Shown: in pieces, positions 1-64,000 of the stretch
How positions within the stretch are numbered: position 1 is the stretch's first letter
Layout: each line of letters begins with the position of its first letter
Assembly: GCF_012584445.1 (NCBI RefSeq)
Contig: NZ_JABAHI010000008.1
Coordinates: forward strand, 930,001-994,000
Origin: Olsenella sp. KGMB02461
GTDB lineage: Bacteria; Actinomycetota; Coriobacteriia; Coriobacteriales; Atopobiaceae
Length of the DNA: 64,000 nucleotides
Reading direction: 5' to 3'
Translations under genes and position numbers: made by a program
Notes under the pieces: generated by a model
Told to the model about the DNA's origin: nothing
Seen by the model: only the letters and a program-made list of their open reading frames with translations
Database searches by the model: none

Positions 1-25
1 CCGGGCACCCATTAGCCGTTGCAAC

Positions 26-63
26 AAAAAGGCGCTCCCGGCGGAGAGGAAGCCGGGAACGCC
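26..63 (-). terminator. Rho-independent terminator of the feo operon
   Basis: GC-rich hairpin (arms 31-42 and 52-63, loop about 9 nt). On the minus strand it is followed by a run of five T (the A-run at 26-30). It lies about 80 bp after the feoB stop. Confidence 0.85.
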
Positions 64-143
64 TGTGCAGAGAGAACGCTCGTTTGCATATGTGCCTATA
101 AGTAGCGCGACTGGGATCGCAAGGCCGCAAGCCTCGCAGCCCT

Positions 144-2777
144 CTAGGCCGCTTCTTTGACCTCCCTGGCGGCGTGCTGCCCATACTTGGGCATGGGGCG
201 GAAGAGTTGGAAGAGAATGGCTGCCAGCGCCGCCAGCGCCACCACTGTCCAGACCCCAAAACGACCTAGGGCGAAAAGCTCCCAGAGCTGGTTGATGATG
301 AGGCCCACCACCCAGCCAAAGCCGCACTGGTAGCCAATGGCGGCCCAGAACCATTTGGGGTCCGCCATCTGGCGCCTGATGGTGCCTATGGCGGCAAAGC
401 AGGGGGCGTCCAGCATGTTGAAGGCCACAAAGGCGAGCATGGCGCCCAGCGAGAAGGTGCCGGCCACAGTGAACATCTGCTGGAAGGTGGCCCAGAGCAG
501 CGTGGAGCCCTCGCCCACCTCGCCCAGGCCAAAGAGCACGCCAAAGGTGGACACCAGGTTCTCCTTGGCGATCAACGCAGACAGAGAACAGGCCGCCGCC
601 TGCCAGGTGCCAAAGCCAAGCGGGGAAAAGATCCAGGCAATGGCCGATCCCACGCCCGCCAGCACCGAGAAGTCCATGTAGTTCTCGGGCGCATCGGCCA
701 TGGAGGGCAAGAACCCAAAGGCGCCCGAGCCGCCTTCCCAGCCAGCCAGCCCAAAGTTGGACAAGAACCAAATGCCTACGCTGGCAGCGAAGATGATGGT
801 GCCGGCTTTCTTGATGAATGCCGAGACACGCTCCCACACATGGAGGAAATACGCCTTGGCCGCAGGCAGGTGATAGGCCGGGAGCTCCATCACAAAGGGG
901 GCTGGCTCTCCGGCGAAGGGTTTGGTCTTCTTGAGCATGATGGCGCTCACAATCACCGCGGTCAGGCCCAAGAAGTAGAAGAAGGGGGCGATCCACCAGC
1001 CCTTGGTGCCGCCGATAAGCACACCCATCAATAGCGCGATGATTGGGGTCTTGGCGCCGCAGGGGATCATGGTGGTGAGCATGACGGTCATGCGGCGATC
1101 CCGGTCGTTCTCGATGGTCTTGGTGGCCAGCACGCCGGGCACGCCGCAGCCAGAGGACACCAGCAGCGGGATGAAGCTCTTGCCAGAGAGCCCAAAGCGC
1201 CTGAAGGCACGGTCCATCACAAAGGCCACGCGGCTCATGTAGCCGCAGTCCTCCAAGAAGCACAGCAGCAAGAAGAGCACGATCATCTGGGGCAAGAAGC
1301 CCAAGATGGCGCCCACGCCACCTACCACGCCGTCCAACACCAAAGACTTCACCAGGTCGGAAGCGCCCAGGCTGTCGAGCCACTCCCCTGCCACTGCCGG
1401 GATGCCCGGCACATACCAGCCGTACTCGCCAGGAATGGGCTCTTGGGCATTGGCGGCCTCCAAAAATGCCGCCGAATCCACCGGCTCATGATAGGCCAGC
1501 GCCTGCCCGTCTTTGAGCTGGGGCTCATCGGCAGCATTGGCCGACACCACATCGCCCTCGGTGGACAAGAAGTTGCCGTCCCCATCATGCAGGGGCACAT
1601 CCTGAGCCACCACGCCAGCCGCCGCTGCCCGCGAGGCGAAGTCTTCCACGACAGCGCTGTCACCCTGCTCGATGGCCTCAGCCACACCGGAAGCGTCCAC
1701 TCCGGCTTCCTCGGCGGCAGCTAGGTAGGCATCCACCACAGAACCGTAGTCCTTCTCGGCATAGGCCTCTTGAGCCTCCTCATAGGCTGCAGCCTGGGCA
1801 GGGTTGGCAAGCCAGCCGTCGCCAAAGAGGCCGTCGTTGGCCCAGTCGGTGCCCCAGGTGCCCACCGTGGAGACCGCCAAGAAGTACACCAGAACCATCA
1901 CAGCTATAAAAATGGGCAGCCCCAGCCAGCGGTTGGTGACCACGCGGTCGATCTTTTCCGAGGTGGTGAGCGCCTGCGGCGCCTTGGTGACGCACTGGTC
2001 CATAAGGCGCTCGATCCAGGCATAGCGGTCGTTGGTCACCAGAGACTCGGCGTCGTCGTCCAGCTGGGCCTCCACGCCTGCGCGCACCGCATCCACCGCG
2101 GCCACAGAGGCCTCCGGCAATCCCAGCGCCTCCAGCGCCTGCCGCTCTCCCTCGAAGGCTTTCACCGCATACCAGGCAAGCTGGGACTTGCGAGGCACAA
2201 AGCCAGCGATCGCCTGGGAGATCTCCTGCACCGCACCAGCCACCGGCGCCGAGAAGAGATCTGCCACCGGGGGCTGGCCCTTCTCGGCAGCAGCATGCTT
2301 GGCGGCGGCCACCAGCTCGCCCAGATTGCGATGGCGAAGCGCGCTGATGGGCACCACCGGGCAGCCCAAGCAAGCCGAAAGCTCCTGGATGTCTATCTTG
2401 TCGCCAGCCTTTTCCACCAGATCCACCATGTTCAAGGCCACCACGCAGGGCAGGCCGCACTCCAAGATCTGGGTGGTGAGGTAGAGGTTGCGCTCCAGGT
2501 TGGTGGCATCCACCACGTCGATGACCACCGCGGGCTCCCCGCTCAACAGATAGTCGCGGCTCACCACCTCCTCCGGCGAGTAGGGGGAGAGCGAGTAGAT
2601 GCCAGGCAGGTCGCAGAGCACCACGTGCCTGTCTTCGCGCAGCGGCGCCTCCAGCTTCTCCACCGTGACGCCGGGCCAGTTGCCCACGTAACCGTTGGAG
2701 CCGGTGAGCTCGTTGAACAGGGTGGTCTTGCCGCAGTTGGGGTTTCCCGCCAGGGCAATGTTCAAAGTTGTATCCAA
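144..2777 (-). CDS. feoB: Ferrous iron transport protein B (FeoB)
   Basis: Cytoplasmic-membrane GTP-gated Fe(II) transporter, 877 aa. The N-terminal G domain shows G1 GNPNCGKTT (about residues 11-19), G3 DLPG and G4 NMVD. The spacer/GDI region ends near residue 270, and the first membrane helix is at about 281-300. Two Gate-like membrane blocks follow, including the CGYMSR and SSGCGVPG segments. Between the first helix and the Gate core there is an Ala/Glu/Asp-rich soluble stretch of about 145 residues (roughly 310-455), much longer than the short loop of E. coli FeoB. It is predicted to be extracytoplasmic. Last gene of the feoA-feoA-feoB operon, 107 bp after the second feoA, with a terminator downstream. 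Confidence 0.97.
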   Translation of the reverse strand: MDTTLNIALAGNPNCGKTTLFNELTGSNGYVGNWPGVTVEKLEAPLREDRHVVLCDLPGIYSLSPYSPEEVVSRDYLLSGEPAVVIDVVDATNLERNLYLTTQILECGLPCVVALNMVDLVEKAGDKIDIQELSACLGCPVVPISALRHRNLGELVAAAKHAAAEKGQPPVADLFSAPVAGAVQEISQAIAGFVPRKSQLAWYAVKAFEGERQALEALGLPEASVAAVDAVRAGVEAQLDDDAESLVTNDRYAWIERLMDQCVTKAPQALTTSEKIDRVVTNRWLGLPIFIAVMVLVYFLAVSTVGTWGTDWANDGLFGDGWLANPAQAAAYEEAQEAYAEKDYGSVVDAYLAAAEEAGVDASGVAEAIEQGDSAVVEDFASRAAAAGVVAQDVPLHDGDGNFLSTEGDVVSANAADEPQLKDGQALAYHEPVDSAAFLEAANAQEPIPGEYGWYVPGIPAVAGEWLDSLGASDLVKSLVLDGVVGGVGAILGFLPQMIVLFLLLCFLEDCGYMSRVAFVMDRAFRRFGLSGKSFIPLLVSSGCGVPGVLATKTIENDRDRRMTVMLTTMIPCGAKTPIIALLMGVLIGGTKGWWIAPFFYFLGLTAVIVSAIMLKKTKPFAGEPAPFVMELPAYHLPAAKAYFLHVWERVSAFIKKAGTIIFAASVGIWFLSNFGLAGWEGGSGAFGFLPSMADAPENYMDFSVLAGVGSAIAWIFSPLGFGTWQAAACSLSALIAKENLVSTFGVLFGLGEVGEGSTLLWATFQQMFTVAGTFSLGAMLAFVAFNMLDAPCFAAIGTIRRQMADPKWFWAAIGYQCGFGWVVGLIINQLWELFALGRFGVWTVVALAALAAILFQLFRPMPKYGQHAAREVKEAA

Positions 2778-2884
2778 GATGTTCCCTTTCGTAGCGCTGA
2801 GGGCGGGCGACCCTCTGCCTTAAAGGCCTTTAGATGCAGGAGCCAGGGCCTGCTGCCGACAAACCCTTACCAATTCAAAGCTCG

Positions 2885-3127
2885 TTAGCGGGCAGTGGGC
2901 TCCACCTCCACCAGTGCCGCCTCGTCTTTCCTAATGGACAGCTGGTAGCCACGCACCGTGAGCTCCAAAGGGTCGCCCAAAGGCGCCACCTTCTTGACGT
3001 CCACGCGGGTTCCTTTGGTGATGCCCATGTCCATGATGCGGCGTTTGAGCTGGCCACTCCCCGTGAGCTTGAGCACTTTGCAGGACTGCCCCACAGGAAT
3101 TTGGGCCAATGTGAGAGGATGGGCCAT
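2885..3127 (-). CDS. feoA: FeoA-domain protein (second copy)
   Basis: 80-aa SH3-like FeoA protein, a cytoplasmic partner of FeoB. The pattern GQLKRRIMDMGITKGTRV followed by GYQLSIRKDEAALVEV is typical of FeoA. I start it at the ATG at 3127, preceded by AAAGGAG, rather than at the upstream alternative at 3178. It lies between the first feoA and feoB on the same strand and is presumably co-transcribed. Tandem feoA genes are common in feo operons. Confidence 0.9.
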   Translation of the reverse strand: MAHPLTLAQIPVGQSCKVLKLTGSGQLKRRIMDMGITKGTRVDVKKVAPLGDPLELTVRGYQLSIRKDEAALVEVEPTAR

Positions 3128-3230
3128 GAGGGCTCCTTTCTTCTTTGCAGGTTGATTCGTTATGGCAGGCAGCTGCAAAATCTTTTGCCGCTGCCATCAC
3201 CCGTGCGGCTGCGCTGACTGACGCGCCTTT

Positions 3231-3533
3231 CTAGCTGCACATCACCTGGCAGGCAGTGTCGCGATCTAGACCTAGCTGCGATCCCTTGACGCTCACAATG
3301 GTGCCCGTGGAGGTTTGGTTGACCACCCGCACCTGCGCCCCCTCTACAAACCCCAGGTTCGCCAAGTGTTGGGCAGCCGCGCCTCTGCGCACCTTGCGCA
3401 CCGTGAGCACAGATCCCGGCTTGGCCAGCGAAAGGGGTAGAGAAGTGCCGCCCCCAGAGTTCGCAACAGACGCCTCAACCGTGCGGCGCCTGCCTGTCTC
3501 TCGCGACGCGAAGGATAGAGTTGCGCTATTCAT
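3231..3533 (-). CDS. feoA: FeoA-domain protein (first copy)
   Basis: 100 aa, first gene of the feo operon. The C-terminal 65 residues form the FeoA/SH3-like domain (AQHLANLGFVEGAQVRVV, then GSQLGLDRDTACQVM). The N-terminal 35 residues are Ser/Arg/Gly-rich and look disordered. The start ATG at 3533 has a GGAG-type ribosome site upstream. Likely accessory to FeoB. Confidence 0.85.
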   Translation of the reverse strand: MNSATLSFASRETGRRRTVEASVANSGGGTSLPLSLAKPGSVLTVRKVRRGAAAQHLANLGFVEGAQVRVVNQTSTGTIVSVKGSQLGLDRDTACQVMCS

Positions 3534-3847
3534 AGCTGGTCATCTCCAAAGTTATACATCGCTAACTCGATTTGTATGATACAGCTAACTTTTGAGAAGT
3601 AAACCCTAATTTACTTTTCGACTGGCATGTTTTAAGGGAGACACCCCTTCTTTCGATACAGGGGGCCTGACGTTGAGGATGGCGGCGTTTCTCGGCAGCC
3701 GACCGCCCCTCAAAGACCCCGTCATCTCCCTTGAACCAGGGATCGCTCGTCAGCAGCTCTCCACAGCTCGCCGATGGCAGAGGCATCTCTTCAGGAAAAC
3801 TGATATTCTAGGGTTTCATAGAGAGCCGTAGTCCTTAGGAGAGTGGC
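3534..3847. promoter_or_regulatory. Divergent feo / gntR promoter region with inverted repeat
   Basis: The 314-bp gap between feoA (leftward) and the FCD regulator (rightward) has no convincing gene. At 3597-3616 there is a perfect inverted repeat AAGTAAA-N6-TTTACTT. Just beside it, GCTAAC occurs twice (3561-3566 and 3584-3589) flanking an AT-rich promoter-like stretch. These are candidate operator sites for a metal-responsive or FCD regulator. The regulator identity is inference. Confidence 0.5.
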
Positions 3848-4618
3848 ATGCCAGAGCCTCGCACTAAACTTGTTGGCCGCGCAGGAGTAAGCGCGGCAGA
3901 CTGCATGCGGATCTTTCCTCGCAAAGACAAAGAATCCGGCTCGGCCTATGCCTACCGGGTGCTTTCCTACAACATCCTCATGCTCTATATGCCGCCAGGA
4001 GCCTGGATCCGCGAGTCCTCGGTAGCAGAGATCTTGGAGGTCTCCCGCACTCCCGTCCATGAGGCCATGGGCCTTCTGCGCGACCGCTCTCTGGTAGAGG
4101 TGGCCCCCCAAAGCGCCACCCATGTCTCACGCATCTCGGTAAGCCAGCTGCGTCAATCCTTCTACATGCGCGTGGCCGTGGAGCCTCTGGTGGTCACCCA
4201 GCTGGCCCGCGTGGTCACCCAGCCTACGTTGGATGAGCTGCACCGGTTGGTAGACGCCATGGACGAGTCGCTGGCCATCTCCTACAACGAGGCAAAATAC
4301 ATCGAGCTCAATGAGGAGTTCCACCGCACTGCCTACGAGGCCGCAGCCAAAGGCTACGTCTGGGAGTCTTTGCAAAAGACGGGCTGCTCCTTTAGGCGCT
4401 GCTGCAACATGGGCGTGCTCTTTGGCTACACCAAACCATCCACCGAGCCCTTCCGCAAAGTGCTGGGCTTTTTGGAGAACGGCGGCGAGAACCGCGTCGA
4501 GGTGGCCACCGCCATCCATGAGTACCTCTCCAACTACGCCACCTACATCGAGCAGCTCATCTCCGACTTCCCCGATTGCTTCGTCAACGTCAACACCGCC
4601 GCGGGCACGCGCCGCTAA
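3848..4618 (+). CDS. GntR-family (FadR/FCD type) transcriptional regulator
   Basis: 256 aa. N-terminal winged helix-turn-helix: the segment around residues 35-80 contains IRESSVAEILEVSRTPVHEA, the classic GntR recognition pattern. The C-terminal all-helical FCD ligand domain includes ELNEEFHRTAYEAA. The unusually Arg/Lys-rich N-terminal extension (about 25 residues) is not part of the domain. The start ATG has AGGAGA upstream. It is divergent from the feo operon. Members of this family sense small carboxylates, but the ligand cannot be told from sequence. Confidence 0.9.
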   Translation: MPEPRTKLVGRAGVSAADCMRIFPRKDKESGSAYAYRVLSYNILMLYMPPGAWIRESSVAEILEVSRTPVHEAMGLLRDRSLVEVAPQSATHVSRISVSQLRQSFYMRVAVEPLVVTQLARVVTQPTLDELHRLVDAMDESLAISYNEAKYIELNEEFHRTAYEAAAKGYVWESLQKTGCSFRRCCNMGVLFGYTKPSTEPFRKVLGFLENGGENRVEVATAIHEYLSNYATYIEQLISDFPDCFVNVNTAAGTRR

Positions 4619-4891
4619 TCCCGCTGCGCATGTGGGCCGTGCCCCTTCGCCCTCTGACCGAGAAGCCCCGCCATCCCATCAAGCGCGCAACCAGTAGCCT
4701 ATAGCACAAAACGCGCGCCAAGAAGCCCCAAAAACCGCTTCCAGCCAATGGCGCATCGTTCACGGATTGTTTTTTGCAAGCTTTCAAGAATCTGCCACTG
4801 ATACACCAGAGGTAGGCTAGCATCGAATCTACGCACGACCCCTGCACATTTGGCAACGCGTTTTTTATCCCCTTCGAGGAAAGGACCAGCC

Positions 4892-5230
4892 ATGGGTGTG
4901 AGAGCAGAAGAAGCGCTCGATTTGAACTACGACGGGCTCGCCAACTACCTGAGCCACAACCACTCGGTCTACATGGGCCTAGATGACGCCATGTACTACC
5001 TCACCGACGTCAACGCTCACTACTGGCGCGCCCAGGATACCTCGGTCCTCAATCACAAGGGCCACTACACCGACTGCTCCGAGCTCGTCCCCACCATCGG
5101 CGAGTTTTTAGGCCTTCCCTGGCTTGACGGCAAGACTGTCGAAGACGTTGCCGACCAGGTCACCTTCTACGCCAGCACCAAACCTCGCTCCGAGGTAGAG
5201 GCAGAGATGGGCCTGGTGGAGGAGGAGTAA
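4892..5230 (+). CDS. Small hypothetical protein, unknown family
   Basis: 112 aa, start ATG at 4892 with GAGGAAAGGA upstream. The protein is acidic and rich in Tyr, His and Asp; its first half carries a dense aromatic/His stretch (SHNHSVYMGLDDAMYYLTDV). There is no signal peptide or membrane segment. High-GC codon use with a clean ribosome site supports a real gene. It stands alone between a regulator and a strong terminator. I do not recognise the family. Confidence 0.7.
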   Translation: MGVRAEEALDLNYDGLANYLSHNHSVYMGLDDAMYYLTDVNAHYWRAQDTSVLNHKGHYTDCSELVPTIGEFLGLPWLDGKTVEDVADQVTFYASTKPRSEVEAEMGLVEEE

Positions 5231-5364
5231 CCCCAGCCTTCGACTCGCCGGCCACATAACCAGAGTCCTGGTTTGGCTGATTGTTTTATCTGCATTCAAA
5301 GGCGGTGGGCCACCTGGGCCTACCACCTTTCGGGCTTACAGGACAAAAAGCATGCTGTGAATTG

Positions 5365-5394
5365 GGACGTTGACGCAGGTCAACGTCCTTTTTT
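5365..5394 (+). terminator. Rho-independent terminator
   Basis: Perfect 10-bp stem GGACGTTGAC / GTCAACGTCC with a GCAG loop, followed by six T. It ends transcription of the small gene at 4892-5230. A weaker imperfect hairpin lies just upstream at about 5298-5330. The loop-proximal sequence TGACGCAGGTCAAC recurs near 5981. Confidence 0.9.
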
Positions 5395-5580
5395 GGGTGT
5401 TTAAATCCGGAAGGCAAATTTGAACACGGGGACTCGGGCAGCGGGCGTGCTATCAAATGCAGTGTTGCCCCAGATAAAGACTGCAGAATCGAGTCGTTGC
5501 ATCCAGGATTTGCAGGGCTCGATGAAGAAGGCGATCTGTGGGGTCTGCGGGGCCAAGATGCAGAAGAGCGACAGCGCTCG

Positions 5581-5770
5581 CGCCTACTAAGCACATTTCC
5601 CCGTACATTTCCTCCGGCACGCGCCTACTAAGTACAATTTAATATGAAACCAACTCTGTAAGCTTGGGTGATGTAGTACTTAAATAAAAAGTGACACAGA
5701 TTTTGGGCGAAATCGGCCTACTAAGTACTTAGTAGGCATGAATGCATGGAAAGTACTTAGTAGGCATGAA
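5581..5770. repeat. CTACTAAGTA repeat cluster
   Basis: Four copies of a CCTACTAAGTA-type motif lie in a gene-free stretch. Two are forward half-sites (5581-5598 and 5621-5640). One is a perfect 22-bp palindrome (5716-5737). The fourth is a further copy, so that AAGTACTTAGTAGGCATGAA is repeated exactly at 5723-5742 and 5751-5770, 28 bp apart. They may be operators or a small interspersed repeat. The rest of 5395-6034 holds no convincing gene. Confidence 0.7.
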
Positions 5771-5858
5771 GTAGCGCCCAGTCCAAACCTCATCTGTCCT
5801 GCGTCCCCATCTCACAGGCAGGCCTGCTTTTGACCTTCCATGATTTAGCCGGGGTTTT

Positions 5859-5890
5859 GCAGTGTGAAAGCAGCCCTGCTTTCACACTGC
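5859..5890. repeat. Near-perfect hairpin, 15-bp arms
   Basis: Arms GCAGTGTGAAAGCAG and its exact complement are separated by only 2 nt, followed by CCCCCTTTT. It could be a terminator in either direction or a structured RNA, but it stands some 470 bp from the nearest upstream gene. Confidence 0.6.
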
Positions 5891-5951
5891 CCCCCTTTTG
5901 AGCGCAAAGAGTACTTGTAAACAATGAAGGTAGATTTGGCCTACAGGTTAT

Positions 5952-5999
5952 GGGGTGTTGGCGCAGATCTGACGTAGGTCTGACGCAGGTCAACACCCC
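5952..5999 (-). terminator. Putative terminator hairpin after the HAD gene
   Basis: Nine-bp arms (GGGGTGTTG / CAACACCCC) enclose a short tandem duplication (CTGACGTAGGT, CTGACGCAGGT). It lies 35 bp beyond the stop of the leftward HAD phosphatase. No clear T-run follows, so termination is tentative. Confidence 0.45.
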
Positions 6000-6034
6000 C
6001 TTGTCACAGCACGCTTTTGGTCCTATAAGCCGCC

Positions 6035-6685
6035 CTATCCCTGACAGATGGCCTCCTCAAGCTGAGGCACTGTATCCACCAGGAGGGTGGCGCCCTTCTC
6101 GGCAAGGAAGTCAGGATCCCTGAAGCCCCAGGTCACAGAGATGCAGGGGATTTGGGAGTTTCTTGCGGTGAGGATGTCCACCTCGGAGTCGCCCACGTAG
6201 CAGGCAGCGTCGCGAGAGACGCCCATAGAGTCGAGGGCCAGGTAGACCATGGCGGCGTCGGGCTTTCTGGGGATGTCGTCTCGCTGACCCAGCACAAAGT
6301 CGAAGGCGCCGGGAAAGTGGAGCTCCATAAGCTCGCGCACGGCAAAGTCGCCCTTGTTGGACACGGCGGCGCACTTCACGCCGGCAGCGCGCAGATGCTC
6401 GATCATCTGGGGGATGCCCGGGTAGGGATGGGTGTGGTCATTGCAGTGGATGGCATAGTAGGCGCAAAAGTCGTCGAAGACGCTGTCCACCTCTGACTGC
6501 GGGGTGCCAGCAGGACAGGCATCCAGCATGAGCTTGCGCAAGCCGTTTCCCACCATGGCGCGTACCTGGGCCAACGTGTAGAGCGGGAACCCATGGGCAT
6601 CCAGGGTATGGTTGAGCGCCAGCTGAAGGTCGTCCAGCGTATCCAGGATGGTCCCGTCCAAATCGAATACCGCAGCGTTGTACAT
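6035..6685 (-). CDS. HAD-family phosphatase, phosphoglycolate phosphatase-like
   Basis: 216 aa. HAD motif I FDLDGTILDT is near the N-terminus. A helical cap follows, then motif II (VSNKG), the catalytic-loop Lys (RKPDAAMVY) and motif III (YVGDSEVDI). The pattern fits Gph/PgmB-like cytosolic phosphatases. I start it at the ATG at 6685, because GGAAAGGA lies just upstream and overlaps the alternative start at 6706. Substrate unknown. Confidence 0.88.
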   Translation of the reverse strand: MYNAAVFDLDGTILDTLDDLQLALNHTLDAHGFPLYTLAQVRAMVGNGLRKLMLDACPAGTPQSEVDSVFDDFCAYYAIHCNDHTHPYPGIPQMIEHLRAAGVKCAAVSNKGDFAVRELMELHFPGAFDFVLGQRDDIPRKPDAAMVYLALDSMGVSRDAACYVGDSEVDILTARNSQIPCISVTWGFRDPDFLAEKGATLLVDTVPQLEEAICQG

Positions 6686-6858
6686 GGGTTTCCGCTTCCT
6701 TTCCAACTGTTGGCGAATCTGGGCAGCAGCCCCAAGAGCGCGGCCTCGTTGCTATGATAGATAACCGCGTGCGCTCAGGTGCCGTCTACGCCTGAAGCGC
6801 CCCGTCTATCATTCACCGCCCGACCCTGCAGGGGGCGGCAAGACGAAGGGATTTCACC

Positions 6859-8628
<1,770 letters not shown>

Positions 8629-8738
8629 TCGGTGCGGCTGGCTTGCTACAACCAGCCTGCTGCGATCGGCCAACCGAGAACCACTGTCACTGCAAGCTTT
8701 CGAGCTTTAACTAAGACTGCGCGTGGAACTGAGCGCCG

Positions 8739-8773
8739 AGCGGTCCATGTCTTTAGGGCATGGGCCGCTTTTT
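8739..8773 (+). terminator. Rho-independent terminator after aspS
   Basis: Stem AGCGGTCCATG / CATGGGCCGCT with one mismatch, followed by TTTTT. A smaller hairpin (GGCTGG...CCAGCC, 8636-8657) lies directly after the aspS stop. The rest of 8629-9005 has no supported gene. Confidence 0.8.
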
Positions 8774-9005
8774 ACGTAGACGCATGCGACGGCATAGGAT
8801 GCGCTTCTCGGTTGAAAACAGCTGCACGAATGCGAACAAATGCGAATGTGAACATACGTTCTGCTGCCCTCAGAAAACTATCTACGTTTGCTACTTGGTG
8901 ACGTTGTGCTCGTAGTAGAATGTATATATTGATATGCAAAGCCCCTGGTAGACCTCGAGAGCCGTGCTGCTCATCGCTCGTCTTATGCGCAGAGGAAGAA
9001 TTGAC

Positions 9006-9737
9006 ATGAAGGCTTTAGACGCTCTTAATAAGCTCAGCGATCTATGCGCTCGCCAAAAGGGATTGTTTACCTCGGCGCAAGCCCAAGAAGCCGGCGTGAG
9101 CCGCACTACTCTTACTCGTCTTGCTGCCCACCAGCAAATCGTTTTCGTTGCCCGTGGCGTCTATCGAGCCGCTACGGCACCAGCGCTGCGAGAGGAACCT
9201 GTATATGCCGCGTGGCTTTCGCTGGACCCCAAAACTCCTGCTTGGAAGCGTAATCTAGACAACACCGATTACGTAGTCTCTCGCGAAACCGCTGCGTGGC
9301 TCTACGGATTCGACGAGTTTGATCCCAAACCTTATGCCTTTGCCAGCAATGAACGCAAACAAACCCGCAACAAAGACATCCACTTGTTCAAGCATACAAT
9401 CAAGCCTGAAGACATTAGGGTAGTCGACGGCCTCCCCACGCTTTCGCGCCAACGCACTGCCACCGAAATTCTCAAGTATTGTCCCAATACTCAAGCGATC
9501 ATCGACTTTTTAATCACCCTTACACCCGAAGAACGACCTCTGGGCATGCTGCGACTCCTTGGGAATCGAGAGACGAAGTTCTCCTCCCTGGATGCACATC
9601 AAATAAGATCTGTTTGCAACCTCTGGAGAAAAGAGGACCGCGCCCGAATGAATCCGGCTGAAGCAGAGATTACACAGGTAGATCCCATAGCTAGTGCTCC
9701 CTCCTCTGAGGAAAAGGACGCCTTAGGACAGCTTTAG
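9006..9737 (+). CDS. AbiEi-type antitoxin-domain protein (orphan)
   Basis: 243 aa. The N-terminal winged helix (GLFTSAQAQEAGVSRTTLTR, residues about 17-36) is the AbiEi antitoxin DNA-binding domain. The middle (YVVSRETAAWLYGFDEFDP) matches the second conserved block of type IV antitoxins. I start it at the ATG at 9006; the longer open frame from 8964 lacks a ribosome site. No nucleotidyltransferase toxin (AbiEii) is adjacent, so it is an orphan antitoxin or a stand-alone regulator. GC is lower than in its neighbours. Confidence 0.75.
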   Translation: MKALDALNKLSDLCARQKGLFTSAQAQEAGVSRTTLTRLAAHQQIVFVARGVYRAATAPALREEPVYAAWLSLDPKTPAWKRNLDNTDYVVSRETAAWLYGFDEFDPKPYAFASNERKQTRNKDIHLFKHTIKPEDIRVVDGLPTLSRQRTATEILKYCPNTQAIIDFLITLTPEERPLGMLRLLGNRETKFSSLDAHQIRSVCNLWRKEDRARMNPAEAEITQVDPIASAPSSEEKDALGQL

Positions 9738-9818
9738 AGGCCGTCCGAGAAACCCTTAGCATCCGGAACTCACCTCGCGGTCTACTCTAGAAATGTACTC
9801 CATTTGTATCACTCTAAG

Positions 9819-9985
9819 ACATGGCTAATGTGGCACTTTTCCACATTAGCCATGTTCATGTGCAACTAACGTAGAATATTTTTTGAGGGTCTGTCATCCC
9901 TCTTTTCTTGGTCCCTTTTGGTATTTCTTGGTCCCCCTTTGTGCTTCTTAGCTCTCCCCAACCTCCTTGGCCCCACTTGAGCCTT
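9819..9985. repeat. Composite intergenic element, copy A
   Basis: Palindrome with 15-bp perfect arms (9819-9833 and 9841-9855, loop 7 nt), then the core TGCAACTAACGTAGAA (about 9861-9876), then GAGGG-N8-CCCTC (9885-9902). A C/T-rich degenerate tandem repeat (TTTCTTGGTCCC units, about 20 bp) runs to about 9985. It sits between convergent genes. The same architecture is seen at 16441, 19321 and 37281. Confidence 0.65.
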
Positions 9986-10012
9986 TGCCGCCGGACTCCC
10001 ACATAACCCTTC

Positions 10013-10681
10013 TCACGCGCCTTCCACGTCTCGCGCCGCTTGATACCACACCACCACGCCGCACAGGCGCAAAGAGCGCTGCTCCACTATGAGGTCGGGG
10101 ACGCCCCTCTCGTGAGACCAGGCAGAGAGCATGGCTGCGCTGCCATCGGCCATATAGCGGCGAATCACTACGTTGGCATCGTCCACAAGCACTGCCACAG
10201 AGCAGCCGTTATAGGGCGCCACCTGAGGGTCCACAAGCAACAGCGAGCCTGCGGGATACACCTTGTTCATAGCGCCAGAGTCCATCACCACGAAGAGGGC
10301 GTTAGGATGGCGCTGGGCGATATCGGGCGGCGCATAGGCGCTGCCTTTACGTGCCAGCGTGGTGCCGTTTCCAGAGCGGATGATGCGGTAGCAAGGGAAT
10401 TGGCAGGCAGCCAGCAATGTAGCTTTGGCCTTCTCGGCAGAAGTGGCCGCAGGGCCTTGGGAGCTCAAGGCATCGCTCAGGGCGCGTGGGCCGCCAAGAA
10501 TCTCTTCGACGGTCACGTCGCACGCAGCAGCGATGCGGACTAGGGAGTCTTTGCGCAAGAAAATGGCGTCGCGCTCCCACCGGGAGACGGTTTCTTGAGT
10601 TGTCCCCACCAATTGGGCAAAAGCCGTTTGCGAGAGGCCCTTTTGCCGGCGCAGGTGGCGTATGTTCTCGCCCACAGACAT
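10013..10681 (-). CDS. XRE-family regulator with inactive S24-like domain
   Basis: 222 aa. The N-terminal HTH_3 domain (LSQTAFAQLVGTTQETVSRW, about residues 16-35) is followed by a linker and a LexA/S24-like C-terminal domain (about 125-215). Where autocleaving relatives carry DSMNKV, this protein reads GAMNKV, so the nucleophilic Ser is Ala137. The general-base Lys position is Arg174 (VIRRY). Self-cleavage is therefore unlikely, and the fold may serve for dimerisation or ligand sensing. The start ATG at 10681 lies 5 bp after the stop of the upstream deiminase paralogue, which suggests translational coupling. Confidence 0.85.
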   Translation of the reverse strand: MSVGENIRHLRRQKGLSQTAFAQLVGTTQETVSRWERDAIFLRKDSLVRIAAACDVTVEEILGGPRALSDALSSQGPAATSAEKAKATLLAACQFPCYRIIRSGNGTTLARKGSAYAPPDIAQRHPNALFVVMDSGAMNKVYPAGSLLLVDPQVAPYNGCSVAVLVDDANVVIRRYMADGSAAMLSAWSHERGVPDLIVEQRSLRLCGVVVWYQAARDVEGA

Positions 10682-10686
10682 GGAGG

Positions 10687-11979
10687 TCACTCCACAGTCT
10701 CGCGCCAGAGCGGCAATGCAAGGCTGCCGGGGCCGCCAAAGCCGTCGGTGAGCTCGATGGTGGGGACAGCGATGATGTCGAGGCTCGCTTTCTCCAGCAA
10801 GTCGTTGACGCGCAGGTTGCCCTGGCTTACACAGAGCACTCCAGGAGCAAGGCACAAAACGCCGATGGCCTCGCCTGCCAGCTCGGCGGCCAAGGAGCTG
10901 TCGGTACCATCTACCTCGATGAACTTTAGGGGACCCTGGTGAAGGGCGCGCTTGAGCATAGCCTTGAGGCCGCCGCGCTCCTCCTCGATGCGCACCTCGC
11001 CTTTTTTGCGTCCGCGATGGAGGCGCAGGAGGGGGCCTTGCTCGGCCAGGCTGCGATCCATCAGGAAGGTGTCGTAGTCCACACGGGCCAGATAGGTATC
11101 CAGGTGAAGACGGTTCCCTGTGCCGGGGACCGGGATCACGTAGACGTCCTTGATGTCTGAGGCGGGCATAGGGGCTGCGTCGCCGGATGCCGCAACATCC
11201 CTCGCCCCCCAGAGCAGATGGCGGGCAAGCACGTCGATGGCCGGGCCCTCGGTACGGCTGGAAAGCCCGATGGCCAGGCTTTTGTCGGTAAGGTTGATAA
11301 GGTCGCCGCCCTCGATATGAAACGAGCATCCATGGTCGAGCCATTGGGGCGTGGAGCAAAAAGCCGGCAGATGGCGCAGCAGGATCTGGTAGAGATCCAC
11401 CTCGCGGGTACGGTCGCGCCAGTACATGGAGTTGCAAGTAAGCCCTCGGCCGATAGCCGTGACGGGATCACGCACAAAAAAGCTGGTGTTCATGGGACGG
11501 GAGAGGAAAAGCTCCGGGTCGAAGGCGGTGTCGGTGCGCTGCGCCAAGGGAAAGGACGCAGGGCTCGCCAAGTCGGTCTGGCCATAGCGCACGCCGTCAT
11601 AGAGGGCTTGCACCAGTTGTGCGGGGCTGTCTTGGGACAAGAAATAGTCGCGCAGGGCGCCGGCGAGCTCGGCGCCCTCTACGGGGCTGTCGGCCACAAA
11701 GGCATCGACAAGCTCTTGGCGGGCCTCAGGCGCAGCCTCCAGAGCCTGTTGCAACACGTCGCAGACCTCGATCACCTCTACATCATGGGCCTTGAGCACG
11801 CCCACCAAAGCATCGTGTTCCCGCTGGGCCTGCTCGAGGTCGAAGCTGCTGCGGCCTGGGCGCAGGGGAAACGCCTGGAAAAAGTCTCCGTGGGCCGTCT
11901 GCTGGGTTTCTCGCCCTGGGCGATGAACGATCGCCCGTCTGAGCGCGCCTATCTCGTTGGTTACCTGTACATAGCTCAT
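10687..11979 (-). CDS. Arginine deiminase paralogue lacking the catalytic cysteine
   Basis: 430 aa, full-length guanidino-modifying fold. It keeps FHIEGGD and LHLDTY (His/Glu/Asp catalytic residues), the FVRDP segment and SRTE. The C-terminal nucleophile loop, RGRGGPRCMSMP in the active ArcA of this window, here reads DGFGGPGSLALP. The Cys is Ser419 and both loop Arg residues are lost. It should not hydrolyse arginine to citrulline by the known mechanism. It is transcribed with an XRE regulator and divergent from the antiporter-arcA-argF operon. I infer an arginine-binding pseudoenzyme; a changed substrate is the alternative. Confidence 0.88.
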   Translation of the reverse strand: MSYVQVTNEIGALRRAIVHRPGRETQQTAHGDFFQAFPLRPGRSSFDLEQAQREHDALVGVLKAHDVEVIEVCDVLQQALEAAPEARQELVDAFVADSPVEGAELAGALRDYFLSQDSPAQLVQALYDGVRYGQTDLASPASFPLAQRTDTAFDPELFLSRPMNTSFFVRDPVTAIGRGLTCNSMYWRDRTREVDLYQILLRHLPAFCSTPQWLDHGCSFHIEGGDLINLTDKSLAIGLSSRTEGPAIDVLARHLLWGARDVAASGDAAPMPASDIKDVYVIPVPGTGNRLHLDTYLARVDYDTFLMDRSLAEQGPLLRLHRGRKKGEVRIEEERGGLKAMLKRALHQGPLKFIEVDGTDSSLAAELAGEAIGVLCLAPGVLCVSQGNLRVNDLLEKASLDIIAVPTIELTDGFGGPGSLALPLWRETVE

Positions 11980-12046
11980 GATCTCTCCCTTGCTTCAGCC
12001 TCACCCTAGCGCATTGGAAACAGCTCTCCCAGCTATAGGAGGCCTA

Positions 12047-12065
12047 TATGATATTGCGCGTCATA
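12047..12065. promoter_or_regulatory. Putative operator 1, TATGA-N9-TCATA
   Basis: Inverted repeat TATGA/TCATA with a 9-bp spacer in the divergent promoter between the deiminase paralogue (leftward) and the antiporter operon (rightward). Its centre is exactly 31 bp from operator 2, about three helical turns. Confidence 0.55.
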
Positions 12066-12077
12066 TTTTTTGAGATC

Positions 12078-12096
12078 TATGACAGTTTACGTCATA
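12078..12096. promoter_or_regulatory. Putative operator 2, TATGA-N9-TCATA
   Basis: Second copy with the same half-sites and spacer length. Flanking bases extend it to CTATGAC...GTCATAG (12077-12097). It could bind the XRE regulator or an ArgR-type protein, although it does not look like a classical ARG box. Confidence 0.55.
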
Positions 12097-12241
12097 GGCT
12101 ACGCCATTTAAAGGACAGATGCCCTCTCTGATACCCCTCCCTCCCTCGTCTCGCGACTCTGAGCCCCATGATGGCCTCATTGGTAAAGGCCAAGGTGAAG
12201 CCCCACAAGAGCCTCGCCCAAGCTTGCAAGAGAGGAGTCTC

Positions 12242-13675
12242 ATGAGTCAGAAAACAAAGAAGGCCTTCGCGGTGCCCCACACCTACACCATCATCTTTGC
12301 CCTGATGGTTCTGGTGGCAGCGCTCACGTGGGTGGTGCCCTCAGGCGTGTTTGACACCGCCGAGGTCAACGGCCGCGAAGTGACCGTCGCAGGCACCTAT
12401 CATGAGGTGGACAAAGTGAGCGTGGATCCCGAGACCGGCGATGAGGTGGATCTTCGCCAGGGCGTCAACGCAGTGCTCGAAGCACCCACCCTGGGCATCC
12501 AGGAAGCCATCGAAGTGGTTGCCTTTGTGTTTGTGGTGGGCGGCTCGTTCCAAATCATCACCGCCACAGGAGCCATCGACGCCGGCATGCGCCGAGTGGT
12601 CAGGCGCTTCAAGTCTAAAGACATCGTGGTGATCCCCGTTGCCATGCTGCTCTTCGCCCTGGGCGGCTCGACCTTTGGCATGGCCGAGGAGACCTTGCCC
12701 TTCTTCGCCATCTTCCTGCCCATCATGATCACCATGGGCTTCGATTCCATCACAGCTTTCATGATCGTCTTCTTGGGCGCCAAGGCTGGCTATGTGGCTT
12801 CCACCATCAACCCCTTCAGCGTCCTCATCTCCCAGGGCATCTTAGGGATCACCGGCAACCCTCAGCTGTGGCTGCGCGCCATCATGTTCGTGGTCGTCGT
12901 GGGCCTCACCATTGCCTTCGTGATGCTCTATGCCATCCGCATCCGCAAGAACCCCGAGAAGTCCCTCACCTACCATGAGGATCAGGTCCTGCGCCAAGAC
13001 ATCAAGACCGTGGATGAGGAGACCCCCTTCACCGGTCAGCAAAAAGCCGTGCTGGCAGTCTTCATAGGCGGCATCGCCCTCATCGTCTGGGGCCTGGTGA
13101 GCCAGGGTTGGTACATGAACGAGCTCTCCGCCATCTTCTTGGCCATGGGCATCATCTCGGGCATCATCGCCGGCTTTGGCCAGAAGCGCATCGCCGAGGA
13201 GTTCGTGGCCGGCCTTAAGGACTTCGCCTTCTCCGCCATCGTCATCGGCCTTGCCCGCGGCGTCCTGGTCATCGCCAACAACGGCATGATCATCGACACC
13301 ATCTTGAACGGCATGGCCGACGGCCTCGCAGGAGTCCCCAGCGCCATCTTCACCTCCATCCTCTACCTGCTGGAAAACCTGCTCACCATCCTAGTGCCCA
13401 GCTCATCCAGCCTGGCCGCCCTCACCATGCCCATCTTTGGGCCCCTCACCGAGCTCATGGGCCTGAACCCCGAAGGCGCCGTCACCGCCCTCTGCCTGGC
13501 TGAGCCTATGATGACCATCATGGCCCCCACCTCCGCCATCCTGGTGGCCGGCCTGGCCGTCTGCAAGATCAGCCTGGAGAAGTGGTGGAAGGTCTCCTGG
13601 AAGTACTTCCTGGCCATGTCCCTTGTCTGCATGGTCTTCACCGCCATCTCGGCCATGCTCCCCGTGGTGGCCTAG
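12242..13675 (+). CDS. YfcC/ArcD-like amino-acid antiporter
   Basis: 477-aa polytopic membrane protein of the YfcC/DcuC-like (C4-dicarboxylate anaerobic carrier) family, with about 11-12 hydrophobic helices. A soluble segment of about 60 residues follows the first helix. The start ATG at 12242 has AGAGGAG upstream. First gene of the operon with arcA and argF, where YfcC-type carriers commonly serve as the arginine/ornithine exchanger. The substrate is inferred from context. Confidence 0.85.
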   Translation: MSQKTKKAFAVPHTYTIIFALMVLVAALTWVVPSGVFDTAEVNGREVTVAGTYHEVDKVSVDPETGDEVDLRQGVNAVLEAPTLGIQEAIEVVAFVFVVGGSFQIITATGAIDAGMRRVVRRFKSKDIVVIPVAMLLFALGGSTFGMAEETLPFFAIFLPIMITMGFDSITAFMIVFLGAKAGYVASTINPFSVLISQGILGITGNPQLWLRAIMFVVVVGLTIAFVMLYAIRIRKNPEKSLTYHEDQVLRQDIKTVDEETPFTGQQKAVLAVFIGGIALIVWGLVSQGWYMNELSAIFLAMGIISGIIAGFGQKRIAEEFVAGLKDFAFSAIVIGLARGVLVIANNGMIIDTILNGMADGLAGVPSAIFTSILYLLENLLTILVPSSSSLAALTMPIFGPLTELMGLNPEGAVTALCLAEPMMTIMAPTSAILVAGLAVCKISLEKWWKVSWKYFLAMSLVCMVFTAISAMLPVVA

Positions 13676-13798
13676 CCCCTCGAACTCCCTGGCAGGGTGG
13701 GCGTTTTTATCGGCACATGCCGAGAAGCCCATGGCTTCCCTGCCAGTGGCATCGCCCTCCTCCTATCAATCCCTTCGACATTGAAGAAAGGTTTCGCC

Positions 13799-15046
13799 AT
13801 GTCCCCTAAGCCCATCCATGTGACCAGCGAGATTGGATCTTTGCAGCGCGTGGTGCTCCATCGCCCCGGCAAAGAGCTGGCCAACATGAAAGCCGACGAG
13901 TTTGAGAAGTGCTGGATCCACGACGCCTTCTATCTAGACTACGCCCAGAAGGAGCACGACGAGTTTGCCCGCCTCCTGCGCGAGCACGGCGCCGAGGTGC
14001 TCTATATGGAAGACCTGCTGGCCGAGGCCATGGACCAGCACCCCGAGGCCCGCACTGCCTTCCTCGACGAGTATATGAGCCAGGCCCCCGTGCCCGATCC
14101 CGAGCTGGCTTTGCTGGTACGCCAGAAGCTGGACGCCATCCGCGACAACCGTGCGCTGGTAGACGCGGCGCTGGCAGGACTGCGCCTCAAGGACCTGGAG
14201 CTTGCCTCTGGCCCCACCACCCTCTCGCGCCTGGAAGGCGACGGCGTGGCCCTGGATGACTTTGTGGTCTACTCCATGCCCTCCAGTTACTTCTCCCGCG
14301 ACCCCATCGCCTCCATCTCCAACGGCGTCGCGCTCCACCGCATGTATTACAACCAGCGCAATCGCGAGGTGCCGTTCTACAAGACCTTCCTCACCTACCA
14401 CGACGACTTCGCCGGCACGCCCTTCTGGTACGACAACCACTCTGCAGCCCATATCGAGGGCGGCGACGTGCTCAACATCAACACCGCCACGCTGGCAGTG
14501 GGCATCTCCCAGCGCACCGAGGCTGCCGCCATCGACCAGCTGGCCCAGAACCTCTTCTGGGGTCCCGTGCCTTCCACCATCGAGCAGATCTTCGCCATCA
14601 AGGTGCCCTACGGCTACGAGACCATGCACTTGGACACCGTGTGCACCCAGATCGACTACGACAAGTTCACCGTCTACCCCGGCATGTACGACGAGCTGCG
14701 CGCCTACCGCCTGCACAAGGGCGACGCTCCCGGCGAGGTGGGCATCGACGAACTCACCGGCTCGCTCAAGGAGATCTTGGAGATTGCCACCGGCGAGCCC
14801 GAGATCACCCTCTTCGAGTGTGGCGGCGGCGACCCGGTGGAGGCCTCCCGCGAGCAATGGAACGACGGCTCCAACACCCTCGCCCTCGCTCCCGGCAAAG
14901 TCTGTGTCTACGAGCGCAACACCGTCACCAACGACCTGCTCTACAAAGCCGGCATCGAGCTTTGCGTGGTCCCCTCCGAAGAGCTCTCCCGCGGCCGCGG
15001 CGGCCCCCGCTGCATGTCCATGCCCTTCGCGCGCGCCGACATCTAG
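13799..15046 (+). CDS. arcA: Arginine deiminase (catalytically intact)
   Basis: 415 aa, cytosolic; hydrolyses L-arginine to citrulline and ammonia. All hallmark motifs are present: FSRDP, AHIEGGD, MHLDT and the C-terminal nucleophile loop RGRGGPRCMSMP with Cys405 (Cys406 in Pseudomonas ArcA). I start it at the ATG at 13799, preceded by GAAGAAAGG. A TCGGCA/TGCCGA hairpin lies in the short gap after the antiporter gene. Followed by argF. Confidence 0.97.
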   Translation: MSPKPIHVTSEIGSLQRVVLHRPGKELANMKADEFEKCWIHDAFYLDYAQKEHDEFARLLREHGAEVLYMEDLLAEAMDQHPEARTAFLDEYMSQAPVPDPELALLVRQKLDAIRDNRALVDAALAGLRLKDLELASGPTTLSRLEGDGVALDDFVVYSMPSSYFSRDPIASISNGVALHRMYYNQRNREVPFYKTFLTYHDDFAGTPFWYDNHSAAHIEGGDVLNINTATLAVGISQRTEAAAIDQLAQNLFWGPVPSTIEQIFAIKVPYGYETMHLDTVCTQIDYDKFTVYPGMYDELRAYRLHKGDAPGEVGIDELTGSLKEILEIATGEPEITLFECGGGDPVEASREQWNDGSNTLALAPGKVCVYERNTVTNDLLYKAGIELCVVPSEELSRGRGGPRCMSMPFARADI

Positions 15047-15227
15047 CACTCCCCCGCCGCGCGACTGAGCCCCTAGCGGCTGCGTGCGGCCCCACACCTG
15101 CTTCTCCCAGCAGGGGCCCTGTGCCTCCTCGCGCCCCTGCTGCCGAGAAGCCCCACCGCCTAAGCGTCCCGTTTCCTTCCCTTTTCGCACCTCTCTTTCT
15201 TTATCACCCCACATGAAAGGACCTCCC

Positions 15228-16235
15228 ATGCCTCTGAGTCTTTCTGGCAAAAGCTTCCTCACCCTTTTGGACTTCACTCCCGAAGAGATCAACTACCTGC
15301 TCGACCTTGCCCATCAGTTCAAAGCCATGAAGCGCAACGGGGTGCCCCACCGCTACCTGGAGGGCAAGAACATCGTCCTGCTCTTTGAGAAAACCTCCAC
15401 CCGCACCCGCTGCGCCTTTGAAGTGGGCGCCATGGACCTGGGCATGGGCGTCACCTACCTGGCTCCCGACAGCTCCCAGATGGGCGCCAAGGAGTCCATC
15501 GAGGACACTGCCCGCGTACTGGGCCGCATGTACGACGGCATCGAATACCGCGGCTTTGACCAGAGCATCGTGGAGGAGCTGGCCGCACGCGCCGGCGTTC
15601 CCGTATGGAACGGCCTCACCACCCAGCTTCATCCCACCCAGGCCCTGGCCGACATCATGACCATGCAAGAGGAGTTTGGCCACGACCTGCGCGGCAAGAC
15701 TCTGGCCTTCTTTGGCCAGGTAGGCAACACTGCCGGCTCGCTTTTGGTCATCTGCGCCCAGCTAGGCATCAACTTCGTGCAAGTGGGCCCCCAGTCCCAA
15801 GTAGAAGGCAACCGCACCTACGACCCCCAGATGCTGGCCCGCTGCCAAGCCTTGGCCGCCGAGCACGGTTCCACCATCAAGATCACCGACAGCATCGATG
15901 AAGGCATCCAGGGCGTCGATGCCGTCTACACCGACGTGTGGGTAGGCATGGGCCAGCCCTCCGATCTCTGGAAGAGCCGCATCGCCCTGCTTGAGCCCTA
16001 TCGCGTCACCGCCGATGTGATGGCCGCCGCAAATCCTGGAGCCATCTTCATGCACTGCCTGCCCTCCTTCCACGACACCAACACCACCGTGGGCGCTCAG
16101 ATCGCCCAGGAGTTTGGCGTAACCGAGATGGAAGTCACCGACGAGGTCTTTGAGTCTGCGCAATCTCGCGTGTTCCAAGAAGCCGAGAACCGCATGCATA
16201 CCATCAAGGCGGTGATGTACGCCACATTGAAGTAA
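15228..16235 (+). CDS. argF: Ornithine carbamoyltransferase (catabolic)
   Basis: 335 aa. Carbamoyl-phosphate motif STRTR (about residues 56-60), QLHPTQ loop and HCLPSFHD ornithine motif. In the deiminase pathway it phosphorolyses citrulline to ornithine and carbamoyl phosphate, so arcB is an equally valid name. It starts at the ATG at 15228 after GAAAGGACC. The carbamate kinase gene (arcC) that usually completes the operon is absent here and elsewhere in the window. Confidence 0.95.
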   Translation: MPLSLSGKSFLTLLDFTPEEINYLLDLAHQFKAMKRNGVPHRYLEGKNIVLLFEKTSTRTRCAFEVGAMDLGMGVTYLAPDSSQMGAKESIEDTARVLGRMYDGIEYRGFDQSIVEELAARAGVPVWNGLTTQLHPTQALADIMTMQEEFGHDLRGKTLAFFGQVGNTAGSLLVICAQLGINFVQVGPQSQVEGNRTYDPQMLARCQALAAEHGSTIKITDSIDEGIQGVDAVYTDVWVGMGQPSDLWKSRIALLEPYRVTADVMAAANPGAIFMHCLPSFHDTNTTVGAQIAQEFGVTEMEVTDEVFESAQSRVFQEAENRMHTIKAVMYATLK

Positions 16236-16346
16236 CGAGCCGCGGGCCTCTTAAGGCGCAGCATGGTGTTTATGAGGGGCGCCGAGGGCTCAAATGAGCT
16301 GCCGAGGATCTAAAAAGGTCCGGGAGCCTAAAAGAGCTATAGGTAG

Positions 16347-16398
16347 TCTGAAAGAGTAATCCTAAAGAGTAGTCTGAACGAGTAGCCCGAAAAGCTCC
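16347..16398. repeat. Degenerate 13-bp tandem repeat
   Basis: Four consecutive 13-bp units (TCTGAAAGAGTAA, TCCTAAAGAGTAG, TCTGAACGAGTAG, CCCGAAAAGCTCC). Looser relatives containing TAAAAG extend upstream to about 16290. It sits between argF and the palindrome of element B. Confidence 0.65.
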
Positions 16399-16440
16399 CA
16401 TTGTCCCTCTAATAACTTACTTCATATGCATCATTAATTC

Positions 16441-16520
16441 GTAGCTAATGTAGCATTATTCTACATTAGCTACGTTCATTTGCAACTAACGTAGAACGTT
16501 TTCAGAGGGCTAGACACCCT
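16441..16520. repeat. Composite intergenic element, copy B
   Basis: Palindrome with 13-bp perfect arms (GTAGCTAATGTAG, loop CATTATT, then its complement at 16461-16473), the core TGCAACTAACGTAGAA (16481-16496) and AGAGGGC-N5-ACCCT (16504-16520). The core is nearly identical to copy A. It lies between the convergent argF and the small RHH-like gene. Confidence 0.7.
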
Positions 16521-16630
16521 TGCTGCCCTTCGCCCGATCTTTAATCTCAGATGGCTCGGACGCATGTTTCAAGACGATCCTCACTCATTGGCGCCATATC
16601 GACGAGCCGCCTCCGGCATATTCCAAGGCC

Positions 16631-16816
16631 TTATTTCCTAGACTCTTCCATAGCCCTGCGTATGCAGTCTTTGAAAAAGCCGTTTATGTTATCAATATTT
16701 TCCATAAAGCGCACGAGGTCCTCGTCGGTATTCTTATTAAGCTGGACCACGTACCGCTTTACATTATGCTTAATATATTTTGCAGTGGCACGCTTTTGAG
16801 CCTCGCTAACCGCCAT
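16631..16816 (-). CDS. Small ribbon-helix-helix-like protein
   Basis: 61 aa, from the ATG at 16816 with GGAGG upstream. The pattern AVSEAQKRATAKYIKHNVKRY, a beta-strand-like VVQLNK, then FKDCIRRAMEE resembles Arc/CopG-type small DNA-binding proteins found on mobile elements and as antitoxins. It is Lys-rich and lower in GC. No toxin is adjacent. The gap from 16817 to 17323 on its upstream side is AT-rich and holds no supported gene. Confidence 0.6.
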   Translation of the reverse strand: MAVSEAQKRATAKYIKHNVKRYVVQLNKNTDEDLVRFMENIDNINGFFKDCIRRAMEESRK

Positions 16817-17323
16817 GGGGACCTCCTCCACCTCTGCGCTGGTCTATATGATATTAAACATAGTTAAGTAATGGCAAACTAAACTAAGCCTTATTCGATT
16901 CAAATTTCCGATTCACATCAATCGGGCACATGTCTAACAACTGAATATTAATTATTTGACACCGCTGCTAAACAAGGCACCCTTTTTCTTATCTGGTATT
17001 TTTCGCATACTACGTGGCCAATGAGCATCCAGGGATATATTGATGAAGCGCAAGCAATTTCATTGTTCACTGCATATTATGAGGTTACCGTACAACGCTT
17101 ACAGCCCCCTTGTAGCGGCTCACAAATGCCTTGGATATCAGTAATACTGTATAGTTTTATCTATTACTTCTACATAATTCAATGTCGATGCACCGTATGA
17201 GCAATAGGATGCCTAACTGCGCAGGACCACGATAGGCATCAGCTCCTAGGCGATTTCCTGAAAGCCGAACACTCAGGAAGCTGAGTATTCGCCGTTGAAA
17301 CATCGCCAGTAGCATGCGTCCTC

Positions 17324-17355
17324 AAAAAAGAAGGTGCCAGCAATCTGGCACCTTC
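17324..17355 (-). terminator. Rho-independent terminator of the hydrogenase gene
   Basis: Perfect 11-bp stem GAAGGTGCCAG / CTGGCACCTTC with a 4-nt loop, followed by six T on the minus strand, 30 bp past the stop. Confidence 0.92.
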
Positions 17356-17384
17356 TAGCAAGCTTTACCGTTGCAAAACCGCCT

Positions 17385-19037
17385 TCACTCGCCGCGAGGC
17401 TCGTCCACTGTCTCGATGGAACGGGTCTCTGCCAGCTCCTCCGGAGCGGGAACGCGCTCAATGTTTTGAGGGACGCGAGGGGCATCGTCGGGCTCGTCTC
17501 GGCCCATGGCCAGAAGCTCGGGGATCTGCATGCGATAGGCGTTCTCGGTGGCATTCTTGCGGGGAGAGCGCTTCATATAGGCTTTTACCTGGGCCTGGGA
17601 CTTCTTGATCGACTGCAACGTGCCGGGGCCTGCCACGCAGCCGCCTGGGCATGCCATGCCCTCGATGAGGTAGCCGGGGTACTTGCCCTTGATGGCATCG
17701 CGCATCATCTTGCGGCAGTCATCCAGGCCCTCAGCAGCAGTGATGTTCACTTCCCTATCGGGGTGCATGCGGTGCACGGCGTTGACCACCGCATTGGCAA
17801 CGCCGCCAGATACTGCAAACCCTCGGCCGTCGGCGCTCGCAGCCTCAAAGTCGTTGTCTTTGGGCTTGTCGAGCTTGGTGTAATCGACGCCCAGAGCCTC
17901 CATCATGCCGGCCACCTCTTCGAAGGTGAGCACAAAGTCCACCTCGGAGCGTACAGAGGTGCGCATGGCCTCCAGCTTCTTCGCCGAGCAGGGCCCCACA
18001 AAGACGATCTTCGCGTCGGGATGCTGCTCGCGCAGCCAGCGAGCGGTAAGGGTCATGGGAGTAAGGGCCATGGAGATGCACTCGGCGTTGTCCGGGAATT
18101 CCTTCTTGGCCATAGAGGCCCAGGCGGGGCAACACGAGGTGCCCATAAAGGGGAGCTTCTCGGGCACCTCTTCGAGGAAGTCCTGGGCCTCTTGGATGGT
18201 GCAGAGGTCTGCGCCGATGGCCACCTCCTCAACGCCGGAGAATCCCAAGATCTTGAAGGTCTCGCGCAGCTTGCCCACATCGCCGCGGCCGCCATACTGG
18301 CCTACAAAGGCGGGGGCCACAGCTGCGATGACCTCTGCCCCGCTCTTGATGGCGCTGATGACCTGGAAGATTTGGCTCTTATCGGCAATGGCGCCAAAGG
18401 GGCAGTTCACCAGGCATTGGCCGCAGGAAACGCAGCGATCGTAATCGATGTCTGCACGACCTTGCTCGTCTGAGCCGATGCAGTGCATGCCGCAGGCGGC
18501 GGCGCAGGGGCGGTCGCGGTGAATGATGGCGGAGTAAGGGCATACTTCGGCGCAACGGCCGCACTTGATGCACTTCTCCTGATCGATGAAGGCGCGGTGG
18601 TTCACGAAGCTAATGGCGCCCTTGGGGCAGATCTCACGGCAGGGGTGAGCCAAGCAGCCCTGGCATTGGTTGGAGACCACGTAGGAGTTCTCGGGACAGG
18701 CATGGCAGGCGAACTTGATGATGTTGATCAGAGGGGGCTCGTAGTATTTCTCAGGACGCTCGGCCTCTTTGATGCCGTCAGAGATGGAGCTGGGCTGATC
18801 TACCGGCAGAAGGTTGAGGCCCATGGCCAGCCTGATGCGGGCGCCCACGATAGCGCGCTCCAAGAAGATGGACTCGCGATAGGTGGCCTGCTCGCCGGGG
18901 ATGATGGTGTAAGGCAGCTGGTCTGCCCAGTCTGCAGTGGCATCGCCCTGCATATAGGCGACGCGGGCAACCTCGCAAAACACTTTGCGGCGGATCTCGG
19001 TGAGATTGGTGTACACGCCGCGCATAGTATCAGGCAT
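17385..19037 (-). CDS. [FeFe]-hydrogenase, monomeric, group B-like
   Basis: 550 aa, cytosolic. N-terminal ferredoxin-like clusters: CHACPENSYVVSNQCQGC, then CIKCGRCAEVCPYSAI and CVSCGQCLVNCPFGAI. The H-cluster domain has L1 TSCCPAW, L2 GPCSAKK and L3 EGMACPGGC. L1 with Ala after Pro and the variant L2 fit group B enzymes rather than group A (TSCCPGW, MPCTAKK). I start it at the ATG at 19037, which follows GAGGAAGGATG. It probably reoxidises ferredoxin to make H2 in fermentation. No maturases (HydE/F/G) or NADH subunits are adjacent. Confidence 0.93.
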   Translation of the reverse strand: MPDTMRGVYTNLTEIRRKVFCEVARVAYMQGDATADWADQLPYTIIPGEQATYRESIFLERAIVGARIRLAMGLNLLPVDQPSSISDGIKEAERPEKYYEPPLINIIKFACHACPENSYVVSNQCQGCLAHPCREICPKGAISFVNHRAFIDQEKCIKCGRCAEVCPYSAIIHRDRPCAAACGMHCIGSDEQGRADIDYDRCVSCGQCLVNCPFGAIADKSQIFQVISAIKSGAEVIAAVAPAFVGQYGGRGDVGKLRETFKILGFSGVEEVAIGADLCTIQEAQDFLEEVPEKLPFMGTSCCPAWASMAKKEFPDNAECISMALTPMTLTARWLREQHPDAKIVFVGPCSAKKLEAMRTSVRSEVDFVLTFEEVAGMMEALGVDYTKLDKPKDNDFEAASADGRGFAVSGGVANAVVNAVHRMHPDREVNITAAEGLDDCRKMMRDAIKGKYPGYLIEGMACPGGCVAGPGTLQSIKKSQAQVKAYMKRSPRKNATENAYRMQIPELLAMGRDEPDDAPRVPQNIERVPAPEELAETRSIETVDEPRGE

Positions 19038-19320
19038 GGAAGCATCCTTCCTCGAACGGAGTGGATCTGCAGAAGCTCGGGGCCTCTGCATAAAAACCGG
19101 AGCTCGCTACAGGATGCGAACCCCGGTTGAGGACGAAACATAGCTTTTGTAAGTGTAATGCCCTGCAGTCGCAATCAATAAGAAACCCGCATCCTTCAAG
19201 GCCCTGCGGCATTAAGTATGTTGAGTTAACAGGAGACTTTAGGAAATTTAAGTCATTTATGCCTCATGGCGCTTGCCGTGGCGAAGCGGCATGACGCGGG
19301 ACATGTACGTACAAATCGCC

Positions 19321-19560
19321 AAATCACGTAGGTTATTCCAATATCCTACGTGATTTATCAGAAGCCCGTAGGTTCCTAGACGGTTGCAACGTTAAAGAAC
19401 CGCCCATAACGAAAGAGGGCAGCAACCCTGCGAAAGAGTCGCTGCCCTATGAGAGCGCTACGAGAACCTCAGGGCGCTGTGCGACTCTGCATGAGAGCCA
19501 CTCAGCGCCAAGAGCGCTACGAAAGACTTGTCGCTTTGCGAGAGAACTGCAGTCCAGCAA
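19321..19560. repeat. Composite intergenic element, copy D
   Basis: Palindrome with 12-bp perfect arms AAATCACGTAGG / CCTACGTGATTT (19321-19356), then GTTGCAACGTTAAAGAA, then AGAGGGC-N4-ACCCTG (19414-19430). A degenerate tandem tract of GAAAGAG / GAGCGCTACGA units continues to about 19560. It has the same order of parts as copies A-C, with a different palindrome. Confidence 0.55.
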
Positions 19561-19596
19561 GAGAGACCTGACGCAGACAGGGTTCTGAATCCTTTA

Positions 19597-19658
19597 GGAA
19601 GCTTCTGAGAGCGCCCCAGTGCATCGACCAGATGCACCGGGGCGCTCGAACAGCTTCC
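19597..19658 (-). terminator. Long hairpin after the ABC exporter operon
   Basis: Stacked inverted repeats GGAAGCT, GAGCGCCCC and GTGCATC pair with their complements around a 5-nt loop. It lies 28 bp beyond the stop of the last exporter gene. There is no strong T-run, so termination is likely but not certain. Confidence 0.65.
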
Positions 19659-19685
19659 GTGGATGCAGAGCCCCGCATCCAGCGA

Positions 19686-21461
19686 TTAGGCAAACTGGGA
19701 CTCGTAGAGAGCTGCGTAGGCGCCGCCGGCCTCTAGCAGGGAGTCATGGGTGCCTTGCTCGATGATGTTGCCGTGGTCCATGTAGAGGATGAGGTCGGCA
19801 TCGCGAATGGTGGAGAGGCGGTGGGCGATGACAAAGCTGGTGCGGCCATGCATGAGGCGGTCCATAGCGCGGCCGATCTCCACCTCGGTGCGGGTATCCA
19901 CGCTGGAGGTGGCCTCATCCAAAATGATCACCGGCGGGTTGCGCAAGAAGATGCGGGCGATGGTGATGAGCTGGCGCTGGCCCTGGGAAAGGTTGGAACC
20001 CTCGTTGTCCACCAGGGTGTCGTAGCCCTGAGGCATGGTGCGAATGAAGTAGTCGACGCGGGCCGCCTTGGCCGCCTGAACGATCTCCTCACGGGTGGCT
20101 CCGGGCTTGGCATAGGCGATATTCTCGGCAATGGTGCCGCCAAAGAGCCAGGTGTCCTGGAGCACCATGCCAAAGTTGTCGCGCAGGCCGTCTCGGGTGA
20201 GGTTCTTGGTAGAGACGCCATCCAAGGTGATGAGGCCGCCGTCGATCTCGTAGAAGCGCATCAGTAGATTAATTAGTGTGGTCTTGCCGGCGCCGGTGGG
20301 GCCCACCACGGCCACCTTTTGGCCCGAGAGCACGCCAAAGGAGACGTCGTGCATGAGGGGCTTCTGAGGGTCGTAGCCAAAGCGCACGTGCTCGAAGGTG
20401 ACGGCGCCGGTGGCTCCGTGGACCTCCATGGGATGGGCCACGTCGGACTCCTCCTCGGGGGCGTCCAGAAGCTCGAAGGTGCGCCGGGCAGAGGCCAGGG
20501 CGCTCTGGAGGGAGTTCACCATATAGGCTGCCTGGGTAAAGGGCTCGGCAGCCATGTTGATGTACTGGAAGAAGGCTTGGGCCACACCCACCGACATGGC
20601 GCCGGTGAGCATGAGGCCTCCGCAGGCCACGGCGATGACTGCCAGCGAGACGCGCTGGATGGTGCGCATCACCGGGTTCATGGCGTACATGGCAAAGTCG
20701 GCCTTCTCGGTGGCTTTGCGGTTGGCGTCTGCCAGCTTGCGCACCGCCTCGCAGCTGGCCTGCTCCTGGTTGCAGGCGCGGATGACGTTGCGGCCGGTGT
20801 AATACTCCTCCACCTGGCCGGTGAGGGCGCCCAGCGTCTCCTGGCGCTCGCTGGCAGCAGAGAGCGTGCGCTTGGATATGAAGCCGCAAATGATGCTGGA
20901 GAGCGCCATAAAGGCCAGGTAGACCAGGGTGAGGCCTGCCGAGTAATACAACATGATGGCTAGCACGCCCACGATGGTGCCCACTGCAGTGATGAGCTGG
21001 AGCAAGCCGGTCTGCATGGTCTCGGAGATCTTGTCCAGGTCGCCGGTGACGCGAGTGAGGATCTCGCCGGGCTGATGGCCGTCGAAAAAGCGCAGGGGCA
21101 GTCGGTTGAGCTTAGCGGCGATGGCCTCGCGCAGCTGCAGGTTCAAGGTCTCTGCCACAGAGGCCATGATCTGCACCGATGCCCAATAGAACACCACCTG
21201 CAGCACGTAGAGCACGGTAAGGAAGCTAAGCGAAGCACCCAGAGGGTCCCAGGCGATCACAAAGGGGCCTTCGCCGGCAAGGGCCGGCTGCACTGCATGC
21301 CACAGGTCGTTGACGACCAGAGCACTCTGGAAGGGCCCCCAGATGTAGGTCGCCAGGAACAGCACACGCAAGATGAAGACCACCATAAGGCGGCCACGCT
21401 GAGGACCCAGCTGGCTGAAGAGGCGCAGCGCCACGCCCATTCGAGAGTCTTGACGTTTCAT
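19686..21461 (-). CDS. ABC exporter half-transporter with canonical ATP site
   Basis: 591 aa. N-terminal six-helix exporter domain, C-terminal nucleotide-binding domain with Walker A GPTGAGKTT, signature LSQGQRQ, Walker B VIILDEATSSVD (catalytic Glu present) and the H-loop IAHRLST. It pairs with the preceding half-transporter to form a heterodimeric multidrug-type exporter of the LmrCD/BmrCD kind in the cytoplasmic membrane. The start lies 2 bp after the stop of the partner gene. Confidence 0.93.
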   Translation of the reverse strand: MKRQDSRMGVALRLFSQLGPQRGRLMVVFILRVLFLATYIWGPFQSALVVNDLWHAVQPALAGEGPFVIAWDPLGASLSFLTVLYVLQVVFYWASVQIMASVAETLNLQLREAIAAKLNRLPLRFFDGHQPGEILTRVTGDLDKISETMQTGLLQLITAVGTIVGVLAIMLYYSAGLTLVYLAFMALSSIICGFISKRTLSAASERQETLGALTGQVEEYYTGRNVIRACNQEQASCEAVRKLADANRKATEKADFAMYAMNPVMRTIQRVSLAVIAVACGGLMLTGAMSVGVAQAFFQYINMAAEPFTQAAYMVNSLQSALASARRTFELLDAPEEESDVAHPMEVHGATGAVTFEHVRFGYDPQKPLMHDVSFGVLSGQKVAVVGPTGAGKTTLINLLMRFYEIDGGLITLDGVSTKNLTRDGLRDNFGMVLQDTWLFGGTIAENIAYAKPGATREEIVQAAKAARVDYFIRTMPQGYDTLVDNEGSNLSQGQRQLITIARIFLRNPPVIILDEATSSVDTRTEVEIGRAMDRLMHGRTSFVIAHRLSTIRDADLILYMDHGNIIEQGTHDSLLEAGGAYAALYESQFA

Positions 21462-21463
21462 TC

Positions 21464-23194
21464 CTACACCTCCTCTTTGGTTTGAGAGGCCACGATCTCT
21501 TGGTAGACCTCGCAGGTTTCCATGAGCTGCTCGTGGGTGCCAAGGCCCACGGGATGCCCCTCGTCGATGACGAGGATCTGATCGGCATGGCGAATGGTGG
21601 AGACGCGCTGGGCGATGATGAGCACTGCGGCTCCGGCGGTCTCTGCCTCCAGAGCGCGGCGCAGAGCGGCGTCGGTCTTGAAGTCCAGGGCCGAGAAGGA
21701 GTCGTCAAAGACATAGAGCTCAGGCTTTGCCACCAAGGCGCGGGCGATGGCCAGACGTTGGCGCTGGCCGCCGGAGAAGTTGGAGCCTCCTTGAGCCACA
21801 GGGGCATCCAGGCCTTCTGGCAGGCTGCGCACGAAGTCTGCCGCCTGAGCCACCTTAAGGGCATGCCAAAGCTCCTCGTCGGTGGCCTGCTCGTTTTCCC
21901 AGCGCAGGTTCTGGGCGATGGTGCCCGAGACCAGCCAGGCCTTCTGCTGCACATAGCCGATGCGACTGCGCAGCGTATGCTGGGTCATCTGGCGCACGTC
22001 CTGCCCGTCGATCTCCAGCGAGCCCTGGGTCACCTCGTTGAAGCGCATGATGAGGCTGGCGATGGTGGACTTGCCGGATCCCGTGCCGCCGATGATGGCG
22101 GTGGTGGTGTTGGGCCAGCACTCCAGGTTGAGGTTGGTGAGGGCGTCTTCCTGGGCGTCCTTATAGCGGAAGCGCACGCGGGAGAAGCGCAGGGTAGGCA
22201 CGTCGGAGGAAGGCTCCAGGCGGGTGATGGCGCCGGGCAGGTCGTCGATCTCGGGCGAGTAATCCAGCACCTCCTGGATGCGGTTGGCGCATTCTAGGGC
22301 GCGGGGCACCATGATGAAGACGAACTGTGCCATCAAAATGTACATGAGTACCATGATGGCGTACTCCACCAGCGCGGTGATGTCGCCAATACCCAGCTCG
22401 CCCACGGCGATGCGGGCGCCGGAGGTCCAATAGACCGCGATCACAAAGACGTTCATCACCACGTATTGGAAGCCGTCCACATTGGTAAAGAGCTTGTTCG
22501 CCTTAATGGCCGTCTGAGCATAGTTGGCAAAAGAGGCGTCCAGGCGCTGGTTCTCATGCTTCTGCTGGTTGAACGCCCGCACCACGCGCACTCCCGAGAG
22601 GTTTTCCAGCAGCACCTGGGTCATGGTGTCCAGCTGTTTTTGCAGGCGGGTGAAGAGCGGCGACACCGAGCGCAAAATGAACGCCACTACTACGACGAGC
22701 ACGATGATGGAGGCCACCAAAAACCCGCCGGCCAGAGTGTCTACCGAGAAGGTCATCACCAGCGCCGCCACCGCCATGAGAGGCACGGGCACGATCATGA
22801 GGATGGCTTGGGTCATAAGGGTCTGCACCGTCGTCACATCGGAGGAGGTGCGGGTGGTGATGGAGGCCACGCCAAAGTGGCGGAAGTCAAAGATTGAGAG
22901 TTTCATCGACTTGGCATAGAGCGCGCAGCGAATGTCGCGTCCCATGGAGGTGCACAGCCGGGCGCAGAGGGCGGTAGCGATGGTAGTGGCGACGCCTGTG
23001 AGCAGCGCTGCTGCCGCCATCTCCATACCGGCAGCCACCAGCAAGCCGAAGGAAGCCTGCTCGGTGCCCAGGTTCAAGATTCGGGCGGCGATGGTGGGGA
23101 TGGCCAGCGTGCCCACCACGTCAACGGCCAAAAGCAGGCAGATGGCCAACAACTTGAGCCCATAGGGCTTGAGGAAGTGGAAGATCAGCTTCAC
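21464..23194 (-). CDS. ABC exporter half-transporter with degenerate ATP site
   Basis: 576 aa. Six-helix domain plus nucleotide-binding domain: Walker A GGTGSGKST, signature FSGGQRQRLAIARAL, and Walker B VFDDSFSALD, where the catalytic Glu is Asp. The switch region reads IAQRVST with Gln instead of His. These are the marks of the non-hydrolysing subunit of heterodimeric exporters. It lies between marR and the canonical partner, all on one strand. Confidence 0.93.
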   Translation of the reverse strand: MKLIFHFLKPYGLKLLAICLLLAVDVVGTLAIPTIAARILNLGTEQASFGLLVAAGMEMAAAALLTGVATTIATALCARLCTSMGRDIRCALYAKSMKLSIFDFRHFGVASITTRTSSDVTTVQTLMTQAILMIVPVPLMAVAALVMTFSVDTLAGGFLVASIIVLVVVVAFILRSVSPLFTRLQKQLDTMTQVLLENLSGVRVVRAFNQQKHENQRLDASFANYAQTAIKANKLFTNVDGFQYVVMNVFVIAVYWTSGARIAVGELGIGDITALVEYAIMVLMYILMAQFVFIMVPRALECANRIQEVLDYSPEIDDLPGAITRLEPSSDVPTLRFSRVRFRYKDAQEDALTNLNLECWPNTTTAIIGGTGSGKSTIASLIMRFNEVTQGSLEIDGQDVRQMTQHTLRSRIGYVQQKAWLVSGTIAQNLRWENEQATDEELWHALKVAQAADFVRSLPEGLDAPVAQGGSNFSGGQRQRLAIARALVAKPELYVFDDSFSALDFKTDAALRRALEAETAGAAVLIIAQRVSTIRHADQILVIDEGHPVGLGTHEQLMETCEVYQEIVASQTKEEV

Positions 23195-23213
23195 GAGAGC
23201 TGCTCCTTTCTTT

Positions 23214-23678
23214 CTAAGCTGAGGCTTGGGATTGGGCGAGGGCGTCTATTGCAGGAGCAAAGGCTACTCTGAATTGGTCGAGCGCGCGGTTCACCGTGAT
23301 ACGGTCTTGCTCGGGGATGGCGTTCCACACGGTTTCTTCTGCCTCGTCCAGCGTATGCAGATGGGCTTCAACAAACGCCTCCCCTGCTGCCGTGAGGCGC
23401 GCTTGCTTCACGCGGCCGTTTTGCGGATGAGGCGCAAGCTCGATGAGGCCTTGGCGTACCAGCGCCTTGAAGGCCGAGTTCACCGTCTGCCTGCTGGCAG
23501 CCAGCTCCTCTGCTATCTCGGCTTGGCTTGAGCGGCCTCCGGCTATGCAGGCCATGCACCAAAACTCGGTGGGCGACAGGCCGCACGAGCGCGCGTAAAG
23601 GTCGTAGATGCGGTCAATGGCGTTGTAGGTCTCTCTAAAACGCTCGATAGACGCATCGGGTGCGACAAGGGACGACAC
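23214..23678 (-). CDS. MarR-family regulator of the ABC exporter
   Basis: 154 aa. Winged helix with SQAEIAEELAASRQTVNSAFKALVRQGLIEL (continuing to the wing NGRVKQARLT). First gene of a marR-ABC-ABC operon, 20 bp before the exporter gene. It probably represses the operon from the palindrome at 23720-23746 and responds to toxic small molecules. Ligand unknown. Confidence 0.92.
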   Translation of the reverse strand: MSSLVAPDASIERFRETYNAIDRIYDLYARSCGLSPTEFWCMACIAGGRSSQAEIAEELAASRQTVNSAFKALVRQGLIELAPHPQNGRVKQARLTAAGEAFVEAHLHTLDEAEETVWNAIPEQDRITVNRALDQFRVAFAPAIDALAQSQASA

Positions 23679-23719
23679 GGAGACTCCTTCAATAGATGAA
23701 CTTGGCTACAGGACAACCG

Positions 23720-23746
23720 TCCGAAATCATACTGTATGTTTTCGGA
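23720..23746. promoter_or_regulatory. Putative MarR operator
   Basis: 27-bp palindrome centred on 23733, with arms TCCGAAATCATAC and its complement differing at one position. It lies about 40 bp upstream of the marR start and overlaps the expected promoter, which suggests autoregulation. Confidence 0.75.
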
Positions 23747-23856
23747 TAGTATGCAGACGAAGGGCGTCTTCATGGAGCCTTCATCGCTGCTCCTTCAAAG
23801 GTGCAATCGTTGCTGTCCCAAGGTCCCTCCGCGCAGCCTCGCCCGCTGCGCTCTAT

Positions 23857-24801
23857 CTACTGTTTGGCGGCCTCTGCCAGCTGGCGCGCCCCTTCTGGGA
23901 ACCTAGAAGGAACCGCCGCCTCCACCTGGAAGCGCTGGCGGCTCACCGGATGCACCAAGGTCTCCTGCCAGCTATGGAGCATCAGGCCGCCGGGAGCCAG
24001 CGCCGCTCCATAGAGGATGTCTCCCGCCACCGGATGCCCCAAGGCGGCTGCATGGACGCGGATTTGATGGCGCCGGCCGGTGGTGATGGCCACGCTCACG
24101 GCGGTGGCACAGGCGCCATTGGCAAGGGTCAGCGTGCCCAGCGGCTCAAAGAAGCTGTGGGCCTCTTTGCCTGTGCCGCCGTGCATGCGACGCGCATCAT
24201 GGCGGTCGCGGCCAACGGGCACATCCACCGCCTTGGCCTGGGTCATCACACCTTCAACCAGAGCAAAGTATCGTTTGGAAAGATGCGACGGGTCATGGGA
24301 AGCCACCAGCGCGTCAAAGGCCGGCTGAAACTCCGGGTGCAGAGAAAAGAGCACCACACCAGAAGTGTCTTGATCCAATCGCTGAAGCGCCTGAGGCGCC
24401 CCTGCAATCCCTTGCTGCGCCATAGCCGCAGCCACCTGCTGGCTAAGGGTGATCTGCCCTGAGCCGTCACCGTGCACCAAGAGGTGGGCGGGTTTATCGG
24501 CAGCCAGGGCAAGGCCCCAAGGATCCACCCACAAAAGCGAGGCGGCAGGAATGGAGGCATCCAGCGGCGCGGGCGCCACAGGCTCGAAGGCCAGCTCCAA
24601 CACATCGCCGGGGGCAAGCCCTGTGGCTGCGGCAAGCGCGACGCCCTCGCGGGCCAGGCGGCCAGAGGACAGCACCGCAGCGACTCCCGAACGGGAGAGC
24701 CCCAACGAGCTGAGGGCCTCTGCGGCAGCAGCCTCAGTGCGCCAGGCGATCCTTAGGCCTTGGGGGCTTGAGGCCAAGATACGGTAGGGTGCGCGGACCA
24801 T
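23857..24801 (-). CDS. RluA-family pseudouridine synthase
   Basis: 314 aa. The catalytic motif LQRLDQDTSGVVLFS carries the conserved Asp. The N-terminal part is S4-like (ALSSLGLSRSGVAAVL, about residues 25-40), and HQIRVHAAALGHPVAGD lies near the C-terminus. It isomerises specific uridines in rRNA or tRNA; the target cannot be told. I start it at the ATG at 24801 after TAGGAG, 8 bp after the stop of the preceding gene. Last gene of the hisS operon. Confidence 0.9.
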   Translation of the reverse strand: MVRAPYRILASSPQGLRIAWRTEAAAAEALSSLGLSRSGVAAVLSSGRLAREGVALAAATGLAPGDVLELAFEPVAPAPLDASIPAASLLWVDPWGLALAADKPAHLLVHGDGSGQITLSQQVAAAMAQQGIAGAPQALQRLDQDTSGVVLFSLHPEFQPAFDALVASHDPSHLSKRYFALVEGVMTQAKAVDVPVGRDRHDARRMHGGTGKEAHSFFEPLGTLTLANGACATAVSVAITTGRRHQIRVHAAALGHPVAGDILYGAALAPGGLMLHSWQETLVHPVSRQRFQVEAAVPSRFPEGARQLAEAAKQ

Positions 24802-24809
24802 GGCAGCTC

Positions 24810-25676
24810 CTAGGGGCGCGACGGTCGGGCCAAAAGACCTGCGATGGATTCCATGGCGCGGGCCGGGTAGCGCAGGCAGAGCTCGTTTCGCGACAGGTCG
24901 TGGCAGGCAAGCTCCTTCGCGCCGCCGATGGCGCGGGCCAGAGCTTGGCCGCTGGTACGATAAGGAGTAGAAGTAAGGGTGCAGGTAGCCACCACGGTGG
25001 GTGCGCTGATGCAGCCGATGTCCTGAGGGATGCGCCACTCCTCCACCGCCCTCGACATGGCCGCCACGTTATCGCGCGAGGCAGTGGCCACAGTGCGGGC
25101 AAAGGAGTCGATGTAGCCGCGGGGAATGCCAAAGCCGTCCATGGAGCTCGCCAGATAGCGGCGTCGGCGACGAATGGTGGCCAGCAGCTTGGCCCCCTGG
25201 CCGCGATTGGACTCCACCTCGCCGATAAGCTGCCGGCTCACCTGCGCAGGGCCGCCCATAAGGCCCCAGCTCCAGCCGTTGAGCCTGGCCGAAGCCGCGG
25301 CTCCCGGCACCGGCTCGCAGAGGACGTCGGCCACAAAGAGGCGCCGGGCGCACTCACGGCTTTCGCAGAGTGCCTCGATGGCCACCTGGCCGCCCAGGCC
25401 GCAGCCCACCAGAGCTGCCAGGCCGGAGGGCACGTGTTTCTGGGCCCAGGCCACCACCGCTTTCGCTTCATCCACCGCTGCCGAGAAGGTCGCCTCGCCG
25501 CACTCCCCCAGCCCATCCCAGGTGGCAAGCACGGCCACGTGGCCCTCTGGCAGCTGGGCGGCCAGCGGCGCCATGGCCCACCAGTCGCAAAACTCCGGGG
25601 CTAAAAACATCACCGCCGGAGCTTGCGCAGGATCAGCGGAGGCTCCGGTAGCAGGGTCGATGGCATGAAAGATCAT
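24810..25676 (-). CDS. Alpha/beta-hydrolase-like protein without nucleophilic serine
   Basis: 288 aa. The order of segments matches an alpha/beta hydrolase: VMFLAPEFCDWW loop, a DEAKAVVAWA helix, then the nucleophile-elbow position LVGCGLGGQVAIEAL. The elbow reads GCGLG, so the usual Ser of GxSxG is Gly. A cap-like Arg-rich region (IRRRRRYL) follows. It may be a non-catalytic member or not a hydrolase at all. Its start overlaps the end of hisS by 4 bp, and the pseudouridine synthase follows after 8 bp. Confidence 0.6.
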   Translation of the reverse strand: MIFHAIDPATGASADPAQAPAVMFLAPEFCDWWAMAPLAAQLPEGHVAVLATWDGLGECGEATFSAAVDEAKAVVAWAQKHVPSGLAALVGCGLGGQVAIEALCESRECARRLFVADVLCEPVPGAAASARLNGWSWGLMGGPAQVSRQLIGEVESNRGQGAKLLATIRRRRRYLASSMDGFGIPRGYIDSFARTVATASRDNVAAMSRAVEEWRIPQDIGCISAPTVVATCTLTSTPYRTSGQALARAIGGAKELACHDLSRNELCLRYPARAMESIAGLLARPSRP

Positions 25677-27010
25677 AGCGTCTCGCCTGGGGCGACGCGG
25701 GCCAAAAGGTAGCTTGTCAAGTCACCGGTGGCCACTTGCTCCTGCTCGTGGGTCTTCATGTCGCGCACGGTCACCGCGCCCTGCGCCAGCTCGTCAGGGC
25801 CAATGACCACACAGGTGGAGGCGGAGTGTTTATCGGCCTGTTTGAACTGGCTCTTCAAGGAGCGGCCCTGATAGTCGGCTTCTGTGCGCAGACCTGCTCG
25901 GCGAAGCGTGAGGCAGGTGGCGAAGACGGCGTCGCGGCAGGAAGGGTCTGCGCAGGCCACATAGACGCAGGAAGGAGCGGGGCCAGCCAGATCGACGCCC
26001 TGGTCTTCGAGCACCAGCATGATGCGCTCGAAGCCCACGGCAAAGCCGATGCCGGGGGTGGGCTTTCCTCCCTCCAGCTCCATGAGGCCGTCATAGCGGC
26101 CGCCGCCGCCAATGGCCGATTGGCTGCCCACGCCGCCTGTGGCCTCCACCTCGAAGACCGTGCGGGTGTAATAGTCCAGGCCGCGCACCAGGGTGGGGTC
26201 CTCCTCGTAGGCCACCCCCGCCTCGTCCAGATACTGCTTGACCTTGGCGTAGTGGGCGGCGCACTGGTCGCACAGGGCGTCGACGATCTTGGGAGCGCCC
26301 TCCATCGCGGCGCGGCAGGCGTCGTTCTTGCAATCGAAGGCGCGCAGAGGGTTGATGTCTGCCCTCACACGGCACTCGTCGCACATCTGGTCTGCGTGGT
26401 CCAAGATGAACTGGCGCACCTGCTCGCGGTAGGCCGGGCGGCAGGCAGGGTCGCCCATGGAGTTGATGCGCAGGCGCACCCGGGTCATGTCCAGGCCCAG
26501 CGCGGCGTAGAAGTCCATGAGCATGATGATGACCTCGGCGTCCAGGGCAGGATCCGAGGCCCCCAGCACCTCCGCGCCGATCTGGTGGAACTGGCGCAGG
26601 CGCCCTTTTTGCACGCGCTCGCCACGGAACATGGGCGCCGCGTACCACATCTTCACCGGAGCCCCGCCCTGAGGCACAAAGGTGTTCTCCACCGCGGCGC
26701 GCACGAAGCCGGCCGTGCCCTCGGGACGCAGGGCGAGCCGCTTGGAAGGCTTGAGGCCCTTCTCGGTACCTTTATCCAGCACGTTGGCAAAGTTCGCACC
26801 CGAGAAAACTCTGAACATCTCTTTGCGCACCACGTCGGTGGATTGGCCGATACCGTGCACAAAGACGTCCACCTGCTCCATAGCGGGGGTCTCGATGGCA
26901 TCGAAGCCATAGCGTGAGAAGATGCGGCGGGCGATAGCCTGCATGGCCTCCCAGGCGCGCATACGCTTGCCAAAGAGATCCTCGGTTCCTTCTGGCTTTT
27001 TGGCTTGCAT
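25673..27010 (-). CDS. hisS: Histidyl-tRNA synthetase
   Basis: 445 aa, class II. N-terminal QAKKPEGTEDLFG, motif 2 FRGERVQKGRLRQFHQIG, the LVRGLDYYTRTVFE and GGGGRYDGL histidine motifs, GIGFAVGFER (motif 3) and a C-terminal anticodon domain. A four-Cys pair (CDECR and CKNDACRAA/CDQC) sits in the insertion. I start it at the ATG at 27010 after CAGGAGGG. First gene of hisS-hydrolase-rlu. No T-box is seen upstream. Confidence 0.96.
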   Translation of the reverse strand: MQAKKPEGTEDLFGKRMRAWEAMQAIARRIFSRYGFDAIETPAMEQVDVFVHGIGQSTDVVRKEMFRVFSGANFANVLDKGTEKGLKPSKRLALRPEGTAGFVRAAVENTFVPQGGAPVKMWYAAPMFRGERVQKGRLRQFHQIGAEVLGASDPALDAEVIIMLMDFYAALGLDMTRVRLRINSMGDPACRPAYREQVRQFILDHADQMCDECRVRADINPLRAFDCKNDACRAAMEGAPKIVDALCDQCAAHYAKVKQYLDEAGVAYEEDPTLVRGLDYYTRTVFEVEATGGVGSQSAIGGGGRYDGLMELEGGKPTPGIGFAVGFERIMLVLEDQGVDLAGPAPSCVYVACADPSCRDAVFATCLTLRRAGLRTEADYQGRSLKSQFKQADKHSASTCVVIGPDELAQGAVTVRDMKTHEQEQVATGDLTSYLLARVAPGETL

Positions 27011-27300
27011 GAACCCTCCTGGAGACAAAGTGTGGGCGTCGCGGTCAAATTTTCATTTTTGCACCTTGGCCTTAGAGGGGCAAGGAAGCCTCTGAAGCCG
27101 AGTAGACTATTCACACTCATCGCCTGCCGCAACCTTCCAAGAGCCTTATGGCCCGCCCATTCTCAAGCTCCAGTCCTCGCGATCCGGAGGCCAGCTGAAC
27201 GCCCCTGTGCTCAAGCGGCTTGCCCAAAGCTCGATAGCGCCACGGGCCTTGATGCCGTTACACGATCTTTTAGGCTGCATTATTTCCGATGCGTCTCATT

Positions 27301-27353
27301 CGCTCCCCATTTTGGAGCGGGTCCTTCTCGGAGCACTTTATTGTGGTAAAGTG
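27301..27353. promoter_or_regulatory. Inverted repeats upstream of the amino-acid ABC importer
   Basis: CGCTCC-N7-GGAGCG (27301-27319) and CACTTTA-N6-TAAAGTG (27334-27353) lie about 100 bp before the binding-protein gene. The second overlaps promoter-like AT-rich sequence and is a candidate operator. The remainder of 27011-27450 contains no supported gene. Confidence 0.45.
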
Positions 27354-27450
27354 TCCCCACGAAATAGCCCGCGGCCAGTTGCCAGATCATGCAGTTGCCT
27401 GCAGGCACGCCAGGGCCGCACCGCATCCACACCCTTTTGAGGAGGACCCC

Positions 27451-28275
27451 ATGACCACCACTCTCAAGCGCCTATTCGCGATGTTGGCTTGTTGCTTCGC
27501 CCTTCTCGGCCTGGCTGCCTGCGCGCAGTCCAACAACGCCGCTCCCGAGGCGCAGGCCTCAGACAAGCCCAAGCTCATCGTGGGCTACGACAACTCCTAT
27601 CCGCCCTACGGCTTCATCGGCGACGACGGCCAGGCCACCGGCCTCGACCTGGATCTGGCCCAGGCCGTCTGCGACAAGCTGGGCTGGGAGCTTGAGTGCG
27701 ACGCCATCGACTGGGACGCCAAGGACGCCCTGATGAATCAGGGTTCCATCAATTGCATTTGGAATGGCTTTACCATGGAGGGCCGCGAGGACAAGTACAC
27801 CTTCTCCGAGCCCTACATGCTCAACGAGCAGGTGGTCGTGGTGAAGAAGGACTCCGGCATCAACAGCCTGTCTGACCTCGCCGGCAAGACCGTCGCCACC
27901 CAGGTGGACTCCGCCGCCCTGGAGGTGCTCGAGGGCGACCAGGCCGACCTCGCCGCCACCTTTGGCTCCCTCGACCAGCTCTCCGACTACAACAACGCCT
28001 TCGCCCAGCTTGAGAGCGGCCTGGTAGACGCCGTGGCCTGCGACCTGTCCATCGCCGCCTACCAGCTCTCCGCCAACCCCGACGCCTTCGTCCAGCTGGC
28101 CGACCCCCTCTCCACCGAGCACTACGCCGTGGGCTTCAAGCTTGGCGACACCGATCGTGCCGAGAAGGTCACCCAGGCTTTGCGCGACCTCACCTCCGAC
28201 GGCACCGCCAAGGAGATCTGCGACAAGTACGCCGACTACGGTGTGGACTACGAGGGCAACTGGACCCTAAAGTAG
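27451..28275 (+). CDS. Amino-acid ABC transporter substrate-binding lipoprotein
   Basis: 274 aa. Signal peptide with lipobox LAAC (lipidated Cys at about residue 24), then a type 2 periplasmic-binding fold of the polar amino-acid family. Its opening KLIVGYDNSYPPYGF and MNQGSINCIWNGFTMEGRE (the ligand-binding block) are typical. Anchored to the outer face of the membrane. The start ATG follows GAGGAGGA. First gene of a binding protein-permease-ATPase operon. Exact amino acid unknown. Confidence 0.93.
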   Translation: MTTTLKRLFAMLACCFALLGLAACAQSNNAAPEAQASDKPKLIVGYDNSYPPYGFIGDDGQATGLDLDLAQAVCDKLGWELECDAIDWDAKDALMNQGSINCIWNGFTMEGREDKYTFSEPYMLNEQVVVVKKDSGINSLSDLAGKTVATQVDSAALEVLEGDQADLAATFGSLDQLSDYNNAFAQLESGLVDAVACDLSIAAYQLSANPDAFVQLADPLSTEHYAVGFKLGDTDRAEKVTQALRDLTSDGTAKEICDKYADYGVDYEGNWTLK

Positions 28276-28353
28276 CACGTTTGCAGACAGCTATGACCTC
28301 GTGGGCCCCAGGCGCTCGTGCCGGGGCCCGTTTTCCGTTAAGAAAGGCGCCTT

Positions 28354-29007
28354 ATGGAATTCGCCGTCATGATGGGCATCCTTTTGGAGGGACTCGTCTT
28401 AACCGTCGAGATTTTTGTGGTGACCCTGGTAGGCGCCCTGCCTCTGGGCATTTTGGTGGCGCTGGGGCGCATGAGCCGCTGCAAGCCTTTGGCTCTGGTG
28501 GTGCGCCTCTACATCTCGCTTATGCGCGGCACCCCGCTCATGCTGCAGCTTATGGCCATCATGTTTTGCCCCTACTACCTCTTTGGGCTCAACATGGGTC
28601 CAGACTGGAAGTTCTTTGCCTGCGCCATCGGCTTCATCTTGAACTATGCGGCCTACTTCGCAGAGATCTACCGCTCCGGCATCCAGTCGATTCCCCGCGG
28701 GCAGTATGAGGCAGCGGAGGTGTTGGGCTATTCTCGGTTGCAGACCTTCATGCATATCGTGTTGCCCCAGGTGATCAAGCGCATCTTGCCGGCCATGGGA
28801 AACGAGATCATCACCCTGGTCAAAGACACTTCCCTGGCCTTCGTGCTGGGCATCATGGAGATGTTCAACTCGGCCAAGGCGCTGGCAGCCCGCGAGGTGT
28901 CCATGACCCCCTATATCATTGCGGGCCTTATCTATTGGTGCATCAATCTGTTCATCGAGCTCATCTTGACCCGCGTCGAGAAGCGCATGAGCTATTACCA
29001 CGATTAG
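28354..29007 (+). CDS. Amino-acid ABC transporter permease
   Basis: 217 aa, HisM/ArtQ-type permease with about five membrane helices. The EAA-like loop reads EAAEVLGYSRLQTFMHIVLPQ. It starts after AAGAAAGG and is 7 bp upstream of the ATPase gene. It forms the membrane pore with the flanking components. Confidence 0.93.
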   Translation: MEFAVMMGILLEGLVLTVEIFVVTLVGALPLGILVALGRMSRCKPLALVVRLYISLMRGTPLMLQLMAIMFCPYYLFGLNMGPDWKFFACAIGFILNYAAYFAEIYRSGIQSIPRGQYEAAEVLGYSRLQTFMHIVLPQVIKRILPAMGNEIITLVKDTSLAFVLGIMEMFNSAKALAAREVSMTPYIIAGLIYWCINLFIELILTRVEKRMSYYHD

Positions 29008-29014
29008 GAGTCTT

Positions 29015-29818
29015 ATGAGTGCGGTAGTTTCTCATGACACCCAGGCCTCTAGCATTGATGATGCCCTGCCTGTAGTAAGCCTTGAGCATGGCAAGAAGTC
29101 CTTTGGCACTACGCAGGTGCTGCGAGATATATCCTTGTCTATAGACAAGGGCGACGTGCTCGCCATCATCGGACCTTCCGGTGGCGGCAAGTCCACCCTG
29201 CTGCGCTGCCTCACCTTGCTGGAGCGCCTGGACGGAGGCGCACTGACCTATGGTTCGCTGACAGTGGCTCAAGATGAGGGTGGTATCGCACATTATGGTG
29301 GCCCCGCGGTGGAGCACGAAGCCCGCAATCGTTTTGGCTTGGTGTTTCAAAACTTCAATCTGTTTCCCCACTACACCGTGCTGGAAAACCTCTGCGACCC
29401 GCAGATGCGCGTGCTCAAGCGCTCGCGCCAGGAGGCAGAAGCCCGCGCACGCGAACTGCTTGGACGCATGGATCTGGGTGACAAAGAATCCATGGTGCCC
29501 TGCGAACTTTCCGGCGGCCAGCAGCAGCGCGTGGCCATAGCCCGCGCCCTGGCCATGGACCCTGAGGTGCTCTTCTTTGACGAGCCCACCAGCGCGCTGG
29601 ACCCCGAGCTCACCCAAGGCGTGCTGCGTGTCATTCGCGACTTGGCCAACGAGTCCATGACCATGGCCATCGTCACCCACGAGATGACCTTTGCCCGCGA
29701 CGTGGCCGATCGCGTGATGTTTATGGACGGGGGCACCATCATCGAGCAAGGACCGGCATCTCAGGTGATTGATCATCCCACCCAGCAGCGGACTCGCGAC
29801 TTCTTGGCCTCCTACTAG
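29015..29818 (+). CDS. Amino-acid ABC transporter ATP-binding protein
   Basis: 267 aa. Walker A GPSGGGKST, Q-loop VFQNFNLFPHYTVLEN, signature LSGGQQQRVAIARAL, Walker B VLFFDEPTSALDPE and H-loop THEM. GlnQ/HisP type. The N-terminal 25 residues are an unusual Ser/Asp-rich leader before the domain. Followed by a strong terminator. Confidence 0.94.
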   Translation: MSAVVSHDTQASSIDDALPVVSLEHGKKSFGTTQVLRDISLSIDKGDVLAIIGPSGGGKSTLLRCLTLLERLDGGALTYGSLTVAQDEGGIAHYGGPAVEHEARNRFGLVFQNFNLFPHYTVLENLCDPQMRVLKRSRQEAEARARELLGRMDLGDKESMVPCELSGGQQQRVAIARALAMDPEVLFFDEPTSALDPELTQGVLRVIRDLANESMTMAIVTHEMTFARDVADRVMFMDGGTIIEQGPASQVIDHPTQQRTRDFLASY

Positions 29819-29857
29819 AGGGGCTCTTGGACTCTTTGGCATTCTGCACTCCATGGG

Positions 29858-29899
29858 CAGCCCGCCCCCAGGCAATTGTTGGGCCTGGTGGCGGGCTTT
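29858..29899 (+). terminator. Terminator of the amino-acid ABC operon
   Basis: Extended GC-rich hairpin (AGCCCGCC...GGCGGGCT with inner AGGC/GCCT pairing) followed by a short TTTG, 40 bp after the ATPase stop. Confidence 0.7.
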
Positions 29900-29935
29900 G
29901 CTGTGAGGCGTGGGGAGGGTGATCCTGTGGCCTGG

Positions 29936-30108
29936 AGGCGGCTGCTGACTTGCTTTGGGGGCGGCTGTGCATTTGCTTTGGGAGCGGCTGCGCATTTGCT
30001 ACGTGATTTTTTGAGCCATTTCGTCCAATTTACTACGTGAATTCACGTAGCGAATTCAGAACCCCGAGGTCACAAGAAATATTACCTACGTGAATTCACG
30101 TAGGTAAT
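29936..30108. repeat. Tandem 23-bp repeats and ACGTGAATTCACGT palindromes (element E)
   Basis: Three consecutive 23-bp units containing GCGGCTG-N3-ATTTGCTTTGG (29936-30004). They are followed by two palindromes sharing the core CTACGTGAATTCACGTAG: 30033-30050 (18 bp, perfect) and 30081-30108 (28 bp, perfect). The ACGTGATTT sequence at 30001-30009 matches the arms of copy D. It may be a divergent, reversed member of the composite element family. It lies between convergent genes. Confidence 0.6.
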
Positions 30109-30176
30109 AATCGATCCTGGCAATAAACAGCGCTCATGGCCATCAATTAGGAGTGCAATTACCTACTTGCTCGCTT

Positions 30177-31187
30177 TTACCAAAAAGTACACGGCCCCAA
30201 GACAGTCTTTCGAAGCTCATCCTGCACACTTGGCAGAGGTTCCCGAAGACGTACTCCTAGTTTCATAGCTATGGTCTTGGCTACGCTATATAAGGCAGCA
30301 GGGTTATAGAGCATTTGTTTTGTGACTGGCAGAACATCGATGCCCATAGACATAAGAGCTGCTATTCTCTGACGCTCATAATTACTAATTTTATTATTGT
30401 GATATTCAGTGCTCTCATACTCGACATCGAGCTTCACGCTGGACCAGAATAAATCTGGCTTCACCATCACTTGTCCAGGAAGCAGCTGATTTGCCGAAGC
30501 ATCCAACGACAAGCACGGGTTTGCTTCTGGTTTGGGGAGTCCATAACCCCCTAAGTGCGTCGGTGCCGTTAGCAGCAGAAAGAGCGCTGCTTCTGCAGGA
30601 GAGGCTAAACCGCCAATCAGACATGCTGATGCTTCTTTTGCCTTTGTCCGATATCTTCGTGACGGATGAATCGATAGATGATTTTGTATTTCATAACTGC
30701 TGCAAAGAGGCCGTCCTGCCAAAAAGCCAGAGGATAAATCAGGCCTAGGTCGATACGTCCCACATAGCCAACAGCCCAGGAGAAGTAGTTGGCTTGTGGC
30801 AAGCCTCGATGCAGCCCTTCTAAAATGCTCGCTGGGCGAAGTGACATAGATTGCCTGATTGTCGATTTGAGACCTATGAGCTGGCCAAATACGCATCAGC
30901 GTATCTGTGGGGATCTCCGTAAAGCTAGTAGATACATTGCAATTTGTTATTTTGTATGCCTTGGCATGTTTATCTACCAAAAGAGACATACGTGAATCAG
31001 CTGGTTCTAGATAGGACCATATGTCTTTCGTTTCTGCATGAAATTTGGAATTAAGCAATCGACCTACTGCAAGTTTATCGCCTTGACTGTGAGCCATTGC
31101 AGCCTTTTGCTCCTCATCAGTGCATGAATAAAGCTCCGTGCCAGAAACCAGCGCTAAATGCGCCGAGACATCACAAAGCACCAACAT
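30177..31187 (-). CDS. Coriobacteria-type hypothetical protein with DUF559-like C-terminus
   Basis: 336 aa. The centre has ASPAEAALFLLLTAPTHLGG. The C-terminal third (KPDLFWSSVKLDVEYESTEY, then NYERQRIAALMSMGIDVLPV) resembles a DUF559/Vsr-like PD-(D/E)XK fold, with the Lys of ExK replaced. I associate this arrangement with a family that is often multicopy in Coriobacteriia. Function unknown; no partner gene is adjacent. Composition is lower in GC than neighbours. The start at 31187 is uncertain. Confidence 0.6.
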   Translation of the reverse strand: MLVLCDVSAHLALVSGTELYSCTDEEQKAAMAHSQGDKLAVGRLLNSKFHAETKDIWSYLEPADSRMSLLVDKHAKAYKITNCNVSTSFTEIPTDTLMRIWPAHRSQIDNQAIYVTSPSEHFRRAASRLATSQLLLLGCWLCGTYRPRPDLSSGFLAGRPLCSSYEIQNHLSIHPSRRYRTKAKEASACLIGGLASPAEAALFLLLTAPTHLGGYGLPKPEANPCLSLDASANQLLPGQVMVKPDLFWSSVKLDVEYESTEYHNNKISNYERQRIAALMSMGIDVLPVTKQMLYNPAALYSVAKTIAMKLGVRLREPLPSVQDELRKTVLGPCTFW

Positions 31188-31810
31188 TGCAATCCCCTTT
31201 ACTGAAGCTCAGGATCCAACCACACCTGAGCCACTTGCTCACTAAGGCTTCCAAATCAGACCTTGGAGCCCTAAACCCTCAACTTTGAGATCTCACGCCT
31301 TTACGCTTCAAGCTAAAAGGGCACTGCCCAGATGCCTATGCGAGGAATTAGTATGGTTACCTCGTAGAAGCCCGATAGAAGTAGTCAACAATCCTTGATC
31401 CTCATGCTTCTACCGGCAATCCCCGCTAATGAGTGATATGAACCTACTTCGTTTCACTGCATTGCACGTGCAGTTTTCAAAACTCCACTGTTTTTCAACA
31501 GCACTAACCCTTATTGGCCGATCCGGCCTAATCCATAAAGGTCGTGCATGACTGACCATAGCTGCGGGAGACCCTCAATAGCTTCCCGCGGCGATTCCCG
31601 GCCCAAGAGGCCCCAAAATCATGCATAAATAGATTGATTGCATCTTTGGTGAGTGGATTTGGGGCCAAAACTACATGTTCACCTAGCCAATTCACGCTCG
31701 TCCCACCATAAGGCCAGGTCGCCGATAGCCAGTGAGACGTGAATCCACCGATCAATTTTGAATACAACCAATCGATTGCTGCCATAGCCACTATTCCCCT
31801 AGCCCTCACC
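31188..31810. other. Gene-poor stretch
   Basis: Contains an inverted repeat GCTCAGG-N11-CCTGAGC near 31208-31232 just upstream of the leftward hypothetical gene. A possible 85-codon leftward frame (31528 to about 31784, beginning MAAIDWLYSKLIGG) has no convincing ribosome site. I do not support a gene here; it may be a degraded one. Confidence 0.4.
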
Positions 31811-31843
31811 AAAAAGAGCCGCAGGCCCACTCGGGACCTGCGG
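31811..31843 (-). terminator. Terminator of ilvE
   Basis: Hairpin CCGCAGGCCC-N4-GGG-A-CCTGCGG, followed on the minus strand by CTCTTTTTGG. It is 130 bp past the ilvE stop. Confidence 0.82.
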
Positions 31844-31974
31844 CCCTCATCAGCGGCTCTAGGGGCGCAGCATAGCGGGGCACCACCCGCTCGCATCGTC
31901 GTGCAGCATAGCGGAATTCCATCTGCGCGCACCGTTGGCGCACGCCGGCGCCTCAACTCGCACATCGCCTGCAA

Positions 31975-33027
31975 CTACACCGGATTGCCCTCGGCGTCGC
32001 AAACTTTCACGATCCAGCCCTCGGGAGCGGGGATGGTGCCCGCCTGAATGCCCGTGAGCGTCTCGCGCAGCTTGCCCATCACAGGCCCGATCTCGTCCTT
32101 GCCGTCCTCGAAAACCACCTCGTGGTCGCCGGCCACGATCTTTCCTACTGGAGAGATCACCGCGGCGGTGCCGCAAAGGCCGCACTCCACAAAGTCGTCC
32201 ACCTCGTCAAAGCGCACCGGGCGCTCCACGACCTCCAGACCCAGAATGTCTTTGGCCACCGCCACCAGCGAGCGCCGGGTGATGGAAGGCAGAATGGAGT
32301 CAGTGGCAGAGATGGGCACCACCAAGCGCCCGTCCTTGTCCACAAACAGCACGTTGGCGCCGCCGGTCTCCTCCACGTAAGTGCGGGTGCCGGCGTCCAG
32401 ATACAGATTCTCAGAGAACCCTGCCTCGTGAGCCTTCTCGTAAGGATAGAGGCTCATGGCGTAATTGAGACCGGCTTTGATGTTGCCGGTGCCGTGAGGC
32501 GCTGCACGGTCGTAATCTGAAACGCAAATGGTAATAGGCTTGGCGCCGCCCTTGAAATAGGGGCCAACCGGCGTCACCAGGATCCTAAACTGATACTTGT
32601 CCGCCGGCTTCACACCAATGACCTCGCCGGTGGCAAACATCATGGGGCGCACGTAAAGGGTCGCTCCGCTGCCAAAGGGAGGCACCCAGGCAGCGTTGGC
32701 GGCCACTACCTGCTTCACGGCGTCGATAAACTTGTCCTCCGGGAAGGGAGGCATGACCAGGCGCTCTGCCGAGTCCGCCATACGCTTGGCGTTCAGATCC
32801 GGCCTAAAGCACACGATGGAGCCATCCTCGCAGGTGTAGGCCTTAAGCCCCTCGAAGCACTCCTGGCAATAGTGCAAAATGCCGGCGCACTCCGAAAGCG
32901 TCACCGTATGGTCCGACGTCAGGCCGCCCTCGTCCCAGGCCCCGTCCGCATAGTTGCACACGTAGCTGGCATCGGTGGGCTGATAGCTAAACGTGAGATT
33001 GGCCCAATCCAGGTCTTTTTTCTCCAT
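31975..33027 (-). CDS. ilvE: Branched-chain amino-acid aminotransferase
   Basis: 350 aa, fold-type IV PLP enzyme of the larger (BCAT) subgroup. The PLP Lys is in NIKAGLNYAMS, with the downstream EETGGANVLFV motif and a C-terminal ECGLCGTAAVISPVG (CxxC motif, as in redox-sensitive BCATs). It interconverts Leu/Ile/Val and their 2-oxo acids with glutamate in the cytosol. I start it at the ATG at 33027 after CAGGAGGATC. Monocistronic, with its own terminator. Confidence 0.93.
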   Translation of the reverse strand: MEKKDLDWANLTFSYQPTDASYVCNYADGAWDEGGLTSDHTVTLSECAGILHYCQECFEGLKAYTCEDGSIVCFRPDLNAKRMADSAERLVMPPFPEDKFIDAVKQVVAANAAWVPPFGSGATLYVRPMMFATGEVIGVKPADKYQFRILVTPVGPYFKGGAKPITICVSDYDRAAPHGTGNIKAGLNYAMSLYPYEKAHEAGFSENLYLDAGTRTYVEETGGANVLFVDKDGRLVVPISATDSILPSITRRSLVAVAKDILGLEVVERPVRFDEVDDFVECGLCGTAAVISPVGKIVAGDHEVVFEDGKDEIGPVMGKLRETLTGIQAGTIPAPEGWIVKVCDAEGNPV

Positions 33028-33280
33028 GGGATCCTCCTGCGCGGTCCGCGAATGCCCGGCAAGCACCGCAGCCTCCCGCCTTCATCCTTGCCGAGAAACC
33101 CCGCCACCGCCTGCGCATCCGCATTGCTGGTGGGGCAATTTTACGACCCGCAGACTGGCTCCCTGGAATCTGTCACGGTTTAGCAATAGAGCGCGTTCTC
33201 ACACCGCCGCCCTCCCCTACTCCCTCTATAGTAGTGAGCAGACTGTGTGCCAAACCTGCACAAAATCGCAAGGAGACGGT

Positions 33281-34321
33281 ATGAGAAGTTTTAAGAATGA
33301 TTACTCCGAGGGAGCCGCTCCCCAAATCCTCGACGCCCTGGTAGCCACCAACAGCGAGCAGACCGTGGGCTACACCGAGGGCGACCCCTACTGCGAGGAG
33401 GCCCGCCGGCTCATCCGCGACGTCTGCGGCCAACCCGACGCCATGGTGGAGTTTTGCATTGGAGGCACCAGCGCAAACCTCATCTGCGTGGCCGGCATGC
33501 TCCGCGACTATGAAGGCGTCATCTGCACCCCCGACGCCCACATCGCCACCCATGAGACCGGCGCCATCGGCGCCTGCAGCCGCACGGTGCTCCCCACCCA
33601 CGACACCAACGGCTTCCTCTCGGTAGAAGAGGCCAACCGCGTCTGGAACTTCCAGATGTCCTGCGACCGCCATATGACCCTTCCCCGCCTCGTCTACATC
33701 ACCAACTCCACGGAGTTCGGCGGCGTCTGGACTCGCGACGGCTTCGACGAGATCTGCGACTGGGCCGCTGCCCACGACTGCAAGGTCTATGTGGACGGCG
33801 CTCGCCTGGGCTGCGCCTTAGAGTCGGCCGGCAACGACCTCTCCCTGCGCCACATCGCCAGCCGAGCCTCCGCCTTCACTATCGGCGGCACGAAGAACGG
33901 GCTGCTCTTTGGCGAGGCCGTCATCATCCGCGACCCCGAGCTTCGCCGCGACTTCCCCTACCTCCAAAAGATGCGCGGCGGCCTCATGGCCAAGGGTCGC
34001 CTGCTAGGGGTGCAGTTCGCTGCAGCCCTCAAAGACGGTCTCTACTGGCAGCTGGCCCACCATGCCGATAAGTGCGGCCTCACCCTCCGGGAAGGCCTTG
34101 TGGCCGCTGGATTTGAGCCCTACCTGCCCAGCACCACCAACCAGCAGTTCTTTGTGTGCACCCAAGCCCAGCGCGACGCTTTCGAAGCCGCCTGCGGAGC
34201 CGAGACCTTCCTCGACCTTCCCGACAGCCGCGTGGTAGTGCGCTTCGTCACCTCCTGGGCCACCCAAGAGCACGACGTAGAAGAACTCATAGCCTTTGCC
34301 CAGGACGTCTACCGTGGCTAA
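33281..34321 (+). CDS. Threonine aldolase-like PLP lyase
   Basis: 346 aa, beta-eliminating lyase/aldolase fold. The PLP Lys is in IGGTKNGLLFGEA. DGARLGCAL binds the cofactor, and TEGDPYCEEA near the N-terminus is the expected substrate loop. It probably cleaves L-(allo-)threonine to glycine and acetaldehyde, or a related beta-hydroxy amino acid. The start ATG at 33281 follows AAGGAGACGG. Its last codons overlap the start of the DMT transporter. Confidence 0.88.
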   Translation: MRSFKNDYSEGAAPQILDALVATNSEQTVGYTEGDPYCEEARRLIRDVCGQPDAMVEFCIGGTSANLICVAGMLRDYEGVICTPDAHIATHETGAIGACSRTVLPTHDTNGFLSVEEANRVWNFQMSCDRHMTLPRLVYITNSTEFGGVWTRDGFDEICDWAAAHDCKVYVDGARLGCALESAGNDLSLRHIASRASAFTIGGTKNGLLFGEAVIIRDPELRRDFPYLQKMRGGLMAKGRLLGVQFAAALKDGLYWQLAHHADKCGLTLREGLVAAGFEPYLPSTTNQQFFVCTQAQRDAFEAACGAETFLDLPDSRVVVRFVTSWATQEHDVEELIAFAQDVYRG

Positions 34322-35324
34322 TCCTGCAGTCGCACAATCGCCTAAAGCCCCAGGCAGCCACCCGCAACCGCCCAGCACTCCATACCCCTCCCGGCCCTCA
34401 GGCTTCTGGGCTACCAAAGCGGGCCTTATCGTCGGGGCGCTGCTCTGCAACTTCCTCTGGGGCAGTGCCATCCCTGCAGTCACCCAGGGCTACCAGCTGC
34501 TTTCCATCGAGGACTCCCTAGGCGGCCAGATGCTCTTCGCCGGAGTGCGCTTCGCCGCCTCCGGCATTGCCATCCTCGTCTTCTGGGCCCTCCTGCACCG
34601 CAAAACGCCTCAGCTTACCCTGACCACCCTCAAAGACAGCTTCTTCCTCTGCCTCTTGTGGACCGTGGGCCAGTACGCCTGCTACTACGTGGGCATGGCC
34701 CATGCCACAGGAGTCTCGGCCTCCATCATCCAAGGGTTCGAGGTCTTTGTGACCCTCCTTCTAGGCGCCCTCTGCTTTCACAGCGAATCCCTTACCCCGC
34801 GCAAAGTGGCTGGATCACTCATTGGCGTGGCGGGCATCGCGCTCTTTTCTGGCGGAGGCACGATAGGATTTAGCTGGATGGGCGAGGGGCTTCTCGCCGT
34901 CGGCACCGTCTTCGCCTCGGTGGCCTCCCAGCTGTTGGCCAAGTATTCCAAGCGTGCCGACCCCATCGTCCTGGCAGGCGCCCAGTTTGTCCTGGGCGGC
35001 CTCATCTTGGCAGCCCTCGGCATCGCCCTAGGCGGCCAGCTGGCCCTCGCCGCATCCCCAGCCTGGGGTATCCTCGGCTGGCTCATCCTGGTGAGCTCGG
35101 TGGCCTATGGTCTCTGGTCCTACCTCATCGCCACTCACCCGGTAAGTTCGGTGGTGGTCTGGAGCTTCACGCTGCCGGTCTTTGGTGTCTTGCTCTCCCT
35201 AGTGCTTTTAGGCGATCAAGGCAACCCCTTTGGCCTCACTTCCGCTGTCGCGGTGGCGCTTTTGTGCCTGGGAATTTGGCTAGTTGATACAGATTTGCCT
35301 AAAAAGCCAGCTAAATCTTACTAA
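34314..35324 (+). CDS. DMT-superfamily (EamA) transporter
   Basis: About 336 aa with ten predicted helices in two EamA repeats (FLWGSAIPAV opens the first). A Pro/Ser-rich N-terminal tail of about 35 residues precedes the membrane part. I prefer the GTG at 34314, which overlaps the stop of the aldolase; an ATG-like alternative at 34296 is possible. The overlap implies co-translation with the aldolase, so it may export an amino acid such as glycine or threonine (inference). Confidence 0.85.
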   Translation: MANPAVAQSPKAPGSHPQPPSTPYPSRPSGFWATKAGLIVGALLCNFLWGSAIPAVTQGYQLLSIEDSLGGQMLFAGVRFAASGIAILVFWALLHRKTPQLTLTTLKDSFFLCLLWTVGQYACYYVGMAHATGVSASIIQGFEVFVTLLLGALCFHSESLTPRKVAGSLIGVAGIALFSGGGTIGFSWMGEGLLAVGTVFASVASQLLAKYSKRADPIVLAGAQFVLGGLILAALGIALGGQLALAASPAWGILGWLILVSSVAYGLWSYLIATHPVSSVVVWSFTLPVFGVLLSLVLLGDQGNPFGLTSAVAVALLCLGIWLVDTDLPKKPAKSY

Positions 35325-35458
35325 TTCGCAATTGCCGCCCGAAATGAACCCGTAACGGTGTATGGTGGGTTTGTACACACCCTCTACACAATTGTTCTGC
35401 TGGCGCGTGCCGCTCGTCCACATCTCGAGTGCGCCCACTCCTACCGAAGGGTTTTATC

Positions 35459-35710
35459 ATGCGGTGCTCCAACTGCGGCCACGAAGTATCCGAAGACTCC
35501 CTCCACTGCCCCAACTGCGGCAAAGAGCTCACCTTCGACTTCTCCCTGCCTCGCATCCCCGCTTCAGACACCCCCGCAGTCGCCGTCCACGAGCCCAAAA
35601 AGCACAGCGTCTCCGACCGCGCCGCCTACTTCAAGGGCTTCCAGATGGCCAACACCCTTCTGGGCCTAGTGGTGCTCATCGCCGTGGCCTGTTTCCTCAT
35701 CTTCGCCTAG
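35459..35710 (+). CDS. Small zinc-ribbon membrane protein
   Basis: 83 aa. N-terminal CSNCG...CPNCG zinc ribbon (residues 3-21), a polar linker and one C-terminal membrane helix (TLLGLVVLIAVACFLIFA). The start ATG at 35459 follows GAAGGG. The next gene begins 5 bp after its stop. Function unknown. Confidence 0.75.
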   Translation: MRCSNCGHEVSEDSLHCPNCGKELTFDFSLPRIPASDTPAVAVHEPKKHSVSDRAAYFKGFQMANTLLGLVVLIAVACFLIFA

Positions 35711-35715
35711 CCGCC

Positions 35716-36426
35716 ATGGCCCCCGCAGATTCGCCCCAGCCCGCACGCCCCGCCGCGACACATCCTGCTGTCTCGGACTTCACAATCAACCTCACCGTCA
35801 ATGGGCTGCCCGTCGCAGCCCATTTTCCTGCCGAGAAACTCACCCACTCCATCCTGCCCCTGGTCCAACGCATCGTGGCCACCCAGCCCAAGCTGGTGCT
35901 TCTGGCGGGCCCTCCGGGCTCCGGCAAGTCCACGTTGTCCCTGGTCATCGAGGCTCTTGCCCAACAGGCCGGCTACCGCCTCCAAGCCCTGGGAATGGAC
36001 GGGTTCCACCACACCAACGCCTGGCTCGCCGACCATCACCTCTCCCAGGTCAAAGGGGCCCCCGAGACCTTCGATTTCGACGCACTCGCCGCCGCCCTCG
36101 TCACCCGAGACCAATGGCCCGTCTACTCCCGCCAGCTCCACGACGTCTCGCCCCGCACCGTCCCCGTCACCGGCGACACCCTTCTGGTGGAAGGCAACTA
36201 CCTCCTCTACGACGCCCATCCCTGGAACACCCTGGCTCCCCTGGCAGACCTCACCGTCTTCCTCGATGCCGAGAAACCCCTCCTCCGCCGCCGCCTCATC
36301 CAGCGCAAAATGGCCGGCGGCCTCTCCCGCGACGAGGCCCAGCGGTTCTACGAACGCTCCGATGCGCGCAATGTCGATCTGGTGCTCGACTGCCACCTGC
36401 CCGCAGACGTCACTCTATACCTCTAG
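35716..36426 (+). CDS. P-loop kinase of the YggC/uridine-kinase-like group
   Basis: 236 aa. Walker A GPPGSGKST (about residues 62-70), MDGFHHTN (substrate-binding Asp/His loop), VEGNYLLYD and a lid with RRRLIQRKMAGG. This pattern fits the nucleoside/fructose-type kinases annotated YggC or FrcK and pantothenate-kinase relatives. The sugar or nucleoside substrate is unknown. The start ATG is 5 bp past the zinc-ribbon stop. Confidence 0.8.
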   Translation: MAPADSPQPARPAATHPAVSDFTINLTVNGLPVAAHFPAEKLTHSILPLVQRIVATQPKLVLLAGPPGSGKSTLSLVIEALAQQAGYRLQALGMDGFHHTNAWLADHHLSQVKGAPETFDFDALAAALVTRDQWPVYSRQLHDVSPRTVPVTGDTLLVEGNYLLYDAHPWNTLAPLADLTVFLDAEKPLLRRRLIQRKMAGGLSRDEAQRFYERSDARNVDLVLDCHLPADVTLYL

Positions 36427-36535
36427 CAACACCCTCAGCGCACCCCACCCTCGGTGCACCCTGCCCCTAAAACCTGATAGTCTGGACCAAGAGTCCATCG
36501 GCCCCTCTTACGGCCCCAGACCTCGCGGAGACCCC

Positions 36536-37225
36536 ATGAGCCCAGCCAGCCCAGCTCAACAATTCACACAGCGCCCAGACCAGCGCCCCGCTCAGCTTCA
36601 ATGCGTCCTGTTCGACTTCGACGGCACTCTCGCCGAAACCGAGACCTTTGGCCTCGACCTCGACTACGAGGTCTACCGCCACTTTGGCCTCGACGTCGCC
36701 CCTCAAGACGCCCAGCGCATCATCGGTTCCGAGGGCATCTCTGTAGTAAACGATCTCTTTGCCTCCTACGGCCGCCCCGATCTCACCTTCGATGACTACC
36801 TGGCCGTCCGCAAGGACGCCTCGGTCATCTACCGATCCATGGACCTCCAGCTCATGGACGGCGCCCGCCAGCTCCTCGAAGACCTCCACCGCCGTGGCAT
36901 CACCCTCGGTGTGGTCTCCACCACCGTTGCCGCCAACCTCCTCTTCGCCTTGGAGCGCCTCGACCTTCTAAGCCTTCTTGACGTTGTCGTGGCCGGCGAC
37001 ATGGTGGACGGCCACTACAAGCCTTCCCCCGTCCCCTACCAAACCGCTCTGCGCCTGGCTCACGCCGACGCCGCCCATACCATTGTGGTCGAAGACTCCC
37101 CCACCGGCATCGCCGCAGCTCAAGCCGCTGGCATCTACACCATCGCCATGAAGGCCTCCGAGCTAGTCCAAGACACCTCCGCCGCCCAAGAAGAGGTCTC
37201 CTCCTTCGCCCAACTCCAGCTCTAA
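36536..37225 (+). CDS. HAD-family phosphatase, beta-phosphoglucomutase-like
   Basis: 229 aa. Motif I FDFDGTLAET, a helical cap, Thr in VVSTTV (motif II), KPSPVPYQTAL (Lys) and VVEDSPTGIAAAQAAG (motif III). PgmB/Gph-like subfamily. A 20-residue Gln/Pro-rich leader precedes the fold. Start ATG 36536. Follows the kinase gene by 109 bp. Confidence 0.87.
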   Translation: MSPASPAQQFTQRPDQRPAQLQCVLFDFDGTLAETETFGLDLDYEVYRHFGLDVAPQDAQRIIGSEGISVVNDLFASYGRPDLTFDDYLAVRKDASVIYRSMDLQLMDGARQLLEDLHRRGITLGVVSTTVAANLLFALERLDLLSLLDVVVAGDMVDGHYKPSPVPYQTALRLAHADAAHTIVVEDSPTGIAAAQAAGIYTIAMKASELVQDTSAAQEEVSSFAQLQL

Positions 37226-37262
37226 TAGAAAAACGGCCCCGGACACCAAAGCATCCAGGGCC
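37226..37262 (-). terminator. Terminator hairpin between HAD and DMT genes
   Basis: GGCCCCGGA-N10-TCCAGGGCC with one mismatch, followed by TTTTT on the minus strand. It serves the leftward DMT gene and perhaps also the HAD gene. Confidence 0.65.
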
Positions 37263-37280
37263 ATCCATACTCTAAATTCT

Positions 37281-37425
37281 TACTACGTTAGCAACCTTTT
37301 TTTGTAACTAACGTAATAGCTTTCTAGAGGGCGCCAACACCCTATCTTCCGAGGGCTCGTCCCTATCTTCCGAGGCCTCGTCCCGATCTTCTGGATGCCC
37401 CATCTCCACCTTCCAGGCGCCCCGT
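37281..37425. repeat. Composite intergenic element, copy C
   Basis: TACGTTAG ... AACTAACGTAATA inverted pair around a T7 loop (37281-37318), then AGAGGGC-N5-ACACCCT (37326-37343). A C-rich tandem array follows, with units such as CCCTATCTTCCGAGGGCTCG (21 bp; 37340-37360, 37361-37381, then decaying to about 37425). It lies between convergent genes. Confidence 0.68.
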
Positions 37426-37510
37426 CCCCATCAGCGCCGCAACACCCTCGTCAACGCTGTAGCACCCTTTTTTCAGGACTTTCACCGCAGCCGCCCGGCC
37501 TGCGGCCTTA

Positions 37511-38437
37511 TCATTCCGCCTCTCGCGCCGCGCGCGCAGCCCGCACTTTGTCGCGCAGCCACACCCAGCCGTTGCTCACCAGCACGGCCATAAAAATCAG
37601 CACAAAGCCGCTCACTACGCGACCGTTCAACACTTCACGACCCGCCAATACCGAGAAGAACACCCCAGCAGGCGACTCCAGCGAGGCTAGCAGCGACCCC
37701 TCAGCCGGTGGAACGCGCGTAAACGCGTAATTCATCATCGTCAGGCACACAAACGAGCACATCACGCCAAAGTACGCCAGAGAGCCAAACAGCTCGGGAG
37801 TCCACACATTGGCGGCAGGTACCGGCTCAAACAGCGCGATCGCTCCAGAAGCCACGGTCATGAACACAAACTGCCAGGCTGTGAGTGCCCACACGTCCAG
37901 CTCAGCGCCGCGGCGCGACACCTCTACCAGCTGCAGCGCATACAGAAGCGCGCAAAACACCGTCAGCAGGTCGCCGGGGTTGATGGGCAGTCCCTGGTCC
38001 AATGCCACCAGCGCAAGCCCACCAGAGCACATCACTGCGGCCACCAGATCGTAACGATGGGGCTTTCCCATGCCCAGCGCCCAGGCGATGAAGGGCACCA
38101 TCACGCAGTAGCTGCCGGTGATAAAGGAAGCCTTGCCCGGCGTCGTCATGGTGAGCCCCACCGTCTGCACGGCGTAGCCGCCCCATTCCAGCACGCCCAG
38201 CCATAGGCCAACGCCCACCGTGCGCCTATCCAAATGCGCCCGCACCTGCTTCCAAAACGCTGTCATCGTCAGCACCGCCGCAATGCCAAATCGAAGCATC
38301 AGCAGCCAAAACACCGGCAGCGACTCGGTGGCGTCCTTCATCATGAACATGGAAGATCCCCAGATAAGCGCGCAGGCCACCAGCATAAGCTTGGCCGCCC
38401 CAGGGGTCCGCAATGTCTTTTTCAGCCTCGCGAGCAC
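37511..38437 (-). CDS. DMT-superfamily (EamA) transporter
   Basis: 308 aa with ten helices and two EamA repeats (ALIWGSSMFMMKD at the start, PPAEGSLLASLESPAG near the end, typical of the group). It has an Arg/Ala-rich cytosolic tail. Monocistronic. Substrate unknown. Not closely similar to the DMT protein at 34314. Confidence 0.88.
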   Translation of the reverse strand: MLARLKKTLRTPGAAKLMLVACALIWGSSMFMMKDATESLPVFWLLMLRFGIAAVLTMTAFWKQVRAHLDRRTVGVGLWLGVLEWGGYAVQTVGLTMTTPGKASFITGSYCVMVPFIAWALGMGKPHRYDLVAAVMCSGGLALVALDQGLPINPGDLLTVFCALLYALQLVEVSRRGAELDVWALTAWQFVFMTVASGAIALFEPVPAANVWTPELFGSLAYFGVMCSFVCLTMMNYAFTRVPPAEGSLLASLESPAGVFFSVLAGREVLNGRVVSGFVLIFMAVLVSNGWVWLRDKVRAARAAREAE

Positions 38438-38524
38438 AAAATCACCTCTAGCAATGTATAAGAACTATGGTTTTCAAAGCGAATAGCCGCTCCGATTTAT
38501 CGTGTCTTCGTTCACAGCAATCCC

Positions 38525-38551
38525 GAGTATATCGAGAGACTTAATATACTC
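38525..38551. promoter_or_regulatory. Inverted repeat in the DMT/mihF intergenic region
   Basis: GAGTATAT-N11-ATATACTC, perfect 8-bp arms, 88 bp upstream of the leftward DMT start and 245 bp upstream of mihF. It could be an operator. The rest of 38438-38795 carries the mihF promoter and leader but no other gene that I can support. Confidence 0.45.
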
Positions 38552-38795
38552 AGACCGTCAACCACCGACCCTTAATACGCATGGAACCTAGACTCCACGT
38601 CGGTATTGTTCACTAAACATCTTGCACGGTTTATGCAATAATCGCGTTATAGAAAACCTACTATCACGTGGTCTTTTCATTTCATTTTTGCAACGTTGGG
38701 CGTTTATTTGCGAAATAGCCCCCATTTTTTGCATCAAAGGCGCTAGGATGAGGTGCATGCAGGTGATTGCAGGTCCTATAGACCAAGGAGAACAT

Positions 38796-39113
38796 ATGGC
38801 TGACACTAACCCTCAACTCAATCTCACTCCGGAGCAAAGACAGGCAGCCCTCGCAAAAGCTGCCGAAGTTCGCCGTGCTCGCAAGGAAATGCTCGATGCC
38901 GTAGCCGCCGGCACGCTCTCCCTCGCCCAAGTCTTCGACCGCGACGACGACGTTGCCAAGCGCACCAAGGTCAAGCGCCTCCTCATGGCACTCCCCGGCG
39001 TGGGCAAGGTTCGCTGCCAGTCCCTCATGGAAGTCGCCGGCATTCCCGAGAACCGCCGCGTCGGCGGCCTCGGCAAGAACCAGAAGGCCCAGCTTCTAGA
39101 TCTCACCGCCTAA
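38796..39113 (+). CDS. mihF: Actinobacterial integration host factor (mIHF)
   Basis: 105 aa. Matches mycobacterial/Streptomyces integration host factor: an N-terminal basic helix (RQAALAKAAEVRRARKEML), then the H2TH-like core LLMALPGVGKVRCQSLMEVAGIPENRRVGGLG. A nucleoid-associated protein that binds and bends DNA. The start ATG at 38796 follows CCAAGGAGAAC. Its presence supports an actinobacterial host. Monocistronic with its own terminator. Confidence 0.93.
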   Translation: MADTNPQLNLTPEQRQAALAKAAEVRRARKEMLDAVAAGTLSLAQVFDRDDDVAKRTKVKRLLMALPGVGKVRCQSLMEVAGIPENRRVGGLGKNQKAQLLDLTA

Positions 39114-39150
39114 CTTCCACCCCTCATCACGCGCCCCACATGCACACCTA

Positions 39151-39185
39151 GGCTCCCGATACACTCCATGCCTCGGGAGCCTTCT
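39151..39185 (+). terminator. Terminator of mihF
   Basis: GGCTCCCGA-N13-TCGGGAGCC followed by TTCTCATCTCTT, 38 bp past the stop. Confidence 0.75.
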
Positions 39186-39945
39186 CATCTCTTGCCGAGA
39201 AACCCCACCATCTCAGCTTGACCCATGTCCCTTACCAGAATCCCTGCCTAAGTAGGGAGCGCTCTCGTAAATAATGATATCCTGTTAATAATAGATATAG
39301 ATAGGATGTAGAACTCGAAGATCAACTGGACCTCAGGATATTCGAAGGAAAGTCCACTAATCTAGACCCAGTACGACACTTTATAGACGCAACTCCAGCA
39401 AGCCTACGCTAACGTTTCACCGTTTTGCCATCGTTGGAGCTAGTGCCCGCAGCAGAGAAGGAGGTTGTGTAGCTCCGCTGCTTGGGAGTAGAGATATTCA
39501 CAAACGGCCACGGCTCTACCATTACCACCGCATCCAATCAGTACTACGCGCACGACCTTCACGTTGAGCACATTCACGAGATGCATCTGGAAGTCGATGC
39601 AACCGGAATTGAACTACGCCTTCAGCTCCGCAATCTGACTGCGCAGCTCCTCCGCCCTTTCGGAGTTCTTGGCTACATCGACCACCTACTATCCCAACTC
39701 GATATCGTGACAGTCGCGCACGGCGATAGCCTTCTCTTAGTCGTTGCTCCTCACCTGCGATGGTTCTTGCATCGTTTGCTGTCTATTGTTTTATATGTCT
39801 TGCGGCTCTTCCTTTATCTCTCGTAATGTTCATCATATGCCATGTCCGTCTGCCTTTCTAAAACTGGCTAACATAAGCAATCAGTCTCGTAATCCGCCAC
39901 AAGACTAAGAGACCGTTACGGTGCAGTTATTATATTGGGTGCTTG
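39186..39945. other. Degenerate gene-poor region at the edge of the island
   Basis: Contains a 114-codon rightward frame (39482-39826) whose first half (VEIFTNGHGSTITTASNQYY) looks protein-like, while its second half mirrors a leftward coiled-coil fragment (VAKNSERAEELRSQIAELKA, about 39614-39685) closed by stops. I read it as remnants of one or two decayed genes rather than an intact gene. GC drops from here to 46.9 kb. Confidence 0.4.
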
Positions 39946-40242
39946 CTAGGGTTGTAGTGATATCAAATAATTTATCGCACTATATCTGTTTTTGAATTTA
40001 GCTTCAATAGTATCTCCGTCAGAAAATTTAACGATGATCGCAAAACCAAGTAGCGGGATATCCGAACAAGAAATCTCTGGAACATTAGCTATATAAGAGC
40101 ATGCGTCGTTTACTATTGAAAATGCCTTGGTTTGACCATATTGCACAATCACATCGACTTCGATAATTCGCCTATCGAGCGCCGCCGCAAGGGACGATAC
40201 GAATACCCCAAATTCATCAGATAATAATTCAAATAATTTATG
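39946..40242 (-). pseudogene. In-frame continuation of the restriction endonuclease after a stop
   Basis: Directly after the TAA at 40243-40245 the same frame stays open for 98 codons (HKLFELLSDEFGVFVSSLAA ... to SLQP). It lacks its own plausible start or ribosome site at the upstream end, and the only downstream start options (GTG/ATG) would discard its first third. I interpret it as the severed C-terminal part of the upstream gene. A separate small gene is the alternative. Confidence 0.5.
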
Positions 40243-40815
40243 TTATACTATTTTTAGTTCATTTGAGCTCAGAGCTTCACACTCGCGAACTCGCTCATCT
40301 AACTCATCATCCGGAGTGTCTTCCTCCCAGATAATGTTTATACCGACAGCATCAAATGCCTCGATAACTTCTTCGGTGGAGAAATGCATTACAGAGAAGC
40401 CTTCGCTCCGTAACTGCATCAAAGCATTATCTGTAAAATCTCCTGCCAAAACACATCCCTTAAATGGTGATTCCGCGGCAAAGCGATTCGCGCAACTTGT
40501 TACAGCAGCAGAGATTTCCTGTGCTTTGTTCTTTGAGTGTTTGGTATAGCGTCTCCATGCTACTTCTATGAAGGCGCGCGGTATTCCATATTTTGATTCG
40601 GTACCATTCTCCTCTATGACTATGTCGAGGTCATGATGATTGCCCTTATCATCCTCCCACCGAACCTTCTTAGCCCCACCCCGGGCTTTTCGAGGACGAA
40701 TATAGTCGAGATAAAATCCATGTTCTGCAGCAATTGGTCGACAGGCCTCAATGGTTGCTTCCTCGAGTAGGTCTCCTATGATTTGACCAAATCTATGCCC
40801 AGGTGCAGTAGCCAT
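40243..40815 (-). CDS. Restriction endonuclease, type II-like (possibly truncated)
   Basis: 190 aa before the stop. The block HHDLDIVIEENG followed by FIEVAWRRYTKHSKNKAQEI is typical of PD-(D/E)XK restriction enzymes partnered with m4C methylases. It is 2 bp after the methylase stop on the same strand. An in-frame TAA separates it from 98 further open codons, so the natural protein may be about 290 aa and this copy truncated. Cognate sequence unknown. Confidence 0.7.
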   Translation of the reverse strand: MATAPGHRFGQIIGDLLEEATIEACRPIAAEHGFYLDYIRPRKARGGAKKVRWEDDKGNHHDLDIVIEENGTESKYGIPRAFIEVAWRRYTKHSKNKAQEISAAVTSCANRFAAESPFKGCVLAGDFTDNALMQLRSEGFSVMHFSTEEVIEAFDAVGINIIWEEDTPDDELDERVRECEALSSNELKIV

Positions 40816-40817
40816 AA

Positions 40818-41922
40818 TTACCCCTTAATCCACAAGTGTCCTTCTTTTAGCGGAACCCTATGCTTACGATTTTTCCATTTAACATTCCGGTCTCTCAGTT
40901 TTTCAAACTCCCATGACTTGAAGCCAGCTGACAATGCAAGCTTTGCAAGCCACTCGTCAACTGGCATATACACCCCGTATGGCGCCGAATCCCCTATGAC
41001 AAAGCATATCTTTGAGCCGTCTTTGCAAGCATCACGCAAAGCGATGAAGACATGAGCCATGTCATAAAAATACAGTGCAGCCATCGTGTGGTAATTCTTC
41101 TTGCCACCATGCTTTTCTCGCTCAAGCTCCATTTCATGACAGACGACCGATAGCTCTTCATGAATTGGAGTAAGCACAGGGTCATCAACGTAAAAGTACG
41201 TATCCTTCCTTTCTTTGGATACCATCTGCGTACAAGATCGAATCAATCCAGGCCGTACTAGCTTCTGTAAGTCTGACCAGCCCGTTATCTCGCCGAGTAC
41301 AGACATTTCCAAACGAGTTGCATCAGCGTAATCATAGTTGTTGGCATACGGTGGTGAAGTAACCACCAAGTCAATAGTGTCGTGAAGGTCGGAATAGACA
41401 TTTCGAGCGTCATGCTCGATCAACTTCGCTTGTGGGCTAACCCCATGAGACTGCATTTCCATCAAGTCGCCTATCATTATTTGGACTTGATTTAGATAAG
41501 CATCTTTAACAGTAGCTACATGCGCTTTTCCATGAGAAGGAAGGACATACTGTCCGATTGCTGTTCCTGCATGCGAAGTCCGCCTTATGATGCAGACAAA
41601 TGCCAACCATGCCATGTGCCATGCTTTAGAATCATCACGCACCAACTCGAGGGCCTTCCTCAAGTGGTCAAGTTCAAGAAGATTGGTCTCGTCATAGCAT
41701 TTATGTACAAGCGGAGGATACTCATATGGATCTGAATTGTCTTTTTCTGCAATATTTAGCACTTCTTGAACTAATTGATTGAAATCGGCAATATGCACAT
41801 CCCATTCGAGTTTCGTTTGTGCGATCCGTGATATGAGTGGCTGCGATTCAAATCCATAAGACATCATGCCTGCATTATCAGCAGCCAGCAAAGTCGTGCC
41901 TGATCCAGCAAACGGATCTAAT
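40818..41922 (-). pseudogene. DNA methyltransferase, 3' part (split by IS)
   Basis: Contains motif I DPFAGSGTT at the upstream edge and the catalytic TSPPYANNYDY, typical of N4-cytosine (or N6-adenine) methylases. The first 49 codons lie beyond the insertion at 43383-43531. Joining the two parts after removing the IS and one ATC target copy gives an uninterrupted 417-aa protein reading NGMRILDPFAGSG across the join. The start codon offered inside the IS (TTG at 41966) is not a native start. As it stands the gene is probably inactive. Confidence 0.9.
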
Positions 41923-41957
41923 ATCGGGACTGCGGACAAAAATTGGCACCATCTTCG

Positions 41958-42539
41958 ATGGTCCAAGAGGAGGTCCGTTTGACGTGTACTTATGAAAAGG
42001 TTGATATCTTTTTGGATTGCCGCGAGGAGGGAATGTACTGGGCTCGAGGTAGGCTCCCCACAGACTATGTCGAACGCTTTCCTGAGCGAGCTGAGCGACT
42101 ATGGGCAATGATTGAGGCCAAAACAACCAAGGAAGCAGAAGCCAAGCAGCTCTTCGTGATGGCCATGCAAGAAGGACTTTCCATAGAAAAGGCTTCCCGG
42201 ATCGCCGACATCTCTACGACTTTGGCTACCACCTGGGCCTACGGCGGCATTCCTGGGCTAGAGTCTTCTTTCGAGCTAAGAAAACCCCGTGCTCTAAAGA
42301 AGAGGAAGCAGCCCATGGTAAAAGACCTCTATGCCCCACCTCCTTCCGGCCCCTTCAAAGGCTACAGCTCCGTAGAGATAGAAAACGCGCTGCTTAGGGC
42401 GGTGTTGGCCGACCTAAAAGCGGAAGGCTTGGGCCTGGATTCGATCTCGAACAAGAGGAAGTACGAGTTAGGCGAGAGATTGAAGAAGGGCTCAGGCCTG
42501 CGCCGAAGCGAGATCATGCGTTTCTTGAAGATATCCTAA
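41958..42539 (+). CDS. IS3-type OrfA (helix-turn-helix)
   Basis: 193 aa from the ATG at 41958. The HTH segment is GLSIEKASRIADISTTLATTWA (about 75-96), followed by a basic/proline region and a C-terminal helical part ending GLRRSEIMRFLKIS. It is longer than common OrfA proteins and probably binds the inverted repeats. Confidence 0.75.
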   Translation: MVQEEVRLTCTYEKVDIFLDCREEGMYWARGRLPTDYVERFPERAERLWAMIEAKTTKEAEAKQLFVMAMQEGLSIEKASRIADISTTLATTWAYGGIPGLESSFELRKPRALKKRKQPMVKDLYAPPPSGPFKGYSSVEIENALLRAVLADLKAEGLGLDSISNKRKYELGERLKKGSGLRRSEIMRFLKIS

Positions 42540-43355
42540 GAGTTCCTATAACTACTGGAGGAGGAAGGCTAAAGAGGATCCAGCTCCTAAGCGCCCAGAG
42601 CTGAAAGAGCAGGTAAGGCGCGCCTTTGAGGCTGAAGGAGGAGCCAGGGGCTATAGGGCTGTCTGGGCTCGCCTCAAGCGAGAAGGGGTGAGAGTCTCAG
42701 AAAAGGTCGTGAGGCGGCTGATGGGAGAGCTTGGCCTTGTGGCCCGGGGCCACAAGGCGGCGCAGGCGCTACAGCTCCTATGGAGGAGAGCTTTCTGCCG
42801 CTCCCAATAATCTGCTTTTGCGCCCCGATGAGACCCACTGCTTTAGAGCAAAGGCCCCCCAACCGCCTCTGGGTCACAGACATCACCGAGTTTCGCCTCA
42901 AGGGCAAGACCAAAGTCTATCTCTCGCCTATCATCGACTGCTTTGACGGCTGGCCTGTGGCCTGGTCTATGGGGCTTTCTCCCACCTCCTTCTTTGCTAT
43001 CGAGAGCCTGCTTAAAGCCTGTGCCACCCTCTCTGCAGGAGAGCGACCTGTCATCCACTCCGACAGAGGATCCCATTACCGCTGGGATGGCTGGATAGGT
43101 ATCTGTGAGCGTTATGGACTCACAAGATCCATGTCTCGCCTGGGTGCCAGCGCAGACAATGCCAGAGCCGAAGGCTTCTTTGGCATCCTCAAAAGGGAGT
43201 TCTTCTACGAAAGGGACTGGAGTGAGGTCGCGGTCCAGCAGTTCGTAGAACTGCTGGACCAGTGGTTGGAAAACTTCCGTACTCAAAGGATCCGTCAGAC
43301 CCTAGGCTGGCTTACGCCTTATGAGTACCGCCAGGCTCTGGGCTACGCTCTGTGA
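42529..43355 (+). pseudogene. IS3-type OrfB integrase, frameshifted
   Basis: Three successive frames read SSYNYWRRKAKEDP ... GLVARGHK, then RRRRYSSYGGELSAAPNN ... FRAKAP, then NRLWVTDITEF to the end. The last frame (from about 42860) carries the DDE triad: Asp in VTDITEF, Asp in HSDRGSHY, Glu in ARAEGFFGILKREFF. The breaks map near GGCCACAAGG (42750) and a C6 run (42855-42860). Each would be repaired by removing one base. OrfB is therefore broken, or these are homopolymer sequencing errors. Confidence 0.8.
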
Positions 43356-43382
43356 CATGTACATAAATATGTCCGCAGTCCC

Positions 43383-43531
43383 ATCCTCATGCCATTTTTG
43401 ATGCCATTACCCAAATTTGCCGATTCTGTTCTAATTGCTTTCTCTGCCCACTCGGCTGAGAAGCCGGCAGTATTTTTAAACCATCTGTATATAGGCAGTT
43501 TCATGTTGTCTACGAATGTTGAAGATTGCAT
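43383..43531 (-). pseudogene. DNA methyltransferase, 5' part (split by IS)
   Basis: The first 49 codons of the methylase (MKLPIYRWFKNTAGFSAEW ... NGIKNGMR), ending at the IS target site. The RWF...GFSAEW segment is the expected lead-in to motif I of these enzymes. A GGGGAA ribosome site precedes the start. See the 3' part at 40818-41922. Confidence 0.85.
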
Positions 43532-43588
43532 TCTATTTCCCCGCTACTATAGGTGTCGTCGTCAATACGCTCGCCTAAGCCGACGCGT

Positions 43589-45829
43589 TTATTCATCATC
43601 GAACTCAATGTCGACCTCAGCTGCCTCGTATACGTTAACAATCTGATCGATATCAATGGTGTTCACGATCCAACTGCGCGCCATGCACTGTTGTTTGAAT
43701 TCATTGATACGGTTCACGCCGTTTATTTCTCTTAAGGTCACCACTAACCCGAATGGTAAATGCTTGTTTGAATTTGGACGATCAGCTCGTTCGGTGGTAA
43801 GGATTTTCACTCCCCACATATTGCTACCACTCACGTAGGTCTTATGAGGCCTCACCCGTGGGCTCAACTTATCGGAAATATGCTTCACGCTGTCCCACTT
43901 ACGGAAGTAAATGCGCGCGTCATCTTCGTTTAGATGAGCCCCTTTCGTACCCTGTACGTTTCTATTGAGCTCTTTTACTCTTGTCCCGGTTTCCGTCTCG
44001 AACAGTCGGCCAAAATGCAGGTCCATCTCAGTGCATGTATAGTCTACGCCCTGATTCCTGTTGCATTGCGGAAAATAGCATAGTGTCGCCCGCGCGACAT
44101 AGGGAAACTTTTCGTCGCGCATCGGCACTGGAATGTTGTATGCGTATGTGTTGTATGCACTCGCTACTCCATTCAGCACAAAACGTATCTCGTCGTTTCT
44201 ACATCTGAGCACATCCTTGATACTCTTCGGAACCACCCCATAACCTATCTGTGAATCAGCGGGGTCATTCTCCCAGCCGATTGAGGAATCAACGATTAGG
44301 GCCTTTGCTATCTCACGCGTTAAACCACATTTATATATGAGGTAGGCAACCTTCCTCGTTATCCACGGCGCGGCAAGAGATGTGCCCGATCCTGTTACCG
44401 GCATATATGGAGCGGCAGCCTTTATCGGGTTTGCCTTTGTACCTCCATAATAGCTGACATCAGGTTTTCCAAAAAATGAGAGTACGGGCCCACTCCTCGC
44501 GTAGTCAACGGTCGTGCCATCTCGATCCACCGAATTGACTACAATTGCGTTGATAGAGTCAGCAGGTGCACCAATACGCGACTGGTTAAGAGCGGTTTTG
44601 TTTGTTCCCGCTACGACAAATATCACATCGTACTGAGTTTGGATGCGATCGAGAATGTCTGCTTCCGGCGAAATCGAGTTTTCGCATATCTCCAATTCTG
44701 CGCCAAGCGATAGGTTCCAAACCTTGATGCCGGGATTGTCCGCTACGATATCTTCAATTTGCCGCATAACGGCAAATGAGCTAAAACGCGTCTTTGTTGC
44801 TACGCCAAAGTGCTTCACTCGGAACCGGCCACAGTCATCTTCTAAATCTGGGTTGAGGGCTGGACCGTCTACGATGATCGAGCTAACAGAAGTTCCATGT
44901 TCGTAGTCGGACTCACGCAGTTGTATCGCTGGATCAAGGCGTCGCTCGTATTCGACCCAATCTGCACAATAAACACGTTTGTCAAATGGAGTATCGATGA
45001 CACCCACTATAGGCTCATTATTCGGACTTGGAATTGCAGGGAACACACCACTCGCCACGCCAAAGTCCTCGCCGGTCCAGTCGCTTGCGTCATCAAGCTC
45101 CATAGCAACTAAGTAGGGAGCGCGAATCCTAAGCTTGGCATATTGTTCTCGCGTTAGCAGAACGCTGGTGCCAAGCACGCGGCTCTTCACAAGATCGTCA
45201 AGACCAACTTCCTGTAGGAGTTCTAATGTATCGCGACCTGTCTCATAGAGTGTTACAAACGCCCAATCTAAATCATCGTCCTCAATATTCTCTGGTATAT
45301 CAAATCGCTGAGCATAAAAGGCATCTTTTATTATTTGCAAAAAATTAGTCTTCCTCATAGAGGTGACAGCCGCAGGGAGATCGTTTTTGCTTACATTACC
45401 GAGATCGTCATCGGTCACTATTCCGTCAAAGCATCTTTCTACAATGGCTGCACTCTCTCTGAGCATCTTCTCAGTTTCGTCGAGTTCGGCACGTTCAATA
45501 CTATAAGTGATAACATGTCTACGTTTTAAATTTGATGCTATGTCATACTTTGCACCTACGATGTGTTCACTCGCTTTGCCATCACCACTAGCAAGCAATC
45601 TCTTTACACGATTGCTCTTTGCAATTACGCGATCGTAGAATACGCAAACCAGTGGATTAACATTAATGGATACGTTATCCCAGAACATTGCCACCGCATG
45701 TATGTCGTTCGCGAGCGCCAGCAGGTGAGCTGCATCAACGCTTTGGCCTTTTGGCAATGAAGGGCGCCCACCTGATGCAGACGAAGACGCGCTTTCGAAA
45801 CTTCCTTTAAGACGCAAAAGGTCATTCAT
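43589..45829 (-). CDS. ietS: Subtilisin-like serine protease (IetS-like)
   Basis: 746 aa, S8 family. Catalytic triad: Asp in VGVIDTPFD (about 278), His in YEHGTSVSS (about 311), Ser in GSGTSLAAPW (about 484). An N-terminal domain of about 250 residues without signal peptide and a C-terminal beta-rich domain flank the protease, so it acts in the cytoplasm. Its start overlaps the stop of the AAA ATPase gene by 4 bp. ATPase plus subtilase is the composition of the IetAS anti-phage system; the assignment rests on architecture and context. Confidence 0.8.
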   Translation of the reverse strand: MNDLLRLKGSFESASSSASGGRPSLPKGQSVDAAHLLALANDIHAVAMFWDNVSINVNPLVCVFYDRVIAKSNRVKRLLASGDGKASEHIVGAKYDIASNLKRRHVITYSIERAELDETEKMLRESAAIVERCFDGIVTDDDLGNVSKNDLPAAVTSMRKTNFLQIIKDAFYAQRFDIPENIEDDDLDWAFVTLYETGRDTLELLQEVGLDDLVKSRVLGTSVLLTREQYAKLRIRAPYLVAMELDDASDWTGEDFGVASGVFPAIPSPNNEPIVGVIDTPFDKRVYCADWVEYERRLDPAIQLRESDYEHGTSVSSIIVDGPALNPDLEDDCGRFRVKHFGVATKTRFSSFAVMRQIEDIVADNPGIKVWNLSLGAELEICENSISPEADILDRIQTQYDVIFVVAGTNKTALNQSRIGAPADSINAIVVNSVDRDGTTVDYARSGPVLSFFGKPDVSYYGGTKANPIKAAAPYMPVTGSGTSLAAPWITRKVAYLIYKCGLTREIAKALIVDSSIGWENDPADSQIGYGVVPKSIKDVLRCRNDEIRFVLNGVASAYNTYAYNIPVPMRDEKFPYVARATLCYFPQCNRNQGVDYTCTEMDLHFGRLFETETGTRVKELNRNVQGTKGAHLNEDDARIYFRKWDSVKHISDKLSPRVRPHKTYVSGSNMWGVKILTTERADRPNSNKHLPFGLVVTLREINGVNRINEFKQQCMARSWIVNTIDIDQIVNVYEAAEVDIEFDDE

Positions 45830-46872
45830 CGATCTTCTTTCATCTCCCTAGATACCGTGCTCTTAGGAATGCCGGTCAGTATTTCAATTTCCCTAACCGT
45901 GTATCCCTGCTCTTTCAGCTTGCGAATGTTGCCTGACGGATTCGTTGCCATTGTCTTATATAGTCTTTGCAAGTAGCTGTATTCATTATCTGGATCGCTG
46001 AAGGCGAGCGAGGTCCGAATTATGTTGGTAAGATCGCCAGGCATAGGGATTTCATTAGCCTGCATAATAATCTTGCGTAAAAGTCGAGTGTTCTTCCCAG
46101 CGTAATCAAATTGCGCTAGTAGATTATTAGTTATTTTTTCTGCTATATCGACCAAGTCATCACGCGTATACCTGCTGAAGTCGATAACAGCATCGAAGCG
46201 TCGCACAATTGCCTTGTCAAGTTTGTTGAACAAATTGGTTGTCGCAACTACAACTATCCGTGAATCGATACGCTCCAACTCACGTAAAAATGTTGAAGTT
46301 GCTCGCCCCATCTCACGCACATCACGTGAATCAGTTCTGTCCATAGCAAGGGCATCTATCTCATCAAAAAGCACAACGTATCTATCCTGATTCGCAAGGC
46401 TGTTAATCTCATCGAAGAGGGCAACTATGTTTTTGCTCGTCTGACCGAGCTTACTGTCGATAATGGAACTAAAATCTACAATTAAAGTTTCCCTACCTAG
46501 AACGCGCGAAATCTGGCGCGCTGTCTCAGTCTTACCTGTACCTGGCGGCCCCTGAAATATGAACTTGTTTATGCCGGCGTTGTGCCCTACAGCATTAATG
46601 ACCCCTCTCACATCATCAGCGATGGATTTGGGAAGTGGAAGTGATGTCTTGGTGTACGGCAATTTCTGCAAGTAATCTGTACCAAGGGAGACACTATCAG
46701 TCTGAGGGACAAACGTATTCGTATCAGAGAGAAGCGCCATAATGTATTCGGCTAGTTGATAATCACCAGAGGCGTCAAAATCGCGCGCAATCTCGTAAGC
46801 TTCGGTCCTGAAAGCAAGATCGTTGTGTTCTGAGTAATATCTAATGAGATTGATGATATTTCTCTTCTTCAT
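45826..46872 (-). CDS. ietA: AAA ATPase (IetA-like)
   Basis: 348 aa. Walker A GPPGTGKTETA, Walker B VVLFDEIDAL, sensor ATTNLFNKLDKAIVRRFDAVI (Arg finger). The C-terminal 25 residues form a resolvase-like HTH (YTVREIEILTGIPKSTVSR), which may bind DNA. I start it at the ATG at 46872 after GGGAGGAAAGG. Translationally coupled to the subtilase gene. Low GC and the neighbouring broken restriction system mark a defence island. Confidence 0.8.
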   Translation of the reverse strand: MKKRNIINLIRYYSEHNDLAFRTEAYEIARDFDASGDYQLAEYIMALLSDTNTFVPQTDSVSLGTDYLQKLPYTKTSLPLPKSIADDVRGVINAVGHNAGINKFIFQGPPGTGKTETARQISRVLGRETLIVDFSSIIDSKLGQTSKNIVALFDEINSLANQDRYVVLFDEIDALAMDRTDSRDVREMGRATSTFLRELERIDSRIVVVATTNLFNKLDKAIVRRFDAVIDFSRYTRDDLVDIAEKITNNLLAQFDYAGKNTRLLRKIIMQANEIPMPGDLTNIIRTSLAFSDPDNEYSYLQRLYKTMATNPSGNIRKLKEQGYTVREIEILTGIPKSTVSREMKEDR

Positions 46873-47005
46873 CTTCCCTTTCCTCCCAGCTGGCCTAGCT
46901 ATATTGTAGGACAATTAATACCTGTTTTGGGACAGCTTTTTTGATTTATGGCAAATTATAGCCATGCTACCTACAGGTCATAAAAATGATCTGTGGTAAC
47001 ACCTA

Positions 47006-47461
47006 GTGGATCAGCGAATGCTGCTCACGCACATTCCTTCTCCAGCTTTGGCATTTTATTTTGCTGCATATCCTTATCACCACTCCGCATGCACGACTAA
47101 CCTCTGGTTACCTGCTGATGTGACCTCTAGCACCAAGCCAGACTTCGTCTATTACGCCATCAAGGGGGGGGGAAGGCCGCCTAGATACCATCGTTCTCGA
47201 CGTAATATGCAAGATGCGCAAGCGCATTAGTAACGTGAAGATTTCCTTCACCAACAAGCTAACTGTCACGCTCTACCCAGACAGACCTATTTGGAAAGAT
47301 TTGTACGCGAACGCCTTGGCCTGAAGCTGAAAGGGACAGAGCCTAAGACCATACTCACTAATGCCGTCAACGTATGCATCCAAATAGTCAGCCGTTACAA
47401 GAGATGCTTAACCCCAGAAAACATAAAGAAGTATAAAGAAGTGCCTCTTCCTATTCGATAA
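47006..47461 (+). pseudogene. Frameshifted gene remnant with 9-G tract
   Basis: Readable in three frames: DFVYYAIKGG, then (after a run of nine G at about 47164-47172) GRLDTIVLDVICKMRKRISN ... DLYANALA, then ERLGLKLKGTEPKTILTNAV ... PLPIR ending at 47461. With eight G the first two parts join in frame; one more base is needed near 47314 for the third. No family recognised. The remainder of 46873-47695 shows no intact gene. Confidence 0.5.
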
Positions 47462-47695
47462 ATACCTTCCGGACTACCCCTGGCTCACACAAACGAAGAT
47501 GACTAACTTCTTCCTCTGGAGCTTCCGCTAGATGTTATTCTTATCGACAGGATTCTCCTTCCTCTGAGCAATGAGCCCTCGTAGGGGGTAACCCTCACCA
47601 GAGCTGTGCGACATAGACATGGCTGCCTCGACGATATCGGCAACAACACCCAGTGTCGCAATATCGTGCCCACTATAACCTTGAGGGGTTTTGTA

Positions 47696-48400
47696 TTATT
47701 TCTTTAGAGTCCTATAGATTCTGTGTTTATATATTTTTATATATTCTATTTGCTTATGATCTAAATCAAAATAGGGTTGTAGTTCGAGTCCCTCCAAAGC
47801 ACCCTCTCCAACATACACATTAAAACCTTCGTCTAGCATGAGTTGCCAAATATTATCAATATCTTCATTAGTTGCATCAGGATACATAGCTCGTATCCAT
47901 TTACAACTCTCTAGTTTAACTGCATCTAGTGCGTAATAGCTACTATCTTGCGGTTGAAGAAAGACATCGAGCCCTGCAGTATCAGAAACAACGGTTTCAT
48001 ATCCATTGCGATAGCTGATTGCTTGATCTTCATGAGCACCTCCATGATGCTCATAAGGAGAAAACTCACCTTCGACTATTTTATTGTCTGGATTAACTTC
48101 ATTATAGCTATTCATTAGTTTATTAATATCTTCATTATAACTATATAATATAGGTAAATGTTCTTCAGAAACCTCATCGGAAGTTGCTGAATCTTCTATA
48201 TTAGTTTTTTCCTCACCAGCTATATCTAAAGAATGCTGCTGTTCTTCTACATTTGACTTTGATTGCAAAGAAGTACAACCGCTCAATACACCCAACAAGC
48301 ATATACAAAGACCTATATACATCAATCCTATATACGGCGACCTGATCTTGGTATTATCAAATTTATGGCTTTTTGATATCCAACAACTCATTTTTCTCAT
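47696..48400 (-). CDS. Putative lipoprotein, unknown function
   Basis: 234 aa, AT-rich codon use quite unlike the chromosome. An N-terminal hydrophobic segment ends in lipobox GVLSGC (Cys near residue 42), then an acidic Ser/Glu-rich linker and a globular part (NEDIDNIWQLMLDEGFNVYV). Exposed on the cell surface. Probably recently acquired. The basic N-terminal 25 residues may mean that the true start is further downstream. Confidence 0.6.
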   Translation of the reverse strand: MRKMSCWISKSHKFDNTKIRSPYIGLMYIGLCICLLGVLSGCTSLQSKSNVEEQQHSLDIAGEEKTNIEDSATSDEVSEEHLPILYSYNEDINKLMNSYNEVNPDNKIVEGEFSPYEHHGGAHEDQAISYRNGYETVVSDTAGLDVFLQPQDSSYYALDAVKLESCKWIRAMYPDATNEDIDNIWQLMLDEGFNVYVGEGALEGLELQPYFDLDHKQIEYIKIYKHRIYRTLKK

Positions 48401-48546
48401 ATAGAACTCCTATATGTATAACTACTTGATATATTCGGGTATCGATTGAATACGATATTAAAGCGTAATCATGTTAAGATCCGCTATTGACCTTTTTTTA
48501 GTGTACCTAAAGTTGTATGTGTATGCTTGCTTTATTTTATTATTTA

Positions 48547-49317
48547 TTACACAACATTTACCATGTCCTGAACTATTGCCTCATCGACTACCAGCATTGT
48601 ATCCACTGCATAGCCAGGAACTGAGAAATTAACACCGTGAGCAGCTGTTGCAGCAGCGGGAGACGGGATGATTCCAGTGCACGAAGAGTGGAGCTGGGAG
48701 ACTCCGGTGGTAGCGAGAAGCTGGGCGGCATTGGAGGGACGAATGCCGGAACCGGGAAGGATCTCTATGCGATCGCCCCAGGTAGATTGAAGATGCGCGA
48801 TGAGAGGGGCTCCCTCAAGAGCTGTGGGGGCCTGACCGCTGGTGAGCAGTCGATCAACGCCGAGTGACACCAACTGGTTGATGGCCTTATCGGCATCGGG
48901 GGTGAGATCGAAGGCGCGATGGAAGACTGCGGTGGCATGAGCTTGGTGGATAAGATTGACGGCCTCGCTGGTTCGGCTGACGTCGATAGTGCCGGTGGGC
49001 GTGAGACAGCCAAAAGCGATTCCGTGGGCGCCGGCGGCCAGGAGGGATGAGATCTCGGCGAGGAGTTGGGACCACTGGGCGTTGGTGTAGCAAAAGCCGC
49101 CAGCGCAGGGACGGACCATGGCCACTACCTCGAGGCTTGTGTGCTGGCGCACGAGCTTGACGGAAGCCTCGGAGGGAGTGAGGCCGCCTAGGGGCAGCGC
49201 GGAGTTGAGCTCGATGCGAGGGGCGCCGCCGGCCTGGGCGGCGAGGGCGTCGGCGAAGGAGCCGCAGCAGACCTCAAGGGTTATGGGGCGCTGGGATGCT
49301 ATGGGATGTGTGGACAC
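48547..49317 (-). CDS. cutC: CutC family protein
   Basis: 256 aa TIM-barrel-like CutC: LEVCCGSFADALAAQAGGA at the N-terminus, RIELNSALPLGGLTPS, MVRPCAGGFCYTN and ILPGSGIRPSNA. Originally linked to copper homeostasis, though its biochemical role is unsettled. It returns to chromosomal GC after the low-GC island. Confidence 0.92.
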   Translation of the reverse strand: MSTHPIASQRPITLEVCCGSFADALAAQAGGAPRIELNSALPLGGLTPSEASVKLVRQHTSLEVVAMVRPCAGGFCYTNAQWSQLLAEISSLLAAGAHGIAFGCLTPTGTIDVSRTSEAVNLIHQAHATAVFHRAFDLTPDADKAINQLVSLGVDRLLTSGQAPTALEGAPLIAHLQSTWGDRIEILPGSGIRPSNAAQLLATTGVSQLHSSCTGIIPSPAAATAAHGVNFSVPGYAVDTMLVVDEAIVQDMVNVV

Positions 49318-49355
49318 AAGAATTTCTCCAATTGCTTGAGGATATGGATCGCTCG

Positions 49356-49463
49356 CTACATTCGCTTCTGTGCGGTGATAAAGACCTTGTTACCATCCCT
49401 AGGGCCGATGGCAATGATCTCGACGATCTCTACCTCGCCATTATGCATACCCCGCTCATTCAA
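49356..49463 (-). pseudogene. C-terminal remnant of a RelE/ParE-type toxin
   Basis: 35 codons overlapping the end of the antitoxin gene read GEVEIVEIIAIGPRDGNKVF ending TAQKRM, the typical tail of RelE/ParE mRNA interferase toxins. The N-terminal two thirds are missing, so no functional toxin is expected. Confidence 0.6.
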
Positions 49464-49812
49464 AGAGCTCCTCATCAGAAAGGCCGTCTTCATCTAAGCC
49501 ATCGCGCCAATCATGTCCTAGCACCTCGTCGACATCATGAAAGTGATACTTGGGATTGGCGTCCATCTCATGAACACGCTCGGTAGCCACTTTGTAAAAA
49601 TGCTCTAAGCGCAATGTCTCCAGCTCCGCAGCCATGGCTTCTAGCTCAGCGAAATCCACTAGAGCCATATCGATCTCGCCATTTCTTCCTTGGATGTAGC
49701 GTGGCTTATCTTTTACCTGCTCGCGAATCTCTCGAAAGTTTCGCACCATATGGGTGGAGCTGACGATCTGATCTTTAGAGAAAAGCAGCTTGTGATCTTT
49801 AACGTCAATCAT
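49456..49812 (-). CDS. Phd/YefM-like antitoxin
   Basis: 118 aa from the ATG at 49812 with AAGGAG upstream. The segment SSTHMVRNFREIREQVKDKP fits the Phd/YefM N-terminal DNA-binding fold. The acidic C-terminus would bind the toxin, of which only a 3' fragment remains downstream. Confidence 0.7.
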   Translation of the reverse strand: MIDVKDHKLLFSKDQIVSSTHMVRNFREIREQVKDKPRYIQGRNGEIDMALVDFAELEAMAAELETLRLEHFYKVATERVHEMDANPKYHFHDVDEVLGHDWRDGLDEDGLSDEELFE

Positions 49813-49914
49813 CACTACTCTCCTTATGTAAAACTATGCGCACTACAGTATGTATTTTATTACAAATATCCAAGCTTTTCTAGCACTATGCCCTAGGGCA
49901 ACTACACGCGCGCG

Positions 49915-49946
49915 CAAAAACCCGCGGCTTGGAATCAAGTCGCGGG
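49915..49946 (-). terminator. Terminator of the PTS-esterase operon
   Basis: CCCGCGGCTTG-N4-CAAGTCGCGGG hairpin with one mismatch, followed by TTTTTTG on the minus strand, about 60 bp beyond the esterase stop. Confidence 0.88.
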
Positions 49947-50008
49947 AGGGACAAGTACATCGCGTTGTCAGAAGAACTCCTCAAGAAGCTGCGCGGGCAA
50001 TCGTCGAG

Positions 50009-50812
50009 CTAGTGGCGGTCGTCGTCCAGGTTGGCAAGAGAGTCGGGCGAGAGCCAGTCGAGGGCTTCGACCAGGTTGTCTTGGACAAAGTTCCAGCTGT
50101 GGATGCCGTCTACCTGGGCGTAATCGACGGAGAAGCCGTCTTGGACGAGGGCGTCGGCGATGAGGGAGTCGCAGTGAGCAAGCCAGTCGCCGGCGCCTAC
50201 GCGCATCCAAATCTGGGGCTTGGGGGTGGAGGGTTTCTCGGAAAGGGAATGGGCGAGCCAACGGGGATTAAGATCGGTGTTGCGGTGGGCCTCCAGCGGC
50301 TCGAAGAGGGAGAGCTCGCCGGCCACCTGGCCGTTTTGGGCGAGGGCCTCGGGGGTTTCCTCGAAGAAGTGCACAGCCGGGGCGAAGAGCAGGATGCGGG
50401 AGAAGCGGTTTGGGTTCATGAGGCCCAGGCGCAGGGCGCCGTAGCCGCCCATGGAGAAGCCGCCGATGAATGTGTGGGCGCGGTCGCAGGCGACGGGGAG
50501 CAGGTTGCGGACGGTGTCGACGAGCTCGTGGGACACATAGTGGCCGTAGTCGCCGATGGGGCCGCCCTCGGGGCCTACCTGCTTCCACCAGCTGTTGTCG
50601 CCGGCGGGCATGACCACGGCAAAGTTGCGCTCGGCGGCGAAGCGGGAGATGCGGGTGTTGTAGATCCAGCTGTTGACGTCGCACTGGAGGCCGTGGAGCA
50701 AGACGAGCAGCTGGTAGGGCTTGGAGCCGCCTCGGTCGAGGGGCAGCACCAGGCGGCAGGGCACCTCGCGATGGAGGGTTTGGGAGTAAAAGTCGAGGCT
50801 CACAACAGCCAT
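50009..50812 (-). CDS. Esterase D-like alpha/beta hydrolase
   Basis: 267 aa. Nucleophile elbow GGFSMGGYGAL (Ser), opening LVLLHGLQCDVNSW, and VDGIHSWNFV with the catalytic His. Cytosolic, without signal peptide. Family: EstA/feruloyl-esterase/S-formylglutathione-hydrolase-like. Downstream of a PTS transporter and a second hydrolase on one strand, so it may deacylate an imported acylated sugar (inference). Confidence 0.85.
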   Translation of the reverse strand: MAVVSLDFYSQTLHREVPCRLVLPLDRGGSKPYQLLVLLHGLQCDVNSWIYNTRISRFAAERNFAVVMPAGDNSWWKQVGPEGGPIGDYGHYVSHELVDTVRNLLPVACDRAHTFIGGFSMGGYGALRLGLMNPNRFSRILLFAPAVHFFEETPEALAQNGQVAGELSLFEPLEAHRNTDLNPRWLAHSLSEKPSTPKPQIWMRVGAGDWLAHCDSLIADALVQDGFSVDYAQVDGIHSWNFVQDNLVEALDWLSPDSLANLDDDRH

Positions 50813-50926
50813 GATCGCTCCTTGGAAGTGGGGGGGGATAGGGATGGGCTATGCAATAGCAGCAAGGCACCCGGGGCGCTGAGCTCCCGGGTGCCTGACA
50901 AGTGCGATGGGTGATGCTGCGAAACC

Positions 50927-52033
50927 TTAGGCCAGATGGCGGAGCTTTTGGGAGATGGCCAGGGCCAGCTCCTCTGACTGGGGCTCGGAGCCAAAGAGGT
51001 CGAAGAAGCCGTGGTCGCAGCCCTTGTAAGTGACCAGCTCGGTGGGCACGCCGGCGGCGGTCAGGCGGTGGGCAAAGTACTCAGCGCCAATGCGCAGGTA
51101 GTCGTACTCGGAGACTGCCACCACCGTGGGCGGGAAGGCGGCCAGCTGCTCGTCGGAAGCGTAGGCCACAGAGACCAGCGGGTCTTTGAGGCTGGTCTTG
51201 CCCTGGACATAGAGACTGTCTTGGGCGCTGATGTGGCAGCTGCGCTCGATGCGGGCGATGCGGCCGTAGGCCAGCTCGCGATCCTCGTCGATCACCGGAT
51301 AGTCGTCGTAGGACCAGGGGTAGGCTTCCAGCTCGTCCAGGTTGGACATGTCGCAACCCGGGAAGACCAGGTAGCAGGAGGCGATGCGTTTCTCGGCATC
51401 TTTGAGCACCACCGCGCAGGAGAGGGATCCTCCTGCAGAGTCTCCGGCCACCATCACGCGGGCGGGGTCGAAGCCCAGCTCAGAGGCGTGGTCCAGGGCC
51501 CAGTCCAGGGTGGCGCAGGCGTCGTCGATGGCCGCGGGGAAGGGAGCCTCGGGGGCCAGGCGGTACTCCGGGAAGGCCACCAGAGCGCCGGACTGCTCGG
51601 CGATGAAGCGCATGCGGTTGCGGTAGATGCGCTCGTCGCCGGCGGTGAAGCCGCCTCCGTGGAGGTAGAGCAGGAAGGGAGCCTGGGGCGCCAAAGTTTC
51701 CGGGCGATAGAAGTGCACCGGGATGCGGTGGGTCTCCCCCACCGGAATGATCTGCTCCCACTGCTCGATGGGCAAGATGGTGAGATCGGGGGTGACCTTG
51801 TCGGGACGATAACGCTCGTCTGAGAGCGACATGCCTCCACGCTTGTGGGCGCGCTGGGAGAACATGGCAGCCTTAGCCGCAGCCGTGGCGCGCACGCGAG
51901 GGTCGAGGACGTGGTCGCGGTCGTCGTCGGGGATAGGCTTCACCGTGCAGATGAGGGCGCCCTCGCAGGTGGAGGTGGACTTGGCCCCAATGGCTTCTAC
52001 CAGCGCCGGATCGTAGGTGCGAAGCTGCTCCAT
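50927..52033 (-). CDS. HSL-family carboxylesterase (Aes-like)
   Basis: 368 aa. Oxyanion motif LHGGGFTAGD, nucleophile GDSAGGSLS, Asp in SEYDYL and His in CDHGFFD complete the triad. No signal peptide. Starts 8 bp after the PTS stop, so it is in the same operon. Probably hydrolyses small acyl esters. Followed by a second esterase after 114 bp. Confidence 0.9.
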   Translation of the reverse strand: MEQLRTYDPALVEAIGAKSTSTCEGALICTVKPIPDDDRDHVLDPRVRATAAAKAAMFSQRAHKRGGMSLSDERYRPDKVTPDLTILPIEQWEQIIPVGETHRIPVHFYRPETLAPQAPFLLYLHGGGFTAGDERIYRNRMRFIAEQSGALVAFPEYRLAPEAPFPAAIDDACATLDWALDHASELGFDPARVMVAGDSAGGSLSCAVVLKDAEKRIASCYLVFPGCDMSNLDELEAYPWSYDDYPVIDEDRELAYGRIARIERSCHISAQDSLYVQGKTSLKDPLVSVAYASDEQLAAFPPTVVAVSEYDYLRIGAEYFAHRLTAAGVPTELVTYKGCDHGFFDLFGSEPQSEELALAISQKLRHLA

Positions 52034-52041
52034 GGTATCCC

Positions 52042-53943
52042 CTAGCCCATGGAGGGGGTCATGGCGCCAAAGCCGGTGTCATCGTGGACGTCCTGGGACA
52101 CTTGAGCGGCGGGGGCGGGCTCGGTGAGTATGACGATGATGGAGTCGTCGATGTCGCCCTTGGTGAAGGCCATCTTGTCGAACTTGGCGATGGTGTCGCC
52201 GGCGGAGACCTTCTGGCCCTCGCTCACCAGCGCGTTGAGGCCCTTGCCGCCCAGCTTCACCGAGTCGATGCCAATGTGCACCATGAGGGTGGAGCCGGCC
52301 TCGGTGCGGATGCCGATGGCGTGGTTGGTGTCGGCCACGAAGCACACCGTGCCGTCTACCGGCGCCTTTACGGTGTTGTTAGAGGGCTTGAGAGCGAAGC
52401 AGGGGCCAAGGAGACCTTGGGCGAAGGTGGAGTCGGCGATGGAGGCCTGAGGCACATAGGCGCCCTTGCCAGGCATGGAGACAGGCACGCCGGCGCCAGG
52501 AAGCAGCGCGGCATCGGGGTTGTCCAGCGTCTCTTCTTCGTCATCGTAGACGGAGTCGTCAAAGCCAAAGGCGTAGACGGTCACAAAGGAGCACGCTGCC
52601 ATGAAGGCCACGATGCCCACAGCCTTGTAGAAGTTGGTCCAGTCCATGTTGGGACCCAGGAAGAGCAGCAGGCCGGGCAGCGAGTGACAGCCGTAGCCGT
52701 AGGAGTGCAGGCCAGTGATGCCGCAGATGAGACCAGCCAGCACCGAGGTGACAGTAAGGGCATAGTAAGGCTTGACCATGCGGTAGCACAGGCCGTAGAC
52801 CGTGGGCTCGGAGATGCCGCCGATAAGAGCAGACAGGGCAGCCGGCACGGAGAGCTGGTGGCAGTGGTTGTTGCGGGACTTGAGGGTGATGGCCAGGGCC
52901 ACGAAGCCGGCGCTCACAGTGAAGGAGAAGAACCAGAGAGTGATGGAAGCGTCGTAGCCCACAGACTCGATGGAAGCGGTGGCGATGGGCACGAGGGCCA
53001 GGTGGAAGCCGGCGCAGAGCTGGCCGATGGTGCAGGAGAACAGCACCAGGGCAGGAACGACGAGCCAGGGCACGTTAGCGGTGAGCCAAGCGATGGCAGC
53101 GGCCACGTAGTTGGTCATATAGCCGCCGATGGGGCCAGTGGCCACCAGCACGACCACGCTCATCACTACCAGCAAGATGAGGGGCTTGGCGAAGTAGCGG
53201 ATCTGCTCGTGGATGATGCGGGACAGCCAGTGATCCAGCTTGGACATGACCCACACCGAGAGCACGATCTGGATGACACCGCCGTTATAGGTCATAAGAT
53301 AGACCGGCAGGCCAAAGTAGTCGCCATAGACGGCGCCTGCAGCCTGGAGATCGGTCACATAGGTGACAAAGTCCGGGTAGAGCAAGCCGGCGGCCAGCAT
53401 CATGGCCATGATGGGCTCGGTCTCGAACTTCTTGGCCGCAGTATAGGCCACGTAGATGGGCAAGAAGTAGAAGGCCGCCTGAGCAAAGCAGTTGAGGATG
53501 AGATAGGTAGAGCTGTCTGCGGTGACCCACCCGGTCATGGTGAACAGGGTGAGAAGCACCATGATGAAGCCGGCGGTGGTGAGCGCAGGGATGACGGGCA
53601 CCATGATGGAGGCCATCATGAGCAAGAAGTCGCCAGCCACACGGCCCAGAGACTTCTTGCCAGCAGGGGCGGCAGCTACTGCACCAGAACCCTTGCCAGC
53701 GACCTTTTCGAACTCCGGATAGAGCTGCTCGACATCCTGGCCAATGATCACCTGCACCTGGGTGCCATTGTCCTGGATGCCCAACACGCCGGGGATCTTT
53801 TGGATGGCCTTGAAGTCCATCTTGTCCTTGTCCACCGGCTCTAAGCGCAAGCGAGTGGCGCAGTGAGTGTGCGACACGATATTCTCGCGCCCACCGGCCT
53901 TCTCGAGAATGGCGGCTGCCATCTCAGCGTAGTTCTTTGCCAT
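52042..53943 (-). CDS. PTS sugar transporter EIIBCA, beta-glucoside family
   Basis: 633 aa, domains in order B-C-A. The EIIB phosphocysteine is in THCATRLRL (about residue 28). EIIC spans about residues 100-460 with GISEPTVYG (sugar loop). EIIA has NHAIGI and the phospho-His in LMVHIGIDSVKLGG. Imports and phosphorylates a beta-glucoside or related sugar. The upstream palindrome and RpiR gene suggest local control; two esterases follow in the same operon. Confidence 0.93.
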   Translation of the reverse strand: MAKNYAEMAAAILEKAGGRENIVSHTHCATRLRLEPVDKDKMDFKAIQKIPGVLGIQDNGTQVQVIIGQDVEQLYPEFEKVAGKGSGAVAAAPAGKKSLGRVAGDFLLMMASIMVPVIPALTTAGFIMVLLTLFTMTGWVTADSSTYLILNCFAQAAFYFLPIYVAYTAAKKFETEPIMAMMLAAGLLYPDFVTYVTDLQAAGAVYGDYFGLPVYLMTYNGGVIQIVLSVWVMSKLDHWLSRIIHEQIRYFAKPLILLVVMSVVVLVATGPIGGYMTNYVAAAIAWLTANVPWLVVPALVLFSCTIGQLCAGFHLALVPIATASIESVGYDASITLWFFSFTVSAGFVALAITLKSRNNHCHQLSVPAALSALIGGISEPTVYGLCYRMVKPYYALTVTSVLAGLICGITGLHSYGYGCHSLPGLLLFLGPNMDWTNFYKAVGIVAFMAACSFVTVYAFGFDDSVYDDEEETLDNPDAALLPGAGVPVSMPGKGAYVPQASIADSTFAQGLLGPCFALKPSNNTVKAPVDGTVCFVADTNHAIGIRTEAGSTLMVHIGIDSVKLGGKGLNALVSEGQKVSAGDTIAKFDKMAFTKGDIDDSIIVILTEPAPAAQVSQDVHDDTGFGAMTPSMG

Positions 53944-54088
53944 GAATCCTCCCTCATTGCAGCTTGCAGACGATGTTTCATAGACCCTAGGGAAGCTGCG
54001 GGGACTATAACAAGGGAGTTTTTGGCCGCCAGCAACGGCCCCCTAAACGGTTCCTGAGGCGCCGTGAGCGGTAGTGACTTTCTTCTAC

Positions 54089-54125
54089 TTTCATCTATGA
54101 ACGAAAGTTACATTCATAGATGAAA
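54089..54125. promoter_or_regulatory. Putative RpiR operator upstream of the PTS operon
   Basis: Perfect 13-bp arms TTTCATCTATGAA and TTCATAGATGAAA separated by 11 bp, 146 bp upstream of the PTS start and just after the rpiR gene. It is the only strong palindrome in the 314-bp gap. The binding protein is inferred. Confidence 0.65.
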
Positions 54126-54258
54126 AATGAGGTAACTGAGGTTCGTTTTTCTCGGCAAGGAGGAAGGGCTCTGTGAGGAGCCTCATGAGGGAGGTGGCGC
54201 AGGCAGGAGGGTGGGGTTTCTCGGCAAGGATGGATGGAACGGCGAGCCCGCAAGCGCC

Positions 54259-55155
54259 TTAGGGGATGTCCACCTTAGAGAAGATGTAGCGGGAGAATTC
54301 GGCCAGGCAGTCCTGGGAGTCGGGCTTGGCGGCGGCTGTGAGGGCGTAGAGGGTCTCCATGATGGCCAGCTCGGCCATGGAGGTGTTGCCGATGAGGCTG
54401 TCTTGATCCATGTTGTTGGAGGTGACCAGGAAGACGAAGTCGGAGAGCTGGGCCAGCGGGCTTGTGGCGTTGCCGGTGATGCACACGAGCGTCGCCCCTT
54501 CGTCGTGAGCCGCGTGGGCCACCTGCTGCAACGTGCCGCTCCAGCCGGACCGAGAAAAGATCACCAACACGTCTCGGCTGTCGAGGGTGAGGGCGCAGGA
54601 GATGAGCTTCTCGTAATAGGAGCTGGTGGGAGCCGAGATGCCGATGCGCTCGTAATAATAGGAGGCATACTGGGCCGAAGGGATGGAGCGACCCACGGCG
54701 GCGAACTCCACGATGCGCGCTTTGGCCATGATTTGAGCGGCGGCCTTGAGCTTGTCTTGATCGAGCCCCTGAAGGGTGAGGGTGAGCGACGCGATGCGGT
54801 TGTCGAGGATGGCCTCGACGGTTTCGCCCACATGGTCCAGCGAGACAGGTTGGTCTTCCTCGATGGCCGAGAGCCTATGGAGCGTTTGTTGGACCCTCAG
54901 GAAAGAGAGCTGGAAGGAGCGGTAGGAGTTCTCCCCCATCTTGCGGCAAAACCTGGATACCGTAGGGGCGCTCACCTGGCAGAGCCGTGCCAGCTCGGAC
55001 TGGGAGAGCGAGCTCACGTTGGCCTGATGGGCCAGCAGGTAGTCGGCGATGCGGCGCTCGCCCTCGCTCATGGAATCCTTGGTCGCCAGAATGCGGGCTA
55101 TGAGGTTATCGGGGACATTGCTTGCCGACTCTTCGTATACCGCCTTTTGTGCCAT
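54259..55155 (-). CDS. RpiR-family regulator (HTH + SIS)
   Basis: 298 aa. N-terminal HTH_6 (SQSELARLCQVSAPTVSRFC, about 51-70) and a C-terminal SIS sugar-phosphate domain (VFSRSGWSGT-type loop). I start it at the ATG at 55155 after AAGGAAGGGAG. Located between hxlB and the PTS gene on the same strand. Likely senses a phosphosugar and controls the PTS operon. Confidence 0.9.
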   Translation of the reverse strand: MAQKAVYEESASNVPDNLIARILATKDSMSEGERRIADYLLAHQANVSSLSQSELARLCQVSAPTVSRFCRKMGENSYRSFQLSFLRVQQTLHRLSAIEEDQPVSLDHVGETVEAILDNRIASLTLTLQGLDQDKLKAAAQIMAKARIVEFAAVGRSIPSAQYASYYYERIGISAPTSSYYEKLISCALTLDSRDVLVIFSRSGWSGTLQQVAHAAHDEGATLVCITGNATSPLAQLSDFVFLVTSNNMDQDSLIGNTSMAELAIMETLYALTAAAKPDSQDCLAEFSRYIFSKVDIP

Positions 55156-55232
55156 GGATGAGCTCCCTTCCTTTTGTGCTCTAGCATGCCACGAGGGAGG
55201 AGGGGCGGGGAAGATGCGGGTGCCGAGAAACG

Positions 55233-55796
55233 CTACTCCAGGTTGGCGTGGCGCTCCATGAGCTGGGCGTTGGTGCAACGGAGCTCCGGCTGCATGGCCA
55301 AGTTGGCCACCAAGGCATCGCCGATAAGGAGAGTCATTTCCTCGAAGGTGCTGGAGCCTAGCTGGAGCTGTGGTGTGGTGCTCGCCGCATTGGTTACCTT
55401 GTTGGACGCATGAACAGTGATGGTAAGGTGGGCCAGCCGGCCTAGGGGCGAATTGAGCTGAGTGGTAATGAGAACCAATTTGCAGCCTAGCTGCTCGACG
55501 GCTTTTGTGGCGATGGCGACCAGCGTGGCAGTGGAGCCAGAGGCCATGATGAGAAGATCCCCAGGCTGTGCAGCGGGAGTGGATACGTCCCCTACTACAT
55601 AGGCGCTTTTGCCTAAATGCATGAAGCGCATGGCCAACGCGCGCATCATGAGGCCAGAGCGGCCAGCGCCTGCAAAGAAGATATGGGGGGCCTCAAGGGC
55701 GAGCTGCTGGAAGGTTTGGAGCTGGGTTTCATCAAGCTCTTGGGTAGTGGCTTCAAGCTGGGCAAGCAGTGCTTCCAGGTGTTCTTTTGTCTCCAT
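55233..55796 (-). CDS. hxlB: 6-phospho-3-hexuloisomerase (HxlB/PHI)
   Basis: 187 aa SIS-domain protein: FFAGAGRSGLMMRALAMRFMH, then MASGSTATLVAIATKA and the C-terminal FEEMTLLIGDALVANLA are characteristic. Isomerises arabino-3-hexulose 6-phosphate to fructose 6-phosphate in the ribulose monophosphate route. Its start overlaps the stop of the ManA-HxlA chimera by one base. Confidence 0.9.
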   Translation of the reverse strand: METKEHLEALLAQLEATTQELDETQLQTFQQLALEAPHIFFAGAGRSGLMMRALAMRFMHLGKSAYVVGDVSTPAAQPGDLLIMASGSTATLVAIATKAVEQLGCKLVLITTQLNSPLGRLAHLTITVHASNKVTNAASTTPQLQLGSSTFEEMTLLIGDALVANLAMQPELRCTNAQLMERHANLE

Positions 55797-56818
55797 TAGC
55801 GCATGGCCTCCTTGAGCTCCTTGGCGGCTTGAGCGATGTCGGGCGCGTTATAAAGGGATCCGCCTGCTATCACTATGGCAGGATGCAAGGCGAGATAGTT
55901 GTCAAGGGTCTGGAGCGAGATGCCGCCAGCCACTGCGCAGCGAGATGGATCGACGGCGCCCACGAGTACTTCCAGGTCTTTAAGGGGCGTGCGGCCTTGG
56001 GCCTGGGCGTCCACGCCGGTATGAACGCACACGTAGTCGATGCCAAGGTCGATGACCTCTTGGGCGCGAGCCGCGATATCTGGGACGCAGATCATGTCGG
56101 CCATAGCCTTGCGGCCGTATTGATGGCAGACGTCGGCCACGTCTTTGATGGTGGCGTTGTCTGACACTGCCAGCACTGTCACGATGTCCGCTCCGGCTTC
56201 GCAAAGATCTTGCGCCTCGATGACGCCGCCATCCATGATTTTGGCATCGGCAAGCACACAGAGGTTGGGGAAAGCTGCTTTGAGGGCCTTCACCACATGG
56301 GCGCCTATGGCATGGAGGGTGCCCACGGGGATGTCGATGAAGCCGTCGACCCGGGCGGGCAAATAGCGCAGGAGCTTGTCCCACTGGCCTTGCTGGGTCC
56401 AGGTTTCGAACTGCTCGCGAGTGGTGGCGTGGTGGCCAAACTCGATAGTGGCGTCTTTGGGGGCATCCAAGATGACCCAGGCCTCGGGCTTGCCGCGGCC
56501 GCCGTTGTAGGTGGCGGCAAAAACGTCGTCAGGGTGAATCTGAATAGACAGCTCGTCGATGGGATCGAGGATGTTCACACGAATGGGCAGCTCCTGAGTG
56601 TCACAGTCGAAGAGGGCAGGCAGATCGCGGTAGAGCTCCGAGAGCGTGCAACCCAGCTCGGGGACGCCGCAGTCTGCGTGGCCGGGCAGCGCCACCACGT
56701 TGTAGACCTCGCCCAAAGGGGCCACCTGCGTGTGGTAGCCAAACTTGTCGCGCAGCCTGGTGCCTCCGCCCCACATGCGAGGCTCGTAATAGGGGTCGAT
56801 ACGATAGAGCTTGCTCAT
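55796..56818 (-). CDS. Chimera: ManA N-terminal half fused to HxlA C-terminal part
   Basis: 340 aa. Residues 1-170 are type I mannose-6-phosphate isomerase (RMWGGG, IHPDD, KPEAWVIL, PVGTLHAIG) and stop halfway through that fold. From HVVKALKAAFP onward it is 3-hexulose-6-phosphate synthase (ADAKIMDGG, VHTGVDAQAQG, AVAGGI) but lacks about the first 38 residues, including the first strand with its active-site Asp. I infer an in-frame deletion fusing manA to hxlA; neither activity is assured. Start ATG 56818. Coupled to hxlB. Confidence 0.8.
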   Translation of the reverse strand: MSKLYRIDPYYEPRMWGGGTRLRDKFGYHTQVAPLGEVYNVVALPGHADCGVPELGCTLSELYRDLPALFDCDTQELPIRVNILDPIDELSIQIHPDDVFAATYNGGRGKPEAWVILDAPKDATIEFGHHATTREQFETWTQQGQWDKLLRYLPARVDGFIDIPVGTLHAIGAHVVKALKAAFPNLCVLADAKIMDGGVIEAQDLCEAGADIVTVLAVSDNATIKDVADVCHQYGRKAMADMICVPDIAARAQEVIDLGIDYVCVHTGVDAQAQGRTPLKDLEVLVGAVDPSRCAVAGGISLQTLDNYLALHPAIVIAGGSLYNAPDIAQAAKELKEAMR

Positions 56819-56949
56819 GATGCTTCCAATCACTTGAGAGCCGGAATATGACTCTCACAATAGAGGAACATAGGGAAGCGGGTAATTTGCGTATTATTGC
56901 GTTTTGATGGATCGCAAGTCTTTGCAAAGTTTACAGTTGGCGCCCAGTG
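56819..56949 (-). promoter_or_regulatory. Promoter region with ACGCAA repeats
   Basis: On the minus strand AACGCAATAATACGCAAA occurs about 75 bp before the chimera start, next to CTTTGCAAAG. Direct repeats of this size suit a DeoR-type regulator such as the product of the adjacent upstream gene. Confidence 0.4.
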
Positions 56950-57717
56950 CTAATCGATACCTGCCACCAAGACCTTAAGTATGGGAGGTAGAGAGGCTCG
57001 GGTTTTCTCGGCAAGGGAATCGTCGGTGATAAGGGCGTCAATGGACTCCCAAGATGCGTAGGTATGAAGGCCAGGTTCTTGGAACTTGGAAGCAGCGGCA
57101 AGCACGTAGGTCAGGTCGCTTTGATCAATGACTACCTGCATAAGGTTAAGCTCGACGTAGGAGTGAGTGGTGGGGCCTGTTGAACCATGGAGGCCAGAGG
57201 TGCCTAGTAGCGCGAGATCAATGTGGACAGTGCGAAGAAAGCGGTCGGTCCAAGGGCCTAACAGGGATTCGTTCTTATGGCGCTTTTTGCCAGGAAGTAC
57301 AAACACGTTGTGGCGGGTGGCATCGAGCAGCTGGGCGGCTTCGAGGGATGGGGTGAAGATATCCAGCGGCTCGGCACGATTGAGGAAGGGCACACAAGCC
57401 AGCGCAGTAGTACCGGCATCTAGGTAGATTGAGTGGTTCTCTTGGATGTGAGCGCAGGCGCATCGAGCGATCTTCTCCTTGAGGTGGGAGGGATCGCTGC
57501 GAAAATCCAGAGGCATCTCGAGGCCGTAGCCGCGAAGTAGCGCGCCGCCGTGGGTACGCTGGGCAAGGCCCAGCTGCTCGAGGGCTACCAAGTCTTGGCG
57601 GATGGTTTCTCGGGTGACCTCATAGCGCTGCGCCAATTCAGCAGAGCGTACTGCTCCCTGCGCTTGCAGCAACTGAGCAATCTCTTGTTGGCGCTGAGCT
57701 GAAGTATAGGCAGCCAT
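56950..57717 (-). CDS. DeoR-family regulator
   Basis: 255 aa. N-terminal HTH (RSAELAQRYEVTRETIRQDL, then LEQLGLAQRTHGGAL) and a C-terminal DeoRC sugar-phosphate sensor (SIYLDAGTTALACVP, DLALLGTSGLHG). I start it at the ATG at 57717; the longer open frame is leader. Upstream of the ManA-HxlA/hxlB operon on the same strand and likely its regulator. Confidence 0.9.
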   Translation of the reverse strand: MAAYTSAQRQQEIAQLLQAQGAVRSAELAQRYEVTRETIRQDLVALEQLGLAQRTHGGALLRGYGLEMPLDFRSDPSHLKEKIARCACAHIQENHSIYLDAGTTALACVPFLNRAEPLDIFTPSLEAAQLLDATRHNVFVLPGKKRHKNESLLGPWTDRFLRTVHIDLALLGTSGLHGSTGPTTHSYVELNLMQVVIDQSDLTYVLAAASKFQEPGLHTYASWESIDALITDDSLAEKTRASLPPILKVLVAGID

Positions 57718-58072
57718 ACTCGCATCCCTGAGCTGAGGTGTACTGACTTGATAGTAGCGGGTTGCGAGTATCTGCGGAGCGCTGCATTTGGGAGAGTGGC
57801 GCCGGAAGACGGGGTGCGGCTTGCCGAGAAGGCTTGTGAGCAAGTGTAGGGAGCCTAAAGGAGGGCAATTCTCGTAATGAGGCGAGTGTCAGCAATGGAG
57901 TTTTGCGTTGTCCCATTGCTCACTAGCCTTCTGAGCATGGTGCCACTTGCTTTGAGAGCTTGTGAGCAAGTTGGTTGGGGAGCCATCGAAGGACTCCGAC
58001 CATTTTGGTGTCCAATATGCCGACCAACGCAAAAAGGCCACCGGCAATACACCGATGACCTGCGATTTTAAC

Positions 58073-58148
58073 TGGAGCCAGTTACCAGACTTGAACTGGT
58101 GACCCCCGCTTTACGAGAGCGGTGCTCTACCAACTGAGCTAAACTGGC
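58073..58148 (-). tRNA. tRNA-Thr (anticodon CGU)
   Basis: 76 nt including an encoded CCA. The full cloverleaf can be drawn: acceptor GCCAGTT/AACTGGC, D arm GCTC/GAGC, anticodon stem CCGCT/AGCGG with loop CTCGTAA, T arm ACCAG/CTGGT. Anticodon CGT reads codon ACG. Confidence 0.96.
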
Positions 58149-58226
58149 GCGATCTCATACTATAAAGGCTCCCCCACGGGCATGCAAGTCCATCGTAGTC
58201 GTCATGCGTGATAGGCAGTGCAGCCT

Positions 58227-58267
58227 GCTTTGAACTGGCCCCTCCCCGCTTTACGAGAATGGTGCTC
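58227..58267 (-). repeat. Partial tRNA-Thr copy
   Basis: About 41 bp matching the T-loop to anticodon-arm part of the adjacent tRNA-Thr (TTGAACTGG, CCCCGCTTTACGAGA, GGTGCTC shared, with small changes between). It could be the remnant of an integration event (att-like) or a decayed tandem tRNA. Confidence 0.7.
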
Positions 58268-58375
58268 GCTATTAGAAGCTTCACTGCATGTCTTCCCACG
58301 AGGTTCTCGTTAAAAGTGGGGGTAACTGCACTGGGGTTATACAAAACCCCAGTGCAGTTACCCTTCTAATAGCGA
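58266..58375. repeat. Nested inverted repeats
   Basis: Outer pair TCGCTATTAGAAG (58266-58278) and CTTCTAATAGCGA (58363-58375) encloses a 19-bp perfect hairpin (58320-58338 and 58345-58363, loop ATACAA). The outer left arm directly abuts the partial tRNA copy. The inner hairpin may terminate the leftward PNP gene. Confidence 0.7.
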
Positions 58376-58492
58376 ATCTGGCGTCCTGATAGCGAGTCTG
58401 ACGTCCTAACCCATGCCACAAAGGCGCTAATAACGAGCCAGTAGTCCCTGGCAGCGGGAAACGCCGGAGAGCGCCGAGGCCCGACAAGCAGC

Positions 58493-59689
58493 CTACAGCT
58501 TGGTGAGAACGCCGCGGATAAGGGCCTCGAAGTCTGCGGCGTGGGTGGCGGCGTAGGAGAGCACGGTCTCGTGGGTGACTCCGGGAGCGCCGGCTTGGTT
58601 AGCTGAAAGCGTGAGTCCCAGCACGTTCATGCCCAGGCCGTGAGCCAGCACCACCTCGTTGACCACGGACATGGCGGTATAGGAGGCACCGCAGATGGCC
58701 ATGGCGCGGGCCTCGGCAGGGCTTTCGAAGCTGGGGCCGCAGATGCCGGCCAAGACACCCTCAGAGAGCTGGATGGAGAGATCGGCTGCCACGCCCTTGC
58801 AGATCTCGCGCAGGTAGGGAGTATAGGCGTCGCTCATGTCCACAAAGGGAGTGTCCAAGCCGCGAAGGTTGTCCTCGCCCACCAGCGGGTTTTGCCCAGT
58901 GAGATTGAGTTGATCGGTAATTAAACCCAGTCCCAAAGGCGCCTGGCCTTCGATGGCGCCGGTGGCACAGGCAAAGACGATGTCTTTGCAGCCCAGATGA
59001 TGGGCGTGGCGCACCAACGAAGTGACCTGGGAGACCGTGTAGCCCTGGTACAGGTGGACACGGCCCGGATAGACCACCACGGGGACGCCCTCCAGCGTAC
59101 CCACAGTGACCTCGAAGGAATGGCCGCTCACTGGGCGGGCGCCCAGAGGGAAGCCGGGGATGTCCTCATAGGCGATTCTGCGGACAGGGGTGACCGCCTG
59201 GGCCAAAGAGCCCAAACCCGTGCCCAAACACAGGGCAACGGGGTGCTCCATAGTGGGGTGGCAGGACTCGACAGTGTGCTCATCAACCACGCAAAATCCC
59301 TCCTTAGCCAGCAGGCGGGCCGCAATGCCTGCGCCGGCGCGAAGCGTTCCTGTGAAGCTTCCATCATAAACGTGCGAAGTGCCGCAGCTGGGACTTTTGG
59401 ACTTGAGCACGCACAACGTCGCCCCAGAGCCGCGAGCGGCATCTAGGGCAGCGCGCGCCCCGGCTTCGAAGGCGTTGGTGACGTCGTCGCCTGTGGACAG
59501 CACTACCCTATCGCCGCAAATCTCCGCCGGAGGCCTGGGACTGGCGAGCCCGCCCAAGGTCTCGGGGCAGATGGGGCACACCTCCACACCGGGCGCCTCG
59601 CATAAATGTTGTACCGCCCAAGAAGGCTTGGCGCCCCCGTCATAGCGACAAGGAGCGCCAAGCATGCAATGACTTACTACAACGCGCAT
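58493..59689 (-). CDS. DUF523 - purine nucleoside phosphorylase fusion
   Basis: 398 aa. Residues 1-140 are DUF523 (MLGAPCRYDGG, CPETLGGLASPRPPAEI, KSPSCGTSHVYDG). Residues about 145-398 are class I purine nucleoside phosphorylase (GTGLGSLAQAV, GRVHLYQGY with active-site His, GPSFESPAEARAM with Glu, SANQAGAPGVTHE with Asn). It phosphorolyses purine nucleosides in the cytosol; DUF523 is uncharacterised. The two are normally separate. Six bp after the SurA-like gene on the same strand. Confidence 0.9.
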   Translation of the reverse strand: MRVVVSHCMLGAPCRYDGGAKPSWAVQHLCEAPGVEVCPICPETLGGLASPRPPAEICGDRVVLSTGDDVTNAFEAGARAALDAARGSGATLCVLKSKSPSCGTSHVYDGSFTGTLRAGAGIAARLLAKEGFCVVDEHTVESCHPTMEHPVALCLGTGLGSLAQAVTPVRRIAYEDIPGFPLGARPVSGHSFEVTVGTLEGVPVVVYPGRVHLYQGYTVSQVTSLVRHAHHLGCKDIVFACATGAIEGQAPLGLGLITDQLNLTGQNPLVGEDNLRGLDTPFVDMSDAYTPYLREICKGVAADLSIQLSEGVLAGICGPSFESPAEARAMAICGASYTAMSVVNEVVLAHGLGMNVLGLTLSANQAGAPGVTHETVLSYAATHAADFEALIRGVLTKL

Positions 59690-59695
59690 AGGCCG

Positions 59696-60634
59696 TTAGG
59701 AAACCAGCTCGCCAATGGTGAGGTTCGCCTGGGCCAGCAAGCCGTTGACGTAGTTGGTCCAGGTGGTGTTGGCGGCGGAGGCCACCTGGGAGTACTGCTG
59801 ATAGGCCACGTAATAGGCGTTCTGTGCCTGGTTGTAGGTGGCAGAATCTGCCGAGAAGGACTCATCCTTCAGAGCAGCATAATAGGGGCCGTCCTCACGG
59901 GCCCAGGTGCCTTTGTCGGCATCCCACTCGTCGCCCAGCAGGTTCACGATGTAGGCGCCGTAGTCGGCGGTGGCGGTGTCGGCGTTGCCGTCGGCTGGCT
60001 CGGTGGGAGCAGTGGGCGCGGTGCCAGCATCAGAACCCACCACCTTGTCGTAGAGCTGCTTGGTGCCCGCAGAGGCGCGCACGGTCTCCTTGACCTGGTC
60101 CTCGGTCATGCCGTAGTTCTGGGCGATGGTCGCATAGTCATCGGTGCCCAGGGTGTCCTTGGCATAGGCGGCCATGTCCTCATCGCTCACTTGGATGCCC
60201 TCGGCAGCCACTGCATCCTCCAGGATGGAGTTGCGGGCGCAGGAGAGCACCTCGTCTGCGGAAGGCATGCGGTAGGAGCCATCATCCTGTTTGGCCTTGT
60301 CCACGCCAGAGGACTGGTCCAGCGCCTGGCGCGCAGTGATGGTCTTGGTTGCGCCCTTGTAGGTATAAGAGCCCACTGCGCTGTCCAGCTCGCTCTCTTG
60401 CAGCGTGGTCTTGCCAGACACCAAACCGGGAGTGCCGCCCAGGGCGAACTTGCCCACCAGCAGGCCCGCCACCACTGCGATGACGGCGATCGCCACCATC
60501 TGCACCAGGGTGAACTTGGGCTTTGCAGGGGTTTTGCCAGGCTTGGAGCCTGCAGGCTTGGGAGCCTGGGCCGTATGGGCTGCCTTGGAGGCAGGTTCTT
60601 GGGTCTCCAGGTTGTCGTTCTTCTCGGTTGCCAT
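59696..60634 (-). CDS. Membrane-anchored SurA-N-like secreted protein
   Basis: 312 aa from the ATG at 60634. A Lys/Pro/Ala-rich cytosolic tail (about 40 residues) is followed by one membrane helix (VQMVAIAVIAVVAGLLVGKFAL), then a helical extracytoplasmic domain (SILEDAVAAEGIQVSDEDMAAYAKD, NYGMTEDQVKETV) similar to SurA/trigger-factor-like chaperone N-domains, with a Thr/Pro/Asp-rich loop. No peptidyl-prolyl isomerase domain. Probably a folding factor or an orphan. Region 60635-60963 holds its promoter and no other gene. Confidence 0.7.
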   Translation of the reverse strand: MATEKNDNLETQEPASKAAHTAQAPKPAGSKPGKTPAKPKFTLVQMVAIAVIAVVAGLLVGKFALGGTPGLVSGKTTLQESELDSAVGSYTYKGATKTITARQALDQSSGVDKAKQDDGSYRMPSADEVLSCARNSILEDAVAAEGIQVSDEDMAAYAKDTLGTDDYATIAQNYGMTEDQVKETVRASAGTKQLYDKVVGSDAGTAPTAPTEPADGNADTATADYGAYIVNLLGDEWDADKGTWAREDGPYYAALKDESFSADSATYNQAQNAYYVAYQQYSQVASAANTTWTNYVNGLLAQANLTIGELVS

Positions 60635-60963
60635 AAAACTCTTATCCCTTTCTGTCTGAAACCGCGGCACTTTGGCAGCTTCGTGTTAGAAGTCGTGCCC
60701 CTGGCGCCCCAGGAAGGCGCATGGGGGCTTAAGCCAAAGGCCGTGCGCATCCCCTAGGTACGGAGTGCGCTGCAGCCATCCAGTCTATACTTTCATGTTT
60801 TCTGTGAATGGCTGCAATCATACTGATAAGTATCAATATACCGTAAGGGTTTTGTTGGATTTGCCTTAGCTCTAAGATTCTGAGGCGCCCAGGAAGCTTG
60901 CCAAGGGGCAGCCCGCCGCCATGAGGGCCGCAGCGACGTCTGACCGGGCACCCATGGAGAGGC

Positions 60964-62070
60964 CTAGGCGCTGCGCCAGGGCTTTTGGGCTACGGCCTCT
61001 GCCACCGCATCGCCGTAGGCGGTGCAGCCGGCGGCTCCTTGAGCGCTGCCAGTAAGGTTGCGGCGGATGTCGGCGGTGACGCAGGCGCCTTGAGCCAACA
61101 CCCAGCGGACAGCCTGACGCACATCGTCGCCGGCGGCCTTCTCGCCCAGATGATCCAACATCATGGCTGCCGAAAGAATGAGAGCCGTGGGGTTGGCGAT
61201 ATCCTGGCCAGCGATGTCTGGTGCCGAGCCATGCGTAGCCTCGAAGATGGCGCAGTCGCGGCCGATGTTTGCCCCGGGCGCAAGGCCCAAGCCGCCTACC
61301 AGACCAGCGCAGAGATCGCTCACAATGTCGCCGTAGAGGTTGGGCAGCACCAGCACGTCGAAGTCTGCGGGGTTTACCACCAGGCCCATGCAGCAGGCGT
61401 CGATGATGCGGGTCTCGAACTCGATCTCTGGATAGTCTTGGGCCACGCGTTGGGCGGTGTGCATAAAGAGGCCGTCGGTGGCCTTCATGATATTGGCTTT
61501 ATGCACGGCGCACACCTTGTGGCGGCCCTGGGCTTTTGCGTACTCGAAGGCATAGCGCACGATGCGCTCGGAACCCGAAACGGAGATGGGCTTGATGGAG
61601 ATGGCCGAGTCAGGGCGAATGGCACCCGGCTGCGCCCGGTCGATGGCCTCGATGATGTGGCGCGCCTGCGCAGAGCCCTGGTCAAACTCGATGCCGGCGT
61701 AGAGGTCCTCGGTGTTCTCGCGCACCACCACCAGGTCAACGTCGTTGTAGCGCGAGCCGTCGCCGGGCATGGACAGGCAGGGGCGCACACAGGAGTAGAG
61801 GTCGAACGCGCGGCGCAGAGCCACGTTGATGGAGCGAAAGCCCGATCCCACCGGCGTCGCCGTGGGCCCCTTGATGGCGACGCCCGTGGCAGCCACCGCA
61901 TCCAGCGTCTCCTGAGGCAGCGGGGTGCCGCACAGCTCATAGGTGCCGGCGCCTGCCTGAGCCTCACGCCAATGGATCTTCACCCCCGTCGCCGCCACAA
62001 CGCGCTGCATGGCAGCGCAGATCTCTGGGCCGATGCCGTCTCCGGGGATGAGCGTCACAGTGTGGGTCAT
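60964..62070 (-). CDS. Isocitrate/isopropylmalate dehydrogenase family (NAD-type Icd-like)
   Basis: 368 aa. LIPGDGIGPEIC at the start, CVRPCLSMPG, VVVRENTEDLYAGIEF and ATHGSAPDIAGQDIANPTA all fit the beta-decarboxylating dehydrogenase family. The ENTEDLYAG signature favours isocitrate (or homoisocitrate) over 3-isopropylmalate. It would yield 2-oxoglutarate for glutamate synthesis. The C-terminus ends in an Ala/Gly-rich tail. I start it at the ATG at 62070. Confidence 0.88.
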   Translation of the reverse strand: MTHTVTLIPGDGIGPEICAAMQRVVAATGVKIHWREAQAGAGTYELCGTPLPQETLDAVAATGVAIKGPTATPVGSGFRSINVALRRAFDLYSCVRPCLSMPGDGSRYNDVDLVVVRENTEDLYAGIEFDQGSAQARHIIEAIDRAQPGAIRPDSAISIKPISVSGSERIVRYAFEYAKAQGRHKVCAVHKANIMKATDGLFMHTAQRVAQDYPEIEFETRIIDACCMGLVVNPADFDVLVLPNLYGDIVSDLCAGLVGGLGLAPGANIGRDCAIFEATHGSAPDIAGQDIANPTALILSAAMMLDHLGEKAAGDDVRQAVRWVLAQGACVTADIRRNLTGSAQGAAGCTAYGDAVAEAVAQKPWRSA

Positions 62071-62182
62071 GAGGCCTTCTCTCTTGCTGGTGGCGATGGT
62101 AGGGGTTTCTCGGCAAAAAGACGATGGGGCGAAGCTGGGGTTTTGTGCCCTTGCCCCTCCCGCTGCCGAGAAAAGCGAGCAA

Positions 62183-62989
62183 CTAGTTGCGGGGAGCCTG
62201 ACAGGCTTCGACGATGCCTTTGGAGAAGGCGCGGATGTAGGGCAACGTGGACTTCTCGGAGTCAAAGGCGACGCGGCTGGCCAGCGCCTCGCGCACCTCT
62301 TGGGGCGCGGGGCCTGCGGCAAACTCGATGAGGGCGGTGAGCATGTTGCGGTACTCGGGGTCGCCGTGGTAGCACTGGATGGCCTCGTCGAGCAGGGGCC
62401 ATACCTGGCTGGCGAGCTCGGGGGTGGAGAGACCCTCGGCGATGAGCAGGCGGAAGCCGGCCAGGCGCACCATGGAGGAGCCTTCGTCGAAGAGAGCGGT
62501 CTCTGCGGCGTCGATGGCGCCGGTGCAGGCTGCCGGATCCAGCGTGGCGATGGCGGTGAGGGCGTTTAGGACCTCCCAGCGGGTCTGGGCCTCGGGGCGA
62601 CCCACTGCATCTACCAGCACGTCCACCTTGTCCAAAAGCATCTGGGGCCGCACCTTGGCGATCTCTGCGATCTCGTGGGCGGTGTTTTGGCGAGTGCGGC
62701 GGGAGGCCTCGCTCAATCCCTCCAGCAAGAGGTCCAAGGTGGGCTCGGGCTGCTCGGGCCCTTCCTCGTCTGCCAGGGCATCCTCCAGCGCCTGGTTGGC
62801 CAAGGCGTCAGCCTCCACCGGATCGCTGGCCATGGCTTGGGCCACCTCAACCACGTTGGCGGGGGTCACAAAAGAAGCCACCACGCCGGCCTCTGCGTCC
62901 TTCTCGCGAATGTGGTCGAAGGCGGCCTGGACAAGCTTGTCATCGCTCAGATCTGACATGGGCGTGACCTCGGGGTTTGTGTCGCTCAT
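62183..62989 (-). CDS. HEAT-repeat-like protein
   Basis: 268 aa, acidic, all-helical, with repeated pairs of helices (RRTRQNTAHEIAEIAKVRPQ, ETRWEVLNALTAIATLDP-like, SSMVRLAGFRLLIAEGL) typical of HEAT/armadillo-like scaffolds. No signal or membrane segment. Function unknown. Followed by icd after 112 bp, in which two TGCCGAGAA motifs occur. Confidence 0.65.
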   Translation of the reverse strand: MSDTNPEVTPMSDLSDDKLVQAAFDHIREKDAEAGVVASFVTPANVVEVAQAMASDPVEADALANQALEDALADEEGPEQPEPTLDLLLEGLSEASRRTRQNTAHEIAEIAKVRPQMLLDKVDVLVDAVGRPEAQTRWEVLNALTAIATLDPAACTGAIDAAETALFDEGSSMVRLAGFRLLIAEGLSTPELASQVWPLLDEAIQCYHGDPEYRNMLTALIEFAAGPAPQEVREALASRVAFDSEKSTLPYIRAFSKGIVEACQAPRN

Positions 62990-63086
62990 GTAGTACTCCC
63001 TCCTCGCCTATGAAGGCGTATAGGTGCCTAGAGACAAGAGCCTGAGGCTCAAAACGCGCAGATGGCGCAGGCGCCGCACAGAGCAC

Positions 63087-63641
63087 CTAGGAACTTTTGC
63101 CCCGGCGGTCTGCCTGACGGCCCGGATCTGCCACCGAGATGAGCTGAGGCTCATCTGACTCCGGCTCGCCTTCTGGCTTGCGCTTGGCCCAGCCAGTGCC
63201 GGCAGCGGCCACCTTCTTAGGCTTGGGATGGGCCGCTGCCGCGGCGCCTTGAGGCGCCGGCGCCGAGGAGGGCGAGCCTCCTGGACGGGAAGGCGCGGGC
63301 TTCTCGGCACCCTGGGGTGCGGCCTTGGACTTGCGCCTTTGCAAGAAGCGGTCCAGCGATGCCCAAGGGCCCGTGGATTGCCCATAGCCCATGCGCAGGC
63401 CGGCGATGGCGCCGCCCAAAGCTCCAATGGCGCCAAAGGAGAGCACCACCCAACCAGCGGCCCAGATGAAGGCCGAGACCACAATGCCTAGCACGTAGGC
63501 GATGGCGTTGTCTTTCCAAAAGGTTTTGGAATCCGGGATGGTTTCGCCCACGCGGTTGCCCGCCTCAAAGCCCAGCACCACGCCGAAGACGGCGATGAGG
63601 AGGCTTGCAACGGTGATGGCAAATCCGTCGTCCACTCCCAT
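63087..63641 (-). CDS. Membrane protein with Pro/Ala-rich cytosolic tail
   Basis: 184 aa. Two or three membrane helices in the first 90 residues (FAITVASLLIAVFGVVLGF, AYVLGIVVSAFIWAAGWVVL, SFGAIGALGGAIAGLRMGYG), then a basic Pro/Ala-rich low-complexity tail. Starts 9 bp after the stop of the His/Cys-rich gene. Function unknown. Confidence 0.7.
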   Translation of the reverse strand: MGVDDGFAITVASLLIAVFGVVLGFEAGNRVGETIPDSKTFWKDNAIAYVLGIVVSAFIWAAGWVVLSFGAIGALGGAIAGLRMGYGQSTGPWASLDRFLQRRKSKAAPQGAEKPAPSRPGGSPSSAPAPQGAAAAAHPKPKKVAAAGTGWAKRKPEGEPESDEPQLISVADPGRQADRRGKSS

Positions 63642-63650
63642 GGGCCTCCC

Positions 63651-64000
63651 TTAGTTGTGATGGCAGCAGCCGCCGCCATGTCCTTGGCCGTGGCCGCCGC
63701 AGCATCCGTCCCCATGGCCGTGCCGGCGGTCGTGGCCATCGCAGCAGCCTTCGCCATGCTCGTGGTCATGATGGTGGCCGCAGCCGCAGCCGTCCTCGCC
63801 CTCGTCAAAGCCCCGAGCGTCGGGGTCTTGGGCGAGCGCCGGATTCAAGCCGGCCTCCTGGGCGTCTTGGGCGCTGGCATAGATGAGCTCCAGCGCCTGG
63901 GTGCCCATGGTGGCGCCTCCCATGCGGGCCAGCATGTCGTAGAGCAAGCGAGCGGTCTCAGCGCCGGGCAGCGGCAGATCAGAGTCTGCAGCGGCATCGT
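63651..64000 (-). CDS. His/Cys-rich metal-binding protein (5' end outside window)
   Basis: The frame stays open to the window edge, so the N-terminus is missing. The visible part has a helical domain (LLYDMLARMGGATMGTQALE) and an acidic linker, then a 47-residue tail with 12 His and 8 Cys in GHGHG and GCC clusters. The tail suggests Ni, Zn or Co storage or delivery. First visible gene of a pair with the membrane protein at 63087. Confidence 0.75.
   Translation of the reverse strand, partial: DAAADSDLPLPGAETARLLYDMLARMGGATMGTQALELIYASAQDAQEAGLNPALAQDPDARGFDEGEDGCGCGHHHDHEHGEGCCDGHDRRHGHGDGCCGGHGQGHGGGCCHHN

Follow-up and report, generated by a model that had tools for sequence, protein, structure and literature searches.

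The window, a stretch of 64,000 nucleotides from the draft genome of Olsenella sp. KGMB02461, holds a sugar cluster on its minus strand in which a single open reading frame combines the front of mannose-6-phosphate isomerase (ManA) with the rear of hexulose-6-phosphate synthase (HPS, HxlA). A DeoR-family regulator lies upstream of this chimera, and hxlB, an RpiR-type regulator and a PTS EIIABC follow downstream on the same strand. In the features below, identities refer to G013, a genome of the same family.

56950..57843, minus strand: DeoR-family regulator upstream of the chimera, open frame, start uncertain
55796..56818, minus strand: chimeric manA'-'hxlA reading frame, 340 codons plus stop
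56303..56818, minus strand: ManA-derived part, residues 1-172, ending ...GTLHAIG, 79.7% identity to G013 ManA
56299..56306, minus strand: deletion join, manA Gly172 GGC followed by hxlA GCC CAT GTG, ambiguous by about 3-4 nt
55796..56302, minus strand: HxlA-derived part, residues 173-340 plus stop (A-HVVKALKAAFP...), 63.3% identity to G013 HxlA
55233..55796, minus strand: hxlB, 6-phospho-3-hexuloisomerase, 187 aa, intact (TIGR03127, 171.6 bits, cut-off 160)
54259..55278, minus strand: RpiR/MurR-type regulator (HTH_6 and SIS), open frame, start uncertain
52042..53943, minus strand: PTS EIIABC, beta-glucoside/sucrose group, 633 aa, intact

The chimera had been located at 55796-56818 in the first-pass annotation; the position holds and the strand needs correction to minus, the plus-strand reading of the same interval containing a stop. 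The translational coupling to hxlB described there is indeed kept, as the chimera stop and the hxlB start share one base (TAATG). Elsewhere in the window, an AAA ATPase and S8 peptidase pair (43589-46914, minus strand) resembles anti-phage IteA and IteS, with scores against NF042959 and NF042956 (NCBIfam) both far under the curated cut-offs. Near a tRNA gene, about 50 bp (58307-58356) match several places on both strands of the sister-species genome G001, a pattern as for a small dispersed inverted repeat.

The frame runs open for 340 codons with neither stop nor frameshift inside it. By hmmscan, TIGR00218 (ManA) matches residues 3-98 at 41.9 bits, below its cut-off of 116.2, and TIGR03128 (HxlA) matches residues 160-339 from profile position 26 at 194.9 bits, just under the HPS family cut-off of 200. 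Pfam places OMPdecase/HUMPS on residues 170-334 and a sub-threshold PMI_typeI_cat match (19.7 against 22) on residues 4-99. Matches of relatives cover one half each, either residues 1-172/176 (ManA) or about 155-340 (HxlA). These profile matches and the half-by-half homology confirm the earlier reading of the frame as an in-frame ManA-HxlA chimera whose ManA half extends up to GTLHAIG; ManA homology ends at the Gly172 codon.

Separate and adjacent manA and hxlA genes, sought in relatives on the suggestion of the first-pass annotation, were found in G013 and in three further loci (L033, L034 and L035), each time unbroken and in the same order and strand. In G013 all parts are complete: manA (317 aa), a 23-nt gap, hxlA (208 aa) and hxlB. 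A close ManA (78%) occurs only there among 140 family genomes, with hxlA (63%) directly after it. Of the three Erysipelotrichaceae/Firmicutes loci, L033 and L034 also show the manA-hxlA-hxlB order, and in L035 manA-hxlA is followed by a 188-aa frame. DeoR-type genes adjoin manA-hxlA-hxlB in G013 and L033.

The DeoR-manA-hxlA-hxlB operon, or parts of it, recurs in Coriobacteriia and Erysipelotrichia-like genomes (L033, L034, L035 and L080, the last being the G013 locus), and these recurrent operons carry a distinct ManA subfamily. The L035 locus also has a glycerol-1-phosphate dehydrogenase-like gene and a HAD phosphatase. A second ManA gene of G013, just downstream of hxlB (L080:7700-8669), is a pseudogene with its start and end in two frames and an in-frame TAG between them. 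The ManA of Erysipelotrichaceae bacterium OPF54 (L039:5983-6934) is split over two frames of 98 and 289 codons, which is a frameshift or sequencing error.

Relative to G013, the chimera lacks 581 bp (L080:6006-6586), made up of 145 ManA codons, the gap and 39-40 HxlA codons. The length is an estimate from G013 coordinates, and both it and the exact parent are inferred from this genome, which differs by dS > 1. In the alignment to G013, ManA homology ends at the Gly codon, HxlA homology takes over from the next codon, at about residue 41 of G013 HxlA, and nothing is inserted. The window reads CTC CAT GCC ATA GGC | GCC CAT GTG GTG AAG across the join, where G013 manA has CTC CAT GCC ATC GGT GAC GGC and G013 hxlA has GAG GGC GTG CAC GTG GTC CGT. 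The two parents could therefore share GGC, perhaps GGCG, at the join, at most about 3-4 nt. This does not support the earlier suggestion that a GLHAVKAL-like stretch of short homology drove the deletion. The site assigned to the junction, LHAIG-A-HVVKAL, stands; its placement inside a shared word does not, as the join lies at the Gly codon. A word common to manA and several HxlA genes does exist, CATGCC (His-Ala), and a crossover within it was considered and rejected, since it would yield LHAVKAL, yet the product has a full LHAIG before AHVV. The manA and hxlA genes of G013 occupy different reading frames; a deletion between such parents would thus also have put them into one frame, for which the chance is one in three.

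What was lost bears directly on activity. On the ManA side, Gln93, His95, Glu112 and His169, presumably the metal ligands (QxH, E and the H of GTxHA), are all present, and 145 of 317 residues, the second half, are gone. The missing part includes the NAD.TLRLYDYDR segment after GTxHAIG, which carries a conserved Arg and is invariant in six relatives, as well as the C-terminal cupin domain. On the HPS side, the active-site positions of 3AJX are A6, D8, E30, G32, T33, P34, D59, K61, D64, D109 and H134 (PMC5980557 Table 1), and G013 HxlA has all of these residues at identical numbers. The chimera retains the equivalents of Asp59, Lys61, Asp64 and His134 (D191, K193, D196 and H266) together with Asp109, the Asp of MADMIC, and so keeps the DxKxxD motif; Ala6, Asp8, Glu30, Gly32, Thr33 and Pro34 fell inside the deleted part. 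With its first 39-40 residues gone, the HxlA portion is no eight-stranded barrel with Asp8 and Glu30. The loss of strand 1, helix 1 and the active-site Asp noted in the first-pass annotation is real, and wider than described there, as strand 2 and Glu30 are missing too.

Lacking strands 1 and 2, a (beta/alpha)8 barrel would not be expected to close in the usual way. Judged from its sequence, the chimera very probably catalyses neither the HPS reaction, because these strands and Asp8/Glu30 are missing, nor the mannose-6-phosphate isomerase reaction, because it is left with half a cupin that lacks the conserved Arg segment and the C-terminal domain. AlphaFold models the HxlA remnant (residues about 166-340) confidently, with pLDDT mostly 75-96, so some folding of the product is possible. 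For the ManA part, pLDDT is about 25-47 over most of its length; an intact ManA run as a control with six sequences was equally poor there, and the model therefore says nothing on the folding of this part.

No second hxlA was found in the genome of the window, and HPS function has thus very probably been lost from the organism. Since the genome's only hxlA is broken, the RuMP pathway is probably absent, and the recent loss of RuMP function suggested earlier is supported as probable. Four other ManA-like matches occur in the same genome, two of which (C12:566556 and C11:57415) look like complete frames, with 367 and 342 codons. Glucose-6-phosphate dehydrogenase is absent from G000, G001 and G013.

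The fusion has a one-genome distribution. It was found in none of 139 other family genomes, nor in anything else searched (396 class genomes and 22 named relatives), and a plasmid search gave no match. Among the genomes searched, the architecture is confined to the window's genome and does not recur in several species. In the collection of papers searched, neither a fusion of ManA with HPS nor a shared operon of the two was described. Conservation across the genus, which would have marked the fusion as old and functional, was looked for and not found; the genus relative G001 is without the whole cluster. In this sister species, the only other genome of the genus compared, the flanks are kept at about 91% identity: CutC (window 48609-49288) on one side and, on the other, all sequence from window 58056 onwards. 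The interval separating them measures about 1.1 kb (L110:3596-4710, equal to G001:C1:1633595-1634709), against window 49288-58056. Within this interval, scraps match window 50011-50047, 54299-54342, 54732-54891 (RpiR, 85%) and 57820-58066. Scraps between kept flanks mean that this species once had the cluster and that several deletions took it away; the PTS-RpiR-hxlB-chimera-DeoR region was lost by at least three. The RpiR scraps are joined at imperfect GC-rich repeats, e.g. TTGGCGGCGGC. Removal of the cluster from the sister species argues that losing the parents of the chimera is tolerable and common in the genus.

The deletion also appears to be young. The chimera has changed 11 of the 165 positions at which seven ManA or eight coriobacterial HxlA relatives do not vary, all 11 outside the named motifs and none at catalytic residues. 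Single relatives put to the same test show 0-2 differences (ManA) or mostly 0-3 (HxlA), and the most distant HxlA shows 10. As dN/dS mainly reflects the period that preceded the deletion, it is unfit for dating it, and an upper bound was taken from simulating neutral change instead. In this simulation 11 differences are reached at about 0.03 substitutions per site, and the 5-95% range still takes in 11 at 0.05. Provided that no selection has acted on the gene since its disruption, the deletion would be younger than about 3-5% neutral divergence, compared with dS > 1 to G013. Few changes at invariant positions fit a young dead gene and a selected functional product alike.

We propose that the chimera is the scar of a recent in-frame deletion, left in a sugar cluster which is dispensable and which the genus is losing, and not a new enzyme (probability about 0.85). 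The ancestral operon here would have been DeoR-manA-hxlA-hxlB. A single deletion of about 580 bp would have reached from ManA, at the Gly codon of GTLHAIG, to a Gly/Ala codon that opens the second helix of HxlA; manA would have lost its C-terminal half and hxlA its first 39-40 codons, the short spacer between them would have gone as well, and a common reading frame would have been restored by chance. The resulting protein would have neither HPS nor mannose-6-phosphate isomerase activity; hxlB would perhaps still be translated through its coupling, without an HPS partner. Loss of the whole cluster from the sister species marks it as dispensable in the genus, and for this reason the loss can be taken as recent and tolerated.

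The counterpoint to a deletion scar is that 340 open codons and nearly all invariant residues in both halves are also what a functional protein would have. A new fusion under selection, with the cupin half or the HxlA remnant in a new role (a regulator, a binding protein or a scaffold for HxlB), would account for the open frame, the kept start, the coupling to hxlB, the sparing of catalytic residues by all 11 changes and the confident prediction of the HxlA remnant. This reading, the new fused protein of the first-pass annotation, is nevertheless very improbable: the fusion is present in a single genome, its barrel lacks two strands and key residues, a young deletion predicts equal conservation, and the sister species has dispensed with the whole cluster. 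We regard as very improbable the more specific proposal of a stable, selected chimera in which the half cupin isomerase caps or completes the open HPS barrel and so creates either a new activity or a protein that regulates HxlB. The faintest prospect is partial activity, either of the truncated ManA part alone or of the HxlA remnant with another subunit; the retained Gln93, His95, Glu112 and His169 and the Asp191-Lys193-Asp196/His266 set might allow weak catalysis, but ManA is short of nearly half its residues and HxlA of strands 1 and 2 with Asp8/Glu30.

An assembly or consensus artefact, in which separate manA and hxlA genes are really present and the assembler dropped about 580 bp, is no less improbable than a new fusion under selection. 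The source is a 13-contig draft, and the judgement is made from this one assembled sequence of the species. However, the join lies inside a 1.53-Mb contig, the window contains no N, and the result is exactly in frame. A collapse normally needs a direct repeat; no repeat spanning the join was found in its neighbourhood, which speaks against a simple collapse.

The chimera can be compared with each of its parents. Over their full length, its residues 1-172 align with the N-terminal portion of type I mannose-6-phosphate isomerase (solved relative 1QWR) and contain the QIHP, GKPEAW and GTLHAIG motifs, whereas everything past GTLHAIG, including NADCTLRLYDYDR and the C-terminal domain, is missing. 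Residues 173-340 align with HPS (TIGR03128; solved relatives 3F4W, 3AJX and 9LJ9) from the second helix to the C-terminus and keep DxKxxD and VHTGVD, whereas strand 1, helix 1 and strand 2, with Asp8, Glu30 and the GTP residues (Gly32-Thr33-Pro34), are lost and the score falls under the family cut-off. As a deletion scar, the chimera is of consequence chiefly for annotation: automatic pipelines may label such a product hexulose-6-phosphate synthase and so credit the organism with a RuMP pathway.

In the bifunctional HPS-PHI fusion HxlAB (NF041755), two complete enzymes are fused (PMC11237513). HPS and the same operon are involved in both cases; in the chimera, by contrast, two broken enzymes are joined and HxlB is separate. 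If functional, the chimera would be a case in which one step turned two half-enzymes into a new protein. As a deletion chimera of adjacent operon genes, it is of an ordinary kind: like others of neighbouring operon genes, it combines adjacent co-directional genes, one deletion, an in-frame join and a one-genome distribution. Nothing sets it apart from them, its frame merely happening to stay open to the end. Taken with the sister species, it records the stepwise loss of one sugar cluster within one genus, a small and well-dated example of operon decay.
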